The notes under the pieces are model-generated. The model worked only from the letters and a program-made list of their open reading frames with translations, did not search any database and was not told the DNA's origin. From Verrucomicrobiia bacterium (GTDB taxonomy: Bacteria; Verrucomicrobiota; Verrucomicrobiia; Verrucomicrobiales; DEV007): 64,000 bases of DNA. The DNA lies in assembly GCA_030425385.1 (NCBI GenBank), contig JAUIAH010000015.1:62001-126000 (forward strand). Direction: 5' to 3'. Made by a program: the position numbers and the translations under genes. Of this stretch, positions 1 through 64,000 are shown piece by piece. The stretch's first letter is position 1. Each line of letters begins with the position of its first letter.

Positions 1-93
1 GAGAAGGCGGGCGACGCTGTCGAAGACACCATCGAGAAAGCGGGCGATGCCGTCGAGGACGCCGGTGACGCCGTCGAAGACGCCCTTCAGTAA
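1..93 (+). CDS. C-terminal end of an acidic heptad-repeat protein (partial)
   Basis: The first 30 codons of the window read as an open frame ending in TAA at 91-93; the start lies outside the window. The visible residues are almost wholly a degenerate repeat of AGDAVED, with EKAGDAVED appearing twice. This is an amphipathic, low-complexity helical pattern rich in Ala, Asp and Glu. Such repeats occur in small stress-induced periplasmic or LEA-like proteins. Here it stands directly upstream of DUF1328 and DUF883-type genes, so it is probably the first visible member of the same envelope-stress cluster. Function is not known; the repeat and the frame are seen directly. Confidence 0.6.
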   Translation, partial: EKAGDAVEDTIEKAGDAVEDAGDAVEDALQ

Positions 94-142
94 TCCCTCA
101 ATACCTTCAACTCCAGAACGCTAAACCACACCTCTAACTATC

Positions 143-304
143 ATGTTACACTATACGATCGTCTTTCTTGTCGTCGCCATCATCGCCGCCATCCTCGGAT
201 TCAGTGGCATCGCCGGCGCCTCTGCTGGGATCGCGAAGATCTGCTTCTTCATCTTTCTCGTCCTCTTCGTGGTCTCCCTCGTCACTGGGAAAAAAGTTGG
301 ATAG
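143..304 (+). CDS. DUF1328 (YtjA-type) small membrane protein
   Basis: This 53-residue ORF reads as two hydrophobic segments, about residues 5-24 and 30-48, separated by the Gly/Ala-rich turn [13 protein letters not shown] and ended by a short basic tail GKKVG. This is the signature of the DUF1328/UPF0391 family, whose members are usually 50-60 residues and of unknown function, often stress-induced. It sits 49 bp after the repeat protein and 55 bp before the DUF883-like gene. An antisense ORF over the same bases has a low-complexity acidic product and is not believed. Confidence 0.85.
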
Positions 305-359
305 CCCAAGAGAATTGAACACCAACGTTAAACACATACCAACCAAGACTAACCATACC

Positions 360-599
360 ATGAATCATACATCCACAGAAACCAAGAAGGCCCTTTCGAA
401 TGTAGCCGAACAAGCAAAAACACAACTCGTCGAGCCGGCGCAAACCGCCATGGCGAATGCGGTTCAAGACGGCGAGCAATTTGCTCGGCAGCAAGGGGAA
501 GAACTTGAGCGCTGGGTAGCCCGACAGCCGTTGACAGCCATCGGTGCAGCCTTCGGTGCAGGTCTGTTAGCCGCCGCCTTCATCCGCCTTAAGCACTAA
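360..599 (+). CDS. DUF883-like (ElaB/YqjD-type) membrane-anchored protein
   Basis: A 79-residue protein with a helical, charged N-terminal part (about residues 1-55, rich in Ala, Gln and Glu) and a C-terminal glycine-zipper membrane segment ARQPLTAIGAAFGAGLLAAA. That layout matches the DUF883/ElaB/YqjD family. Its E. coli members sit in the inner membrane and bind stationary-phase ribosomes through their N-terminal part. The frame is open further upstream, but an earlier start would overlap the DUF1328 gene; the ATG at 360 gives the normal family length. It is followed 22 bp later by the YqjE-like gene, which matches the yqjD-yqjE order of enterobacteria. Confidence 0.8.
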   Translation: MNHTSTETKKALSNVAEQAKTQLVEPAQTAMANAVQDGEQFARQQGEELERWVARQPLTAIGAAFGAGLLAAAFIRLKH

Positions 600-621
600 C
601 AGGGTTCGATTCGGCCTAGCC

Positions 622-996
622 ATGAACGCCCTGCATCCCGCCTACGAACGGAGCACGAGCCTGGTTCGATCCATGCGGACACTCACGTCCGATGTCATCG
701 ACTATGGAGAAGCTCGCATCCGACTTATCCGGGCCGAGCTGAGGGATTCCTTAGAGCGTCTCGGCGGTGCCGCGGGCATGGTGGTCATCGCCGCCATGCT
801 CGCGCTCATCGGTTACCTATTTCTAATGGCCTTCTTCTCTGTCCTCCTATCGACCTTATGGTTCAACGGGCAGATGGTGTGGCCGCTGGCCTTTATTGCC
901 TTTGGCCACCTGATCCTCTCTGCCTCTTTGGCTCTATTCGCCAAAGACCGGTGGGAGCGCGGCATTGAGATCAACCAAGAAAGCAATCACTCATAA
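622..996 (+). CDS. YqjE / phage-holin superfamily III-like membrane protein
   Basis: The 124-residue product has an N-terminal amphipathic helix with the pattern YGEARIRLIRAELRDSLERL, then two transmembrane segments at about residues 50-75 and 83-105. This is the architecture of the PF07332 family (Actinobacterial holin III/YqjE). Despite the name, most chromosomal members have no lysis role and occur beside DUF883 proteins, as here. The tail is hydrophilic. The stop is 15 bp before the next start, consistent with one operon. Confidence 0.75.
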   Translation: MNALHPAYERSTSLVRSMRTLTSDVIDYGEARIRLIRAELRDSLERLGGAAGMVVIAAMLALIGYLFLMAFFSVLLSTLWFNGQMVWPLAFIAFGHLILSASLALFAKDRWERGIEINQESNHS

Positions 997-1011
997 CTAT
1001 CATTCAACAAG

Positions 1012-1434
1012 ATGAATACAGCTACAGATACCATTGACGACATTAAAGAAGACGTAGACCATTACCGCGAACGCCTAAAAGACGATTGGCAAGATGTCCG
1101 TTCGTCCATTGATCCGAGGGATCGACTCGAGGAGGCGATTCGGCATCGCCCGAAGACGGCTCTTGGAGTGGCCGCTGCCACAGGGCTCGTCGTGGGTTCG
1201 TCCATCTTGCCATCCTCGCGCCAGAGCCCCATTGGTGTGGTGTTGGGCGGCATGATGGGATTTGCCTATCGGGGGCTTTTGATGGCTGCGGCACCCGTCT
1301 TCGCGCAGCGCGTGACGGAATGGGCCTCTCCCTCCAATCAATCACACCATCCGAACCACCAATTAAGGCCAGGCGACTTCCCCCAACACGTCGCTGATCC
1401 AAGTGGTCCCGCGACCTCCAGACACACGGCGTAG
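1012..1434 (+). CDS. YqjD/DUF3618-like membrane protein of the same cluster
   Basis: A 140-residue protein with a charged helical N-terminus, then RPKTALGVAAATGLVVGS (about residues 46-63) as a glycine-zipper membrane helix and a second hydrophobic stretch at about 72-97. The C-terminal 35 residues are polar, His/Pro-rich and probably disordered. The composition resembles DUF3618/YqjD proteins, but I do not recognise an exact family. It lies between the YqjE-like and AI-2E genes with short gaps on the same strand, so co-transcription is likely. Large antisense ORFs here are shadows. Confidence 0.65.
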   Translation: MNTATDTIDDIKEDVDHYRERLKDDWQDVRSSIDPRDRLEEAIRHRPKTALGVAAATGLVVGSSILPSSRQSPIGVVLGGMMGFAYRGLLMAAAPVFAQRVTEWASPSNQSHHPNHQLRPGDFPQHVADPSGPATSRHTA

Positions 1435-1457
1435 CGACAACTCGACGGGTTCTAAAT

Positions 1458-3308
1458 ATGGCTGATTCTATTGGCAAAAGTGACGCGGCGTCTCATGCAC
1501 TGGTGGTCGCCGCGCGCCTGGTGATCTTCACCTTGGTTTGTGCGATTCTCTATTGGGGAAAAGCGATCTTTGTGCCGGTCGCTCTGGCCATCCTCTTCAG
1601 CTTCATCCTCAGTCCGCTCGTCAAACGACTCGAACGGCTGCGGCTACCGCGCATGATCGCCGTGATCGCGGTGGCTGCGGCCGCCGCCACCGCCGTTTCC
1701 GGCCTTTTATGGGTGCTCACCACGCAGCTCGCTGCCTTTGCAGAGGAGCTACCCGCCAAACGCGAGATCATTAAGGAAAAGCTGGCGGATATTCGCGGAA
1801 TGAGCCGAGGAAATTCCATCGACGCCATTCAGGAGACTATTGAATCCGTCAACGAGGAGATCGACCAAGAAGTAGAGGAAGGGGAAACGCAAACCCCACC
1901 CGAGACGGCACCCACTCCAATCGTGAAGACAGCGAATGATGGTCCTATCGCGGTCACGGTCGTTCCCAAATCTAAGATCCTTGATTGGAATAATATCCAA
2001 GCCCTCACCCCTGTCTTCGCCTCTGCCGGGCAGGTGGCTTTAGTGCTCGTCCTTGTCATCTTCCTTCTGATCTCAGAGGAAGATATACGCGGCCGCATTG
2101 TTGGAATTGCGGGAGACAATCGTTTGGCCGTGACCACGAGCGCGCTGCATCACGCTGGTTCGCGCATCAGTCGCTATTTGAGCACCCAATTGCTTCTTAA
2201 TGGAGGTTATGGTGTCGCTGTCGCGACGGGACTTTATCTACTCAACGTCCCCTACGCTTTCTTATGGGGCGCTTGTGCGGCTGTCTTTCGTTATATCCCT
2301 TATGTGGGTCCGTGGGTGGCCGCCCTTCTCCCGCTGACCACGACATTGCTCTCCTCTCCCGGATGGGCCACTGTTGGCGCTGTCCTGTTGTTGTTCATTG
2401 TCCTTGAGATCATCAGCAACAACGTCCTGGAGCCTTGGCTTTATGGGAAGTCCGTGGGCATTCCCGCATTTGTCTTATTGATCAGTGCGATCTTCTGGAC
2501 CTGGTTGTGGGGACCCGTGGGCCTGGTGCTATCTACGCCTCTGACTGTCTGCCTTGTCGCCTTGGGGGAACACGTTGAACCCCTGCGTTTCCTGGCGCGC
2601 ATGTTCGGATCGGAAAGTCAGTTAGCCCCGCACTTACTCCTCTACCAGCGCTTATTGGCCCGTGATGACGACGGCGCCGCCACGTTGATCGCCGCCCATA
2701 CCGACGTGGAGAACCCTGATCCCATGGTCACACCCGCGGACGCTGTCTCACGAGACGTCATTGCTCCCGTCCTCTCATTGATCAAACGAGATAGTGTCCG
2801 GCAATCGCTGCACGAAGGTGAAAGGGAACGAATCCTGGCACTTCTCGCCGCCGAAATCGATGTGCTCACCGAGTCCTACGCGGTGGGGAAAGGAAAGGTC
2901 GATGGGAGCCGGATCTTGTTGTGTCCCGCCCTTGATGACATCGACGAAATCGCCGCGAAGGTCTTGGCTCTCGTCTTGAAAGCTGGAGGGGCCTCTTGCC
3001 GCGTGGTTTCCCATTCGCTCCTCGCCTCGGAGGTCAACGATCTTGCGAAGGCTGAACAGAGTCGGATGATCTGCATTGTTTCGGTCGCCCCCGGAGCAGT
3101 GGCGGCAGGGCACCGCCTTTGCAAGCGGCTCCAACGCAATGACAATACCGCTGACATCGCGATCAACCACTGGGGAGTGGTGAATGCCTCTAGCCGCCGC
3201 ACCCTCCAGAACGCCGGCGCTCGATACATCACCGAGGGGCTATGGGAAGGTCACGATTTGCTTGCTCCTATCGATCAGTTCTACGCCAGTCAGGGGGAAG
3301 CGGCCTAA
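1458..3308 (+). CDS. AI-2E (PerM) family transporter with long C-terminal domain
   Basis: A 616-residue protein. Residues about 15-375 form the AI-2E/PerM membrane domain: two N-terminal transmembrane helices, a large extracytoplasmic region, then the conserved core with FRYIPYVGPWVAALLP, NNVLEPWLYGKSVG and WTWLWGPVGLVLSTPLTVCL. Residues about 130-170 carry an acidic Pro/Thr-rich insertion. After the membrane core come about 240 extra residues ending in an alpha/beta-looking region (ILLCPALDDIDEIAAKVL, then VSVAPGAVAAGHRLCKRL), which resembles a Rossmann or B12-binding-like fold without obvious ligand residues. The family includes exporters and putative permeases; substrate is unknown here. 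The gene ends the envelope cluster and is followed by a hairpin shared with the convergent gene. Confidence 0.85.
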   Translation: MADSIGKSDAASHALVVAARLVIFTLVCAILYWGKAIFVPVALAILFSFILSPLVKRLERLRLPRMIAVIAVAAAAATAVSGLLWVLTTQLAAFAEELPAKREIIKEKLADIRGMSRGNSIDAIQETIESVNEEIDQEVEEGETQTPPETAPTPIVKTANDGPIAVTVVPKSKILDWNNIQALTPVFASAGQVALVLVLVIFLLISEEDIRGRIVGIAGDNRLAVTTSALHHAGSRISRYLSTQLLLNGGYGVAVATGLYLLNVPYAFLWGACAAVFRYIPYVGPWVAALLPLTTTLLSSPGWATVGAVLLLFIVLEIISNNVLEPWLYGKSVGIPAFVLLISAIFWTWLWGPVGLVLSTPLTVCLVALGEHVEPLRFLARMFGSESQLAPHLLLYQRLLARDDDGAATLIAAHTDVENPDPMVTPADAVSRDVIAPVLSLIKRDSVRQSLHEGERERILALLAAEIDVLTESYAVGKGKVDGSRILLCPALDDIDEIAAKVLALVLKAGGASCRVVSHSLLASEVNDLAKAEQSRMICIVSVAPGAVAAGHRLCKRLQRNDNTADIAINHWGVVNASSRRTLQNAGARYITEGLWEGHDLLAPIDQFYASQGEAA

Positions 3309-3320
3309 CCAAAGGCCGCT
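3299..3320. terminator. Convergent hairpin between AI-2E and dehydrogenase genes
   Basis: AGCGGCCT (3299-3306) pairs with AGGCCGCT (3313-3320) around a 6-base loop. The hairpin overlaps the stop codon of the AI-2E gene and lies just before the end of the convergent gene. It lacks a T-run, so it may serve both strands or only protect the 3' ends. Confidence 0.5.
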
Positions 3321-3337
3321 AGTCGACGACGGCGACG

Positions 3338-6300
3338 CTACTTCACCACCATCTCGCCATACATCGTGCGCCAATGTCCTGGGAATGTGCAGATATAAAG
3401 ATAGTTCCCAGGCGTCTCAGGGACCTTGAGCTTCAGCGTTTCGCTCTTTCCTTCTGAAAGGAGCTTGGTCGACGCCAGAACCTTGGGCGACTCCGGGATG
3501 AAATGCTTAGCCATCCCATCCGGTTGCAGTGCCATCTTGTCGGCGAGCGCACCAATCTCTTCAAGCGACCCCGGGTGCGCGAGAAGGAGATTGTGAGGAA
3601 GAATGTCAGTGTTCTCGAAGATGATCTCCACTTGTTTCCCGGCGGCCACTTCGAAAGAGGCCTTATCAAACTTGAGCTGGTGCTTGATGGTGCCAATCCG
3701 AAACACGGGCACCTGCAAGGCGGCCAACTTCTCTTTAATTGCTTTGCTAGACTCGCTATCCAGCATCGCGGAGACCGTGTTTCCTAGAGCCACGGCATCG
3801 AGGAAGGGTGCCTTATTGCGGTCATTCGCATTGATGCTCTCGGCAAAGGAAACCAGCTTGGCGGCCACAGCGGGCAACTTCGCCCTATCCCAGGCGTCTT
3901 GCCGAAGTCGGCTCATTGCCCGAATCACCGCGTGCGTGGATTGATCGCTCCCTAACAACGTTGCAAACTTAGCAAAGATCACTTTGGGATCACCCGATAG
4001 CCCGGGAGCCACACTGATGGCAGCGTCACGCACCTTGGCTTCCGAAGCATCTAACAGAGGCAGAACGCGTTCACTCGCTTGGGTGTGCGCCGCGTCTGAA
4101 GTCAAGGCAGAGACTCCAGCTAACAGATCTGCTAGGCGATCAGGATTCTTGCCCGCAAGCCCCCAGGCCTCTTCCATGAATCGACTGTTCATGAGCACGG
4201 CGTAGGCCATCTGCCTGCCGGCGGAGGTCTTCCCACCCTTTGCCAAACTCTCAAGCGCTGGACGCTGATTGAGAATCGCATCGCCCTCTTGCGGCAATAG
4301 CATCTTACCGAGATCAACGATCACACCCCGATCGGCACGGGCCCCATCCAGACGGCGAATCAAGCGCACGAGCTCATCAGCCACGTGGGTCTTGTTAGAT
4401 TTGGCAAGAGCCGTGAGCGCGGCTTCACGCTCGGCTGAGGGCATGCCGGCACGGGTAAGAATCGCTTCCTGAATGGGCTCGTAGCGCGGATTCGTGCTAT
4501 CCCTTTCCAACCCAAGCAATTCATCAATGCTCAACCGGTCTAACTGATAATCGACGATCTTACGGTCGCGATCCAACAACACGTTTGCTTGCAAGCTCCC
4601 ATCTTCCTGCTCGTCCGCCAAGTGGACGTCGAGAACGCGCATGGTCTCGTTGAGCAGGTAGTTGAGGTAATCATCCATGGGCTTGTGAAGCACCTCAAGA
4701 GCAGCGCTTGCCGCCTCTCGGCTATCGAGATAGCTCACGGCTCGGAGCGCCTCTGCACGAACGCGCGGATGATCATCCGCCAAGCGCGCCTCGATCAGCG
4801 AAAGGGGGCGGCGCACACGGTCACGCCAGAAGCTGAGGACGCGCACGGCAGCGGCCCGCGCGCGCGGGTCTTTCGCATTGAGCACTTTCTCTAGCAGGCT
4901 GCTATTCGGAGAATCATGATGCTGATGCACCCAAAGGGCTTCCAGGAGATGGTGCTCATAGTGGGGATCATTGGGGTCGAGCCGCGCAACCCATCCACCG
5001 AGAGCCTTGACCACCTCCTTCGTGGAATGCTCTCGCAGTTCCATGCGCACGTGATGACGCGTGCGTAGGATAGGATCCTTCAACAACACTAACAAGTTCT
5101 CGATTGGCTCACCAGCAATGCGAGGCGGCGTGGCCAATGGACGAGCCGGGTAAGTGATGCGCCAGATCCGACCGTGAGTTTTGTCGCGGTTGGGATCTCT
5201 GACATTGTGCTGCATGTGCCCGACGAGGGCATTGTGCCAGTCGACCACATAAAGGGCGCCGTCTGGCCCAAATTCCAGATCCACCGGCCGGAAATTGCCA
5301 TCGGCCGATTGCAAGATGGGATCGATCTCTTTGCCGCGAAAGCCGGATCCCTCGTCGTAGAAACGATGCTGAAGGATGCCGAGAAAGCCGATGCAGTTGT
5401 TGAGCAGGAAATTCCCCTGAGCACTCGGTGGGAAATGATGGCTAGAAACGATCTCACAACCCGCCGTCGGACGCACCCGCTTCGGAAAGAACTGCTTGAG
5501 CTGCGCCCGGTAGGCAAATGTGAACGGGCCAAAGTCGTCTTGGCCCTCATAGGGAACTGCCCGACTGGAAAAGGCCGTGCCCCAGTAGTTGGCGCCACCG
5601 GAGGCATCAGCCACGAAATTCTGGCCCCAATCATCGAAACAATGTCCCCACGGATTGGCGAAATTATAACTCACAAAGGTCTCCAATTTCTTCCGCGTGG
5701 GATCATACCGGTAGATACCACCATGCGCATTGCGAACCGGTCCCCAAGGCGTCTCAACCGAGGTGTGGTGGAAAGTGCCCTCATGCAAGTAGAGCCCCCC
5801 ACCAGGCCCCCAAGTGAAGGTGCTGATCGAATGATGCGAATCGGCTGAGTCAAAGCCGTGCAGGATGCGCTCGCGATGGTCCGCTTTGCCATCGCCGTCT
5901 GTGTCTTTGAGAAACACCACATCCGGCTGCTGCGCCACGTAGACGCCGCCGTCACCCACCTCGATGCCCGTGGGCACATGCAAGTCATCCGCGAAGACCG
6001 TCGACTTGTCCGCTTTGCCATCGCCATCCGTGTCTTCTAACACCACTATTTTATCAGACATCTCCTGGCCGGGCTGAACGCTTTGATACATCGGCATGGT
6101 GCACACCCAGAGCTTGCCCGCTGCATCGAAACACATCTGCACACAGTTCGCGATCTCGGGGAAATCTTCCTCGGACGCGAAGAGGTTGGCTTCATAGCCA
6201 CGCCCTAACGTCATCCTCTCCCGCGAAGCTTCTGGCGACAAGTAGTCGACGGTTCCTTCTTTGCCTTTGTTAGCCCCAAGACCAAAGTTCGATTTCACTT

Positions 6301-7264
6301 CCATCATAGGAGAGACTCCGCTGTCATCGATCGCCTCCGGCACGTTCTTCCCCTGAGCCACCGTCCACACGCGTCGTTCCCGAATAGCCGTCATCTCATC
6401 GAGGATCTGCCGTTCGCGCTCCATCACATCGGCATTCGTAAAAGACTTGTCAGGATCAAAGCGCAGACGCGACCGCCCCCCGTAGATGTAATACCCATTC
6501 ACGGCGCGATAGCGATGGAAGTATTGGTAATTCTTCTCATTCACCTCCGCCCGCAGCGCATCACTCGGCTCAGCCGCCCCCTCGTTGCCAAAGAGTCCCC
6601 GATCGAGGACGGGGGCCAGCTTCGTGTAGCCTTCCTCCGTGAGATGGATCCCATTGAGGGTGAGCCGCGATTTCTCAGCTAACAGAGACAGCGTGGGCTC
6701 AAACACATCGACGAAGACGACGCCTTCGTGATCCGCCACTACCGTGCGCATCGCGTCTGTGTAGAGACTGATCTGGCGATTCATCTCCCGCGCGTCCGGC
6801 AAGCTCCCTCCCAGACTTTCGTAGGCAATGGGAGAAATGATCGCCAAACGCGGTGCCCCTCGTCCGCTATAATCCTTGCTCAGCGTGGCCTTGATAAAGG
6901 CATCTAACTCATTGGCGAAATCCTCCAAACCATCTTCGCCATCAAACGATTCGTTGAGACCAAAGAAAGCGAGGATGACATCAGCCTTCTCTTTCGTCAG
7001 ATGCTCATCTGGCGTTCCAAAGTCCAAGGAACGCGACCGCAGAACGAGCTCATCGGCTGAGAACGCAAGATTGCGGACAACCAATTCATGTTCAGGAAAG
7101 CGCGCATGGAGTCGGCTCTCGAAATGGCCGAAATGCTGCATGCGCTCGGCCAAGGTATTTCCAATCAAGCACACGTGATCCCCCTTCTTGATCTCCAGAG
7201 GAGCCGCAGCGAGTGGCAACATCCCAAGGACGAGTGAGGCGAAAGAACAGACGATTCGTTTCAT
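3338..7264 (-). CDS. Exported SGNH - PVC-type membrane-bound dehydrogenase - HEAT - blue copper protein
   Basis: A 1308-residue exported protein beginning with a signal peptide (MKRIVCSFASLVLGM, cleavage near LAAA). Residues about 22-235 resemble an SGNH hydrolase: a degenerate first block (GNTLAERM), GLNES in place of GxND, and a C-terminal block GIHLTEEGY. Residues about 340-720 are the PVC-type membrane-bound dehydrogenase propeller, with Asp-rich loops such as DTDGDGKADKS. Residues about 740-1180 are HEAT-like helical repeats. The last 115 residues are an azurin/auracyanin-like cupredoxin with PHN supplying one His and CTFPGHWRTM supplying Cys, His and Met at the spacing of a type-1 copper site. 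The usual haem CxxCH tail of this PVC family is absent, so copper probably takes over electron transfer. The substrate is unknown, possibly a sugar or polymer fragment. Confidence 0.85.
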   Translation of the reverse strand: MKRIVCSFASLVLGMLPLAAAPLEIKKGDHVCLIGNTLAERMQHFGHFESRLHARFPEHELVVRNLAFSADELVLRSRSLDFGTPDEHLTKEKADVILAFFGLNESFDGEDGLEDFANELDAFIKATLSKDYSGRGAPRLAIISPIAYESLGGSLPDAREMNRQISLYTDAMRTVVADHEGVVFVDVFEPTLSLLAEKSRLTLNGIHLTEEGYTKLAPVLDRGLFGNEGAAEPSDALRAEVNEKNYQYFHRYRAVNGYYIYGGRSRLRFDPDKSFTNADVMERERQILDEMTAIRERRVWTVAQGKNVPEAIDDSGVSPMMEVKSNFGLGANKGKEGTVDYLSPEASRERMTLGRGYEANLFASEEDFPEIANCVQMCFDAAGKLWVCTMPMYQSVQPGQEMSDKIVVLEDTDGDGKADKSTVFADDLHVPTGIEVGDGGVYVAQQPDVVFLKDTDGDGKADHRERILHGFDSADSHHSISTFTWGPGGGLYLHEGTFHHTSVETPWGPVRNAHGGIYRYDPTRKKLETFVSYNFANPWGHCFDDWGQNFVADASGGANYWGTAFSSRAVPYEGQDDFGPFTFAYRAQLKQFFPKRVRPTAGCEIVSSHHFPPSAQGNFLLNNCIGFLGILQHRFYDEGSGFRGKEIDPILQSADGNFRPVDLEFGPDGALYVVDWHNALVGHMQHNVRDPNRDKTHGRIWRITYPARPLATPPRIAGEPIENLLVLLKDPILRTRHHVRMELREHSTKEVVKALGGWVARLDPNDPHYEHHLLEALWVHQHHDSPNSSLLEKVLNAKDPRARAAAVRVLSFWRDRVRRPLSLIEARLADDHPRVRAEALRAVSYLDSREAASAALEVLHKPMDDYLNYLLNETMRVLDVHLADEQEDGSLQANVLLDRDRKIVDYQLDRLSIDELLGLERDSTNPRYEPIQEAILTRAGMPSAEREAALTALAKSNKTHVADELVRLIRRLDGARADRGVIVDLGKMLLPQEGDAILNQRPALESLAKGGKTSAGRQMAYAVLMNSRFMEEAWGLAGKNPDRLADLLAGVSALTSDAAHTQASERVLPLLDASEAKVRDAAISVAPGLSGDPKVIFAKFATLLGSDQSTHAVIRAMSRLRQDAWDRAKLPAVAAKLVSFAESINANDRNKAPFLDAVALGNTVSAMLDSESSKAIKEKLAALQVPVFRIGTIKHQLKFDKASFEVAAGKQVEIIFENTDILPHNLLLAHPGSLEEIGALADKMALQPDGMAKHFIPESPKVLASTKLLSEGKSETLKLKVPETPGNYLYICTFPGHWRTMYGEMVVK

Positions 7265-7338
7265 AGCAAGGACGCGCGATGGCGCATGGAAGGAAGGCTA
7301 CTGGAGCTGTGAGCCGTGGCAATGCCAAATGATGCCCC

Positions 7339-7353
7339 CCAGGGCGGCCCTGG
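7339..7353. other. Short perfect inverted repeat in a divergent intergenic region
   Basis: CCAGGG and CCCTGG are separated by 3 bases in the 234-bp gap between the divergent dehydrogenase and ABC-F genes. The gap must hold both promoters, but I cannot assign -35/-10 boxes with confidence. The repeat could be an operator or a chance GC palindrome. Confidence 0.25.
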
Positions 7354-7498
7354 CGGCCCTCACCCGCCAATCTAAGAACAAATCGAGATTCTCCAAAGAT
7401 CCTAGATGCGCTTCCGCCACTCCGCGCTATAGCTGCCTACCCCACGCCTATCGCGTTTCCTAACAGAATCTCGGAAACCACTCATTGCCCTTTCGCTC

Positions 7499-9106
7499 AT
7501 GCTTACCATCCGCAAACTCAGCAAATCTTTCGGCGGCCGCACCCTCTTTGAGGACGCACAGATGCAAGTCAATTACGGAGAACGGGTCGCCCTCGTCGGC
7601 CCGAACGGCGCAGGCAAGTCAACTCTCTTCAACATCATCCTGAAGCAAGACGAACCCGATCAGGGGAAGGTCGAACGCGATGAGTGGACCATGATCGGCT
7701 ATCTCCCCCAGGAGAGCGAGGCCGTCGCGGACGAGACTGTTCTCGAAGTCGCCACGGGCCGGGCAGGTGAGTTGGAAAAGTATGAGGCCGAGCTAAAGGC
7801 CCTGGAAGACAAGGGCGATGTGGAAGGCGCTGAGTATCTAGAGGCTCAGGCCAAGTATGACGCGCTCAACGATCCTCAAATCGAGGCCAAAGCGAAGGCC
7901 ATGCTCACGGGGCTCGGCTACAAAGAAGAGGACCTTGACCGCAAAGCCCGCGAAATGAGCGGGGGCTGGATCATGCGCGCCCACCTGGCTCGACTCCTCG
8001 CCATGGAGCCCGATCTCCTCATGCTGGATGAGCCGACCAATCACCTCGATCTCATCTCGCTCCTCTGGTTCCAAGACTACCTGAAGACCTACAAAGGCGC
8101 CATCCTCATGATCTCGCACGATCGGCAATTCCTCGACGAACTCGTGCAGAAGGTCTTTGAGATCGATAATCCCAAGCTGAATCCCTACAAAGGGAACTAT
8201 TCCGACTACGAAAAGCAGAGGGAAGAGAATTTCCAACGCCAGTACACCGCCTATCGCAATCAGCAGAAGGAAATCAAAGCTCTCCAAGATTTCGCCAACA
8301 AGTTCCGATCCGTCGCCTCCAAGGCCTCCCAGGCCCAGAGCAAGCTCAAGCAGATTGAGAAGATGGATATCATCGAGAAGCCACGACGTCCCAAGAAGCC
8401 TTTCGCCTTTTGCTTTCCGCAGCCCGAGCGCGGGGGGCAACCGGCCATCACCATCTCCGGCGTCCATTTCGCCTACGGCGATCACCAAGTCTATTCCGGC
8501 GTCGACCTCACCGTGGACCGGGGCGAACGCACGGTTCTCGTGGGTCCCAATGGCGCGGGGAAATCGACCCTCCTCAAGATCCTCGCAGGCGAACTCCAGT
8601 GCCAGGAGGGCGATCGCCGCCTCGGTCATAATTGCAAGATCGGCTATTTCTCCCAGCACCGCTCCGACCAACTCGACGCCAACAACACGGTGGTCGAGGA
8701 AGTGCTCAAATGCGCTCCACCCGAGTATCGCGAAGACCAGGTCCGTGGCATCCTCGGCTCCTTCCTCTTCCGCAAAGAAGACATCTACAAGAAGACAGAC
8801 GTCCTCAGCGGAGGCGAGAAAAGCCGTCTCAATCTGGTGAAATTCCTCGTCGATCCCCCCAATCTCCTCCTCATGGATGAGCCCACGACCCACCTCGACA
8901 TCCTCAGTGTGGAATCCCTCATCATCGCCCTCGAACGCTACGAGGGCACCCTCGTCTTCATCTCGCACGACGTCCATTTCATCCGTAAGCTCGCCACCAA
9001 GGTCCTCCATGTGAAGAACGGCGAACTCCGCTCGTATCCCAGCGGCTACGACTATTTCCTGGAGAAATCAGGCGCGCTCGATGACCGCGCCGCCATTGTC
9101 GCCTGA
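7499..9106 (+). CDS. ABC-F family ATPase (translation factor type)
   Basis: A 535-residue cytoplasmic protein with two ABC domains and no membrane segments, the hallmark of ABC-F proteins that act on the ribosome. Domain 1 has Walker A GPNGAGKST (residues 34-42), the signature MSGGWIMRAHLARLL and Walker B LLMLDEPTNHLDL. Domain 2 repeats these with GPNGAGKST, LSGGEKSRLNLVKF and LLLMDEPTTHLDI. The linker between them (about residues 240-310) is charged and helical, as expected for the P-site tRNA interaction motif. The exact subfamily (Uup, EttA, YheS or YbiT type) cannot be fixed by eye. A 390-residue antisense ORF over this gene is a shadow. Confidence 0.93.
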   Translation: MLTIRKLSKSFGGRTLFEDAQMQVNYGERVALVGPNGAGKSTLFNIILKQDEPDQGKVERDEWTMIGYLPQESEAVADETVLEVATGRAGELEKYEAELKALEDKGDVEGAEYLEAQAKYDALNDPQIEAKAKAMLTGLGYKEEDLDRKAREMSGGWIMRAHLARLLAMEPDLLMLDEPTNHLDLISLLWFQDYLKTYKGAILMISHDRQFLDELVQKVFEIDNPKLNPYKGNYSDYEKQREENFQRQYTAYRNQQKEIKALQDFANKFRSVASKASQAQSKLKQIEKMDIIEKPRRPKKPFAFCFPQPERGGQPAITISGVHFAYGDHQVYSGVDLTVDRGERTVLVGPNGAGKSTLLKILAGELQCQEGDRRLGHNCKIGYFSQHRSDQLDANNTVVEEVLKCAPPEYREDQVRGILGSFLFRKEDIYKKTDVLSGGEKSRLNLVKFLVDPPNLLLMDEPTTHLDILSVESLIIALERYEGTLVFISHDVHFIRKLATKVLHVKNGELRSYPSGYDYFLEKSGALDDRAAIVA

Positions 9107-9149
9107 TGGCGCGTGGGCAGAAACAATGAATCTTTGATCGGCCGGATCC

Positions 9150-9177
9150 GTTGAAAGAGGGAACAACCCTCTGCAAC
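9150..9177 (+). terminator. Hairpin after the ABC-F gene
   Basis: AGAGGG (9156-9161) pairs with CCCTCT (9167-9172), reinforced by the outer pair GTTG/CAAC with a small internal bulge. It starts 44 bp after the ABC-F stop. No T-run follows. Confidence 0.5.
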
Positions 9178-9180
9178 TCG

Positions 9181-9453
9181 ATGGCCATCACTCAGCAACA
9201 AACGCCTTCATTCTTCGAAACGCGCCGCAAGGAATTGCGCCGAGACCGTTACCTCACACGGCTGCACCGCCAGCCTCTCATGACGCAAACGCGCCGGGCA
9301 CGCTTCGAGGCCATCGAACATCACGGCAACGCCCTCGGCCGAGGCCAAGGCATCGAATTCTACGACTGCATCGCTGAAGAACGCGGTGTCGAGAACGCTC
9401 ATCGGCCACAGCCCATGCCCGTGGCACAATTGCTAGAGCGTTGTCTCAAGTAG
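9181..9453 (+). CDS. Small hypothetical protein, doubtful
   Basis: An open frame of 90 codons (start ATG at 9181) giving a basic, Arg-rich N-terminal half (FFETRRKELRRDRYLTRLHR) and a more acidic C-terminal half. Codon use looks like that of neighbouring genes, but no ribosome-binding site or known domain is visible. It sits between the ABC-F terminator and the left copy of a 61-bp repeat, so it could be a remnant left at the edge of an insertion. A 73-codon frame on the opposite strand covers the same bases; neither is secure. Confidence 0.3.
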   Translation: MAITQQQTPSFFETRRKELRRDRYLTRLHRQPLMTQTRRARFEAIEHHGNALGRGQGIEFYDCIAEERGVENAHRPQPMPVAQLLERCLK

Positions 9454-9492
9454 CCCTTGTCTATCCAGACGCGAAAACCTGGCTCAAAGCGC

Positions 9493-9553
9493 CGTCTCTC
9501 TCGACGCCCGCGGCAATGTCCAGGCACTCACCGCTCCATAGCCGGAGCCGGTG
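9493..9553. repeat. Left copy of a 61-bp imperfect direct repeat
   Basis: This segment matches 11903-11963 at 56 of 61 positions, with the last 23 bases (9531-9553) identical. Similarity stops abruptly on both sides. With the right copy it brackets an AT-rich three-gene module; the offset between copies is exactly 2410 bp. It looks like an attachment-site-type duplication, with the right copy inside the 3' end of the nitrilase gene. Confidence 0.75.
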
Positions 9554-9608
9554 ATCAGCTAGACTTGTTCCAAGACATTCGGTAATGTTAGCATTTCTTG
9601 GAGCTGTC

Positions 9609-10106
9609 ATGCATCCGAACCAACATAAAGAAGAATTTAGCAGGGCTTACGTGAGAGCTGTCGCGTCAGTCGCTGGCGTCAAAGTGTCGACCGATGACGT
9701 CGACGACGATAGCATTGATCTCAAGCTTGAGCGGTCCGGGCAATGCTCACCAAAGCTCGATCTTCAATTGAAGTGCACCACAGACATCATTCCAAAGGAG
9801 GGTGATCTTTCCTTCGTATTGAAATTGAAGAACTATGACGATTTGCGGAGACCAACCCTAGCTCCCAGATGGCTGGTCGTACTTTTCGTCCCAGATGACG
9901 CTGCCAATTGGCTCGAATGTTCCCCTGATCAGCTCATCCTCCGCCATTGCGCTTGGTGGACTTCGCTGGCCGGTGCCGACGAATCAGACAACAGAACCTC
10001 CGTGACAGTGAAGTTGCCACGTGCCAATGTATTTACGCCGCAAGCCGTGACCGCCAAACTGGATGAAATCACGTCTCACTTTCGCCCTGCTAGTCACACA
10101 GCATGA
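9609..10106 (+). CDS. DUF4365 protein, PD-(D/E)xK nuclease-like
   Basis: The 165-residue product starts with NQHKEEFSRAYVRAVASVAG and continues to DDSIDLKLE and PKLDLQLKCT, the conserved features of DUF4365 proteins. Asp37, Asp51, Gln53 and Lys55 fit a D...D-x-Q-x-K arrangement like the catalytic core of PD-(D/E)xK nucleases; the catalytic reading is inference. DUF4365 domains are found in restriction and other defence contexts. I chose ATG 9609 over ATG 9585 because GGAG at 9600-9603 lies 5 bases upstream of it. The stop overlaps the next start as ATGA, implying translational coupling. AT-rich and repeat-flanked, it looks horizontally acquired. Confidence 0.75.
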   Translation: MHPNQHKEEFSRAYVRAVASVAGVKVSTDDVDDDSIDLKLERSGQCSPKLDLQLKCTTDIIPKEGDLSFVLKLKNYDDLRRPTLAPRWLVVLFVPDDAANWLECSPDQLILRHCAWWTSLAGADESDNRTSVTVKLPRANVFTPQAVTAKLDEITSHFRPASHTA

Positions 10107-11236
10107 GAGCCCGCATCATTGACCGCAACGTCCTCGAAAGCTTCAGCCCCGCTGAGGTCGTTGCCTACTTGCGCTCACAAGGTTGGATCTTGCAGGGCTT
10201 TTGGAAAGAAGACGCAAGCGTTTGGGCTCACGAGGGCACGACCGAACAAATCGTTGTTCCAATTGATGAATCACTAGCGGACTACCCTCACCGAATGGCA
10301 GAAGTATTGGGATCACTCGAGCGTTTGGAGAAGAGATCTCAGCTTGAGATTGCTCGGGACTTGGTGGTTGCCAATGTGGATGTCTTCCGACTACGGCTCT
10401 GCTCACCCTCCATTGATGATGGCAGTGTGTCCATCGAAGAAGGAGTAGCTTTGTTTACCAATGCAAGGGACATGCTCCAAGCGGCAGCTCGCGCAACGGT
10501 AGCCCCTAAAGCCTATTATCGAAGCCGTCTGCCAATTGAAGCCGAAGGCTACATGGACCGCGTTCGATTGGGACAAACAGAGCACGGAAGCTATGTCGTG
10601 ACCGTATTGTGCCCAATCACACCCGAACTCAACTATGACGGTGATTGGGCCGAAGGCGTTGGCGACCCATATGAACGCCGGGTGACCAGCACACTAGCAA
10701 ATGCCGTGATTGAATTAGGCCAAGCATCCCGTGAAGCCATGTTACAATCGAATCTACGCTCCTTCGAAAGCCGCATACCTCAGGGAGTAAGCGCCAACCT
10801 CTGTGACGCCGTGGCGCGCATTGGGGACCTCATGGAAGATGGACGGCTAGAGTTCGACTTTTCATGGTCACGAACGCGCCGTCCTCCCAAACTCCGAATG
10901 AATCGCGTAACCATCTCATACGATTCCTTTCCAATTCTCAAAGAAGCTGCACGATTGTTAAAAGAGACCTCCTGGGACGACGACTTCGAGCTGAGTGGTC
11001 CAATCATCCGCCTCGATAGCACGAATACCAGCGAAGGCGGCGAGATCCTTGTACAAGCCATGGTCGATGAACGGCCACGGAAAGTGAGAATGCGACTAGA
11101 TGCCGACAAGTATCAGATGGCTCTCTCAGCACATCAGAACGATCAAGACATCCGTTGCGAGGGACGCTTAGAGAGAGAAGGGCGCAATGTAATCCTCAAA
11201 GCTCCACGCCGATTTATGGTGGAGAAAGAAGAGTAG
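10103..11236 (+). CDS. Unknown partner protein of the DUF4365 module
   Basis: A 377-residue soluble protein with no signal peptide, membrane helix, P-loop or nuclease motif that I recognise. The N-terminal 100 residues (SPAEVVAYLRSQGW, then IVVPIDESLADYPHRMAEVL) look like a small alpha/beta unit. The middle is helical and the last 110 residues are beta-rich (FELSGPIIRLDS, RKVRMRLDADKYQMAL). The start ATG overlaps the DUF4365 stop by 4 bases, and its stop overlaps a GTG start of the next gene, so the three proteins are made from one message and probably work together. By position it is a candidate sensor, effector or specificity subunit; no function is claimed. Confidence 0.7.
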   Translation: MRARIIDRNVLESFSPAEVVAYLRSQGWILQGFWKEDASVWAHEGTTEQIVVPIDESLADYPHRMAEVLGSLERLEKRSQLEIARDLVVANVDVFRLRLCSPSIDDGSVSIEEGVALFTNARDMLQAAARATVAPKAYYRSRLPIEAEGYMDRVRLGQTEHGSYVVTVLCPITPELNYDGDWAEGVGDPYERRVTSTLANAVIELGQASREAMLQSNLRSFESRIPQGVSANLCDAVARIGDLMEDGRLEFDFSWSRTRRPPKLRMNRVTISYDSFPILKEAARLLKETSWDDDFELSGPIIRLDSTNTSEGGEILVQAMVDERPRKVRMRLDADKYQMALSAHQNDQDIRCEGRLEREGRNVILKAPRRFMVEKEE

Positions 11237-11772
11237 TGATCCAGTCAATTGCAGCCACCTCGGGAGAGACGGCAGACTCGACAGGCCCAAAGATTTGTGT
11301 CGGTATCAGCCGCAGGAGGGCCTGGGGATTTGCGATAGTCGCATGTGGCGGGGCTCTTATTGGGGTCCTCATGGGGCTCGATGGTCTCTGGATAGGGTAC
11401 GCAGTCACCATACTATTATCGCTGGTTGGAATGCTGTTGTTCGTAGCTCCTATAATTCCACGATTCCAGTTACAGCTCACCTCAAAAGGATTCACGTATG
11501 GCAACCTTCGACGCATACACTGTATTCAATGGAGTGAAGTAGAAGCATTTCGAGTGTTCTATCATAGATCCTCACAATCAAGACCTCAGATAGTTTGGAA
11601 CTTCAAGCGTCCAGCTGAAAGACCTCATATCCAGTCAACCATTGCATTCAACCAGAAGTACGGCGCATATGATGCCCAGCTGCCAAACTTATACAAACTC
11701 AATGCTGACCAACTACTGCAATTGCTTGAGTCTTATCGATCCCAATTCACAGACTCGACTGATGATCAATAA
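11236..11772 (+). CDS. Membrane protein with two TM helices and a PH-like domain
   Basis: The 178-residue product from GTG 11236 has two transmembrane helices at about residues 28-75 (WGFAIVACGGALIGVLMGL, then YAVTILLSLVGMLLFVAP). A cytoplasmic beta-rich part with TSKGFTYGNLRRIHCIQWSEVEAF follows, resembling bacterial PH-like (DUF) domains, and then a final helix. The frame is open further upstream to 11155, but the GTG shares one base with the previous stop and is preceded by GGAGAAAG, so I prefer it. It is the third gene of the DUF4365 module; a membrane partner is common in defence operons, but a role here is inference. It is the most AT-rich gene of the window. Confidence 0.65.
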   Translation: MIQSIAATSGETADSTGPKICVGISRRRAWGFAIVACGGALIGVLMGLDGLWIGYAVTILLSLVGMLLFVAPIIPRFQLQLTSKGFTYGNLRRIHCIQWSEVEAFRVFYHRSSQSRPQIVWNFKRPAERPHIQSTIAFNQKYGAYDAQLPNLYKLNADQLLQLLESYRSQFTDSTDDQ

Positions 11773-11902
11773 CACTTCTTGGGATATTGATAGACTCATA
11801 TAGCAACGATCCCCCTGGATGCTTGGTTCTAAAGAGGGGCACACCATTGGCTTCCACTCATGTCTCACACCTTGAATCTTGAATCATATTTGTTGTCTTC
11901 AT
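11773..11902. other. AT-rich intergenic end of the cassette
   Basis: This 130-bp gap between the third module gene and the right repeat copy has no credible ORF. A weak CCCCCT...AGAGGGG pairing near 11811-11840 could be a terminator for the module. Nothing else is visible. Confidence 0.3.
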
Positions 11903-11963
11903 CGTCTCGCTCAACGCCCGCAGCAACGTCCAGACACTCACCGCTCCATAGCCGGAGCCGGTG
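11903..11963. repeat. Right copy of the 61-bp direct repeat, overlapping the nitrilase 3' end
   Basis: It is the partner of 9493-9553. It contains the stop codon (11938-11940) and last coding bases of the minus-strand nitrilase gene, so the gene remains intact. Confidence 0.75.
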
Positions 11964-12741
11964 TGATTTCGACTAACAACAACGCCTCTTCTCCATAAGG
12001 CCCAGTCAACAGCGGGTGCCCATCTGGCCCCATCACCAGTGAATGGCCGATGCACGCGTGCCCAGCCCAGGGACCACATTCCACCACCCCAACATTGCTA
12101 CAACCCGCGATCACGAGCGATGATTCCTTGCAGACGGGTGCGTAGCTATCTCGCCAAAGCCCTCCATAAGGCGTGGCTTCATGATCGAAATCCGGAGGAA
12201 CGGCCCAAGCACAAGGAGAAAGGATCACGCTCGCTCCCATCGCCGCCAATGCACGACTGATGGCCAGGTGCTCTGCAAATCCATCAGCACAGATCATGAG
12301 CCCTATCCTTCCCAAGGCAGTATCCACCACCTGTAAACGCGTTCCTCTATCATAACACGCATGCGCAATCGTCAATTCGTGAATCTTGCGATGCTGAAGG
12401 AGGCAGTTTCCCGCATCATCTATCAATACGGCGGCATTGTAGACCTTTCCATCCCGACCACGCTCCACCAATCCGGCCGCAAGGAAGACACCTAGCGCTT
12501 TCGCTACCGCACTCAACTCCTGACAGGTCTCGCCATCCGGAATGTTCTCTGCCAACGCATGACACGACGGATGCGTCCAACCCAGATTCAGGGCTTCCGG
12601 CAGCAGAATCACCCGTGCCCCTCGCCTCGCCAGCTCATGCACCGCTGCCACCGCCCGCGCACGGTTCGCCTCTGGCGCCCCGCCTTCCACCAGGATCTGG
12701 CCCAGCCCGAGAAGGAAGGGAGAATCATGCTGTCTTATCAT
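11938..12741 (-). CDS. Carbon-nitrogen hydrolase (nitrilase superfamily)
   Basis: A 267-residue cytoplasmic enzyme with the full Glu-Lys-Cys triad of the nitrilase superfamily: Glu49 in ILLPEALNLGW, Lys119 in LLQHRKIHEL and Cys151 in LMICADGF. The family hydrolyses amides, nitriles or carbamoyl groups; the substrate cannot be told from sequence. The gene starts 4 bp after the sialidase-like stop, so the two form an operon. Its 3' end carries one copy of the 61-bp repeat and may be the insertion site of the neighbouring cassette. Confidence 0.88.
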   Translation of the reverse strand: MIRQHDSPFLLGLGQILVEGGAPEANRARAVAAVHELARRGARVILLPEALNLGWTHPSCHALAENIPDGETCQELSAVAKALGVFLAAGLVERGRDGKVYNAAVLIDDAGNCLLQHRKIHELTIAHACYDRGTRLQVVDTALGRIGLMICADGFAEHLAISRALAAMGASVILSPCAWAVPPDFDHEATPYGGLWRDSYAPVCKESSLVIAGCSNVGVVECGPWAGHACIGHSLVMGPDGHPLLTGPYGEEALLLVEITPAPAMER

Positions 12742-12745
12742 CTGC

Positions 12746-13891
12746 TCACGATGTTAGTGCCCAACGAGCTTGACGCAACACAGCTCGAGGCGACTCCGCA
12801 CGCTGCTCATACCAAACAGTCAACAGTAGGCCTCCGCCGAGGTCGACCGTCGATGGGTAGCCCAGGTCACCGTTCACGCCATCGGCCGACAGCGTGATGG
12901 CTGGTCCCCAATGCATGCCCCCATCGTCACTGACACGCGCTTGGTTCCCGTAGGGCGGACGACGGTAGGAGTAGCTCATTACCAAGCGCCCATCCCCCAG
13001 TCGGAGCAAATGGGAGGGCAATCCCCACACCCCAATCGCATGCGGCTCACTCCACGTCTTGCCACCATCCGATGACTCACATTGCAACGTCTCTCCGGCA
13101 TTTGTCTTGTTATGATTCCTTATGTGAACGATCACACGACCATCGGCCGTCTCCACACCGTGCAATTCGTGGTAGTCCGCGTAGTGATCTCCTTTCCGCG
13201 TAGGAATCTCTGCCAACCACTGCCACGTTTCCCCATCGTCGCTCGACACACACACCCCGACCTTCTTCTCTTCCGACCATAGCATTTTTCCAGGGTAAAG
13301 AAGGCGCCCATCCGAAAGCTGGATGGGTCCGTGGGGACTGTTCACCGGAACCCGGTACGCGCGCGAGAAGGTCGCTCCCGCATCCGTAGACCGCAGCATC
13401 CAGGTTCCCAACGCCTCTTGACGCGCTTCTTCATTCAAACGCTGATGCACCGCTTGCCAGCGCCTCCCGGTCTCACCCGCTTTCTTCGTCAGCGACGGCT
13501 CATACGCCAGTGACGAGAACGTGGTCACGAGAATCGTTCCCGCTGCCGTCTCTAACACGCCCGCATCGCGATCATCAATGGGCCCATCGTGGATCACCCG
13601 AGGGAACGTCCACGTCTCCCCACCATCACGTGATCGCATCCATTCCACCCTCCCAAAGGGACAAACATGGCTTTCTCGACCTCCCGAATACACTAACATC
13701 AACTCACCACTTGCTCGCCGCGCTACGGTGGGCCATCCATGATACCGCTCTGGCAATTGGCTAATCACCTTGAGATCCTCCACCGCGCCTGGGAGGTCCT
13801 CCGCCCTCACGGCACTATCAGAAGCACACCCAACCACTGCCAAGGTGGAAGACTTGAGAAACGCACGGCGCGAGCTGTGAGAACCATTCAT
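12746..13891 (-). CDS. Exported sialidase-fold protein with Asp-box repeats
   Basis: A 381-residue protein with a twin-arginine type signal (SRRAFLK at residues 7-13) and a Cys near the end of the signal region. It contains at least five Asp-box type motifs: SRDGGETW, STDAGATF, SSDDGETW, SSDGGKTW and SDDGGMHW. This is the six-bladed exo-sialidase/BNR fold. PVC bacteria carry many such proteins, and true sialidase activity is not assured; I cannot point to the arginine triad with certainty. It is the first gene of an operon with the nitrilase and diverges from the exported protein at 13967 across 75 bp. Confidence 0.82.
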   Translation of the reverse strand: MNGSHSSRRAFLKSSTLAVVGCASDSAVRAEDLPGAVEDLKVISQLPERYHGWPTVARRASGELMLVYSGGRESHVCPFGRVEWMRSRDGGETWTFPRVIHDGPIDDRDAGVLETAAGTILVTTFSSLAYEPSLTKKAGETGRRWQAVHQRLNEEARQEALGTWMLRSTDAGATFSRAYRVPVNSPHGPIQLSDGRLLYPGKMLWSEEKKVGVCVSSDDGETWQWLAEIPTRKGDHYADYHELHGVETADGRVIVHIRNHNKTNAGETLQCESSDGGKTWSEPHAIGVWGLPSHLLRLGDGRLVMSYSYRRPPYGNQARVSDDGGMHWGPAITLSADGVNGDLGYPSTVDLGGGLLLTVWYEQRAESPRAVLRQARWALTS

Positions 13892-13966
13892 AGGCGCATC
13901 ACATCACGAAGGGAAACGCCTGTCGAGCCAGGGTTTCCGCCCCGTCATTCCTGCCCTAGGGTGGGC

Positions 13967-14500
13967 ATGGATATTATGAAAGGCCTCTTCTTCGTGCTTT
14001 GGCTAGGCACTTCCCTGATCGCCCAGGCAGAATCAGCAGGCGCCGCCACCTCAACACCCAAACTCCTCCTGCGCATGGTGAATGCTTTGGAAAACTCCAC
14101 GATCAAGCGTTTGAGATCGTGCCTTTCTGATCAAGAGAACACCTCCTACCACATGACGAAGATCGCCCATCTCGGGATGGTGCCCCGAGACGGCAACACC
14201 TATCCACTCGCCAAAGCCACGTTCCTGCGCTCTTCGCCGAAGGGACGGGACACGCCACCGGCCCGCGGACACACCTTTCTCATTCTGTTCGGCTCTGACT
14301 TCTCTATCGTTTCCCACGCGCAAACCATCGATGACGACTATCATGTGGAGAAGAATCTGCTCAAAGTCGGTCAGCAGGTCATCGCCGACTTCAACTCGCG
14401 CGATCCACGCATCCGCTACCGCGGTTGGCTTGTGGGATCGAGCTTTCTCTCCTACCCCTTCTCCGATAAGATCTCAGAGTCAGAATGGAACGGACAGTAA
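13967..14500 (+). CDS. Exported protein of unknown function
   Basis: A 177-residue protein with a clear signal peptide (MKGLFFVLWLGTSLIAQAES) and no known domain. The frame is open back to 13739, but that part runs antisense through the sialidase gene. AGGG five bases before ATG 13967 supports this start; ATG 13976 is an alternative. The mature part contains TFLILFGSDFSIVSHAQTID and ends with a GWLVGSSFLSYPF motif. The stop overlaps an upstream start of the next gene, so the two are probably co-transcribed. Confidence 0.65.
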   Translation: MDIMKGLFFVLWLGTSLIAQAESAGAATSTPKLLLRMVNALENSTIKRLRSCLSDQENTSYHMTKIAHLGMVPRDGNTYPLAKATFLRSSPKGRDTPPARGHTFLILFGSDFSIVSHAQTIDDDYHVEKNLLKVGQQVIADFNSRDPRIRYRGWLVGSSFLSYPFSDKISESEWNGQ

Positions 14501-14517
14501 GAAGCACTTTCATTCAA

Positions 14518-16047
14518 ATGATAGGCAGACTCACATTCGTCTCAATAATCTTCTCTATCCTCGCCCTTCTAGGATGCGACAACGAATCTCAATGGAGGAA
14601 GGCCGACAGCCATTGGATCCGAAAGTTTGATCACATTGCTCCTCTCGATCGGCGGCAATGGGAAGATCTCATGGGAGTGGGTCCTATGATGACCCGTTCG
14701 CAGCTACAGATTGAGACCACAGAAGTCCATCCCATTTCTAACAAAGACGCTCTAAAACTATGGGACAACCTCGTGAGAACGGGAGCAATCACGACAGACA
14801 CGGGATACCGCAGTCATTTTATCGACGGCGAATTCAGCCCCTTCACTCGGCACCGGATCGTCTTCACCGATAAGAGCACCGAGGCTACTAAAGCTAGGAA
14901 ATCGACGCGTTCCTCGTTACCGGTCAACCGACTTCCGTCCGCCAGTGACCTCACTTCCCTCGGGCTCAACCTCGAGATCATCGCCTACGGGTGTGAGACG
15001 CCAAGTGGTTGGGACACCCAATTCTACGATCGTCTTGGGCAACCCACGGAGTCCCCTCCGTTCCCAGTCCACAACCTTCCTCCATTCGACTTCAGGCATC
15101 GCGGCCTGCCTTCTTTAGGACTTTATTTCACTAAATCAGATACCAGCCCGATTGAATCCCTTCAGAAGATCACTCTGTTTGATTCCCATTCCAAAGCACT
15201 TTTGGATAGAACCGCTTTAGGAGAATCCGAGGAACATCAAGAGGTCAATCTACGAGCCCATTTCTCTAGCTTTCCAGTGTTTCATAACACATTGATCGAT
15301 GTCGTGCTCGACTATCGTTCCTCCGTGGGCACAACCAACACAGTAGTTGCCCCGGCAGAAGTGGGCCCAGTCTTCGACGATGGAGAAGGATCCGTGCTCG
15401 CCTGCATGGCGAAGGGAAATCCGCTGGTCATGAAAAGCTGGATGGAAGCAGACGCATGGGGAGCCTTCGTCTCTGAATCGCAAACAATGTTATCTCACGT
15501 TTCTCCTGGATTCTATTTCGAAACATGGCCGCATGGCCACACCGAGGCCTTCTCGATCGCGTTCCTCGCCAAAGACAAGAGCAGCGTGATTTCTTCGCAC
15601 CGAAGACATGACCTTGGTGAGCCGCATCAATTGCTCTATTGCGTGAATGACCCGACCGACTTTGATCGTGTTTGCTACTTTAGAATCCAGCACAGCTCCA
15701 ACCACCAACGCATCACCTTTCCTATCAACACGGCGTGGCTACCGTCGCTTCCGACGAGCGGCGATCTCTTCGACGCTCTGTTGCCGTTCGCAACGATTTC
15801 GGATCGGCGATTCACCGATTGGTTCATGGCTCCTATAGCTCAAATTCGTTTGGAGGGCCCTCGACACAAGTTGAACCATGGCAACCTATCAGCCATCCCA
15901 CGAGACGCGGAAAGCAAGACCTTTGTGAACATTACGGTTCGTGAAGCACTTGAGCAGCATCTCAAAGAGCAATATCCCCATGGCACGGCCGTTTATGACT
16001 CCAAGCAGGCAACGCTCAGAGTCATTCAAGGCGAACCACCGAGCTAG
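14518..16047 (+). CDS. Large lipoprotein of unknown function with STN-like C-terminus
   Basis: About 509 residues, beginning with a lipoprotein signal whose lipobox is ALLGC, giving an N-terminal lipidated Cys. An earlier ATG at 14485 is in frame, but the lipobox distance favours 14518. The body has no domain I recognise. The last 50 residues (FVNITVREALEQHLKEQY, then AVYDSKQATLRVIQ) resemble the short secretin/TonB N-terminal type domain. It follows the small exported protein and may form a two-gene envelope unit with it. Gene calling is secure; function is unknown. Confidence 0.65.
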   Translation: MIGRLTFVSIIFSILALLGCDNESQWRKADSHWIRKFDHIAPLDRRQWEDLMGVGPMMTRSQLQIETTEVHPISNKDALKLWDNLVRTGAITTDTGYRSHFIDGEFSPFTRHRIVFTDKSTEATKARKSTRSSLPVNRLPSASDLTSLGLNLEIIAYGCETPSGWDTQFYDRLGQPTESPPFPVHNLPPFDFRHRGLPSLGLYFTKSDTSPIESLQKITLFDSHSKALLDRTALGESEEHQEVNLRAHFSSFPVFHNTLIDVVLDYRSSVGTTNTVVAPAEVGPVFDDGEGSVLACMAKGNPLVMKSWMEADAWGAFVSESQTMLSHVSPGFYFETWPHGHTEAFSIAFLAKDKSSVISSHRRHDLGEPHQLLYCVNDPTDFDRVCYFRIQHSSNHQRITFPINTAWLPSLPTSGDLFDALLPFATISDRRFTDWFMAPIAQIRLEGPRHKLNHGNLSAIPRDAESKTFVNITVREALEQHLKEQYPHGTAVYDSKQATLRVIQGEPPS

Positions 16048-16099
16048 AAGTTCAATAACATGCACAAATTTGGCGGAGGAAATCGCTATCCTCGTTGTC

Positions 16100-16330
16100 A
16101 TGTCTATCCATCAACGCACGTGCTCGTCCTGTGGATCATCATCTCTCGAGCCCGGAACGGTGCAATCCACGGGACGATTGCATTTCCGTCCGGCGAACAC
16201 CAAATTTCTGACCTTCGGCACCAATGAAGTTCGCATGGAAAGTCACCTTTGCATGGATTGCGGTCTGGTCATGCTCTCCGCAGATATGGAAAAGGCGGTG
16301 AAGCTTCTTGATCGGGTTAAAGCTTCTTAG
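16100..16330 (+). CDS. Small zinc-ribbon protein
   Basis: A 76-residue protein with two CxxC knuckles, CSSC near residue 8 and CMDC near residue 54, spaced as in zinc ribbons. Between them is a basic stretch (GRLHFRPANTKFLTFG). The frame is open upstream, but it overlaps the lipoprotein gene; ATG 16100 is the sensible start. Similar small zinc-ribbon proteins of unknown role are common in bacteria. It is convergent with the SDR gene. Confidence 0.6.
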   Translation: MSIHQRTCSSCGSSSLEPGTVQSTGRLHFRPANTKFLTFGTNEVRMESHLCMDCGLVMLSADMEKAVKLLDRVKAS

Positions 16331-16405
16331 CCACCTAGACATCATGGAATGACGGTTCTCCAGGCCTGTGCCACGGTCATACGGCCGGATCCTTCAACAA
16401 TCAGA

Positions 16406-16420
16406 AACCCCGATAGGGTT
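16406..16420. terminator. Weak convergent hairpin
   Basis: AACCC and GGGTT are separated by 5 bases, between the convergent zinc-ribbon and SDR genes, just before the SDR stop. It is short; call it possible only. Confidence 0.3.
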
Positions 16421-16423
16421 GGC

Positions 16424-17197
16424 TCAGATCGTCATGGAGGCGAAGCCGCCATCGACGATGAGTTCGGTGCCGGTGATGAAACTGCTAGCCTCATTGGAAG
16501 CGAGCAGCAGGGTGGCACCGATGAGTTCTTGAGCTTCACCAAAGCGCTTCATGGGCGTGTGCCCCATGATCTGGGCCACACGGTCCTCTGTGAGGACTTT
16601 GCGATTCTGTTCGGCGGGGAAGAATCCTGGCACGAGGAGATTGACCCGAATCTTGTGGGGCGCCCATTCACGGGCGAGATTCTTACTGAGGTTGTGCACC
16701 GCCGCCTTGGTCATCGAATAGGTGAAGACTCGCGAGAGCGGCGTCACTCCTGACATAGATCCTATATTGATGATGGAAGCCGGTATCTTATTGTCCAAGA
16801 AATAGGCTCCAAAGACTTGGCAGGCAACGAAAACCGCCTTGGTATTTGTTTGGAGGATGCGATCAAATTCTTCCTCCGGAATCTCCAAGAATGGGGTGGG
16901 CGAATTGATCCCAGCACCGTTGACGAGAATATCGATCTTCCCTGAACGCGCGACGACCTCATCCCGCAAGCTTTCCAAGCTCGCGCGGGCATTGACATCA
17001 GCACTGAGGAAATAGGCTTTCCCCCCGGCTTCCTTGATCGTTGCCAACCGAGCGGCAGCCTTCTCTTCGCTCCGACCGACGAGGACCACTTCAGCGCCAG
17101 CGGCAGCCAGCCCCTCAGCCATGGCGCCACAGAGCTCGCCCGTTCCGCCAATGACCACCGCGGTCTTGCCTTCTAATTGAAATAGATTTGCGTTCAT
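16424..17197 (-). CDS. SDR-family oxidoreductase, likely sugar-acid dehydrogenase
   Basis: A 257-residue short-chain dehydrogenase with the cofactor motif GGTGELCG (residues 17-24), NGAG (93-96) and the catalytic Ser147, Tyr160 and Lys164 (YSMTK). The C-terminal [13 protein letters not shown] is typical. It is 38 bp downstream of a KDG-type sugar kinase on the same strand, which suggests a role in uronate or aldonate breakdown, for example a mannonate/fructuronate or ketogluconate reductase. Which one cannot be decided here. Confidence 0.85.
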
Positions 17198-17235
17198 GAG
17201 ATGCGTGTTCGTGGATGTTGTTTGGGTTTCAGACC

Positions 17236-18330
17236 TTAGCGGACCACGCGGGCACCGCCACCTCCTTTGACTTTCTCTACCTCAGCCACAGTCACCATGG
17301 TCGTGTCGCCCGGCGTGGTCATGGCCAGGGCTCCGTGGGCGGCTCCATAATTGACGGCTTCGTCAGGATCATTCTTCGCCAGGAACCCATAGATAAGGCC
17401 AGACGCGAAGCTATCACCTCCACCGACGCGATCCATGATCTCAAGATTCTCACGATAGGTCGCTTCGTAGAATGCACCGTCATGCCAGCAGATGGCCCCC
17501 CAATCATTGACCGTCGCCGTCTTCACGGTCCGCAAAGTCGTGGCCGTGGCTTTGAAGTTGGGAAAGGCCTTGACTGCTTCTCCGATCATCTTCTTGAAAC
17601 TGTCCACCTGAATGGAGGAAATGTTCTCGTCCATGCCCTCCACTTCGAAACCAAGACAGGCCGTGAAATCTTCCTCATTGCCAATCATCACATCGACATA
17701 TTTGGCAATGGCGCGGTTCACCTCTTGCGCTTTCGCGTGGCCACCAATGGCTTTCCACAAGGACGGGCGGTAGTTGAGGTCGTAACTGACAATGGTACCA
17801 TGCTTATTCGCAGCCTTGACCGCTTCCACCGTGAGTTCGGCTGCGGATTCTGATAGAGCCGCAAAGATCCCACCGGTGTGGAACCAACGCACGCCGAGCT
17901 CTCCAAAGAGATGGTCCCAGTCGACATCGCCCGGTTTCATCTGGGAGGCGGCCGTGAGCCCGCGATCAGGCACGCCAAGCGCCCCTCGGATGCCAAACCC
18001 ACGCTCCGTGAAATTGAGCCCATTCCGAACCGTGCGCCCCACGCCATCATAGGGCACCCATTGGATGTGGGACACATCGACGCCGCCTTGGAGAATGAAA
18101 TCCTCGATCAAGCGCCCCACTTCGTTGTCGGCAAAGGCCGTGACCACCGCCGTGCGCATGCCGAAACAGCGGCGCAATCCTCGGGCCACATTGTATTCCC
18201 CGCCGCCTTCCCACGCCTGGAATTGACGGGCCGTGCGTACACGCCCTTCGCCCGGATCCAGCCGAAGCATGATTTCACCGAGGGATAACAAGTCGTAGCG
18301 GCAGTCTTGGGCATCTTTGATGGTCAACAT
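17236..18330 (-). CDS. kdgK: PfkB-family kinase, probable 2-keto-3-deoxygluconate kinase
   Basis: About 364 residues. The N-terminal [14 protein letters not shown] and [13 protein letters not shown], with the anion-hole and catalytic motif [12 protein letters not shown], identify a ribokinase/PfkB-family sugar kinase. Overall similarity to KDG kinases is good but rests on recall. It would phosphorylate 2-keto-3-deoxygluconate for the Entner-Doudoroff aldolase. I start at ATG 18330 (preceded by a G-run) rather than the upstream ATG at 18360. The SDR gene follows in the same operon. Confidence 0.75.
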
Positions 18331-18603
18331 GCCCCCATGAGAGAGTGAACTTGGCATCAACGCAAGCGTGAGTTTTCTCGTTGTGAAAGGGCGCCACCTC
18401 CCGCACTATCATTTCCCTTTAAATCATCTGCGCAGGATTCCTTCTGAGAAGCCCGCAATGTCCAGGAAGCTTAACTACTGACTCCAGGCGATCACTTAGG
18501 CATTCCGTTAGATCGCCAAAGCTGATAGTTTCCACCACCTCTGCGTTCCATTTCTTCGAGAATGCACTAGCCAGCAGTAGTAGCGTATGCCAAGGTCGCG
18601 ACC
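18331..18603. other. Divergent intergenic region, kdgK leader
   Basis: This 273-bp gap separates the divergent kdgK and the unknown gene at 18604. It must hold both promoters. I see no convincing ORF, inverted repeat or riboswitch-like structure. Confidence 0.4.
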
Positions 18604-19185
18604 ATGGCGCTACGCATCTCAGAACGTTCATTGGTGGAAGGATGGATTGATTGCCGCGTCAAAGGAACGGTGACGGGAGAACTCTCGCTGTGCGGATGGG
18701 AGCGTCCCCTCACATTCACCCTAGATGGATTACCACATCGCGATCTGGCTGGGTGTCTCCTCCAGTTTCGCAATCCTTCTCCGCACCCTAACGAAACGGT
18801 TGATAGCCAGCAATTGGCTTCGGTTCATCACGGTGCTACGGGCGATATCACCGCTTCTCGCAAGGTGAAAGTATCCACCCTCACCGTCAACGAAATGCTT
18901 TCTTGGGCGAAGGCAGGATTGCAAGTGCCTTATCAATGGGAGAATGGCCTGTATTTGGAATGGTTCGGGTCACAAGGACGTGTGGTGTTAGAGGCGACCG
19001 GTTTGGAGACGGAAACCAGCGAGCCCGTTTGGCAAATGACAGAGGAGGAGGAAGCCCAAGCCCTGCGCGAGGCCGATGATCGCCTCCTGGGCGTGCTAAG
19101 CGCAGCCGTCCAATCACTCGATCTTTCTTCGACTCTTGATTTCTCGAGTGACGATGACGATGAGGCTCGCGAGGCGTTAGGCTAA
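18604..19185 (+). CDS. Conserved-looking protein of unknown function with acidic tail
   Basis: A 193-residue soluble protein: a beta-rich N-terminal part (GWIDCRVKGTVTGELSLCGW), a short central helix (TVNEMLSWAKAGL), a second beta part and an acidic C-terminal tail DFSSDDDDEAREALG. I do not recognise the family. Only 6 bp separate its stop from the end of the convergent SCO1-fusion gene. Coding-like codon use and length make it a likely real gene. Confidence 0.6.
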   Translation: MALRISERSLVEGWIDCRVKGTVTGELSLCGWERPLTFTLDGLPHRDLAGCLLQFRNPSPHPNETVDSQQLASVHHGATGDITASRKVKVSTLTVNEMLSWAKAGLQVPYQWENGLYLEWFGSQGRVVLEATGLETETSEPVWQMTEEEEAQALREADDRLLGVLSAAVQSLDLSSTLDFSSDDDDEAREALG

Positions 19186-19191
19186 GCCAGG

Positions 19192-21669
19192 TCACAGCTC
19201 TTCGATTTCCAGGCGCTGATTGCTCTTGATGGGGCCGCTGAAGGTTTGGCTCTGTCCTGATGGCCACGTGACGATGATTTCGTCAAGCGTCTCGGCAGCA
19301 GCCAACCCAAAGTAGAGCGGCATGAGACTTTGTGAGAGATAGCCAGACTGTCCGTCTTGAACCTGTGTCTGCCACTGGTCACCCACGCGCACTCGCACGG
19401 TTGCCCCGATCCCATGCCGGTTGGAGCGTTTCCCTCGCAGCGAGACTTTGAGCCAATGCAGATTGGCGCGTTTCTCGGCGAGATCGCTCAAGAGAATCAT
19501 AGGCCCGTCGTTGAACTCGTTCGTCACCATGTCCAGATCGCCATCCTGGTCGAGATCCGCGAGAGCCGCGCTGCGCGATCCCAAGGCTCCCCAGATCTCC
19601 ACGGGCTCTGTCAGCTTGAGCACCTCGACCATGGGATGATCCTTGTCGACGCCATCAGGCTCAAGCGTGAAGATCGGTTTCGCCGTTCTTCCTTCCCGAC
19701 GTGGCTCCACACCCAGGATAAACTCGCTGTCGAGGAATCCGCGCCCGCGGTCGTTCAGGTAGACCTTGTTCAAGGCGTAGGCGTAGGGATAGTTCATGCT
19801 GCAAGTCACGAAGGCATCCTGATAGCCATCGGCGTTGAGATCCCCCACACTCACGCCCCATGGCCAGTAGCATTCGAGATTGCGCTTGTCTGACATTTCC
19901 ACATAGCCACCATTCTCTCTGACAAAGAAGCTATTGCCAAAGATGCTCATGCCACCACTCTGCAGGAGCGACTCCGGCCAGCGCATCTGGGATTTCAACT
20001 TCTCTTGGCCTAACTTGATCGTGTGGCTCATATCCGAGTGCATGTCGGTGATGTAGAGATCGAGTTGCCCATCATTATTGTAATCAAAGCATTTCAGGGA
20101 CATCGATCCCCACGAGGTCTTGGGAAACCACTGGCGACTTTGTTTCTCGAAGCCTTTCCCTGACAGATTCACATAAGCTTCATCATGCCCTTGCATATTG
20201 AGCACGTAGAGATCCAGCCAGCCGTCATCATTGAGATCCACGGGGCTGGCCTCGCCTGTCCAACTGAGGTCATTCAAGCCCATCGCCTCGGAGACCTCGC
20301 GGAAGCGATTGTTGCCGTCATTATGATAGAGTAGACTGCGCTCGCTGCGTTCCGGTTTCAAATGCCCGGCGAAGGCATCCTCGATGGCTTTGTGATAGCC
20401 ACCAGGCCCAAACGCGGACGCCTCGGTGTACTGTCCCGTGTTGCAGACAAACAAGTCTAATAATCCGTCACGATCATAGTCAAAGAAGACGCCCGCCGAC
20501 GAATGCCCTTGGTGATTCACGCCCGCCTCCACGGAACGGTCGATGAACCCACCCTTCCCATCGTTCTCGAAGAAAGCGTTCCCGCGCCTCACCGCCGTGA
20601 CGAACAAATCGGCGTCGCCATCGTTGTCCGTATCTGCAAACGAGGCCCCGACACAAACGCGGTCGGCCAGGGTGAGGGCAGGCGTGGTGATGTCGTCGAA
20701 GGTCCCATCTCCACGGTTCCGCCAGAGCGCATTCGACCCGATCTGCGTGGTCCAGTAGATGTCCAACAAGCCATCTCCATCGACATCAGCGAGCGCGACG
20801 CCGTTCCCGTGGTCGTAGTGCGCGGCGATGTTGAGCTTGCGGGCATCGTCCACGCTCCGGTGCTCGAAGGTGACACCGCTGGATTCCACCGCATCGCGGA
20901 ACTGGAATGCATGGTCGACTGAATACTGAGCGCTCGCGGCCAGCTGCTCTTGCGCCCGGCGTTTCACCCACTGCGGATTCGCCACATAGCTAGGATACGG
21001 CAAAGGCTTGAAGGTCACGGGCGTGTGAGGCTCTGCTAGGATTTCGTTCACATCCGCCTGCACTTGCTGCAATCCCTCCTCGCTGAGACCATCGTAGTAG
21101 CCTCGGATCCGGCTCTGACGATCGATCAACACCAACTTGGCACTATGGATGATGAGAGCAGCCGGATCGTCCTCCACGTTCTCATCCACGGGCAACTTGA
21201 AGCCATCCTGACAGAGTGACCACAAGGCCTCGCGCGAACCGGTGACAAATTTCCAATGATCCGTGTCCGCGCTGTACTCTTGCGCATAGCGCTGCAGGAC
21301 AGGTGCGGTGTCGAACGCGGGATCCACGGTGAAACTAACGAAGCGAATCGCTTCCCAAGCGGGAGATTGCTTCAACGTCGCCTGCAAGGCCGCCAATTTC
21401 TGAGTCTGGATCGGGCAGGTGGATCCGCACCGCGTGAAGATGAAGTTAGCAATCCACATCTTGTCGCGAAGAGACTCGCGACTGATCACGAGGCCGTCCT
21501 GATCCGAAAGCGCAAACGGCGGCAGGGTTCCGAGAAGACGTGGTCCAGGAGTGGCTTGCTCAGGTTTCTCCACATTCGCCGAGACATCCTCGTCGCCCTG
21601 GGGCGAACAGGCTCCCAAGAAGATCAGCGCGAGCATGGCGAAGGAGAGGGATCGAGGCCGAGGCATCAT
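19192..21669 (-). CDS. SCO1-like / FG-GAP / ASPIC-UnbV (CRTAC1-type) fusion lipoprotein
   Basis: An 825-residue lipoprotein (lipobox FLGAC, Cys21). Residues about 45-195 are an SCO1/SenC thioredoxin-fold domain with the copper motif Cys81-x3-Cys85 (TRCGSTCP) and His175. Residues about 270-690 are FG-GAP/VCBS propeller repeats with Asp-rich loops such as DVDGDGLLDIYW, DTDNDGDADLF and DLDQDGDLDMV. The last 80 residues (about 745-825, NRHGIGATVRV, then GYLSQSLMPLYFGL) are an ASPIC/UnbV domain. SCO1 delivers copper to cytochrome oxidase CuA; CRTAC1-type propellers are extracellular and calcium-binding. Having both in one chain is unusual and may tie copper handling to a surface propeller. Confidence 0.85.
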   Translation of the reverse strand: MMPRPRSLSFAMLALIFLGACSPQGDEDVSANVEKPEQATPGPRLLGTLPPFALSDQDGLVISRESLRDKMWIANFIFTRCGSTCPIQTQKLAALQATLKQSPAWEAIRFVSFTVDPAFDTAPVLQRYAQEYSADTDHWKFVTGSREALWSLCQDGFKLPVDENVEDDPAALIIHSAKLVLIDRQSRIRGYYDGLSEEGLQQVQADVNEILAEPHTPVTFKPLPYPSYVANPQWVKRRAQEQLAASAQYSVDHAFQFRDAVESSGVTFEHRSVDDARKLNIAAHYDHGNGVALADVDGDGLLDIYWTTQIGSNALWRNRGDGTFDDITTPALTLADRVCVGASFADTDNDGDADLFVTAVRRGNAFFENDGKGGFIDRSVEAGVNHQGHSSAGVFFDYDRDGLLDLFVCNTGQYTEASAFGPGGYHKAIEDAFAGHLKPERSERSLLYHNDGNNRFREVSEAMGLNDLSWTGEASPVDLNDDGWLDLYVLNMQGHDEAYVNLSGKGFEKQSRQWFPKTSWGSMSLKCFDYNNDGQLDLYITDMHSDMSHTIKLGQEKLKSQMRWPESLLQSGGMSIFGNSFFVRENGGYVEMSDKRNLECYWPWGVSVGDLNADGYQDAFVTCSMNYPYAYALNKVYLNDRGRGFLDSEFILGVEPRREGRTAKPIFTLEPDGVDKDHPMVEVLKLTEPVEIWGALGSRSAALADLDQDGDLDMVTNEFNDGPMILLSDLAEKRANLHWLKVSLRGKRSNRHGIGATVRVRVGDQWQTQVQDGQSGYLSQSLMPLYFGLAAAETLDEIIVTWPSGQSQTFSGPIKSNQRLEIEEL

Positions 21670-21726
21670 GAAGCTTCTGTATCATACGCTTCGGGAGAAC
21701 TGAAGGGTTCATTCCCCTTACACACA

Positions 21727-21756
21727 AACGGGCAGCCTCATGCGAGACTGCCCGTT
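21727..21756 (-). terminator. Strong hairpin after the first LamG gene
   Basis: AACGGGCAG (21727-21735) pairs perfectly with CTGCCCGTT (21748-21756), loop 12 bases, with a further CACAC/GTGTG pairing outside. It lies 44 bp downstream of the minus-strand LamG gene. Its stem core is the same as that of the terminator at 24681-24712. Confidence 0.75.
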
Positions 21757-21799
21757 ACGCGTGTGTGAAATGAATGTGGAGAATGCTCCTCTTGACGTG

Positions 21800-24391
21800 T
21801 TAGTCCTCGATCAAGAAGTCGTCCAAGTAGAAGCCCGCTCCGTTGGGCTCGCTATTGTCTGTGAGAAGCGTGAATTCCATGATGATCTGCTGCTCACGCG
21901 CCGCGGTGGGCACCGTCTGCTTAAACTCAACCCAGCCTTCACTGGTCCCCCAGAGGATGTCTTGACTCACAAACAGCTCAACATCACCTGAAGCGTCGAG
22001 GTACTTGATCTGCACCCCTTCGGCATCTTCTGTCGCGTCTACGTAATACCAGAAGCTCACCTTGGGACGACTTGCTCCGGTGAGATCAATCACCGGAGAC
22101 CGCAGTGATGCCGCCGTTCCATTTCCGTAGGGACCATCAAGATCCGTGCCCCAAGCATTCTCACCACTGTGAGCCGCCATGAGCCCCTCCACGGCAGGCG
22201 TGCCGAGTTCCCAAGCCGTGTCGCCCTGGAGAACGGTCGCGGTCCACCCCTCTTCGCCGGACTCAAAGTCCGTCTGATAAATGGGCGGCACGCCGAGAAC
22301 GGCACCGCGGTAGAAGGTGGTCAGGTCACCAGCCCGAGTGGCCGTGAGACGGATGGTATCTTCTCCTAACAGTTCCGCCATCGCGCCTTCCACGGGCGCC
22401 CAAGCCAGGAGATCCGTGCTCGATTCGAGTCCGTGCTCCGCGTTCACATTGGAAGTGATGAAATCAAGACTCACATTACCATCATCCACCGCCCATCCAA
22501 CGATGGGGAGAGCTCCAGCGGGACCATTGATGATGTCGCCAATGCTCGTGCCGGATAGGCCCGCCTCGTAGATGGCCGTCACTTCATTCTCCGCCAGGGG
22601 GCGAGACCAGAATGCTAAGTCGTCCACCAAACCATTCCAATAGCGCCCCGTGGCATCAGGATTCTCGCCGATCATCATGGGCTGATCATTGTCCTCCAGG
22701 TTGGGTGGACCACTGGATCCTTCCAACTGACCATCCACGAAGAGCTCCACGCCGACCTCAGGCGTGCTGACCAGTGCCAGGTGATGCCATTCACCATCAT
22801 CGACGGCTATGGATCCTTGAGAAACATCGGCATTGCCACCGTTACCGGATACGACGCTCGTCCCTTCTCGGCGATGAATGCGCCAGTTATTCCCTTCTCC
22901 CTTCGCCACCAAGGCCTGCCAGTTGACATCAAAGGAGTTCACACGAAACCACGTCGACACGGTCATCCCCGTCTGTTCAGGATCGCCATCCGGCGTCTCT
23001 TCCAATCCGTCATAAAGAGGCTCATTCTCGGGATTGATCACCACCCATTCACCAATGCCATCCAGCAACAGGGCACCCCCAGCACGACCGCCTTCGAAGT
23101 TCGGTGAATCTCCTCCTTGAAGCTCTCCATGACTATCATTACCCGAATAGTCATCCAGATCCTCGTCCAGCGGCCAGTAGCCCACCAGCCCCTCACTCAG
23201 ATCCACTCCGGGAAGAGAATTGGGATCCGTGGGATCACTTCCCTGATCCAGTTCGATGTGATCGCGGACTCCGTCCGCATCCGAGTCTTGTAAGAGTGGG
23301 CTCGTCCCAGGCTGGGTCACATTGACGTAGGGCAGATCAGGATTCTCCACGCCATCTCGCAAGGTATCGCCATCCGTATCACGATTGTTAGGCTGGGTCC
23401 CCGTGTCACTGACGCTCACCCACACGCCCGTTCCCGTTTCCACGCCGTCTGAGTAACCGTCGTTATCGGTGTCAGCATCATTGGGAAATAAACCATTATC
23501 GAACTCGTATTTGTTTGTCAGTCCATCTTCGTCGAGATCCCCTTCAGAATCGTCACTGTTGGGATCGAGCCCGTTGTTGATCTCATAAATGTTAGGCATG
23601 CCATCGCCATCGGTATCCTCTGACAATCCCAATCCTTCACCCAGGTCGAACCCATCACCACCATTCCAAAGTTCTGCCACTTCCTCTGTCGTCAGCGGGC
23701 GATTCCAGAAGGCCACCTCATCGATGAGTCCATTCCACGTGCGATTCCGCGCGCCTGGGTTCTCTCCAATCAACAGGGGCAAGTCGTCGTCAGCTAGCGC
23801 CGGTGCTCCGCTCGAACCATCCAACATTCCGTCGATATACGCTTCCACCCCGACATCAGGCGTGCTCACCAGCACGATCTGATGCCATTCGCCATCATCG
23901 ACGGCAATCACCCCTTCTGAAACATCGTCACTTCCTCCGTTACCTGTGACCGTGCTGGTATCCCCTCGGCGATGCATCCGCCAATTCTGACCTTCACCTT
24001 TGGAAACCAGCGCCTGCCACGACTTGTCAAAGGCCCCCACTTGAAACCAAGCGGACACGGTCAAGCCAGTCTGGTTGCCTTCGTTATCGAAGCCGTCAAA
24101 CTTGGGCTCGTTGTCGGGATTGATCTCCACGAACTCACCGTCGCCATTCAACGAGAGGGCCTGGCCGATCTTCCCTGCGGTGAAATTGGCGTTCTCGCCA
24201 CCGCCCATCAAGGTGCCATGGCTATCAGCCACGCCATCTTCTAGGGTGTTGTTCATGCCCCAATAGCCAACGAGGCCTTCGGCCAAGTCTGCCTGCACCG
24301 GCAGTATGCTTGCCCCAACGAGACAAGTGACGAGCAGCGGAATTCTCCGCAAGGAATTTATAGAGAGTCGTTCAAAGAAATGGGATTTCAT
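21800..24391 (-). CDS. Secreted two-LamG protein with Ca-binding repeats and jelly-roll C-terminus
   Basis: About 863 residues from ATG 24391, chosen because it opens a signal peptide (ending near LPVQA); an upstream in-frame ATG at 24427 is less likely. Two LamG/concanavalin-type domains (about residues 35-230 and 400-610) share AFWNRPL/AFWSRPL and [16 protein letters not shown] motifs. Between them is a thrombospondin-3-like calcium repeat block (DTDGDGMPNIYEINNGLDP, then DADTDNDGYSD). The last 170 residues (FESGEEGWTATVLQGD...) look like a MAM/jelly-roll domain. It is predicted to be surface-bound or secreted and to bind glycans or other proteins. The LamG blocks closely resemble those of the next gene. 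Confidence 0.85.
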   Translation of the reverse strand: MKSHFFERLSINSLRRIPLLVTCLVGASILPVQADLAEGLVGYWGMNNTLEDGVADSHGTLMGGGENANFTAGKIGQALSLNGDGEFVEINPDNEPKFDGFDNEGNQTGLTVSAWFQVGAFDKSWQALVSKGEGQNWRMHRRGDTSTVTGNGGSDDVSEGVIAVDDGEWHQIVLVSTPDVGVEAYIDGMLDGSSGAPALADDDLPLLIGENPGARNRTWNGLIDEVAFWNRPLTTEEVAELWNGGDGFDLGEGLGLSEDTDGDGMPNIYEINNGLDPNSDDSEGDLDEDGLTNKYEFDNGLFPNDADTDNDGYSDGVETGTGVWVSVSDTGTQPNNRDTDGDTLRDGVENPDLPYVNVTQPGTSPLLQDSDADGVRDHIELDQGSDPTDPNSLPGVDLSEGLVGYWPLDEDLDDYSGNDSHGELQGGDSPNFEGGRAGGALLLDGIGEWVVINPENEPLYDGLEETPDGDPEQTGMTVSTWFRVNSFDVNWQALVAKGEGNNWRIHRREGTSVVSGNGGNADVSQGSIAVDDGEWHHLALVSTPEVGVELFVDGQLEGSSGPPNLEDNDQPMMIGENPDATGRYWNGLVDDLAFWSRPLAENEVTAIYEAGLSGTSIGDIINGPAGALPIVGWAVDDGNVSLDFITSNVNAEHGLESSTDLLAWAPVEGAMAELLGEDTIRLTATRAGDLTTFYRGAVLGVPPIYQTDFESGEEGWTATVLQGDTAWELGTPAVEGLMAAHSGENAWGTDLDGPYGNGTAASLRSPVIDLTGASRPKVSFWYYVDATEDAEGVQIKYLDASGDVELFVSQDILWGTSEGWVEFKQTVPTAAREQQIIMEFTLLTDNSEPNGAGFYLDDFLIED

Positions 24392-24746
24392 GTTATAAGT
24401 TGCGGGCATCACCCCACACGAGCACATGCATCCAGCGCATCGCCGTATCTTTCGATGCGTAGCCTGTCTGCAAGGTGGGGGTAAGACCTGTCTTTGGGTT
24501 GAGGGTTGTCTAACTAGAAAGGCGGGACGCGACCTAAAGGCGTCTCGATCTTCCTGTAAAGCAGAAATCCTATGGGCCCATCTTGCCTAACAAAAACTCT
24601 CTCTTGGATAATCAGCAGCGTTCCGGCCCGCGAAGATCCTTGGTGACCGTTTCTTCACTCAAATCACCTTCGAGTACGCAAAACGGGCAGCATCTTACGA
24701 TGCTGCCCGTTTGCAATCTCGTTAGAGTATGTCGTCGTATGCGTGC
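24392..24746. other. Intergenic region between the two LamG genes
   Basis: This 355-bp gap holds the leader of the gene ending at 21800 and the terminator of the gene ending at 24747 (24681-24712). No credible ORF is present; I cannot place a promoter with confidence. Confidence 0.4.
24681..24712 (-). terminator. Very strong hairpin after the second LamG gene
   Basis: AAACGGGCAGCATC (24681-24694) pairs perfectly over 14 bp with GATGCTGCCCGTTT (24699-24712), loop TTAC. It is 35 bp downstream of the minus-strand giant gene and shares its ACGGGCAG core with the terminator at 21727-21756. Confidence 0.85.
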
Positions 24747-27700
24747 CTACTGAGCCACGCCGCGGTAATACCCTTCGCCAGCGCCCACGCGACCAGCGTC
24801 CGTATCTTCATACTGACCCGTCACATCGGCAGCGATGTCTGTCCAGTTCACCAAGTCGGTGGAATACTGCACGGTGTAAGTCGTTCCTGCCGGGAAGCTT
24901 AGCCCCACTGCTGTGGCCGTTCGCGTGACCTCACCAATCTCGGGTGGGCCTTCACCACCACCGCCGTTGTTGCCGCCACCGATATCGATCGCAAGGAGAT
25001 CGGCAAGCGACACCGCAGAGTTTGCGAGCAATGAGGCTTCATCGGCACTCAGCGCACGATTCCAAATGGCCACTTCGTCAATCAGTCCATTCCAGGTCCG
25101 CCCTAAGGCATCTGGATTCTCCCCGATCATCATCGGCATGTCGTTGCCTTCGCGAGCCAAGCCTGAGTTCTCGGCTTCCAATTGACCGTCGATGTAGAGC
25201 ATGGCCGTATCAGACTCCGCATCACTGACGAGCAAGAGATGATGAAGACCGCCATCATTGATGTTCGTGGATCCTTCTGGAACATCACCATTCCCGCCAT
25301 TCCCAGAGATCAAATTCAAGGCGTCACGACGGTGGATCCGCCAACGGTTGCCTTCACCTTTTGCAATGAGGGCTTGCCAACTCTTGGTAAATCCGTCCAC
25401 ACGGAACCATGTCGAGATCGTGAAGCTCTCAGGATTGTCCGGTGCGCCGAAGTCGAAAAGATCTTCATTCTCAATGGGCGTTTCAATATACTGATCGATG
25501 CCATTGAGATCGACTCCTTGGCCATAGGCTCCGGGAGCATACGTGATCGGACTCGCGCCCATGCCTGTGCCGTGACTGGTGCCCACCTTGTCGTCAAGGT
25601 CTCCCTCAAAGGGATAGTAGGCGATCAGTTCACTAGCCAAGGCACTTGTGTCCGGAACGGTTCCAATGGTCCCGCCAGCTTCACCTAACAATTCCACCTC
25701 AGCAATCTGCATGGAATTGGCAGCCTCTGCGTCCTTCACCGTAGGGAAGGTCACACGATAGGAGAGCCATGCCTCACTATTGACGAAGAATACGGTTTGG
25801 TTAGGCAGATCAGGCGTGATGGCAAGATCACCCCCATCATTGCGCGCATCTGGCAGAGTGAGGTCTCCAGCGGCAAGCACCTTCCAGGGCCCATCGGGAC
25901 CATCGGGCGAACCTTCCAGGCGGAAGCTGGCCGGGTCGCGCTCCACGGCGTCATTGGCAGGATAGAAGCGAATGCCCGTGATCGTCGTGGCCCCCACTCC
26001 CGGCGTCACCACGAAGCCCGATCCTAGATCGAGGAAATTCAGATACTTCTGACCCACATTATTGATCACGTTCTCAACGCCTTCGGCGCCTGGAGGCGGA
26101 CCCTCATTGGCGTCCCCATCATTCTCGCCATTGACGAGGGCAATGGTGTCCCCTGGCTGGGTCACATCTTCCGGACCGACTGGTTCCACAATGACAACAT
26201 CAGCCACATTGGGATCAGTACCACCCGCTTGCTCGCCAAGGTTGGAAATGCCATCGCTATCCGGATCGCCTTCCGGCGTGGCGGCGAGACCACCAAGGTT
26301 GTCGTTCTCGAAACTATCGCGCAATCCATCGCCATCAGTATCCGCGTCACGCCCGAGCAGTTCGATCGTGCCATCGCCCGAGATGCCTTCATTCAATTGG
26401 AAAGCTCCTAACAGATCGTCTGCGGTGTAAGGACCAGGCCCAACCAATTCCAACAAGCTGAATGCTTGATTTCCATCACTATCCACCCCGATCACATCAG
26501 CAACCATGATGGTGCCCCCCAAGACGAGACGGAAATTATCTCCTTGGAGCTTCAAGATGGAAAGATCACTATCATAATCATAGCCATAGGCGAGTCCACC
26601 ACTCGCCAAGCGAATGGAATTCGACCCGAGAGAACCTGGAGCAAGCCCGGCCAGATCGGTGCCGATCACATTGATCGCTCCCCCAAAGGCGCTTTCAGAT
26701 CCACTCAATTCGACGCTCCCTTGGAAATCGTCGACGCTACCGCCAACGAAAGTCAAGGTGCCACCACCAAGCAGATTCGAGGCAATGGCCAGATCATTGG
26801 CGCCAACGTTCACTGTCGCTTCGCCACGGATGGTCAAGGCGCCATCCAGTGTGTTGCTGCGAACCGCGGTCACTTCTGCATTACTCAAAGTGATATTCCC
26901 TAACGTTGGTCCAGAATGCTCCAGATCGAGACTGATCCCAGGCCCGACAAGGGTAAGAGAGTCCCCTGAGAAGGCGCCCGCTACCGAGCCGAGACGATTG
27001 GTCACGGTACCCACAGCGACGTAGTTCTTGCCTGCGCTGGGAGCGAGCCCGTCCGACCAAGTGGCAGGATCATTCCAATTGCCATCGGCCACCGCGATGA
27101 TGGCGTTTGGCTTGTTACCTGCGTCGAGAGGATCATTTCCCAAGGCCAATTCGACATTGTCGGCAAAGGTATCGTCATCCGTGTCGGCTTTCGCGGGATC
27201 GGTGCCGTGATTGTTCACCTCGGCGCCATCAGCAAGACCGTCACCATCAGAATCGGTGTTCGCGGGATCGGTCCCTAGATCATTGGCTTCTTGTCCGTCT
27301 TCCAGACCGTCACCATCGGAGTCTTTGTTGTTCGGAAAGGCACGCATGGCCAACTCATCGGCATCATTGAGACCATCATCGTCAAAGTCGCCACTGCCAT
27401 CGCGGCTGAGATTCTCGAAGAAGAAGGTTTCCGCAAAGTCATCCATGCCGTCACCATCGCTATCCACGGTCTGGACACTAAAGATATCGAATGCCTGTAG
27501 CAGTTCGTAATCGGCATCGTTGAGATTGGGCGGCGTTTCTTCCGTACCACGATAAACGTAGAGACTCACACCAGCGCCACCACCGCGTTCCCAGTGCCAG
27601 AAATCGACCTGGTGCACGCCTGCTTCGAGCTCAACCGTCATCACCGTATTCGCGCGACCACGATTGCCTACGGTTCCGATCTCTTCCCCATCCACTTCTA

Positions 27701-29864
27701 ACAGGAATCCATCATCACTATTACAGATAAAGGTGATGAATCCGCTCTGCTGGACGAAGATCTCTCCGGTGCTATAGATCGCGAAGTCATCCCGTGCTCC
27801 AAAGCCCCCGGCATCAGGTCCGGCATACTCCGGATCCCACAAAGGATAGGGTCGAGACAGATCCGCGAGTTGTGGTGGTGGCGTGTTGTCATGGAAATGA
27901 ATGTAAGGCGTCTGCGCCGTGATCCGATCACCCACATCGCCTTCGATTGCCGCTCGAACACCATCGACGTCATTAAACTGCTCGCCCGTATTGAAGACAT
28001 GCGTCGTCGTGAAGGTTGACCCCCCAAAGATCGCGGAGACAAGGCTCAAGGGGTCATGCGGGTCGGTTCCGCCGGTCACTTCCAATCCGTCTTTGGCGCC
28101 GTCCCCGTCCGTGTCCGCGACGAGTGGATTCGTTCCCGTATCGCTCGCACTGACGAAGGCACCCGTATTGGTCTCCACGCCGTCTAACAAGCCATCTCGA
28201 TCCGTATCAGGTCGCAAGGGATTCGTGCCGGTATCCGTGGCGCTCACCCATACTTCGGTATTCGTCTCGACATTGTCATCATACCCGTCCGCATCGCTAT
28301 CCTTGTCGTTAGGCTTGGTCCGCAGTTCAAACTCTTGGAAGTTTGTCAGGCCATCGCCATCGAGATCCGTATCACGGTCCGCCGCGTCAAAGGGATCGAG
28401 ACCATTGTCTTGTTCGAAGGCATCTCCCATGCCGTCCTGGTCCGTATCACGCACATCGGGAGGGAGGACCGCACGACGGAGAAAGAGTTCTTCCACTTCC
28501 CCAGGCGTCAACGGACGATTCCACACGGCGACATCATCCATTTCTCCTGTAAAGTAATTGCCTTCCGCATCATAAACACCACTGCCTCCAATATTGAAGG
28601 TGAAGGCGGAGTTCGCCGGATTGGTGCCACCTCCGGTGGCTTCCACTTCACCATTCACATAGAGAATGCGTTCGTCTGGTGTATTCACCAAGACGATATT
28701 CGTCCACTCATCGACAGCGGGTCCAAAGGGAACATCAAAAGCCCCGCCGGATGCCGACCAATGCTGCATCGTGTTGGGACTGATCATGCCATACTCAATG
28801 GCATCATTCTGACCAAAGAAGCCGACGCGATTGCCCGATTGCTCTGGAAACTTGACCCAACCAGCCATCGTAAACGAATCGATGTCGTTCATGATGGCGC
28901 CTTCCGTCGTCACCGAGTCGTCAACACCATCAAAGCGAATGGCAATATCACCCTCGCCCGCAGGTCCTTCGACCAATTCTGGCTCGCCATTGACCACGCC
29001 ATTATTGGCTTCGGCTGAACTATCGAGAGCCGTCCCTGCGCCGGGTGCCAGGTCATTGAAGGACCAATACCCTAACAAGCCTTCTGTCAGCGTTGTCCGA
29101 CCTAGGGAACGTCCTTCGCCATTGTTCCATATCTCCATCACTTCATCTTCGGAAATGGCACGATTCCAGAAACCGAGGTCATCGATCATGCCGCTCCACG
29201 TACGCCCTAAGGCATCCGGGTTCTCTCCAATCATCATGGGCATGTCATTGCCTTCACGAGACAAGCCGGTATTCTCGGCTTCCAGTTCCCCGTCAATATA
29301 AAGGACGGCACGATCATTATCGATATCACTGATCAGCACGATATGGTGAATGCCCTCCGTGATATCGGTCGATCCTTCAGGCACATCTCCATTCCCACCA
29401 TTTCCTGTAATGGTGCTCGTCGCATCACGGCGGTGCATGCGCCAACGATTGCCTTCCCCTTTGGCGACGAGCGCCTGCCAGTTCTTGGTGAACTCGCCGA
29501 CGGAAAACCACGCGGAGATCGTGAAACCCGTGGGATCATCAGGCGCTCCAAAGTCGAAGAGATCTTCATTCTCCGTCGGTGTCTGGATGAATTGATCAAT
29601 GCCATCTAGGACCACGCCTTGACCAAATTTGCCCTCACCAAAGGTGATGGGGTCCGAACCCATGGCTTCGCCATGGCTATCCCCGACCGCATCTTGGAAA
29701 TCGCCATCAAAGGGGTAATAGGCCACGAGGCCATCGTTGAGATCTGCTTGAGCCGTAAAGGCTCCAACAGCGAGAAATGCGCTCGCAAGCACGGCCAAGG
29801 GACGCGTCCGAGCGCCCCGGCCCAAGCGAGCGCCCGGGTGGGTTGTGTCTATAGGTGTTTTCAT
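24747..29864 (-). CDS. Giant secreted protein: three LamG, calcium repeats, PA14-like, beta-strand region
   Basis: A 1705-residue exported protein with a signal peptide ([18 protein letters not shown]). LamG domains lie at about residues 45-255, 260-465 and 1430-1640. Long thrombospondin-3-like calcium blocks ([44 protein letters not shown]) occur at about 475-620 and 810-890. A PA14-like domain ([12 protein letters not shown], then [19 protein letters not shown]) is between them. A beta-strand region with [14 protein letters not shown] resembles autotransporter-type beta-helix. A short discoidin-like unit precedes the last LamG, and the C-terminus ends with [15 protein letters not shown], common in Verrucomicrobia. 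First and last LamG are near copies. A hairpin CGAGGG/CCCTCG (29877-29896) lies just upstream of the start in the leader. Confidence 0.87.
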
Positions 29865-30050
29865 GTAGGTGGGTTTCGAGGGAAGAATGGCCCTCGGAGT
29901 TTCGTATGTGGGGAATGCGAAAAGAGGTCAGAGACCACTCGCACTTCCTACCCAACCGAATTCACGATATTTCTGTAAAGAAGAATCTCTAACAATCACC
30001 GTTGGTTTTCCAATCTTTCACTGATAGCCTGACCCCACTCCAAGCCTCTG

Positions 30051-31049
30051 ATGATGAAACGCCACCCGATCGAGTTGTCCGTCATGGGTCTGTTACTAGG
30101 GCTATTCGCCCTTGGAGTCGTTGGTAAACAGAGCGTCTCAAGTCGCGGCTATCAGGATACGGATGCTGCTATTCACGTCACGATTCCCACCGCCTCCTCT
30201 CAGAAGATCCATCTCTCTCAAGCGATGAAGGAGGCTTTGAAGGGAAGAGTGCTCAGACAAGAGGGCCACCACCGGCAAGCGCTCACCTTCCTCAATCGCG
30301 CGCTGACCCTCCATGAGTCGGCACCTACTCCTGCCGAGGGCCTCCCCGAGCGGGAGCATGGAATGACGCTCTTGAATCGAGGGCTCGCTCACCTTGCGAC
30401 TCGCCAATGGGATGCCGCCAAGCACGATCTTGATCGTGCCATCGCCTTGTTTCGCACCTTGCCATCAGAGGCTGCCCCCCTGGCAGAGGCCTACACCTCT
30501 CGGGCTATCATTCACCGCCAACGGCGGCAACGAGAGGCCACGCTCAACGATCTTTCTCAAGCCATCGCTATCCAGCAATCGCTGTCCACACACGCAGATA
30601 AACCTTCCATTCCTTCAGCACTCGCTCAGAACCATGTCCAACGCGCCCTGATTTGGCGGATGAGCAACCAACTCGCCCGCGCCTTGGCTGACTACGAAGA
30701 AGCCGCCCGTCTCCAGCGCACGCTGATCGCGACCGATGACCCCCGTGGACAATCTGCCCTCGCCACCATACTCAGTTCCCAGGCATGGCTCCTTGCCGCG
30801 GGAGCGGACCCCAGTCTGTGGGACGGTGACCAAGCCAAAGAGAAAGCCGAGGAGGCTTGCGCACTCACGAACTGGCAGAACGACGAAGCGCTCATTGCCC
30901 TAGCAGCTGCCTATGCGCGCTTGGGTGATTTCACGCAAGCCACCACGTGGTTAACGAAAGCTATCCCTTTGTCTCCTGAACACCGCAAAGCACCGCTCGC
31001 CGAGATCCTGCAAGCTTACCAGAAGGGGCAAACCTACCAAGACCCCTAA
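30051..31049 (+). CDS. TPR-repeat protein with N-terminal membrane anchor
   Basis: A 332-residue protein with an N-terminal hydrophobic segment (SVMGLLLGLFALGVVG) acting as signal anchor, then tetratricopeptide-like helix pairs from about residue 60 to the end (for example ALTFLNRALTLHE, AKHDLDRAIALF, ATLNDLSQAIAIQ, ALIALAAAYARLGDFTQA). TPRs mediate protein contacts; no catalytic domain is present. The start may be ATG 30051 or the next codon, 30054. It diverges from the giant LamG gene and its stop almost touches the convergent HTTM gene (1 bp gap). Confidence 0.75.
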   Translation: MMKRHPIELSVMGLLLGLFALGVVGKQSVSSRGYQDTDAAIHVTIPTASSQKIHLSQAMKEALKGRVLRQEGHHRQALTFLNRALTLHESAPTPAEGLPEREHGMTLLNRGLAHLATRQWDAAKHDLDRAIALFRTLPSEAAPLAEAYTSRAIIHRQRRQREATLNDLSQAIAIQQSLSTHADKPSIPSALAQNHVQRALIWRMSNQLARALADYEEAARLQRTLIATDDPRGQSALATILSSQAWLLAAGADPSLWDGDQAKEKAEEACALTNWQNDEALIALAAAYARLGDFTQATTWLTKAIPLSPEHRKAPLAEILQAYQKGQTYQDP

Positions 31050-31050
31050 A

Positions 31051-32517
31051 TCAATCACCGGCTCGACGAGTTGACGCATCGCCGAAATCCAGTCTTAACA
31101 AGGTCTCTCTGAGAGGCTCATCACCTTCATCGTCAGATTCCTGACAATACACAAATGAGAATGCGACCAGGTGCTCACTCGGTTCGTGGACTCTATTCCA
31201 TTCCTGACATAAGTACTTTCCAATAGGTGCCCTATAGACCTGGTAGCCAAGGCTGTCATAGTAGGCCATCTCACGAAAGACCTTCTCCCATCGGTGATTC
31301 GGATAGACCGCCAGCGGACGGAGTGGGCGCTCCCATTTCAGTGGCGCCCCATCAGCTAACACGTCCACCATCCGCCCATCGGCCAATTCGCCCTGCGCCA
31401 CATACCATCCATCCTTGGAGGGCACAGCTCCGAACATATTCCACTTTTGGCCCCATCCCCAGGCTGTCCAGAAGGGCTCCCATCGCTCCACTTTCAGCTT
31501 CTCCAGCGGTCTACCAGGCAGTCCCGTGACATTAGCCAAGGCTACATACCCGAGGGCCACTGAGGCTACCGATTGCATCAGCCCGTGAGCACGGAGTCTA
31601 GACGGTGATGAAGACGTCTCCCGCTTGCACAGGCGATTCCAGAAGGCGCGCGGCAAGAACAGACTCAGGCCTACGAGGCATGCATACGGAAATATCCCTA
31701 CGGAAAGGAAGAGCGCGATGCCCAGATGAAGGGCCATCAACAGCGCTACCATGATCATGCGAAGGAGCTCTGTTCGCCAGGGCACCAACAGAAGAAACGG
31801 CGCCAGCCACTCTAACATGACAACCACATAGGTCCCTGCAGACAAACCTGCAGGCCACTCCAGAAGGTGCTTTGCCAAAGGTCTAGCATAGAAGTCGTGT
31901 TGGAGAATGCCCGCCAATGCCTGACCTTGCCACCAATCACCCGAACCCTTGAAGACGGCTGAGCAAAGATACATCAAGGCCATCTGCAGCAGCACGCCTG
32001 CAGAAGCCACCGTGCACACCTCACCGCTCACTCGCCGCCCCGCCCGCCGCGCATCCCACGACCACACATGCCCCAAAGGCAACAGCATCCCCCAGAACGC
32101 TAGCATTCGCAAAAGGTTGTCCCCGCCCGTGAGTACGGGAGGAAGGCGATTGTGCAAAGACACGAGAAACAACCAACACACCACCGATGCCAGTCGCGTG
32201 TGAAATCCTATCATCAAGGCGACCGCTGCGCAGGATGCCAGGCCAAAGAGAAGCAAGGCAACCCATCCCTCACCCGATCCGAAGTGAAAGGACCAATGCC
32301 AGCCTGCAGGGAAGTAGTGACCCACGAGAGCCCGCGGAAACATCCCTCCATCCGTGTACATGGCCCTCAGATCCGTGAGCCGAATTCCAAGATCCCACAA
32401 GAGCACCCACGCCAAGGCGATTCGAAACAATGCGAGGGATCGCAAGTCGATCCCAAACACCCTGGACAGGCATTGGGAGGGGCCAGATGGAACCTCGTTC
32501 CGCATGCCGCCGACCAT
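31051..32517 (-). CDS. HTTM (gamma-carboxylase-like) integral membrane protein
   Basis: A 488-residue polytopic membrane protein. The N-terminal SLALFRIALAWVLLWDLGIR, the MYTDGGMFPRALV loop and about ten hydrophobic segments are typical of the HTTM domain related to vitamin-K-dependent gamma-glutamyl carboxylase. The C-terminal 150 residues are soluble (KWNMFGAVPSKDGWYV), also typical of bacterial HTTM proteins, whose substrates are unknown. ATG 32517 or ATG 32505 could be the start. It follows the TIM-barrel gene by 31 bp. Confidence 0.8.
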   Translation of the reverse strand: MVGGMRNEVPSGPSQCLSRVFGIDLRSLALFRIALAWVLLWDLGIRLTDLRAMYTDGGMFPRALVGHYFPAGWHWSFHFGSGEGWVALLLFGLASCAAVALMIGFHTRLASVVCWLFLVSLHNRLPPVLTGGDNLLRMLAFWGMLLPLGHVWSWDARRAGRRVSGEVCTVASAGVLLQMALMYLCSAVFKGSGDWWQGQALAGILQHDFYARPLAKHLLEWPAGLSAGTYVVVMLEWLAPFLLLVPWRTELLRMIMVALLMALHLGIALFLSVGIFPYACLVGLSLFLPRAFWNRLCKRETSSSPSRLRAHGLMQSVASVALGYVALANVTGLPGRPLEKLKVERWEPFWTAWGWGQKWNMFGAVPSKDGWYVAQGELADGRMVDVLADGAPLKWERPLRPLAVYPNHRWEKVFREMAYYDSLGYQVYRAPIGKYLCQEWNRVHEPSEHLVAFSFVYCQESDDEGDEPLRETLLRLDFGDASTRRAGD

Positions 32518-32548
32518 GGCAGCCCGTCAATCAAAGCGCAATCCCGTC

Positions 32549-33400
32549 CTAAGGCAGCGCATTCTTCAACAGCTCTAGCCCCTCGAGATTCTCTTTCAGA
32601 ACGGCTTCGGTATCGCGCGTGGCTTGGTGGTCGAGGATCCCCACAGGCCCCCGATAACCGCTATCGATCAGCATTCGGAGCATGCGCTTCTCCTCTTGGC
32701 CCTTGCCCAGCGCAAGAATCTTGGGCTCGGCCTCTGGATTCATGCCATTGAGATTCACACAGAGCAAGTAGGGCTGCATAAGCGCCAGCGCCGCTTGCCA
32801 AGTGCCCATGTCATCGTGCCCGTGATGCCAGTTGTAGACGATTCCCACGTGCGCATGCCCACGGCGGCGCAGTTCCTCACATACCGCCACAAGGTTGACG
32901 GGGCGCCCACCCCACCCTCCGTGGTTGTAGAGCCCGAGAGGACATTGCAAATCGGCCAGACGTCGGGCCAAAGGTTCTAACTGATCCGCCGCCGCTTGCA
33001 CACGCGCTTTCTGAGTGGGTTTGTCAGGGCTTGGTGCCGTGTGCCAGATCTGGGGATGGATGTGGTGTTTCTCAAAGAGTCGATAGGCCTCTTCGTGACC
33101 ACTCCAGAAGGCGAAGAATTCAATGCCGTGCTTCTGATACTGGCGGATCTCTTCCTCAAACGCCGACACGTGTTCCGTCCGCCAGTCGTAGGCACAGCGC
33201 TTCAACCCTAGCGCTTGCAACATCTTCGCCCGAGCCTCAGGACCGCGCTTAGCAGCGTCAAACGGGACGATGCACCACGCCACGAGTTGCTCTCGCTGCA
33301 GATTCTCTGGCCACACTCCCTCTTCAGCGGCCACAGGCAGGCCGAAAGAAAGCCAACTCACCCAGGCACACAAGGTGCAGCGGACAGCATGCGCATTCAT
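32549..33400 (-). CDS. Exported TIM-barrel protein, xylose-isomerase/sugar-epimerase-like
   Basis: A 283-residue protein with a signal peptide (cleavage near LPVAAEE). The barrel shows IEFFAFWSGHEE, GLYNHGGWGG, HVGIVYNWHHGHDD, LLCVNLNGMN and GPVGILDHQA. Strand-end His, Asn and Asp residues are placed as in sugar phosphate isomerase/epimerase and AP endonuclease type 2 families, where they bind metal. Exported members are frequent in PVC bacteria; the substrate is probably a sugar derivative. The HTTM gene follows in the same direction. Confidence 0.75.
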   Translation of the reverse strand: MNAHAVRCTLCAWVSWLSFGLPVAAEEGVWPENLQREQLVAWCIVPFDAAKRGPEARAKMLQALGLKRCAYDWRTEHVSAFEEEIRQYQKHGIEFFAFWSGHEEAYRLFEKHHIHPQIWHTAPSPDKPTQKARVQAAADQLEPLARRLADLQCPLGLYNHGGWGGRPVNLVAVCEELRRRGHAHVGIVYNWHHGHDDMGTWQAALALMQPYLLCVNLNGMNPEAEPKILALGKGQEEKRMLRMLIDSGYRGPVGILDHQATRDTEAVLKENLEGLELLKNALP

Positions 33401-33409
33401 CGATCTAAC

Positions 33410-33441
33410 AGAAAGGCCGATCCACAGGGATCGGCCTTTCT
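33410..33441 (-). terminator. 14-bp perfect hairpin after the ferredoxin gene
   Basis: AGAAAGGCCGATCC (33410-33423) pairs with GGATCGGCCTTTCT (33428-33441), loop of 4 bases. It sits between the ferredoxin stop and the start of the TIM-barrel gene on the same strand, so it likely terminates the ferredoxin message; the TIM-barrel promoter must then be close by. Confidence 0.75.
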
Positions 33442-33471
33442 AAAATTCAGTAACTTCGCACAAGGCGCGAT

Positions 33472-33708
33472 TCAATCTTCGCCATCTTCACCGATAGCTT
33501 CGACCGGGCACCCTTCCATCGCTTCCTGGCAAAGGCTTTCTTCCTCCTCATTCTCAGGCTGTTTGAAGACGTAGCTGTAGCCGCCATCTTCTTGACGGGT
33601 GAAATTCGCGGGAGCGGTCTCCCGGCAAAGATCGCAGTCGATGCACTGGTCATCCACGTAGTATTTGCCAGCGACGCTTTCGGGCTGCTTGTTCTCAAGG
33701 TCGGCCAT
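33472..33708 (-). CDS. Small acidic ferredoxin, one [4Fe-4S] cluster
   Basis: A 78-residue protein with Cys22, Cys25, Cys28 (CIDCDLC) and Cys67 followed by Pro (EGCPVEAI), the ligand pattern of a single-cluster ferredoxin; Cys60 is extra. Many Glu and Asp residues, especially PENEEEES and the tail GEDGED, make it strongly acidic. It would carry electrons for an unknown partner. It is a single-gene unit: a hairpin follows it, and it diverges from the propeller gene at 33844. Confidence 0.88.
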   Translation of the reverse strand: MADLENKQPESVAGKYYVDDQCIDCDLCRETAPANFTRQEDGGYSYVFKQPENEEEESLCQEAMEGCPVEAIGEDGED

Positions 33709-33843
33709 GATTGATAAGAGTGAGGGTGAGTTGGATTGATTCTACTAAAGCGCATCCTTTCATAGGAAGGGGCCTTGTAAAGTGCTTTCTTGAGAGGCGC
33801 AGGGTGCCGAATCATCGCGGTAGACTTGGGGTTTGCGCCTGAG

Positions 33844-35154
33844 ATGAAGGCCTTCACAACCATCTTCTTTCTTCACTTCCTCTCCACGCTGCTCGCCCTT
33901 GGCGACTGGCCCCAATGGCGGGGACCCACCGGACAAGGCCATGCCAAAGGCTCCCTGCCAACACGCTGGAGTGAACACGAGAACGTCGTTTGGAAAACGC
34001 CGATTCCCGGGCGGGGATGGTCCTCGCCCGTCATCGGCGGCAAGCACGTGTGGATGACCACGGCATTCGAAACCCCCGCCGATCCCAAGGACGCCGAGGA
34101 GCGTCTTAAGGCGAACACAGGCGGTCAAGAACTGACCTTGTTAGCCAAGGTCGCCCTCCATGCGATCTGTGTCGACCTCGACTCGGGCAAGGTCCTCCAT
34201 GATCTCCCGCTACTGGAGAAAGAGCGCCCTCAGTGGGTGCACAAGACCAATAGCTACGCCTCCCCCACTCCCGTGCTCGAAGAGGGGAAACTGTATGCCC
34301 ACTTCGGCTCCTACGGCACCGCCTGTGTCGATACCCAAACGGGCGAAGTGTTATGGAGGAATGAAGACTTGGAAGTCATGCATGAGAACGGCCCAGGAAG
34401 TTGTCCGGTGCTCTGGGAAAACCATCTGATCTTCCACATGGATGGGAGCGATTCCCAGTACATCGCCGCTTTGGACAAACGAACAGGAAAGCTCGCCTGG
34501 AAAACGGATCGCTCTGGGGAGATGCACGAGAATCCGCAGCTCAAGAAAGCCTATGGCACCCCATTGATGGCCACATTCGGGGGCGAGCCCCACCTGCTTT
34601 CCAACGCTGCCAACTGGCTCTATAGCTACGATCCAAAGACGGGCAACGAACGCTGGCGACTCTCGTATGATCGCCTTGGCTTTTCCAATGTCCCGCGCCC
34701 AGTGGTTGGGAATGGGCTCATCTACCTGGCCACGGGGTTCATGAAATCCGAGATCCATGCCATCAAGCCCGACGGTCCTAACGGCCCAGAGACCGTCTGG
34801 CAGTACAAACGGAATGTCCCAACCGCGCCATCGCCCATCCTCGTGGACGAGCGGCTCTACTTTGTCAGTGATCAAGGAGGCGTCATCACCTGCCTCAATG
34901 CCCTCACCGGAGAGCTCATCTGGAAAGAACGCGCCGGCGGCGCCGCCTACTGGGCCTCTCCGCTCTACGGCGACGGCAAACTCTATTTCTCTGCAGAGGA
35001 AGGCCTCACCCACGTCCTCAAACCAGGCGACACCTATACCTCTCTAGCACAGAATCAACTCGACGGGCGCATCATGGGATCGGCCGCCGTGGCCGACGAC
35101 TCGCTCTTCATCCGCACGGAGAAAGCACTCTATCGGATCAGCGAAAGCCGGTAG
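33844..35154 (+). CDS. Exported PQQ-type/BamB-like beta-propeller protein
   Basis: A 436-residue protein from ATG 33844, which opens a signal peptide (FTTIFFLHFLSTLLALG). The frame is open back to 33790, but that would spoil the signal. The first mature residues DWPQWRGP are a hallmark of PVC PQQ-like propeller proteins. Repeated blade motifs follow: ACVDTQTGEVLWRNED, IAALDKRTGKLAWKTD, YDPKTGNERWRL, LNALTGELIWKER. Such proteins are either quinoprotein-like or scaffold propellers; catalytic PQQ residues are not obvious. The Septu-like genes start 34 bp later on the same strand. Confidence 0.85.
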   Translation: MKAFTTIFFLHFLSTLLALGDWPQWRGPTGQGHAKGSLPTRWSEHENVVWKTPIPGRGWSSPVIGGKHVWMTTAFETPADPKDAEERLKANTGGQELTLLAKVALHAICVDLDSGKVLHDLPLLEKERPQWVHKTNSYASPTPVLEEGKLYAHFGSYGTACVDTQTGEVLWRNEDLEVMHENGPGSCPVLWENHLIFHMDGSDSQYIAALDKRTGKLAWKTDRSGEMHENPQLKKAYGTPLMATFGGEPHLLSNAANWLYSYDPKTGNERWRLSYDRLGFSNVPRPVVGNGLIYLATGFMKSEIHAIKPDGPNGPETVWQYKRNVPTAPSPILVDERLYFVSDQGGVITCLNALTGELIWKERAGGAAYWASPLYGDGKLYFSAEEGLTHVLKPGDTYTSLAQNQLDGRIMGSAAVADDSLFIRTEKALYRISESR

Positions 35155-35188
35155 TTGCGATGGACTTCGTGATCTGTAAAGGTACTGG

Positions 35189-36460
35189 ATGAGAATCCGC
35201 CGCCTCTACTGTGAGGATTTCCAGCCCTTCGGAACGATGGATCTATCGTTCCCTCCCGTGGAATCCCCGACACGCGGCGGCGAAGTTCACCTCCTCTGTG
35301 GCGTCAACGGCACTGGCAAAACGCGAATCCTCGCCGCTCTCGCGGCAGTGTTCGGAAATCCAAAACCTTTACAAGCTCGCCTCCCAGAGAAAGCACACCG
35401 ATTTCTTATCCACACTGAGGAGGCTCCACAACGGGCCAATCACAATTGCCAAATCGATGACGATCCAGCATTCGGATTCGCTGCGGGTGCCAATAGTTTC
35501 ACATGGATGGTCAAACCACCAGCTTGGAATACCATCCCAGCATATGCTCACGCCGGGGAAGCCTACCTCAAGTCCCCCCCCGTGAAGGGTGTCATGGAAT
35601 CCGTGGAGGTCCCCCATAGAGAAATCGCCCTCGCCTTTTCGAAACCAGAGCAAGGGAACCTCAGCCAAGCACTCTATAATCTCACCATTATGGCCGCCAA
35701 TGGGATTCGTACTTATGGCAGTCTCGAAGCCGCTGAAAGAGAATCGCGCCCCTTGCGCTTGATCAATCGTATCGAGCAAATGCTAGGGCATCTCACACGG
35801 CGCAAAGTCTCGTTTGAACCCGTACCAACACCTTCCACTCGGCTGCTCGTGAGATGGGGTAGTGGAGATCCATTGCCATTTGATCTGTTGCCAGACGGGC
35901 TACGCTCCGTCCTAGGCTGGATCGTCGAGCTCGCCGTGATGATGGACCTCCATTATCCCAATGAAACGGAACCCTGGGAGCAACCCCTTATCCTCCTCTT
36001 AGACGAAGTGGAGAGGCACCTTCATCCAGCCTGGCAAAGGCAAGTACTCCCCATCGCTCAGGAACTCTTTCCAAAAGCTCAATTCTTTGTCGCCACGCAT
36101 TCCCCCTTCGTCATCTCCTCGTTGAACGAAGGGTGGATTCACCCGCTCACACTCAATGACGATGGAAGCGTCACAGCGGAACCTCCCTTGAGGGCGAGCG
36201 AAGGCGATAGTTATGTTAGCGTGATGGGAAGTATCATGGGAGTGACCGAGATCTACGACCCTGAGACAGAAGACCTCCTTTCCCGATATCGCGAGCTTCG
36301 CCAAGATGCCTTGTCTCACATTCCTAACAAACGCGAAGAAGCACTTGCATTGGCAGAAGAGATCAGTCGCCGCAGTCCGGAACTCGCCTATATGATGGCG
36401 AAAGAGAAGAAGCAACTGGAAGCCCTTCTCGTGGAGCCTGCGGAAGCCGTCGCATCATGA
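35189..36460 (+). CDS. ptuA: PtuA-like AAA/ABC-type ATPase (Septu-like defence)
   Basis: A 423-residue ATPase of the RecF/OLD/ABC type: Walker A GVNGTGKT (residues 38-45), a degenerate signature LLPDGLRSVLGW (about 233-244), Walker B LILLLDE (267-273), D-loop HLHPAWQRQ and switch His304 in VATHSPFVIS. Its last 60 residues are a charged helix. It overlaps the HNH gene by ATGA. ATPase plus HNH in this order is the composition of the Septu system (PtuA/PtuB), which stops phage infection. It is somewhat short for PtuA, and generic ATPase-HNH pairs exist, so 'Septu-like' is the safe call. No reverse transcriptase is nearby, so it is not part of a retron. Confidence 0.75.
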   Translation: MRIRRLYCEDFQPFGTMDLSFPPVESPTRGGEVHLLCGVNGTGKTRILAALAAVFGNPKPLQARLPEKAHRFLIHTEEAPQRANHNCQIDDDPAFGFAAGANSFTWMVKPPAWNTIPAYAHAGEAYLKSPPVKGVMESVEVPHREIALAFSKPEQGNLSQALYNLTIMAANGIRTYGSLEAAERESRPLRLINRIEQMLGHLTRRKVSFEPVPTPSTRLLVRWGSGDPLPFDLLPDGLRSVLGWIVELAVMMDLHYPNETEPWEQPLILLLDEVERHLHPAWQRQVLPIAQELFPKAQFFVATHSPFVISSLNEGWIHPLTLNDDGSVTAEPPLRASEGDSYVSVMGSIMGVTEIYDPETEDLLSRYRELRQDALSHIPNKREEALALAEEISRRSPELAYMMAKEKKQLEALLVEPAEAVAS

Positions 36461-37059
36461 GGCGGCAGTTTCGCGCCGAGCCTCCTGATTTCCTTCTCAA
36501 TCGTTGGCAGCAATGGGGCGAGAACTGGGAAGCGAATCTCAAGGATGCCGCGCCTACGGGCTGGAACTGGCGGCAGGTTGGCAATGTGAGGGTCAATCAC
36601 AGACTGCTCCCATTGCTCAAGGCCCAAGCGCAGGATCATTGTTCATTCTGTGATGCCTTTCCTGTAAGCCCGCCGTCTAACGAAACCATCGAGCATTTCA
36701 GACCCAAATCACGATTTCCACGGCAAGCTTGGGAATGGGAGAACCTCTTCTTCTGCTGCGACTTCTGTCAGACCCAGAAGGGGGAGCGCTGGGAAGAGGC
36801 GCTCCTCAAGCCGGACGAACCCGACTACGCCTTTGAGCGGTATTTCATGTCGGACTACACGAATGGCGAACTCCTCGTGCGCCCAGACCTGAGTCCCACG
36901 GAGACGGAGAGGGCCCATTGTACGATCGAGATCTATGCATTGAACGACCCACGGCATTGTGTCGAGCGTCTACGGCAACAAGAATGGCGCAGCCTCCTGC
37001 CGGACCACGACATCGATTCCTTCGCCTATCGCGACTTCTTGCAGAGCAACGAAGGCTAA
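36457..37059 (+). CDS. ptuB: PtuB-like HNH endonuclease
   Basis: A 200-residue protein with CSFCD (Cys62, Cys65), IEHFRPKS (residues 78-85) and ENLFFCCDFCQTQKG (about 95-109). This is the zinc-supported HNH fold of the TIGR02646/PtuB family, where the EHFxPKS motif carries the catalytic His. The start overlaps the stop of the ATPase gene by 4 bases, indicating a coupled complex. In Septu, the nuclease acts with the ATPase to halt phage replication; whether this pair is active is unknown. Confidence 0.75.
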   Translation: MRRQFRAEPPDFLLNRWQQWGENWEANLKDAAPTGWNWRQVGNVRVNHRLLPLLKAQAQDHCSFCDAFPVSPPSNETIEHFRPKSRFPRQAWEWENLFFCCDFCQTQKGERWEEALLKPDEPDYAFERYFMSDYTNGELLVRPDLSPTETERAHCTIEIYALNDPRHCVERLRQQEWRSLLPDHDIDSFAYRDFLQSNEG

Positions 37060-37111
37060 CCGCTCCGAGCGTGAATTGGATATTTGCTAGGAAAAGGAAA
37101 CGATCAACGCC

Positions 37112-37783
37112 TCAATCCTTCTTGGCCGAGACACTCTTAAGGCGAATATTGCGAATGGCGGCTTTGGTCTGATACGTGCAGATCCCGAGCGGCATGCATT
37201 CCTCGATCTCCCCGGGGCGCATGCCCATTTCATGATTGGAGTGCAACAACTGAACGACTTGTTTCTCATCGATCCAAGCTTCCAAGGTGGTGTCGGTGAC
37301 ACGCACCCGGATCTTATACCAGGTATTGTCATCCAGCTTGTGGATGGATCCCGTGGAGTTCTCGGAGGCGTCCATGTTATCAATGCTAGAGATCCCACAG
37401 AGGGAACCTCCCCATCCACCGATGACAAACGTGCTCGACGTGTCTTGAATCGGAAACGTGAGCGCACAGAAGAAGTCAACTCCATCCAGACGCTTAGCTT
37501 CTAACGAAAGCTCATAATTGGTCTTGAGCGGTGGTTCGCCAGACAATTTGATCCCCGTGAGCACTTCGCCCATGTAGAGAATCAGCTCACCGTCCTCGAC
37601 CTCAATGTCGCCCGAGCCGCCAAAGGGAATCTTTTCCCAGCCCTTCAGCGTCTTCCCATCAAAGAGACTTTTCCCCTTGTGAACAGCCTCCGTTTCAGCT
37701 TTGGCTTTGCGCGCTTCTTCGGCCTGGCAAGAGACGAAGAGACCGAGCCCAACGAGAATCGAGAAGGAGAGTTGGCGAGTCAT
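37112..37783 (-). CDS. DUF1080 (3-keto-disaccharide hydrolase type) lipoprotein
   Basis: A 223-residue exported protein with a lipoprotein-like signal (LFVSC). The mature part contains SLFDGKTLKGWEKIPFGG, VEDGELILYMGE and NYELSLEAKRLDGVDF. This is a DUF1080 concanavalin-like beta-sandwich, a family very abundant in PVC genomes; some members hydrolyse 3-keto-glycosides, others bind sugars. The C-terminus with IRNIRLKSVSAKKD is typical. It ends a minus-strand run that begins upstream with the repeat protein at 37791. Confidence 0.82.
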   Translation of the reverse strand: MTRQLSFSILVGLGLFVSCQAEEARKAKAETEAVHKGKSLFDGKTLKGWEKIPFGGSGDIEVEDGELILYMGEVLTGIKLSGEPPLKTNYELSLEAKRLDGVDFFCALTFPIQDTSSTFVIGGWGGSLCGISSIDNMDASENSTGSIHKLDDNTWYKIRVRVTDTTLEAWIDEKQVVQLLHSNHEMGMRPGEIEECMPLGICTYQTKAAIRNIRLKSVSAKKD

Positions 37784-37790
37784 GGGAAAA

Positions 37791-39287
37791 CTATTCGGTG
37801 GCTGGCAAGTAACGGTAGTAGACTTCTAACATCAGTATAAAGAGACAGGTGCGGTAGGTCTCCGCATCGCGCCCCGCCGCCTGGCTGGAGTCCGCGCCCT
37901 CGCCGCCTTCCACACCCCAGGAACCGCTGCTATTCTGCAAGGCAACCGCTTGATCGCGGAACATCGTATTCCATTTCTTCCAGTCGCTTCCCCCTCGCTG
38001 AAAGCACGCCTGCGCTCCGTAATACCAGGCGTAGATGCTGGCGTCGTCCGCGCCCATCTTCACGTCATGCTCAAGAATGAAATCAACCGCACGACGGATC
38101 GATCCTGCAGAACCCGAACGAAACATTTGCTGCGCTAGGGCCCCCACACCTGCCAGGCTATACTTATCGCCGCGATTGCGGTAGCCGAAGCCCCCCGCCG
38201 GGCCCTGCATGCTTTGGAGGAAATCGATGCCATTGCGAATGGTTCGCTTGATGTTATCAAATTCTAAACCTGTCAGAGTGGCTGCTTTCAATGCCTGCAT
38301 GTGCCAGCCAGCGACTGAGGTATCCCCATTTGCTTTCTCACCGCGTCCTCCCGACTCGCGATGCCATTCCGAGCCCTCGTACTCATAGATCCATCCGCCG
38401 TCATGATTCTGCCCTCGAATAATGATAGGGACGGAGAGGTTGATCGCCTCCTTCAAAGCATCCATGTGAGGAAATTTCTTCCGATCATAGCGGAGAAGAC
38501 TGTAGGCCTCACACAATGCGTAGGTGCCGATAGCGTGTTCGTAGACCCAAGAATGACCGCCACTCGCGCGCATCACCCCGTTCTCATTGAGAGACTTCTC
38601 GGCCAGATAGAAGATGGCTTTGCGTACGTTCTCGCCGTAATCACGCGAGTCGTAGGTTTCACAATGCCCTAAGTACGACAGAAGCGCCAAGCCCGTCATG
38701 GCGATGCGATGCCCGCGCCCCCACGAACCGTCATTGTTCTGCGTTTGCTTCAGCCACTCCAGGCCTTTGACGACAGCGGCTTCCGTCTCAGGAGTGCCTC
38801 CACCTTCCACCAATCGGCGCTGCCGATCCTTGGGCGAGCAACGATCCTTCAAGGGCGAACCTTGCGGGATGCCGCCTCCAGATCCAAAGCCGTCGCCGCC
38901 CATGCCCATTCCCATGCCGAAGCCATCTCCAAACCCCACGCCGAGGTCTACGGTGTCTAAGGTGATGTCCGGCGCCTCAGGAACCGCGATATCACTCACA
39001 GCTGCTCTAGCCGTGATCAATTTCGTCATCTGTGAGGACGACGCCGCAGGCTTCTCTTTCACCACATTGGAAAAGTCTTTCGACTTCACCTTCTCTACCG
39101 TTTCCCCCACCGGTGATGACACGATCAACTCGGGCTCGTTAGGCTCTGGACCAGCCAGATACCAGACGGCGAGACCACCAATGACGACGGCATGCAGGAG
39201 ACCAGCGATGAGGATGGCGGAGAACGTCGAGGAAGTCTTCTGAGACTGCTGAGTCGACTGCGCTTCGAGCGTCGTATACGTTTGCAT
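37791..39287 (-). CDS. TonB-like N-anchor with squalene-cyclase-type repeats
   Basis: A 498-residue protein with an N-terminal membrane anchor (residues about 24-46, SAILIAGLLHAVVIGGLAV) and a Gly/Asp/Met-rich linker (GFGDGFGMGMGMGGDGFG). From about residue 160 onward follow alpha/alpha-toroid repeats with motifs KQTQNNDGSWG, IRGQNHDGGWIYEYEG, MQGPAGGFGYR and LQNSSGSWGVEGGEG. These are the QW-like repeats of prenyltransferase/squalene oxidase proteins. The anchor and linker resemble TonB-type proteins common in PVC bacteria. The DXDDTA catalytic motif of hopene cyclase is absent, so a cyclase role is unlikely; a binding or scaffold role is more probable. Squalene synthase next door may be coincidence. 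Confidence 0.78.
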   Translation of the reverse strand: MQTYTTLEAQSTQQSQKTSSTFSAILIAGLLHAVVIGGLAVWYLAGPEPNEPELIVSSPVGETVEKVKSKDFSNVVKEKPAASSSQMTKLITARAAVSDIAVPEAPDITLDTVDLGVGFGDGFGMGMGMGGDGFGSGGGIPQGSPLKDRCSPKDRQRRLVEGGGTPETEAAVVKGLEWLKQTQNNDGSWGRGHRIAMTGLALLSYLGHCETYDSRDYGENVRKAIFYLAEKSLNENGVMRASGGHSWVYEHAIGTYALCEAYSLLRYDRKKFPHMDALKEAINLSVPIIIRGQNHDGGWIYEYEGSEWHRESGGRGEKANGDTSVAGWHMQALKAATLTGLEFDNIKRTIRNGIDFLQSMQGPAGGFGYRNRGDKYSLAGVGALAQQMFRSGSAGSIRRAVDFILEHDVKMGADDASIYAWYYGAQACFQRGGSDWKKWNTMFRDQAVALQNSSGSWGVEGGEGADSSQAAGRDAETYRTCLFILMLEVYYRYLPATE

Positions 39288-39334
39288 GGGTGAGGAGAAA
39301 GAGGATGGCTGCGTGAGAGAGGGAGATCCAAGCC

Positions 39335-40198
39335 TCAGGATTTGACTAAACCGGCGAGGATTCGCCTTGTCAAGATTCCCACCTTGGTGAGCCCACCCAA
39401 GCGGTAGCGTTTCTCAAATACGCGGAACCCATCTGCCCTCATCTTCTCTAAAATGGCACGGTAGGTGTCGCGCATCGTTTCCGTGGCGATGACTCGACGC
39501 CTCTCCGATCGCGGGATGGCCTCTTCAGCCTTCTGATAATAGGCAACCGCCCGCTCATACTGAAAGGTCAGCATCTCAAGAAATCGAGAGCCCTCTGGTC
39601 CGCGCTCAAAGACAGATTCATCGAGGTCGAACCGGTCGAGGTCCTCCTTGGGTATGTAGATCCGCTGATCTTTGCGCCAATCTTCAACCACATCGCGGAT
39701 GATATTTGTTAATTGGAGACAGTAACCAAGATTCTCAGCGTAGGCATGTGTCTTTGTCGTTTCACAGCCGAAGAGGCGCATGCACACGAATCCCACCGAG
39801 CTGGCCACATGATAGCAGTAATCTAACGTTTGCTTAAACGTCTCGTAACGCTTCGTGTCCAGGTCCTTCTCCATCCCATCGATCAGCAAGTGCAACTCCG
39901 AAGCAGGGATCGCGTAAGTTTCCTGCACTTTCCTGACATCTGCCTCAAAAGGTGTCAGATCCGCCGCCCGGCCATCCACGGTCTCTCGCCAACGATCTAA
40001 CAGTCGCAAACGTTCGTCCCGAGTCGGTCCTGGCTCATCGACGATGTCATCCACGATACGGCAAAAGGCGTAGTAAGTCACCATGGCCTCTCGTCGCGCC
40101 TTTGGCAGCGTGGCGAAGGCCAAGGCGAAATTCGAACGACTCTTCTTCGTGATCTCTTCCGCACGAAGGCTCTGGGCCTGGAGATCGTGCGGATTCAT
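39335..40198 (-). CDS. Squalene/phytoene synthase family enzyme
   Basis: A 287-residue isoprenoid synthase. The first Asp-rich motif DDIVDE (residues 50-55) and the second, RDVVEDW (168-174), with QRIYIPKED after it, identify a trans-isoprenyl head-to-head synthase, condensing two prenyl diphosphates. Whether it makes squalene (HpnC/HpnD type) or phytoene cannot be told. Its start overlaps the stop of the membrane protein at 40195 by 4 bases, so the two are coupled. Confidence 0.9.
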   Translation of the reverse strand: MNPHDLQAQSLRAEEITKKSRSNFALAFATLPKARREAMVTYYAFCRIVDDIVDEPGPTRDERLRLLDRWRETVDGRAADLTPFEADVRKVQETYAIPASELHLLIDGMEKDLDTKRYETFKQTLDYCYHVASSVGFVCMRLFGCETTKTHAYAENLGYCLQLTNIIRDVVEDWRKDQRIYIPKEDLDRFDLDESVFERGPEGSRFLEMLTFQYERAVAYYQKAEEAIPRSERRRVIATETMRDTYRAILEKMRADGFRVFEKRYRLGGLTKVGILTRRILAGLVKS

Positions 40199-41382
40199 GA
40201 GCGAGCGAAGGGGCGACGTCGTCGAAGACGGGCTTGGAGCGTGGCCAATTTCATGGATTTCTGAGGCTTCTTTGTGGTCTGCCGCTGCGAGACGTCAATG
40301 CAGAAATAGAGACAGAACGCATTGACGAACCAAATGATGAGCCCCGCGCGCAGCACCGCGGTGACGAGATAGCTCAGCAGCACACTGACCTCGCCCGTGA
40401 GCACGGAGGTCTGCAAGTAAGATTCTATCAAACGCACCAAGAAGAAGTGACTGAGACAAATGAAGAGGAAGAAGAAGAATCGCCAACTCGTGCGCAGGAG
40501 AAATCGGAAAGACGCTTGCACCGCCTCCCACGGCTTCAAATCTTGAAGCAAGAGCAGGCACACCGGCACGGCCGCCGTGGCGACGAGTACCAGTCCCTTA
40601 AACGCATTCCACACAGGCGCCGCACCGAACTCCAAACGATCCTCCGCCAACCAATTGATTCCCATGGCGACGAGCACGGCCGCTGGAATGGGCAGCATCC
40701 GGGGAAAACACTTCAGCCCCCAATCGAGCGCGATCTTCAGTTGGCGCGGAGACGCGCCCGCGCCATGACTGCGATAGGCTCCTAACAATAACACGGACTG
40801 GATGAAACAAACCAAGAGCGTTGCGAAGACGATCTCGCCCACGCCCGTAAGCAAGTGGCGCAAGCTATTCAAGGCCGGCACTGGGCGGAAAGGAAGACCG
40901 GCCACTTCACTCACCCGTTGCAGCCACCACCAAAGCGACAACGCAAAGAGTCCTAACACCATTCCTGCCATCCACGTCCCGCTCGCTTCTCGACACGCTC
41001 GCCACAGACGAGGAATCCAATACCAGGCAGTGAGACTCAGAATCGGCGTTCCCATGAGAAAGGCGACATCCAAAGGCACACAATACCAGAAGATCGTGCG
41101 TAGGTCTTCATTGGCAAAAGGCAGCCAGTCCATCAGATCACGCCAACCATCGAGGGCGAGGGCAACCGTGTTCTCACTGCTTAGACCAATTTCCTGCCAA
41201 TAACGCCAAAGCACCGTCGCGATCATGAGGACGGCCAACCCTGCGATGATCGACACATTGGTCCGCGCGAAGGCGAACGCCCTATCGAACGGGGCGCGCA
41301 ACGGGTGGTAGCGCATGAAGAGGGCGTAACCCAACGCCGCGCCGGCAAGCCATAGCAACGGCCACCAACGTTCCTCCATCAT
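40195..41382 (-). CDS. Polytopic membrane protein of unknown function
   Basis: A 395-residue protein with about eight to ten hydrophobic segments, including WPLLWLAGAALGYALF at the start, VSIIAGLAVLMIATVL and WRFFFFLFICLSHFFLVRLI, and a basic C-terminal tail (KLATLQARLRRRRPFARS). I do not recognise the family. Its stop overlaps the start of the squalene/phytoene synthase gene, and it lies 27 bp downstream of lepB, so it is in an operon lepA-lepB-this-synthase or part of one. A membrane role in isoprenoid export is possible but only by position. Confidence 0.7.
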   Translation of the reverse strand: MMEERWWPLLWLAGAALGYALFMRYHPLRAPFDRAFAFARTNVSIIAGLAVLMIATVLWRYWQEIGLSSENTVALALDGWRDLMDWLPFANEDLRTIFWYCVPLDVAFLMGTPILSLTAWYWIPRLWRACREASGTWMAGMVLGLFALSLWWWLQRVSEVAGLPFRPVPALNSLRHLLTGVGEIVFATLLVCFIQSVLLLGAYRSHGAGASPRQLKIALDWGLKCFPRMLPIPAAVLVAMGINWLAEDRLEFGAAPVWNAFKGLVLVATAAVPVCLLLLQDLKPWEAVQASFRFLLRTSWRFFFFLFICLSHFFLVRLIESYLQTSVLTGEVSVLLSYLVTAVLRAGLIIWFVNAFCLYFCIDVSQRQTTKKPQKSMKLATLQARLRRRRPFARS

Positions 41383-41409
41383 GACAGCGATCGACCTCCG
41401 AGAAAGAGG

Positions 41410-42654
41410 TTATCGGATAAGGCCAAAGTGCTGCCCGAAGGGCCAATACACAAAGAGCGCCGGACCGACGAGATTGCTCGTGGAAGGTACTGGACCCCAG
41501 CCGCGGCTATCCCAGGATTGTCGGCTATTATCCCCCAGCGCGAGATACTCGCCTTCACCTAACGTTCCCGCATTGAAGCGCCGATCTCGCGGAAATTGCA
41601 CATACCCATGGCGGCCATCCACCTGATCCATCACCTTCATGATGCCCATCTCAGTCGCCCGTTCACCGTCAATGAAGAGATCCGGATCCTTGACTTCAAA
41701 CTGATCTCCGGGAAGCCCACAAAGCCGCTTGATGTAGTGCTGCGACTGCCCATTGGGCGACTGATTCTCAATCAGAGAGATGCCTCGCGTAGTGAAGACA
41801 AAGACTTCGCCGCGCTTGGGTTGACGAAAGTGATAAGAGAATTTGTTCACCAAGACCTGATCCCCCGTATCCACGTAACCTCGCGCTAACAAGCTTCCCG
41901 CCTTCACCAATCGCCGATCGGAAGAGCGAAATTCCACCTTAGGCGTGGCGCGGCTGAACTGCTGCGCGCGTTTCACATAATCACTCGATTCACCGGGCAA
42001 CATCCCCAACCCCTCGCCCAAAGCCAAACCTCCCAGGGCCACCGGATTGAGTGCTTTATCGAGAGGCACCCACATCTTGAGAGGCTTCATCTTCTGCCCC
42101 TGCGGCGTGGTTCGCTCAATGTAAGTGAACGAGAAGAACTTGAAAGGGTTCTTCTGATAAGCACCCACCGGGATGAAATCTTCCTTGGCGGTGACATCAA
42201 TGTAGTTGCGACCGTTCCAGAACAGCCCCCAAACCTTGCTCACCACATTCGGCTTCACCTCCTCCCACTCCGCATCCTTCCCCCTGCCGTAATCGTGGGC
42301 AATGATCCCGTTGAGCGTCGGCTGCATGGAGCCTGTGGGAATCTTGAAAGGCTGGAGAAAGTAGGCTCTAATGCCTAACGCAATCACGATCGCCACAAAG
42401 AAGACCTCCACATTCTCACGCACGCCAGGGTAGGTCGGCATGGGAAGCGAACGCTCACAGGTCTTTTGCAAATCCTTGGCACGCTCGCGGATGGCTTCCT
42501 TATCGCCCGACTTCAGAAGTTGCCGAAAGGCGTCTTTCTCCTTCTCAATCTCCTCAATCTTCTCCGGCTTGAGAATGTCACGTTTGTAATGAATGAACTT
42601 CGTGACGCCCTTGAGAAGCATCTTCCCATCCTTGATGTGTTTCGGTGTGAACAT
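41410..42654 (-). CDS. lepB: Signal peptidase I
   Basis: A 414-residue type I leader peptidase. After a cytosolic helical N-terminus and one transmembrane helix (about residues 82-100, VEVFFVAIVIALGIRAYF) comes the catalytic Ser109 in IPTGSMQPTL. The catalytic Lys is in HYIKRLCGLPGD, and the C-terminal box EYLALGDNSRQSWDSRGWG is intact. It removes signal peptides from the many exported proteins of this organism. It is longer than the E. coli enzyme because of an insertion of about 150 residues between the Ser and Lys boxes, and has an extra charged N-terminus. The start lies 36 bp after the lepA stop. Confidence 0.92.
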   Translation of the reverse strand: MFTPKHIKDGKMLLKGVTKFIHYKRDILKPEKIEEIEKEKDAFRQLLKSGDKEAIRERAKDLQKTCERSLPMPTYPGVRENVEVFFVAIVIALGIRAYFLQPFKIPTGSMQPTLNGIIAHDYGRGKDAEWEEVKPNVVSKVWGLFWNGRNYIDVTAKEDFIPVGAYQKNPFKFFSFTYIERTTPQGQKMKPLKMWVPLDKALNPVALGGLALGEGLGMLPGESSDYVKRAQQFSRATPKVEFRSSDRRLVKAGSLLARGYVDTGDQVLVNKFSYHFRQPKRGEVFVFTTRGISLIENQSPNGQSQHYIKRLCGLPGDQFEVKDPDLFIDGERATEMGIMKVMDQVDGRHGYVQFPRDRRFNAGTLGEGEYLALGDNSRQSWDSRGWGPVPSTSNLVGPALFVYWPFGQHFGLIR

Positions 42655-42690
42655 GTGAGTGCGTGCGTGCGATTGCGGATCGGGCTTGGC

Positions 42691-44496
42691 TTAGTTCGAC
42701 GTCTTGAGGACTTGAATGAAAGCTTCCTGCGGGATGTTGACTTTGCCCACGCTCTTCATCCGCTTCTTCCCTTCCTTCTGCTTCTCTAACAATTTGCGTT
42801 TCCGAGAAATATCACCCCCATAACACTTTGCCGTCACATCCTTGCGCATGGCCGTGATGGTTTCCCTAGCGATGATCTTACCGCCCACGGCCGCTTGAAT
42901 GGCGACTTTAAAGAGTTGCCGCGGAATGACCTCTTTCAACTTGTTCGCCAAATGACGCCCCCGAGCCTCGGCTTTGTCTCGATGCACGATCGTAGAGAAG
43001 GCATCCACAGGCTCTCCATTGATGAGCATGTCCATGCGAATGAGCTTGGCCGCGCGATACTCCGCATGCTCGTAGTCCATGGACCCATACCCGCGCGTCA
43101 TGCTCTTCATACGATCATTGAAATCGACCAAGATTTCGTTCAATGGCAGGGTGCACGTCAGGAGGATGCGATGCTCGTCGAGCGTCTCCGTGTTCTCCAT
43201 GATCCCGCGCTTCTCCATCACCAACTGCATGATATCGCCAATGTAGTCATTCGGCGTCATGACAAAGACACGCACCGTGGGCTCCCGAATCTCCTCGATC
43301 TCTTGAGGCTCGGGAAGATGCATGGGGTTATCCACTAACATTTCCTCTCCATTGGTCAGCGTCACCTCGTAGACCACCCCAGGGTAGGTGGAGATGACAT
43401 CCATCTGAAACTCGCGTCGCAACCGCTCCTGGACGATCTCCATGTGCAGTAGCCCGAGAAAGCCACAGCGGAACCCGAACCCGAGGGCAGCGGAACTTTC
43501 CGCCTGATAGGTGAAGGCGGCGTCATTGATCTGCAGCTTGCCCATGGCCAACTTCAGCTGCTCGAAATCCTCCGTGCTGATCGGATAGATGCCCGCGAAG
43601 ACCATCGGTTGGATTTCCTTGAAGCCCGGCAGTGGCTCCGGTGCGGGATTACGAGATTCCGTCACCGTGTCGCCGATCTTCACTTCCGTCGACGACTTCA
43701 TGTTCGCGATGAGATACCCCACATCCCCGGAGCGGAGTTCCGACTGCGGCTGCGGCTTGGGCGTGAAGACCCCCACCTCTTTCACCTCATAGGCCTTGTT
43801 CGTGCTCATCATGCGCACCGGCGTGCCGCGCTTGATCTCCCCCGACATGATCCGGATATAGGAAACGACGCCGCGATAGGTGTCGTAGACGGAATCGAAG
43901 ACCGAGGCGCGGAGAAAGTCATCTTCGGGTTCCTTCGGAGGCGGCACGCGAGCGATGATTGCCTCCAGAATATCCTCGATCCCCAAGCCCATCTTGGCAC
44001 TCGCCGGAACGGCTTCTTCGGCCGGGATGGCCAGGATGTCTTCCAACTGGCGCTTTACCATGGGAAGATCCGCACTCGGCAAGTCGATCTTGTTGATCAC
44101 CGGGATCACCGTCAAATGCTGCTGCAAGGCAAGGTGCACGTTCGCCACTGTCTGCGCCTCAACCCCCTGCGCCGCGTCCACCAAGAGCAGCGCCCCCTCA
44201 CAGGCAGCCAGGCTCCGCGAAACCTCGTAAGAGAAATCGACATGGCCCGGCGTGTCCAAGAGGTTCAGCTTGTAGGTGATCCCATCCTTGGCCGGATAAT
44301 GCATCGTCACAGGATGCGACTTAATCGTGATCCCGCGTTCACGCTCCAAGTCCATCGAATCCAGCAACTGATCCTGTTTCTCCCGCTCCGATATCGTTTG
44401 CGTGAACTCTAGCAAGCGATCCGAGAGCGTGGTCTTCCCGTGATCGATGTGCGCGATGATGGAAAAGTTGCGTGTGCGTTCCGTACCCATTGGCAA
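42691..44496 (-). CDS. lepA: Elongation factor 4 (LepA)
   Basis: A 601-residue translational GTPase of standard length. G1 is AHIDHGKTT (residues 15-23), G3 [14 protein letters not shown]4 NKIDLPSAD and G5 PASAKMGLG. The LepA-specific C-terminal region is intact, with a basic [16 protein letters not shown] stretch near the end. LepA acts on ribosomes and is commonly paired with lepB, as here. The start could also be two codons further in, at 44490. Confidence 0.96.
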
Positions 44497-44560
44497 AGGG
44501 GCCGGAAACTAAGAGGGAACCCCCAGCTTGTAAAGTTGAGAGAACCTCCGTTGCAAGAAG

Positions 44561-47500
44561 CTACGGAACACTCACTTCCAACTGAAAGAAGCGTGTATCG
44601 CTATCCCCATCCCCCACACCCAGATCCACCTCCGCACGCCACACTTCGTAATCACCTTCGTCGCTGAGCATCTCCGTCGTGAACTCTGTCGCTTCCCATG
44701 CTGTCAGATCCTCTGAAACAAGAATCTCCAGGACATAACCCTCCACGTCCTTCGCTCGCCGATAGGTGATCATCACCTTCTCGTCGTCCACACGATCAAT
44801 CGCCAAGCCATCGTCCTCTGCCTCCAACGGATCCATACCCATGTAGAACTCCACGATGTTGGGAAACTGATCCTGATCCACATCCTTCCACTCCAACCAC
44901 TGGTCTTTCTTCGACAAATCAGCCAACGCCAACAAAGGAACGTGCGCCTGTAGCCACAGATCGTAACTGGAGGGCGGCCCACCCCAGATCAGCCCCCCTG
45001 GCGCCACCTCCCAACTTGCTGGATCATCGCCCAACCCCGCTGGCAATACCCGGTTCAAGGCATCGCCCTCACCATCTGGAGAGAGCGGCCAAGGCACCTT
45101 GTCGTTATAGCGCACGGAATCCTCCACAATCAAGGGCACCTCATGCGGCGGCTCAGGATCCGGCGCCCCAGGACGACTCAGCGTCAGCCGTTCCCCATCA
45201 TTCGCCAACTGCCCAGTATAGGGGCCGAAGACCCCCACGCCCGGCGGCACCGCATACGTCCCAACCAATCCCGCCAACTCGACACCTGCCGGATCAAAGG
45301 GCACCACCAACAAGCGGCAGCCCGGCCCAAGCACCACGCCCTCCGGAAAGGTGTATTCGATTCCATTGGTGAATCTCCACGTTTCACTCGGATTGCCCGG
45401 ATCAAAGAGAGGCACCGCGTGATCGCTCACATTCAATAATTCCACGAACTCAGAAGATCCCTCCAAAGGATGATAATGAATCTTCGAAATCAAGATTGGC
45501 GGAATCAGTGGCAATGCATTGGCCGCTCCAGGAGTTGGAGTCACAAGGGCCGTGAACACCACTTCACCGGTGGATAAAACATGCCGCCCAAAGGTCACTT
45601 CCCTGGCTGCACCCTCAAAGTCTACCACCTCTTGATACCCCGTTTGCGCACCATCGACACCGGACGTGAGCACCGCCTCATCACCCGATTCACTCAATCC
45701 AAAGGGGATCAGCACACCTGGGTCGGTGGAAAGCGCCCCAAAGTGGTCACGTGCGTTCAATACGAGATACCCTTGGGGCCCAATGATTGTCGACGCTGGC
45801 AATTGATATTTGAGCGGCGTGCCAGGGTCATCGCTCAAGAACCATCCACCGATATCAATAGGTGCATCCGAGGTGTTGTAGATCTCGACCCAATCCCCTT
45901 CAGCCATGTCCGTGTGGGTGAGAATTTCGTTGATCACCAACGTCCCCGGATCGGGGAGCGCAATGATCTCGCCGCCCTCACCAGGCGTACCTCCCACCAC
46001 GCCACTGGGCTGCCAGCTGGCCATCATTGCCCACGTCGCCACCTCCCCCACGTCATCAATGATCTCCAAAGAGAATCCATCACCATCTGTTGTAGGGTAC
46101 CAGTCATCGCGAAACTCAAAGTCATGCACCGTCAGCCCACCCGGCCCAGAGAGCACAAGACGCTCGCCGCTATTCTTGAGAGACCCCTCATAAACTCCCA
46201 CCACAGGCAATCCCAACCCATAGCGGGCTTCAAACGCTGCCTGATTCTTCACCAAAAGCACATGCTCGCCTGACGCCAATACCGTCTCTGTTGCGTCCAC
46301 GAAATCAAAGGTGATCCCGTCGATCAATGCAAACGGCGCCAGATTCAACGAACCCGTTCCCACATTGCGAAGTTCAATAAACTCGAAATCGTTATCATCA
46401 AGGAAACCTGCCGCCATCTCTTCCGCATCTGGATTAGCGGGATGATACATGATTTCAGTGATACGCAACGGTGGCGGCACTGGAGAAATAAAGGTCGCAT
46501 CCTGAAGCGGACCCCATTTCCCGTCCACACGTGCACGCGCAGCGACGATCCCCGAGAATCCGTCCAGATCGATTGGGGCCGTGTATAGCGTTCCACCATC
46601 GCGCGGATCACTCTCATCGACCGTGTAGAAGACTTCTGACACTGCCCCAGCATTAGGATTCGAAATCATCAACTGGAAACCATTACCAATAGTGCCACCA
46701 TGCTGATGAAACTCCGGTGGGAGCGGCATGATGCTAGGATCGGTCTCCGACCAGAAACCCTCCAACTCCGAAGTTGCAAACAACCCAGATCGCCGCTGTG
46801 AGAACCAATCATATAGCTCAGAATCGTCGTAGACGGAACCCTTTAATAATTGATACAAGGGGCCGACAAGACCGCGAAGCGCATCCTGCCGCGCCACCCA
46901 TTTGGATGCCATCAAGGCTCCGTCATGGAAGAAATGCTCCGCCATGCGATCCGCCATCTTGAGCTTAAACTCAGGATTATCGATCAGCTCCGTGAACATC
47001 TCCCCCACCGGATTGCTCTCATTCGGAACGATCAGAAACATATTCTCAGACCGATAATAGTTATGGGTCGCCGCAGGCGTCCGCGCCTCCCGCATCGAGG
47101 ACTCCGCGTCCCACACGAGGGGAAAGAACTTCGCCCCTTCCTGCCTTGGCCGCGCGAAGAACCAGTTATTTATCCAATCTGTATTCGCCGTGTAACTCAT
47201 GAGGAGGATGCAATCGACGAAAGCCTCCATATCGATCAGTTGCGCTAAGGCCACATAATGAACCGGATCCGAAAGGTCATGGTTCTCATAGAGATCCACC
47301 ACAGCATTCCACGCCACCAAATCACCTTCGTCCGCTTTGTGCCCATGGGAGACAACATCCCAGAGGAGATCATGATCAAAGGTTTCCTGAAAGAACTCAA
47401 GGCGATAACGTTCCGTCAAATTCATGATGCCCTTGAACTCGCCATTAAACCATAGGTTGACGTAGCTCCCGATCGCGCTCGCATGCCCCATGTCGCGAAA

Positions 47501-49294
47501 CGTTCGCCGTATGATCTCGTCCTTCGTGTAGATACTCGTATCGCTCTTACCAGCCCTGAGTCGATAACTTGTGTGTTCCGTGATCCGCGTTTCCGTCAGC
47601 GCAGGATTGTCATTGATAGAGGTCTTCCCATACTCATCGCGGAAGAAGAGATTCATCGAAGGACGCCGCTGCCACGCATATTCCCAAGGACTCATCTCGA
47701 CAGCACTCATATCGACTGAAGACCGAGTACTATCACTCGAGGCGAATCGCATGCCGACACCCGACCCCACAGTGAGCGATGGGTCGGTAGGGCTCAGAAA
47801 CTCCACCTCAGCCTGGCGCTCGGTAGAGCGCCCACGCAAGAGCCGGAGGCGATAATTGCCCTCTGGAGAACCAGAGACATCCTCAGAGGCGATCCCCCAC
47901 TCGTCATAAAGCGTCCGCCAGCCATCACCCGAAAGACTCACCGCAGGCAAGGAACGCAAGACACTTGTCGAGTCGTAGATAAGATACGAAGCCGTACGCG
48001 TATTGGACGGCACATGCCCCGCCTGGAAAGCGCGCGCGCGCAACACAGTCGATTCCATTAAGGTGAGGGGACTTTCGTAATCTTCACCATTAGCCATCGT
48101 CGGCTCACTTCCATCTTTGGTGTAGCGAATCAATGCTTCAGGATCATCGCTTGAAAGCGTGACCACCACTGGGTTGTCATAGAAGCCTGGATCGATATCC
48201 GCGTCAGGTTTATCGAGGATTGTCTCCAGATCGGATCCCGTATTCGCCTCACCCGGCGTTCCCAATTCAAAGTAACGCAACACACCATCATCCACCCGCC
48301 CGAAGCTATAAAAAGGCTCTTGCCTTGGGAACGGATTCCAAGCATCAACCACCCTGGTGGTATCTGACAATCCTAGGTATTCGCCACTCGCTGACAGGCG
48401 AAAGTTGGTATGGTGTTTGTTTCCTATCACATCCTTACCATCTGCTAGAACCACGAGATAGCCATGTGCGTCGATACTCGTCCCATCAGGAAAAGTCCAT
48501 TTCCAAGGCACCTCATGGTCATCACTCAACCCCCACCCTGACAGATCCACCGGCGTGCTTCCAAGATTACGCAATTCAATCCAATCTTCATGATTGATGC
48601 CTCCATCCACATCGGGCGTGGCAAGGTCAAAGACCCCACCCGATGGTTCCGTTCGCCCTACAAAGTAGCGCCAAGGATCGCTCGCGTCGGCGAGAACGGA
48701 ATTGTCTTTCGTAAGCGAGGCCGCAAAGGATGGCGATTCCCGCAGGTCAAAAGTGTGCGCCTGCACGGCCAGGACATTCTCTCCCTCCACCAGCCAATCC
48801 CGCGCCTCACCTATCGCATACTCGCGCAAGCCCAGAAGCTCTTCATTGAAGGCCAAGTGATCGAAGGGAACAAAGACCTTGGATGGTCCCAGGTTTCTCC
48901 GAGCCACCTCTCTCCCGTTCAGCGAAACGACAAACCCGTGCTCAAACGCCACGACCAGCTGTAGCAATGCCTCTGAGGCAGCGTCCGAAGCATTCACCGT
49001 GAACGTCTGCCTCAGGTAAACACTTGGATGTTGGCCTTCCATCGCGTCTTCCAAGCCTGGAGTCGTATCCCAGTGCAACCCACCGGAACTGGGCACCCAC
49101 TGGGCATCGTCAAACAGACGCTCCTGCCAGGGTAGAGAATTCCCCACCTGTGAGGAGTGGTCATCCTGATAGCGCTGGAGCCGCGTAGAGGCAGACGCCA
49201 TGATCTCGTTGATCACCACCTGAGAGGAAGCAATGAAGGGCGTCGTCAGAAGCACGCCAAGAGCAAGAAGGGGGAGTCGAATAGGGGCATTCAT
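44561..49294 (-). CDS. Giant secreted protein: lamin-tail domains, CotH kinase, chitobiase-like unit
   Basis: About 1577 residues from ATG 49294, which opens a signal peptide (LLALGVLLTTPFIASSQ); an upstream in-frame start is less likely. At least three lamin-tail (LTD) type units are seen, with VVINEIMASAS, LRITEIMYHP and LVINEILTHTDMAEGDWVEIYN as their first strands. A chitobiase-type unit (IRYTKDGSEPTMANGEDY) precedes a CotH kinase domain with YVNLWFNGEFKGIMNLTERY and LVWDAESSM. The protein is probably cell-surface; CotH kinases phosphorylate secreted proteins, but activity here is not shown. It diverges from the fur gene. By eye it lacks the CTAACA/TGTTAG word that is frequent elsewhere in the window. 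Confidence 0.87.
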   Translation of the reverse strand: MNAPIRLPLLALGVLLTTPFIASSQVVINEIMASASTRLQRYQDDHSSQVGNSLPWQERLFDDAQWVPSSGGLHWDTTPGLEDAMEGQHPSVYLRQTFTVNASDAASEALLQLVVAFEHGFVVSLNGREVARRNLGPSKVFVPFDHLAFNEELLGLREYAIGEARDWLVEGENVLAVQAHTFDLRESPSFAASLTKDNSVLADASDPWRYFVGRTEPSGGVFDLATPDVDGGINHEDWIELRNLGSTPVDLSGWGLSDDHEVPWKWTFPDGTSIDAHGYLVVLADGKDVIGNKHHTNFRLSASGEYLGLSDTTRVVDAWNPFPRQEPFYSFGRVDDGVLRYFELGTPGEANTGSDLETILDKPDADIDPGFYDNPVVVTLSSDDPEALIRYTKDGSEPTMANGEDYESPLTLMESTVLRARAFQAGHVPSNTRTASYLIYDSTSVLRSLPAVSLSGDGWRTLYDEWGIASEDVSGSPEGNYRLRLLRGRSTERQAEVEFLSPTDPSLTVGSGVGMRFASSDSTRSSVDMSAVEMSPWEYAWQRRPSMNLFFRDEYGKTSINDNPALTETRITEHTSYRLRAGKSDTSIYTKDEIIRRTFRDMGHASAIGSYVNLWFNGEFKGIMNLTERYRLEFFQETFDHDLLWDVVSHGHKADEGDLVAWNAVVDLYENHDLSDPVHYVALAQLIDMEAFVDCILLMSYTANTDWINNWFFARPRQEGAKFFPLVWDAESSMREARTPAATHNYYRSENMFLIVPNESNPVGEMFTELIDNPEFKLKMADRMAEHFFHDGALMASKWVARQDALRGLVGPLYQLLKGSVYDDSELYDWFSQRRSGLFATSELEGFWSETDPSIMPLPPEFHQHGGTIGNGFQLMISNPNAGAVSEVFYTVDESDPRDGGTLYTAPIDLDGFSGIVAARARVDGKWGPLQDATFISPVPPPLRITEIMYHPANPDAEEMAAGFLDDNDFEFIELRNVGTGSLNLAPFALIDGITFDFVDATETVLASGEHVLLVKNQAAFEARYGLGLPVVGVYEGSLKNSGERLVLSGPGGLTVHDFEFRDDWYPTTDGDGFSLEIIDDVGEVATWAMMASWQPSGVVGGTPGEGGEIIALPDPGTLVINEILTHTDMAEGDWVEIYNTSDAPIDIGGWFLSDDPGTPLKYQLPASTIIGPQGYLVLNARDHFGALSTDPGVLIPFGLSESGDEAVLTSGVDGAQTGYQEVVDFEGAAREVTFGRHVLSTGEVVFTALVTPTPGAANALPLIPPILISKIHYHPLEGSSEFVELLNVSDHAVPLFDPGNPSETWRFTNGIEYTFPEGVVLGPGCRLLVVPFDPAGVELAGLVGTYAVPPGVGVFGPYTGQLANDGERLTLSRPGAPDPEPPHEVPLIVEDSVRYNDKVPWPLSPDGEGDALNRVLPAGLGDDPASWEVAPGGLIWGGPPSSYDLWLQAHVPLLALADLSKKDQWLEWKDVDQDQFPNIVEFYMGMDPLEAEDDGLAIDRVDDEKVMITYRRAKDVEGYVLEILVSEDLTAWEATEFTTEMLSDEGDYEVWRAEVDLGVGDGDSDTRFFQLEVSVP

Positions 49295-49357
49295 CGTGGG
49301 CACAAGACGATCATGGACCGTAACCGCACACATAATTTACGCAAATTACAGTTATTG

Positions 49358-49372
49358 CAATTATTATAATTG
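49358..49372. promoter_or_regulatory. 7-1-7 palindrome, possible Fur/PerR-type box
   Basis: CAATTAT-T-ATAATTG is a perfect 7-1-7 inverted repeat in an AT-rich stretch between the divergent giant gene and fur. Fur-family operators have this geometry. It is 64 bp from the giant gene start and 141 bp from fur, so it could serve either. Confidence 0.5.
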
Positions 49373-49461
49373 AGCACCACATCCCGCTCACTCTCGGTGA
49401 GATCGGCCTTTCCTTTGTAACAATCCAGGGGAAAAGAGGTACCAAGGCCTTCCTCGACAAC

Positions 49462-49499
49462 TTAGAATAATTCTTGATCTCAACTTAGAACAGTTCTAA
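49462..49499. promoter_or_regulatory. Tandem Fur/PerR-type operators before fur
   Basis: TTAGAAC-A-GTTCTAA (49485-49499) is a perfect 7-1-7 palindrome, and TTAGAAT-A-ATTCTTG (49462-49476) is a near copy with the same TTAGAA half-site; centres are 23 bp apart. Both lie within 52 bp of the fur start. The geometry and the TTA...TAA ends match PerR/Fur boxes. Autoregulation and control of the downstream suf genes are inference. Confidence 0.65.
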
Positions 49500-49512
49500 T
49501 TATCGTTCCAAC

Positions 49513-49977
49513 ATGTCCGAAACGGTCGACAGCCCCGCAAGCAACGTGCATCCGCTTGAGCCGATGGCCGATTTCGGCGATTTCCGGATGACTCCTCAGC
49601 GTCGCAAGATTTACGAGACCATCATGTCTCGCTCAGACCATCCCAGCGCGAGTGAAGTCTTCCTGGAAGTGAAGGATGCCATGCCATCCATCTCCCTCGC
49701 CACGGTCTACAACTGTCTCGACGCCATGACCCAGAGCGGTGTCGTGCGTCAGGTGAACCTCAATCGGGAGCCCTCCCGCTACTGTGCAAATCTCGCCGAC
49801 CATGCCCATCTGCTTTGCCAGGTCTGCGGCCAGGTCTCAGATGTGCCGTTGAAGGCACCTGACCGCCTCGCGCAAGCACTCGAGCTGCCAGACGGCACGG
49901 AGGTCTCTCACCTCGACCTCACCGTTCGCGGCGTATGCAATGCCTGCGCTCAAGAAAGCGCGGCCACCCCATCATAA
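49513..49977 (+). CDS. Fur/PerR-family transcriptional repressor
   Basis: A 154-residue regulator. Its winged-helix region contains [25 protein letters not shown] and [18 protein letters not shown]. The structural zinc site is CQVCG plus VCNACA. Aligned by eye to Bacillus PerR, the regulatory His37, His91, His93 and Asp104 equivalents are present (HPSASE, ADHAH, VSDV). The Asp85 position is a Cys instead (SRYC). It precedes sufCBD by 47 bp and is itself preceded by palindromic boxes, so it probably senses iron or peroxide and controls Fe-S assembly. Fur, PerR or Zur-type metal choice cannot be settled by sequence alone. Confidence 0.85.
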
Positions 49978-50024
49978 CCGATTTCCTCAACCAACCAACA
50001 CCTGACGACCTGAATCCCACCACC

Positions 50025-50768
50025 ATGAGTATCGACATCCGTGACCTTAAAGTGAGCATCGATGGCCAAGAGATCATCAAAGGGCTCAACTTGACCTTAC
50101 CGAAAGGCGAGGTGCACGCCATCATGGGTCCCAACGGCTCTGGCAAAAGCACTCTGGCTAAGGTGCTCGCCGGCCACGAGGACTACGAAGTCACGGGCGG
50201 CTCCATCACCATGGACGGTGAGGATTTGTTAGAGAAAGAAGCCGACGAACGCTCACGCGACGGGCTCTTCCTTGCTTTCCAGTATCCCCATGAAATCCCG
50301 GGTGTGACCAATGCCAACTTCATCCGCGCCGCCCTGCAAGCGCGTCTTCCCAAAGGCGAAGAATTGGATGCCGTGGCATTCTACAAAGAAATGTACGCCC
50401 AAATGGACGCCCTCGAGATGGATCGCAAATTCACGGGACGCTCTGTAAACGAGGGCTTCTCCGGCGGTGAGAAGAAGCGGAATGAAATCCTGCAGATGGC
50501 CATGCTCAAACCCACCTACGCGGTGCTTGATGAAACCGATAGTGGCCTCGACATTGATGCCCTCAAGATCGTGTCGAAGGGCGTGAACGCCATGCGTTCT
50601 CCTGAGCGTGGTTTCCTCGTCATCACCCACTATCAGCGATTACTCGATTACATCGTCCCAGATCACGTGCACGTGATGAAAGATGGCAAGATCATCCGCT
50701 CAGGCGACAAGACGCTCGCGTTGGAATTGGAAGAACGCGGCTATGATTGGCTAAACGACGCCGCCTAA
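50025..50768 (+). CDS. sufC: SufC, Fe-S assembly ATPase
   Basis: A 247-residue ABC-type ATPase of the SUF machinery. Walker A is GPNGSGKST, the signature is [12 protein letters not shown] and Walker [12 protein letters not shown], both diagnostic of Suf[18 protein letters not shown] follows. The longest frame starts at 49935 and would overlap fur; ATG 50025 gives the family length. SufC forms the SufBC2D scaffold with the two next genes. It follows fur by 47 bp and may be on the same transcript. Confidence 0.95.
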
Positions 50769-50794
50769 CCCTCCCTCTAATTGACCTAACAGAC

Positions 50795-52207
50795 ATGAGT
50801 GCAGAAGCCAATAGCGCGCTAGAGATTGATCGCAGTGTCGGCGACTTCAGCTACCCCGAGAAACACACCTATGATGCTGGGGTCGGCCTGACAGAAGACA
50901 CGATCGACTACATTTCCAATGTGAAAGACGAAGCGGAATGGATCCGGGAGTTCCGCCATCGCGCGTTGAAAGTCTTTCGCGAGAAGCCCATGCCCACTCA
51001 CTGGGCCACGAAGGATCTGAACAATATCGATTTCGACAAGATTCGATACTACTTGAGCCAAGGCCAACGCCCCACCCGTAGCTGGGACGAAGTGCCTGAC
51101 GAGGTTAAAGAAACATTCGAACGCCTCGGCATCCCTGAGCAAGAGCGGAAGTTTCTCGCCGGAGTCGAAGCCCAATTCGACAGCGAAGCAGCCTACAGCA
51201 ATGTCAAAGAAGCCTTGGAAAAGCAGGGCGTCATCTTCGTCAATAGCACCGAGGGTTTGCGCGAACACCCCGAGCTCTTTCGCAAATGGTTTGGAAAAGT
51301 CATCCCCACGGGCGACAACAAATTCTCGGCCTTGAACAGCGCCGTGTTCAGCGGCGGCAGCTTCATCTACGTGCCTCCCGGTGTCAAAGTTACCCACCCA
51401 TTACAGGCCTATTTCCGCATCAACGCGGAGAACTTTGGTCAATTTGAACGCACACTCATCATCGCCGATGAGGGCTCCGAGGTCATGTACATGGAGGGTT
51501 GCACGGCGCCCAAGTTTGAAACGTCCACGCTTCATAGCGCCGTGGTTGAACTCGTGGCCATGCCAAATGCCAAGATCCAATACGTCACCGTCCAGAATTG
51601 GAGTTCCAATGTCTTCAACCTCGTGACCAAGCGAGGGATGGCGCATGAGAATGCCGAGATTCGGTGGATCGATTGCAACATTGGTTCGCGACTCACCATG
51701 AAATATCCCGGCGTGATCATGAAAGGCCGTAAGGCTCGCGGGGAGGTCATCAGCATCGCCTTGGCCAATGACGGCCAGCATCAAGATACCGGCGCCAAGA
51801 TGATTCACGCCGCTGATGAGACCACGAGTAACATCGTCTCGAAAAGCATCAGCGTAGGCCAAGGCCGTTCCACCTATCGCGGGCAAGTGCACATCCCAAA
51901 GCATCTCAAAGGCTGCAAGAACAATACTGAATGTGATGCGCTTCTCATCAACGCGCATAGCAAGACCGATACCTATCCAGCCATCACCGTGCGCGGCAAT
52001 CAACACGCCACACAACATGAGGCCAGTGTCAGTCAAGTGAGCGAAGATCAGATCTTCTACATGAAACAGCGCGGCCTTTCCGAGGCGGAGGCGATGAGCC
52101 TTAGCGTCAATGGCTTCGTGAATGATCTCGTGCGCGAGTTTCCCATGGAATATAGCGTGGAGCTCAAACGCCTCATCGACCTTGAGATGGAAGGCTCCGT
52201 CGGCTAA
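50795..52207 (+). CDS. sufB: SufB, Fe-S scaffold subunit
   Basis: A 470-residue protein of standard SufB length. The motifs FEPS-type N-terminus, [32 protein letters not shown] and the [19 protein letters not shown] core near the C-terminus (with the conserved His-Glu pair) identify SufB. The start at 50795 is 26 bp after sufC; an earlier in-frame codon would overlap sufC. SufB assembles the nascent cluster in the SufBCD complex. Confidence 0.95.
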
Positions 52208-52299
52208 CTCTTGCCGCCATCCCACAGGCGAACAACTATCCATCCATTCACCCTATCTTCACCAATCCTTCAACAGACGTGATTGCGAACGCAGAGAGC

Positions 52300-53589
52300 A
52301 TGTCCAAATCTTTGTTAGAACAACCCGCCGCCTCCGACGAATCATTCCCTGATTGGTTTGTCCAATTGCAACAAGAGGCCCAGGAGGCATCCGATGCCAT
52401 CCCCACCCCCAGCCGACGAGATGAAGCCTGGCGCTTTGCCAATCTTGAGCACCTCGCCGCCATCGACCAATACGCGGCCGCGGAACCCGTGAGCGCGGCC
52501 ACACAGGAAGATTTGGTGGCACGGTCAAATCAACTTGAAGCATCAGATGGCAAGTTCGTCTTTATCAATGAGTCCTTGGCCCACGCCGAGAAGCCCAATG
52601 CCGACGGTCTGATCTGTGTGCCTCTAGCGGAAGCCGTCGTTTCTCATGCCCAACTGCTTCAGGAATATTTCATGGCTCAAGAAGCCACCCTCGGCTCTGC
52701 CAAATATGCTCTCCTGCACAAGAGCCGCACCAAGAGCGGTCTCTTCATCTATGTGCCCGCTGGCATGGAATTGACCGTGCCCATTGAAGTCTACCACTGG
52801 GCCCAAGGCGATCGCTCTAGCATCTTTCCGCACACACTCATTGTCACGGGCGAGAACGCCAAGGTCACCGTCGTCGACTACTATCAAAGTGCCACAGCTG
52901 ACGAGGGCCATTTCAACGCAGCAGTCGTTGATCTTGTCGCCGGTCGCGGCAGTCACTTGCGCTACGTCGCCTGCCAGGATCTTAGCCACGCCTCCGCCAA
53001 TATTCACATCTCCTCCACCCTCGCCAGCGCCGATGCGGACGTGAAAAGCCTCCAAGTCCAACTCGGAAGCACTTGGTCACGCACCGAGAGTGTCAGCCAC
53101 TTGGCCGGCAAAGGAGCCAACAGTGACATGCTTTCCGTTGCCGTGCCCACGGGAAATCAGGAGGTGGACCAGCGAACCCTCCAACACCATGCGGAGCCAC
53201 ACACCACAAGCGATCTTCTCTACAAGAATGCGCTCTACGACAAGACCCGGACCATCTTCGCTGGATTGATCCAAGTCGATGAAGGCGCGCACTATACCGA
53301 TGCCTATCAGACGTGCCGCAATCTCTTGCTCAGCAACGACGCCGAGGCCAACGCCATGCCCGGCTTGGAAATCAACGCCGATCAAGTGAAGTGTAGCCAC
53401 GGCTCAACCAGCGGGCCTATCACCGAAGAGGAAATCTTCTACTTCAACGCCCGCGGCATTCCCACCCACGCCGCCAAGAAGCTCATCACCTTCGGATTCA
53501 CAGCAGAAGCCTTCGCCAAGATCGGCGATGAGGCGATCGAGTCCATGGTCGCCAGTCTCCTTGAGAAACGGCTCCACGCCGCTTCTTAG
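52300..53589 (+). CDS. sufD: SufD, Fe-S scaffold subunit
   Basis: A 429-residue protein paralogous to SufB. The N-terminus shows FPDWFVQLQ and PTPSRRDEAWRFANL, as in SufD, and the C-terminal KCSHGSTSGPITEEEIFYFNARGIP region carries the conserved His of the SufB-SufD interface. A GTG at 52279 is in frame but ATG 52300 is preferred. No sufS, sufE or sufU follows, so the cysteine desulfurase must be elsewhere. A terminator pair follows. Confidence 0.94.
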   Translation: MSKSLLEQPAASDESFPDWFVQLQQEAQEASDAIPTPSRRDEAWRFANLEHLAAIDQYAAAEPVSAATQEDLVARSNQLEASDGKFVFINESLAHAEKPNADGLICVPLAEAVVSHAQLLQEYFMAQEATLGSAKYALLHKSRTKSGLFIYVPAGMELTVPIEVYHWAQGDRSSIFPHTLIVTGENAKVTVVDYYQSATADEGHFNAAVVDLVAGRGSHLRYVACQDLSHASANIHISSTLASADADVKSLQVQLGSTWSRTESVSHLAGKGANSDMLSVAVPTGNQEVDQRTLQHHAEPHTTSDLLYKNALYDKTRTIFAGLIQVDEGAHYTDAYQTCRNLLLSNDAEANAMPGLEINADQVKCSHGSTSGPITEEEIFYFNARGIPTHAAKKLITFGFTAEAFAKIGDEAIESMVASLLEKRLHAAS

Positions 53590-53600
53590 TAACTCAGCGT

Positions 53601-53619
53601 TCCGGTACAAATTACCGGA
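53601..53619 (+). terminator. Hairpin after sufD
   Basis: TCCGGTA (53601-53607) pairs with TACCGGA (53613-53619), loop of 5 bases, 11 bp after the sufD stop. Confidence 0.55.
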
Positions 53620-53660
53620 GGCGCCACAGAACAGCGCATTAATTACCTGATTTCAAGACC

Positions 53661-53700
53661 TCTCTCTGTGAATGGACTTCACAACTCATTCACAGAGAGA
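53661..53700. terminator. Strong 14-bp hairpin between convergent operons
   Basis: TCTCTCTGTGAATG (53661-53674) pairs perfectly with CATTCACAGAGAGA (53687-53700) around a 12-base loop. It lies between the convergent suf and ABC-importer operons and can serve both strands. The rest of this 188-bp gap has no ORF. Confidence 0.7.
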
Positions 53701-53777
53701 TACTTAGAGGCTCCATAGGCTCATTGGTACGGTTCATGCCATCCATGAACTAACAGACGCTGATCGTTGAAAGGCCA

Positions 53778-54542
53778 TCAATCTATCGAGGTGAGATCAT
53801 CCGCGACATGATGCGAAAGCTTGGTCCCCCTCCCCGTTCGAGCACACACATTCCAAGCGTGAAGCATCGAGGGAGCGTCGCTGAGCGGTCGTTCGTTGCT
53901 CGGCCAAGGGGTGTCGACGTGGAGTTGACCGTTGTCTAACACAAGGAGCCGGGTCGCCTGCAGTCCAAGGGCTTCGTGCGGATCGTGCGTGCTGCAAAGA
54001 AGGGCACAATGGGTGGCGTCGATGAGTTCGTTGACGAGAGTAAGGAGATCTTGTTTGAGGACGAGGTCGAGGGCGGTGAAGGGTTCGTCGAGAAGGAGAA
54101 GCTTGGGCTGTTGCATGAGCGCGATGCCGAGGGCGACGCGCTGGCGCTCACCTCCAGAGAGCTTGGCCGGTTTGCGTTTGGCCAGAGAAGTGAGGTTGAG
54201 TTTGTCTAACATCTGGACCGCAACGTCTTTGCGATGACCGCCGAGCCGAAGGTGGCCGAGCACTGTGAGATTGGGCCAGAGGCCCAGGTCTTGGGGGACC
54301 ATGGCGATGCCACGGAGATGAGGCGCTTGAGTATTCTTGTTAGAAGAAACTGGTTCGCCTTCGATCTGCATGCTTCCATGACAGAGTACTTGAAGGCCGG
54401 CGAGGGTGCGGAGGAGGGTCGTCTTGCCCGAGCCGGACGGCCCAGCAAGAGCGATGCGTTCCCCGGCACTGATGTCAAAGGAGACGTCTTTGAGGATAGT
54501 GCGCCGATGGGCACAGACGGCCAGTTGTTGGCACCTGATCAT
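53778..54542 (-). CDS. ABC importer ATPase, iron-type
   Basis: A 254-residue ATPase: Walker A GPSGSGKTT, signature KLSGGERQRVALG, Walker B LLLLDEPF and switch His in STHDPHEA. It lacks the C-terminal TOBE extension of longer importer ATPases. The longest frame reads back to 54947, but that part runs through the permease in another frame and has no ABC features; the ATG at 54542 overlaps the permease stop (ATGA). It powers the transporter with the permease and binding protein upstream. Confidence 0.87.
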   Translation of the reverse strand: MIRCQQLAVCAHRRTILKDVSFDISAGERIALAGPSGSGKTTLLRTLAGLQVLCHGSMQIEGEPVSSNKNTQAPHLRGIAMVPQDLGLWPNLTVLGHLRLGGHRKDVAVQMLDKLNLTSLAKRKPAKLSGGERQRVALGIALMQQPKLLLLDEPFTALDLVLKQDLLTLVNELIDATHCALLCSTHDPHEALGLQATRLLVLDNGQLHVDTPWPSNERPLSDAPSMLHAWNVCARTGRGTKLSHHVADDLTSID

Positions 54543-56065
54543 GTGAGGGTGTGAGACCGGCGGCTGGTCCATGCGGTGACCAGAAGCATGAAGCTTCCGA
54601 TGAGCAATGGAAAGATCGCGAGAACAACGCAAAGAGAAGCGACGATGACTTCCATTGAATTGTCCATGACGGCAAAGAGATGCGCGGTGAAGGGTCGGAA
54701 TCCCGGCGGCTGCATGAGGATGAGGCTCGTGACATCGGTCAGGGCGAGCAGGCCAGTGAGGAGTGCGCTCACGAGGAGCCACGGTGCCGTGGCGGGAAGC
54801 CAAGCGTGCCGTGCCCAGCTCCAAAGGGATGCCTGAGTCAAGGCGCGTTGATCTCGCCATCCTTGGGGAACAGCGGCGAGCGCTGGGGTGAGCAGCAGGG
54901 CAGCGAGTGGGATCCATTGAATCCCTAACAGACCCGAAACAAGCCACCCCTGACTAACGCGGATGTCGAGTGAGAGCCAGCCGAGCGCTCGCAAGGTTGA
55001 TGGCAATGACAGGGCGATGAGGCAGAGGCCAAGCGCGAAGGCGCGTCGACGTGAGAAGAGCGCGATGCGTTGGGCGAGCAGGGTCCCGCCGACGGTCGCC
55101 GTGATACCCGCAATGACACTGAGAGCGATGGTGGCTGGGAAGCTCTCCCGCCAAATCATGAGGGCGTCGCGCATGAACTGGCCGGTGATATCGCGGCCGA
55201 GCGGCTGGGCTAGGCCGAGGTAGGGGAAGGCTTGGAACTGAAGGAGCAGGATGCCAATCATGAGTCCCAAGAACCAGTCGGTGCGAATGGCCTCCGGTCG
55301 CGCGACCGTGGCGCTGGCTTGGCCTAACGCCTTCGTCATACGCATGAATGACCAAAGCGTGAGGAAGATCAGGGGGCTCAGGAACACGAGTCCAGCAGCG
55401 GCCTTAGCGGCGGCTTCACCGATGGCTTGACGCGAGGCGATTGAAACGAGCACTTCACCGGCGAGACCATGCCGCCCCATGATCTGGCCACCCCCTGCAT
55501 CAGCCGCACCTAACAAAGCAGCCATGGTTCCTAAGCCGATAGCGACGGGAAACAAGCGGGTTGCGATGCGAAGGCGGACCTGCCAAGGGCTGCACAGGAT
55601 GAGGGCCGCATCGATCTCCGAAGATCGAACAAGACGGACAGCCGCACTGGTGCCCAGGATCACGAGTGAGATGGCAGGAACGAGTCCAGTGAGCAAGAGG
55701 CCCCAACGTCCATCGAAGAGGTCTTGCCAGGCTAAGGGCAGGCGATTACCAAGATACGACCAACCGATGGCCCAGAGGAACGGCGGCATGAGGATGGGAA
55801 AGACGCAGATAGCCTGAATGGTCTTGCAAATCCATGAAGTGGCGAGCCCGGCAAGGATCCCCGGGAGCCACCCTATCAAAGCGCTAGCGATAGTGACCAT
55901 GACCGCTTGTTCAAGCGTGGCTTTGGCGGCAAACTGAAAGGCGGGTTGACCGGCCCACCAAAGCAGGCCTCGCCCATCACCGGAGAACGCCGCCGGCACA
56001 AGGGCAATAAGCGGTAAGCACCAGGCCAACACCACGAGGAGCCAAGCGTGCCGTATGGCTTTCAT
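54539..56065 (-). CDS. Fused ABC permease, iron(III)/thiamine type
   Basis: A 508-residue integral membrane protein with about twelve transmembrane segments, two permease halves in one chain as in FbpB, SfuB and ThiP. EAA-type loops occur in each half, for example ADAGGGQIMGRHGLAGEVL. It starts 1 bp after the binding-protein gene and overlaps the ATPase gene. Substrate is judged from the binding protein and context: probably iron(III), with thiamine or phosphonate possible. Confidence 0.8.
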   Translation of the reverse strand: MKAIRHAWLLVVLAWCLPLIALVPAAFSGDGRGLLWWAGQPAFQFAAKATLEQAVMVTIASALIGWLPGILAGLATSWICKTIQAICVFPILMPPFLWAIGWSYLGNRLPLAWQDLFDGRWGLLLTGLVPAISLVILGTSAAVRLVRSSEIDAALILCSPWQVRLRIATRLFPVAIGLGTMAALLGAADAGGGQIMGRHGLAGEVLVSIASRQAIGEAAAKAAAGLVFLSPLIFLTLWSFMRMTKALGQASATVARPEAIRTDWFLGLMIGILLLQFQAFPYLGLAQPLGRDITGQFMRDALMIWRESFPATIALSVIAGITATVGGTLLAQRIALFSRRRAFALGLCLIALSLPSTLRALGWLSLDIRVSQGWLVSGLLGIQWIPLAALLLTPALAAVPQGWRDQRALTQASLWSWARHAWLPATAPWLLVSALLTGLLALTDVTSLILMQPPGFRPFTAHLFAVMDNSMEVIVASLCVVLAIFPLLIGSFMLLVTAWTSRRSHTLT

Positions 56066-56066
56066 T

Positions 56067-57098
56067 TCATCCTTCTCGACGACGTTGGTTGTCTACCCAG
56101 GTGGTGAGATACCCTGGCAGAAGCGTTTCTAACAAGGCGTCAATCTCTTGCCAAGCAGCCGCGTCGAGGGGTTCGGGCAGCTGATAGCTGGCGAAACGTT
56201 CTGGTTTGGCGAGGGCGGGTCGCATGGGGAAATGTCCCGCTTCGCAGGAGGCCATGAGCGCCTCGGCTTTGGGGCCAGAGAGGAAAGATGCCAGGCGGCG
56301 TGCGGGTTCGGGGTGGGGCGCTTGCTTGATCAAGACGGCGGCGGAAGGGAGGAGAAGGCCACCGGCCTCGGCACTCCGTGGCACGATACCGGAAACAGGC
56401 TTGCCGTCTAACAACGCCACATGCAGGTCATCGCTATCGGTCAGACCAAGGACGAATTCACCACTACCGACGCGGCGTTTCACTTCTCCATTGCTGGCTA
56501 ACATGGTGCCACCGTTCTTGGTGAAGTTCTCAAAGAAGGCGGAGGCGCGGTCGTTTCCCCAGGCGCGAAAGAGGGCAGCGGCATGCACCGTCGTGGTGCC
56601 AAAGAGTGGGTTCGCCAGGCAACTGTGCGGCGCAAAGGTTGGGCTGGCGAGCTCTTCCACGCTTTGCGGCAGTTTGGGAAGCTGAGCGGCTTTCGGCTGA
56701 TGCGTGATGATGACCCGAGCCCTTGCGGAAGTGCCAATGACACGTTGATCAGCGAGGAAAGCGTTCTTTGGAAGGCTATCGGGATCCTGCAGAGCCACAT
56801 CATCTAACAATCGCGCACGATCAAGAGTGAACGCGCGCGCGATGTCGCCGCTCCAGAAGACATCGGCTACGGGATTCTCGGCTTCGGCTAGCAAACGGGT
56901 TAGAAGTCCGGAACTCTTGGCGATTTCTGAATCGCTGACCAAGCGGACCCGGATGCCCGTTTCTGCCTCAAACGCTTTGGCGGCACGCCGAGCGTACGTT
57001 TCATCGATACTCGCGTAGAGAACGACTTCATTCTCCGTGGACGAAGGCGTGCATCCCAGGAGCAGGCTCAACAGAAAGAGTAGGAAGCTGTGTTTCAT
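56067..57098 (-). CDS. Lipoprotein substrate-binding protein, iron(III)-type
   Basis: A 343-residue lipoprotein (lipobox LLLGC). After it, VVLYASIDETYARRAAKAFEAETGIRVRLV is typical of the FbpA/FutA periplasmic-binding family, as is VADVFWSGDIARAF; later GEFVLGLTDSDDLHVALLDG and SVKA-like helices. The twin-Tyr pair of classical FbpA was not seen, so the ferric site is unproven. It is the first gene of the importer operon, starting 8 bp after the giant repeat gene; it could be co-transcribed with that gene. Confidence 0.8.
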   Translation of the reverse strand: MKHSFLLFLLSLLLGCTPSSTENEVVLYASIDETYARRAAKAFEAETGIRVRLVSDSEIAKSSGLLTRLLAEAENPVADVFWSGDIARAFTLDRARLLDDVALQDPDSLPKNAFLADQRVIGTSARARVIITHQPKAAQLPKLPQSVEELASPTFAPHSCLANPLFGTTTVHAAALFRAWGNDRASAFFENFTKNGGTMLASNGEVKRRVGSGEFVLGLTDSDDLHVALLDGKPVSGIVPRSAEAGGLLLPSAAVLIKQAPHPEPARRLASFLSGPKAEALMASCEAGHFPMRPALAKPERFASYQLPEPLDAAAWQEIDALLETLLPGYLTTWVDNQRRREG

Positions 57099-57106
57099 GG
57101 CCGAGA

Positions 57107-60100
57107 TCAGAATCGTTCCCCACCCTCACCACCTTCGCCTTCGCCTTCACCACCTCCTGAACCACCGGCTCCTCCGCCTCCGCCTGAACCACCGCCGCCG
57201 CTTTCGTAGACCACGGCGCGGATACGTCCGAAGAGCCGCTCGAGTCCGGTGCTGGGAACACGAATGGTGACTTCGCTGAACGATCCTGATGGCGTTTCTG
57301 TCAGCGTTGCGGGAGCTACGGGCACCCAACCGTTCACGGTGTGGTCGGCAATCGCTGACCAGAAGGGCGTGGATAGCTTCGTGGATTGGTCAAAGTGCAA
57401 GATCATATCGACCGGGATCACGCTTGCTGCCGTGAAGGTGAAGAGCCAATCCGATTGCTGACCCGATCCAGTCAATGGCAGGGACGAGTGTGAGCGCGGG
57501 TCGAGACCGAGTGCCGACTCCACTCCATTGTTAATGCCGTCGGCATCGGGGTCTGCTTCGGCGCCACTGATGAGTGGGTCGGCCAGTTCCTCGGGCGTGA
57601 AATGCAAGGCCTGCCAGTTCTCAAAAGCAAAGTCGCCGGGAACCCACGTGACCTGGTCAAGTCCCGCGCTTTGCACCGCGTCTAACGGTTCGCCGGGTGC
57701 GCGATAGGCTACCCAGCGGAGCGTGTGGGTGCCTTCACTCACCGGAACGAGCTCGTATTTCCAAAGCTCGTTGGGATTGTCGAGCGCTTGATCGACGCCG
57801 TCGATGAGGAAAGCGAGTTCATAACCAGAGCGATTCGGTGCCTTCCAATAGAAGCGAATAGTGCCGGGCCCCGTGACTTCCGTTTCCACCCAAGAAGGCA
57901 CGCCGTCTGGTGTTTCCGGGGATGACATGCCACTATCACTGCCATCATAACTGATAGCCGCGGGATCGGACAACCCGATCCATGGCAAGGCCGCACTGGT
58001 GTTCCACGGTAGACTGAGTGCATCCAGCGCCTCAGCCAAAGCGATTGGGGCAATGGTGCTCACGCTGACTTGGTCGATGCGAATGGGCCCTTCCGTCGTG
58101 GCTGCCAAGGGGACTTGGAAGCGTAAGCGATGGCTCCCCTGACCAAGCGGGAAACGCGCAGGTGCCCAATCGGTAGCGCGTGCAAGTGTGTAGCTTTCAT
58201 TGTCTAACAACGCGGTCAATCGATGATCTGAGGATTGATACCAGAACGACAACTGGCCAGGCCCTTCCAACTCGGCGGCGACGTTCACGGGTCGAGGGAC
58301 GAGGCCTGGCGTAGGCATGTTCTCCAAGGCGCCATTGGCGTCGCGGGCCTGATCTGTTTGAACCATCCAAGGGCTGTGACCCGAAGCCACGACGGCCCTG
58401 ACAGGCACATCAAAGCCCTTGAAGAGAGGCGGCTCCGTTTCAGAAACGAATTTCACTTCGTCTACCCAAACACCAGCAGGGGCAAAGCTGTTCTCCGTCC
58501 GGTAATCCCAGCGCACGCGATGCGTGCCAGCAGACACGGCGACTTCGACATAGGTCCATTCGTCAGCGCTCTTGGCATCAATGTAGGGAATGTCATCGAT
58601 AAGCAGCTTGAAATCTTCACCCCCATACTGCGGACCTTTCCACCAGAAACCAAGAGTGCCTGGGCCGATGATCTCCGTTTCCATCCAGCTGGACTCGAAA
58701 GAATCGAGCTGCCCGCTCGCGGCCAGGTCCGTCGTGTCATGGGCGTGTGAGAATGGGTAGCCGTACCAAGGCTGATCGCCGCCCGTGGTCCAGGCGAGCC
58801 CCAGCGCATCCAGCCCCGTAGCGAGATCGATCGGTCGCGCGATCTCGATCGTGTCTAACAAAGCATGATGCCCGTCAACATGATCACGCCGCTTGTCGTA
58901 GATCCAGAAAAGGTCATACTTACCGTTGCCAATCCGCGCCAAGACGTTCTGCAAATCAGGCGTCATGCCGTTCAGCTCAGCTCGGTTGTTGTGTTCGATG
59001 CGGAAGGTGGGGCGGTCGAGCGAATCACTCTCAGCTTTCCAATCAAAGCTGATCAAGGCGGGGCCCTCGACTAACGTACGCACTGTGCTCTCGTCATTGC
59101 GCTCGGTCACTCCAGAACGAAGCCCCTCCGCCGTCACATCCCATGGATTCTGATCACCATAGCTGACAAAGGTCTGCTCCGGCGATCCCAGCGTTGTGCT
59201 GATGCTCGATGGGTCACTTGGAATGAAACGAAGATCATCGACAAAGGCCGTGTCGGTCGGCGAAGCCGCGTCTTGGCTGCGCTCATACGTCCAACGCAGG
59301 GTGTGAGTGCCTGCGCTCAAACTCAGGATCACTTCCTGCCATTCTGTTAGGAAATCAATATCCGTTTGCAAGTTGCCGTCGAGATACAGTCTGAGATCGT
59401 CTTGCCCAGTGTCCGTGCGCCACCAGAATCGCACGGTGCCCGGTCCAGTGATCGTCGTTTCCATCCAACTCTCTTGACCGACAGCGGTGGGCAGACTCAC
59501 CGCCGTGTCCACGCCGTCGTGACTGGAGTCGGCCGAAGCCACGCCCGCCCAACCAGGGCCACCAGTGGTCCAGGCGAAGCTTTCGCCCTCTAACGCTGAT
59601 TCGAAATCAGTGTAAGGGACAATGTTTACCGCGTCTAACCAAGCCAAGTCTTGGCCGCCAACGGTGTTGAAATTCTTGTCGTAACGCCACTCGATCACGT
59701 GTTCGCCCGGAGGGATGGCGTCTTCAATCAAAGCCCAGCCGGGCTCGTTGCTCGTGCGGCGAACTTCGATGCCATCGATCAAGAATCTGAGATAATCGAA
59801 GGAATGCGAGGACACGTTCCATTGAAACGTGATCCAGGCGGGCCCCTGAACGCGTGTCTTGATACCCGTGCTATCATTGTCCCCAATCACACCGCTCTGA
59901 GCGGAGCTCACGCCATCAAAGGCCTCGGTCGGTCCACTGGGTTGCCACGGCGCTCGGGTGGAGAACCACGGATAGCTGGTATTTCCGAGCGCATCGGCCA
60001 AGGGAGGCGATGCCGTTGCGGTGAACTGGACGTCGTCCAACCACACTTGATTCGAACCTGCGGAGGACGTGCTGAGGTTGTTCCATGCCCAACGCAAGAC

Positions 60101-63100
60101 GTGCACGCCAGCGGGCACGCTCAAGACGGAACGTTGCCAATCCGTGGAGCCCGCCTTGCGATCCCATTCGGTTCCGTTGACGGTGAAGATGAAGGCGTCG
60201 CTGTTATGTGAGGATGTCTTGGTCCAATAACTGATTTCTCCAGGTCCCGTCACGGTGGTTTCCATCCAGGACTCCTGCCCGGTGGCCACATCGCCACTCA
60301 CCGCGAGGTCATCATCAGTCTGAGCGGCTCCGAGTCCCAGCGTGCGCCAAGGGGCAGCACCTCCGGACGTCCAGGTGAGTCCGGTGTTGTCTAACGCATC
60401 TCCGTAGTCACTTTGATAGGGCACGATCTCCAATTCGTCTACCCAAGCCGTGTCGTCGAGCCCGCTGCCGCTGGCGTTCTTGGTATAGCGCCATTCCAAG
60501 GTGTGCGTGCCGGCGCTGAGTTCGCGAGCAATGTTCTCCCATTCATGATCTCCTTGGCGCCAATCCATGCGGGTGCCATTGAGATACCAACCCACCCAAT
60601 CGCCACTCAGTGAGGAACATTTCCACCAGAAAGACAGCACAGCCGGGCCCTCCACCGTTCGAAAGAAACTGGTCGCTTCGCCATCGCTGATGGCACCCGC
60701 TTGCAAGGCATCGACGCCATCATGAGTCGTGCTCGTTTGTGAGAACCAAAGTGCGCTGCCCATTCCTAACGTTTCCCCAGGCGCATCCAATGCCGTGGCA
60801 TAGGCCGGTGCGGCGTTCGGCACCCAGACAACGCTGTCTAACCAAGCCACATCGGGCAAGATCGTTGTACTGCTGTTCTTCGCGTAGGTCCAGCGGACGG
60901 TATGCACGCCTGCGCCAATCTCAAGCTGAGCCGTTTCCCAATCACTGCTGCTGAGCACGAGGCCAGGTGATTGGCCATCCACGCTGACAGAGAGCGTGTC
61001 CGAACTATGCGAAAGCGTCTTTGCGGCAAATGTGAGGGTTCCGGGTCCCGTCACGGTCGTTTCTAGCCAGCTCGACTCGTTGTGATCGATGGCGCCACTA
61101 CTCGCGGCATCCGTACCATCGGCGGCGTGACTCGAAACGTAGCCCGCCCATGGAGCATCGCCACCCGTGGTCCAGGTGAGGGCGGAATCGAGCGCGCTGT
61201 CCAATGCCCCGGGCGCGGCAAACTCCACACCATCGAGATAGCCTGCGTCATCGCCGGTGTCGACACTACCATTCTTCTCATACTGCCAAAGATGACGCTC
61301 CGTCGTCACGCCTGCGCGATGCATGGCAAACTGCCAGTCTTGCTCGCCAGAGATCTGGGCGAGTTGCACGCCATCCTGATAGTATCGTAGGCGGTCACTG
61401 GATTGCGACGACACCTTCCACCAGTAGAAGACCCACCCCGGTCCTGCCTGTTCCATCGAAAGCGACGTTTGTTGATTGTGCGTGATGCCGCCAGTTTGCA
61501 AGGCGTCCGTGCCATCCTGCGTGGTGGTGGACTGCGAGAACCACGGCTCGGAACCATAGGTCACGAGTGCTTGATCTTGCAATTCTAGCGCATTTCCTAG
61601 TACGTTGGGTACACTGGCTGACCAGCTCCACTCGTCCGTCCAGGTGCGGTCCGAGCCCGTGTTGATACTGTTGTTCTTGGCATAAGAGATCCTCACATGA
61701 TGACGACCGCTATCGAGGTAGAACTCCGGCTTCTCCCAGGCTTGCCCCGTGCCGCTGCGGGTGTCGATCGGCACACCATCGATGATCAAGGAGGCGATGT
61801 CGTTGGTCTGTGAATCGACGTTCCACCAGAATTGACCATGGCCCGGACCATCGATTACGGCTTCGATCCAAGTAATCTCGTTGTGGGTGATGGGGCCGCT
61901 TTCCGGAGCGCTCACGCCGTCATGCGTCGTGGCGCCTTGGGCCACCCAACCACCATCGCCACCACTGATCATGGCCACGATACTGCCAATGCTAGAGCCA
62001 TCGGTGGCGGCGCTCGCGAGCAAAGCAGGATTGGCTTCAGCGGTGAAACGCACCTCATCGACCTGCATGCGACGGCCTGAGTTGGCGGCGCCGTTCACTG
62101 GAGTGTAATCCCAACGCAGGGTGCGCGTGCCCGATCCGATCGCAGCCTCTAACAATTGCCAATCCGTGGCTCCCGCGATCTCAGTCAAGGCGGTGCCATC
62201 GACCAACAAACGCAGCGCATCGCCCTCGGCTGCGGAAGCCGCTCGCCACCAGAAACGCAGGGTGCCAGGACCGGTGACCGTGGTTTCCATCCAGGAACTC
62301 CCACCCGCATCGGGCTCGCCGCTTTGGGCAAAGTCCACGCTATCATGAGCCTCGGTATCGATCACCCCAGTCCAGGCATCACTACTGCTCGTGCTCCAAG
62401 TCAAGCTGCCTCCATCGAGGGCATTGGCAAGAGTTTCGCCGCTTGCGGCTGGTGTGTATGCTAGTTGATCAATCCAAGCCGTGTCGTCTCCTGCATCAAT
62501 GGACCCATTCTTCGTGTAACGCCACTGCACGAGGTGACTCCCACCAGCCACGACATAGGCCTGCTCGGCCCAATCCTGTTCGCCAGAGAAGTTGTGCGCG
62601 CTGATGGCAGTTCCATCGACGTAGAGCCGAAGACGATCGCTTGATTGGCTAGAGATCTTTCGCCAATACGTGAGGGTTCCTGGACCGGTCACGTGGGTTT
62701 GCAACCAAGTCTGTTGGTTGTGGTCGATATCACCACTTTGAGCCGCATCGATGCCGTCGTTCGTGACCGCTCCCTGACTGTACCACAACGCATCGCCGCT
62801 GCTGGTCCATTCCAGACCGCTCCCGTCCAAGGCGGATTCCAATTCGGGCGTGGTCTCGGGAGCGAAGCTCATTTCATCCAACCACCCGGCCTGACTGGCA
62901 TTGTTGTTACTGGTGCCGCGCTCCCATTCCCAACGAACGGTGTGCGTGCCGCTTCCCACCGTGCAGGCCACGGGTTGCCAATCGGTCGTCGCGGTCAACT
63001 CGTGACGTTTCACGCCATCGATGATGATCCGAAGACGATCGCCATTGGCCATCACGCTACGCCACCAGAAGCTCAAGGTGCCCGCACCGTTCACCGTGGT

Positions 63101-64000
63101 CTCCAGGCTGGTCCATTCGCCCTTGTCCAGACGCGGGGTCACGGCCGCATCGATACCGTCATGTGCCAGCGTGAGAGATTGCGGCAACCAACCTTCGGCT
63201 CCAGCTGCGCTCGCCACCGTGAAAGGCAAGGCAGGCGCATCCACGGCTTCGGCCAGACTGCCAGCCACGGGAGCCCAGGCGATCTCATCGACCCACCCCG
63301 TGTCGCTGCCGCCGGCACCGCTGCCGTTCTTGGTGTAGCGCCAGCTGACGGTGTGTTTGCCAGGGGTGAGATGCTGCGTGATCTGTTCCCAATCCGCTTC
63401 GCCAAAGATCGAGTCGATCTGACTGTCATTGATATAGAGCCGCAAGCGATCCCCCGAGCCTTCGGTTGAGGCTTTCCACCAGAAAGCGAGTGTGCCGGGT
63501 CCGTTGACGATGGTCTCCAAACGCGCCTCTTCATTGTCGCCAATGGCATTGGCCTGCAAGGCATCGCTGCCATCATGCGTCGTGGTGCTTTGTGAGGCCC
63601 AGAGGCTGTCACCATGAGTGAGCAAATCAGCCGGAGCGCTCTCTGCCGCATCGACTAACGGAATGCCAGCAGTGAAGGCAACTTCATCAAGAAACAGGGC
63701 GTCGCTTCCCACCGGGGCATTGCCATCCTTGGCGTAAAGCCAACGCAAGACATGCGTGCCTGCTGGCAAGGTGCGCTCGACCTGTTGCCAATCAAGATCG
63801 CCCCCCTCACTGATCTGCGCTTCGCCATTCACCAGGAAGGTCGCGAGATCGCCACTGCTCCCCGAAGGGCGCCACCAGAAACTCACCGTGCCCGGGCCCG
63901 TGACTTCGGTTTCGAGCCAGGTTTCCGCATTGATAGGCAGGCTCCCGCTATAAGCCGTGTCCGCACCATCGTGAGCCAAACCCGGTCCATTCACGCCAGC
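57107..64000 (-). CDS. Giant secreted protein with at least 16 tandem beta-rich repeats (partial, 5' end outside)
   Basis: The frame runs from the window end to the stop at 57107, about 2297 codons; its start lies beyond the window. At least 16 tandem units of about 130 residues are seen, each with the core pattern ETTVTGPGTLSFWWK, SSDRLRLYVDG, a DW, then GTHTLRWRYTKNGS and a final WVDEV. Each unit looks like a jelly-roll/MAM-like beta-sandwich. The C-terminal region has ISGAEADPDADGINN, a calcium-type repeat typical of Verrucomicrobia, then a beta domain and a low-complexity Gly/Glu tail. Antisense ORFs here are shadows. Surface adhesion or scaffold is likely; it ends 8 bp before the importer operon. 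Confidence 0.85.
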   Translation of the reverse strand, partial: AGVNGPGLAHDGADTAYSGSLPINAETWLETEVTGPGTVSFWWRPSGSSGDLATFLVNGEAQISEGGDLDWQQVERTLPAGTHVLRWLYAKDGNAPVGSDALFLDEVAFTAGIPLVDAAESAPADLLTHGDSLWASQSTTTHDGSDALQANAIGDNEEARLETIVNGPGTLAFWWKASTEGSGDRLRLYINDSQIDSIFGEADWEQITQHLTPGKHTVSWRYTKNGSGAGGSDTGWVDEIAWAPVAGSLAEAVDAPALPFTVASAAGAEGWLPQSLTLAHDGIDAAVTPRLDKGEWTSLETTVNGAGTLSFWWRSVMANGDRLRIIIDGVKRHELTATTDWQPVACTVGSGTHTVRWEWERGTSNNNASQAGWLDEMSFAPETTPELESALDGSGLEWTSSGDALWYSQGAVTNDGIDAAQSGDIDHNQQTWLQTHVTGPGTLTYWRKISSQSSDRLRLYVDGTAISAHNFSGEQDWAEQAYVVAGGSHLVQWRYTKNGSIDAGDDTAWIDQLAYTPAASGETLANALDGGSLTWSTSSSDAWTGVIDTEAHDSVDFAQSGEPDAGGSSWMETTVTGPGTLRFWWRAASAAEGDALRLLVDGTALTEIAGATDWQLLEAAIGSGTRTLRWDYTPVNGAANSGRRMQVDEVRFTAEANPALLASAATDGSSIGSIVAMISGGDGGWVAQGATTHDGVSAPESGPITHNEITWIEAVIDGPGHGQFWWNVDSQTNDIASLIIDGVPIDTRSGTGQAWEKPEFYLDSGRHHVRISYAKNNSINTGSDRTWTDEWSWSASVPNVLGNALELQDQALVTYGSEPWFSQSTTTQDGTDALQTGGITHNQQTSLSMEQAGPGWVFYWWKVSSQSSDRLRYYQDGVQLAQISGEQDWQFAMHRAGVTTERHLWQYEKNGSVDTGDDAGYLDGVEFAAPGALDSALDSALTWTTGGDAPWAGYVSSHAADGTDAASSGAIDHNESSWLETTVTGPGTLTFAAKTLSHSSDTLSVSVDGQSPGLVLSSSDWETAQLEIGAGVHTVRWTYAKNSSTTILPDVAWLDSVVWVPNAAPAYATALDAPGETLGMGSALWFSQTSTTHDGVDALQAGAISDGEATSFFRTVEGPAVLSFWWKCSSLSGDWVGWYLNGTRMDWRQGDHEWENIARELSAGTHTLEWRYTKNASGSGLDDTAWVDELEIVPYQSDYGDALDNTGLTWTSGGAAPWRTLGLGAAQTDDDLAVSGDVATGQESWMETTVTGPGEISYWTKTSSHNSDAFIFTVNGTEWDRKAGSTDWQRSVLSVPAGVHVLRWAWNNLSTSSAGSNQVWLDDVQFTATASPPLADALGNTSYPWFSTRAPWQPSGPTEAFDGVSSAQSGVIGDNDSTGIKTRVQGPAWITFQWNVSSHSFDYLRFLIDGIEVRRTSNEPGWALIEDAIPPGEHVIEWRYDKNFNTVGGQDLAWLDAVNIVPYTDFESALEGESFAWTTGGPGWAGVASADSSHDGVDTAVSLPTAVGQESWMETTITGPGTVRFWWRTDTGQDDLRLYLDGNLQTDIDFLTEWQEVILSLSAGTHTLRWTYERSQDAASPTDTAFVDDLRFIPSDPSSISTTLGSPEQTFVSYGDQNPWDVTAEGLRSGVTERNDESTVRTLVEGPALISFDWKAESDSLDRPTFRIEHNNRAELNGMTPDLQNVLARIGNGKYDLFWIYDKRRDHVDGHHALLDTIEIARPIDLATGLDALGLAWTTGGDQPWYGYPFSHAHDTTDLAASGQLDSFESSWMETEIIGPGTLGFWWKGPQYGGEDFKLLIDDIPYIDAKSADEWTYVEVAVSAGTHRVRWDYRTENSFAPAGVWVDEVKFVSETEPPLFKGFDVPVRAVVASGHSPWMVQTDQARDANGALENMPTPGLVPRPVNVAAELEGPGQLSFWYQSSDHRLTALLDNESYTLARATDWAPARFPLGQGSHRLRFQVPLAATTEGPIRIDQVSVSTIAPIALAEALDALSLPWNTSAALPWIGLSDPAAISYDGSDSGMSSPETPDGVPSWVETEVTGPGTIRFYWKAPNRSGYELAFLIDGVDQALDNPNELWKYELVPVSEGTHTLRWVAYRAPGEPLDAVQSAGLDQVTWVPGDFAFENWQALHFTPEELADPLISGAEADPDADGINNGVESALGLDPRSHSSLPLTGSGQQSDWLFTFTAASVIPVDMILHFDQSTKLSTPFWSAIADHTVNGWVPVAPATLTETPSGSFSEVTIRVPSTGLERLFGRIRAVVYESGGGGSGGGGGAGGSGGGEGEGEGGEGGERF

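Follow-up and report, generated by a model that had tools for sequence, protein, structure and literature searches.

The two overlapping genes at 35,189-37,059 of the window (the whole stretch of DNA analysed, 64,000 nucleotides of a contig of a Verrucomicrobiia bacterium) are a PtuA-PtuB pair, and we consider it very likely that they form a complete, stand-alone Septu system, of type I in PADLOC's terms and without a retron, which would act by the mechanism proposed below. The best PADLOC model for the ATPase is PDLC00281 (PtuA1; 242.5 bits, E 2.4e-72, best stretch at residues 116-413), and that for the HNH protein is PDLC00351 (PtuB1; 194.5 bits, E 4.6e-58, residues 1-196), both being models of sequence only. 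The HNH protein also scores 54.5 bits with TIGR02646, above the NCBIfam cut-off of 52.15. With these scores, the pair is real, far beyond chance. The first-pass annotation had recognised a Septu-like ATPase-HNH pair at this place and had proposed a PADLOC search: Septu models come out best for both genes, and the assignment is further backed by predicted fold, motifs and conserved adjacency. Of the features of a Septu type I system, a PtuA, a PtuB, their adjacency on the same strand and the lack of a reverse transcriptase (RT) beside them are found.

The features of the locus are the following, with the basis of each in brackets.

35189..36460, + strand: ptuA, SMC/Rad50-like ABC ATPase, 423 aa, ATG start (ORF, PADLOC, Pfam, model)
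35300..35323, + strand: Walker A GVNGTGKT, residues 38-45 (sequence; G38, N40, G41, G43 and K44 invariant in 26 aligned rows)
35888..35905, + strand: ABC signature region LPDGLR, residues 234-239 (sequence; P235, D236 and G237 invariant in 26 aligned rows)
35987..36028, + strand: Walker B / D-loop LILLLDEVERHLHP, residues 267-280 (sequence; D272, E273, L278, H279 and P280 invariant in 26 aligned rows)
36095..36106, + strand: switch histidine THSP, residues 303-306 (sequence; T303, H304 and S305 invariant in 26 aligned rows)
36457..37059, + strand: ptuB, putative HNH nuclease, 200 aa, ATG start overlapping the ptuA stop (ORF, PADLOC, TIGR02646, model)
36640..36651, + strand: first zinc-type pair C62-S-F-C65 (sequence; Cys62 in 91/91 and Cys65 in 90/91 aligned PtuB)
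36691..36711, + strand: EHFRPKS, residues 79-85, with the catalytic-type His80 (sequence; H80 in 91/91 aligned PtuB)
36742..36744, + strand: HNH Asn96 (N in 91/91 aligned PtuB)
36757..36771, + strand: second zinc-type pair C101-D-F-C104 and, directly after it, Gln105 (residue counts in aligned PtuB)

Both reading frames lie on the + strand, are full length without internal stops, and share the four bases ATGA, exactly the overlap first described. A Shine-Dalgarno-like AAAGG stands six bases 5' of the ATG of ptuA, and a search for a sigma-70-like promoter for the pair found none. The Walker motifs and the switch histidine claimed for the ATPase are readily seen, the core of Walker B being LILLLDE (residues 267-273). 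The EHFRPKS motif, on which the membership of the HNH protein in the PtuB/TIGR02646 family had been proposed, sits between the CxxC pairs 62/65 and 101/104. Judged from the sequence, the Walker A and B, switch and HNH His and Asn residues are intact, and the putative third HNH residue departs from the usual, being Gln.

Among PDB sequences, the strong relatives of both proteins come from E. coli Septu and from retrons, as their PtuA and PtuB. PtuA matches E. coli PtuA (8ee4) by profile at 1.7e-37 over profile positions 1-413, and it also matches retron PtuA (9vh1, E 7.8e-33). For PtuB, the values are 3.9e-16 with retron PtuB (9vh1) and 2.8e-7 with E. coli Septu PtuB. Pfam places AAA_21 and AAA_15 on the ATPase, and HNH_5 on the HNH protein below threshold only. 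At E <=0.001, the ATPase matches one protein in its own genome, which is itself.

The AlphaFold2 models, which are single chains built from 26-row alignments, reach a mean pLDDT of 94.5 for PtuB and of 83.8 for PtuA, the latter being weak at residues 79-84 and 89-113. The top Foldseek matches are Septu and retron entries, at ranks 1-10 for PtuB and for all 50 matches listed for PtuA. With VIA-align 2, PtuB reaches Z 19.8 to the retron chain 9u9y_H (2.3 A over 174 residues) and Z 18.3 to E. coli Septu 8eea_G (2.5 A over 186 residues). Its scores range from 15.4 to 19.8 for eleven Septu and retron entries, then drop to 8.5 for a chain of a retron mutant complex, and the first unrelated match is the HNH of Cas9 at Z 4.9. 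PtuA reaches Z 26.7 to 9nnh_C (5.4 A over 393 residues) and Z 25.3 to 8ee4_E (4.0 A over 336 residues), with 20.1-26.7 for 21 Septu and retron entries and at most 19.5 for SMC and Rad50 heads. In these structural alignments, the identity to the solved relatives is 15-27%. The predicted folds thus match the solved Septu and retron PtuA and PtuB.

The heads of Rad50, SMC and cohesin, as well as AriA of PARIS, have the same ATPase fold (Z 17.3-19.5), which would also fit a housekeeping repair ATPase of the RecF/Rad50/OLD type that happens to lie beside an unrelated HNH gene. Nevertheless, all these heads score below the 21 Septu and retron entries, and the NCBIfam RecF model, whose cut-off is 172 bits, gives 15.2, compared with the far higher score of the PtuA model. 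The pairing of the two genes and their patchy distribution also speak against such a gene. Counting both searches (which include the best 80 of 485 confirmed PtuA places) and after removal of five duplicates, PtuA and PtuB are neighbours on the same strand in 95/104 loci, and PtuB matches occur in 25 of 190 genomes, the source genome included (32 places, 30 of which give loci, one being the window). The first-pass annotation had named clustering with RecF/OLD proteins and an HNH that is not the usual neighbour as grounds for refutation, and this test comes out in favour of Septu. On profile scores and conserved pairing, a RecF/OLD repair gene was rejected, and its probability is practically negligible.

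Taken separately, the loci of the PtuB search are paired on one strand within 400 bases in 26 of 29 cases (the locus of the window excluded), and those of the PtuA search, a sample made of the best 80 of 485 confirmed places in named genomes, in 74 of 80. The nine unpaired loci comprise a fusion into a single ORF (L024), two loci where no PtuA is seen (L011 and L026) and six where no PtuB is seen (L096, L100, L112, L121, L126 and L128), some of which extend past the contig end. An overlap of exactly 4 bases occurs in 43/104 loci, and in 35/67 of those of the window's group, in this sample and with the most upstream start. As for a third recurrent gene, no family of ORFs of at least 100 aa occurs in more than five of the 63 group loci, of which 49 have at least 2 kb upstream and 54 at least 2 kb downstream. 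The recurrent neighbour families appear to be housekeeping ones, as read from sequence without a family search. PtuB has no match in 50,697 phage records, a scan of viral contigs gave 180 pattern hits with 0 confirmed, and PtuA matches in 70 plasmid records, none of which covers 80% of the query.

Some loci of the relatives have particular arrangements. The fusion (L024:7-2052, in the congener G003) is one 681-aa ORF with matches to PtuB as well as PtuA, in which the ATPase domain starts at about residue 271; the 726-position PtuA model of PADLOC also matches PtuB. The relative G021 has three PtuB matches (E <=2.5e-37) on three contigs (L004, L027 and L070), all of which seem to be flanked by a PtuA, L070 being placed third by contig coordinates. 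On a Rhizobium plasmid (L135:1-6318), a PtuAB-like pair is flanked by a helicase-related gene on one side and a DUF1156 gene on the other; these four genes overlap or nearly touch, and they perhaps form one larger operon. At L063:1508-4975, a large LRR-Roc-COR-TIR gene stands directly upstream of a group PtuAB pair.

In PADLOC, Septu type II is the system preceded by a reverse transcriptase, which is the same as type I-A retrons, according to the part of PMC8565338 on these types. Retrons of type I-A (Eco7/Ec78, Ec83) have homologous PtuA and PtuB, with Z up to 26.7 and 19.8, respectively, the name of TIGR02646 refers to retrons, and among PDB sequences PtuB is best matched by retron PtuB. The pair could therefore be the effector half of a retron, whose RT and msr-msd would have been missed or lost. 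A loose motif (Y/F-A/V/M/G-D-D) does flag an ORF of the window as well as 13 of 100 paired loci of the sample. However, in one of these 13 loci the motif lies within PtuA itself, and the ten flagged ORFs that were scanned with Pfam (ten of 13, two others being outside the scan) contain no RT. A filter based on two RT motifs flags 0 ORFs around the 63 group loci, and Pfam finds no RT among the nine neighbouring proteins. When the whole genome is searched by profile, RVT_1 is found only on contigs C47 and C6, whereas the window is on C19; since the two RT matches of the genome are on other contigs, the system is a Septu type I in PADLOC's terms. The Ec78 equivalog models remain far below their cut-offs (104.7 of 500 and 61.4 of 150).

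The N-terminus of PtuA points in the same direction. In the alignments that extend to the N-terminus, solved retron PtuA align with the window PtuA from their residue 45-66 on, where the latter starts, which indicates that they carry an N-terminal extension (about 45-65 residues) lacking in the window PtuA. The alignment with E. coli PtuA starts at residue 1 of both, so neither of these two has an N-terminal extension. The type I-A retron thus adds an RT, an msDNA and a PtuA extension, of which the RT and the extension were not found in the window system. On the tree, the window PtuA also lies away from the three retron PtuA. Between 30000 and 42000, Rfam yields no family at its gathering score, although it may not cover msr-msd RNAs. 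Based on RT location, Ec78 scores, the missing extension and tree position, we rejected the retron effector, which we regard as extremely unlikely, and we retain a stand-alone Septu.

Compared with the solved E. coli PtuAB (8ee4, 8ee7, 8eea, 8sux), the window system likewise comprises an ABC ATPase PtuA and an HNH PtuB, with a D-G-L-R signature in the former. The differences are an identity of only about 20%, a place across a supported branch of the tree, a PtuA of 423 aa instead of 465, and the Gln105 of PtuB. This glutamine, which follows the second CxxC, is presumably the third HNH residue, as we read the motif. Position 105 is Gln in 58 and Asn in 8 of the 66 aligned PtuB of the window's group, in this sample, compared with Asn in 17, Gly in 7 and Gln in 1 of the 25 other rows, where the seven Gly make the column less certain. 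Asp120 is found in 66/66 group rows versus 5/25 others. These counts cover 91 aligned PtuB (66 of the group and 25 others), drawn from relatives that include the best 80 of 485 PtuA places, with five loci found twice, unpaired loci, PtuA below 350 aa and PtuB below 140 aa left out.

As the residue is Gln rather than Asn or His, the assignment of an activity by analogy is uncertain, and an unusual third HNH residue might be taken as a sign of a decayed or inactive Septu remnant. Nevertheless, neither frame is truncated, the 4-base overlap is preserved, no Walker, switch, His, Asn or Cys residue is missing, and most members of the window's group also have Gln105. A remnant is thus very unlikely, and an intact Septu system is the reading that we keep.

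The first-pass annotation also suggested that the system may be a distinct subtype, on the grounds of a short ATPase with a degenerate ABC signature. The length is not unusual: the median of the group is 436 aa, and 12 of 65 full-length ORFs are shorter than the window PtuA, in a sample that includes the window, excludes duplicates and fragments, uses the longest start and comes from the best 80 of 485 PtuA places and the PtuB search. The protein is on the short side, in the lower quarter of the range of its group, and stands out as short only when compared with E. coli PtuA and the retron PtuA (542-552 aa). The signature is no oddity either, LPDGLR being the usual form in the group and E. coli PtuA having LSDGLR at the same place. 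As the length is normal for the group and the signature is close to that of E. coli, both arguments for a subtype fail.

What stands of this suggestion is a separate branch. The careful tree, with 56 rows, separates the window PtuA and 34 group members from 21 others with a branch support of 99/96, so that the proposed phylogeny keeps it distinct from PtuA of E. coli Septu and of retrons. The other side includes E. coli Septu (8ee4), Ec83 and two more retron PtuA, a Rhizobium plasmid PtuA and others. The row closest to the window PtuA is L059, with 44% identity over 393 columns. The 56 rows are 35 chosen from 66 of the group and 21 of 28 others, with seven long branches left out and with RecF and OLD rows absent; among the other rows, long branches still come together, and the composition of the E. 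coli row is unusual. Membership of the group was initially set by a profile score of at least 250 bits, and the group then turned out to lie on one side of the branch. In a quick tree of 94 rows, its 66 rows are also set apart (SH-aLRT 99). The members of the branch belong to Verrucomicrobiota, Planctomycetota, Bacteroidota, Acidobacteriota, Pseudomonadota and others. At the level of sequence, a subgroup does exist, which the PADLOC Septu models already recognise, and the locus belongs to a less-studied Septu branch.

A functionally distinct subtype would go further, with an H-N-Q centre and a group-specific ATPase surface leading to another substrate or trigger. The supported separation of the 35 group rows from the 21 others, the distribution of Gln105, for which the 56-row tree requires four changes between Gln and non-Gln, and that of Asp120 are in its favour. 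In contrast, PDLC00281 and PDLC00351 match all 26 group rows tried, the window included, the predicted fold and the order of the motifs are unchanged, and 8 of the 66 group PtuB have an ordinary Asn. We therefore find a functional subtype rather unlikely, and it is similarly doubtful that this multi-phylum branch is a separate Septu lineage with a target or trigger unlike that of the E. coli systems.

Upstream of the pair, and likewise on the + strand, is a PQQ-type beta-propeller gene, the end of which lies 34 bases from ptuA; downstream, a DUF1080-like gene (Pfam 3keto-disac_hyd) runs in the opposite direction. The right flank (DUF1080, a squalene-cyclase-like gene and a squalene/phytoene synthase, towards LepA) is conserved in three congeners within the stretch compared. 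The best congener matches of the left beta-propeller gene are on other contigs, next to different genes, so that an empty site cannot be cleanly delimited, and the 39 matches to this family in the genome itself make orthology uncertain. A close copy of the pair is lacking in all three congeners: G003 has two distant PtuB matches, and the other two genomes have none. From this patchy presence, gain by transfer is likely. Composition hardly supports it, with a third-position GC of 56.8% for ptuA versus 63-72% for nine other genes around, one of which is ptuB (68.2%). The neighbouring genes are ordinary, with no obvious defence island.

The Septu pair had been described as the second candidate defence locus in the window, and another two-gene pair does show a strong match to a PADLOC candidate, PDC-M02. 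Its genes, at 9585-10106 and 10103-11236 on the + strand, have a 4-base overlap. The first encodes a DUF4365 protein (PDC-M02A, E 5.9e-59) and the second matches PDC-M02B (E 1.2e-125, residues 1-376 of 377). The third-position GC of this pair, 54%, is the lowest of twelve genes measured. At 7499-9106 on the + strand, an ABC_tran and ABC_tran_Xtn protein (ABC-F-like) matches PADLOC mad3 (E 7.6e-52), which is probably a false alarm due to the shared ATPase fold. A 2295-aa ORF at 57107-63994 on the - strand has no Pfam match at E 1e-5.

A mechanism can be proposed by analogy with relatives, in which oligomer, ATP control, trigger, nuclease activity and defence would be shared. Li et al. reportedly found in 2024 that ATP inhibits PtuAB. 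Together with data on EcB88, Eco7 and two systems treated in a review, given below, this led us to propose a PtuA oligomer that is held by ATP and unleashes PtuB. The ABC-ATPase heads of PtuA would pair and stack into an oligomer bearing few PtuB subunits, and the ATP-bound oligomer would keep PtuB inactive. Phage infection, through nucleotide depletion or another disturbance, would then release PtuB, whose HNH centre may cut nucleic acid and halt phage growth at the expense of the infected cell.

Regarding the substrate, tRNA (the variable loop of tRNA-Tyr) and DNA would be about equally likely, judging from the relatives. In the part of PMC13096335 that concerns the EcB88 Septu of E. coli, mutants in the Walker motifs of PtuA or in H/N of PtuB lose immunity, and the system cuts tRNA-Tyr in the variable loop upon infection. 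A passage of PMC11555353 states that PtuAB of retron-Eco7 depletes tRNA-Tyr and that Eco4 PtuAB leaves tRNA levels unchanged. According to a review (PMC12948488), PtuA and PtuB of E. coli Septu form a 6:2 complex by which phage genomes are degraded, and Ec83 PtuAB degrades ssDNA once released.

The locus is ordinary, and as public models already name the system, its value is comparative and it brings little for discovery. The Septu mechanisms considered here rest on proteins of the E. coli type with conflicting targets, i.e. tRNA-Tyr, no change in tRNA, and DNA. The general parts of the mechanism would be revealed by a pair that comes from across the tree and differs in its third HNH residue.
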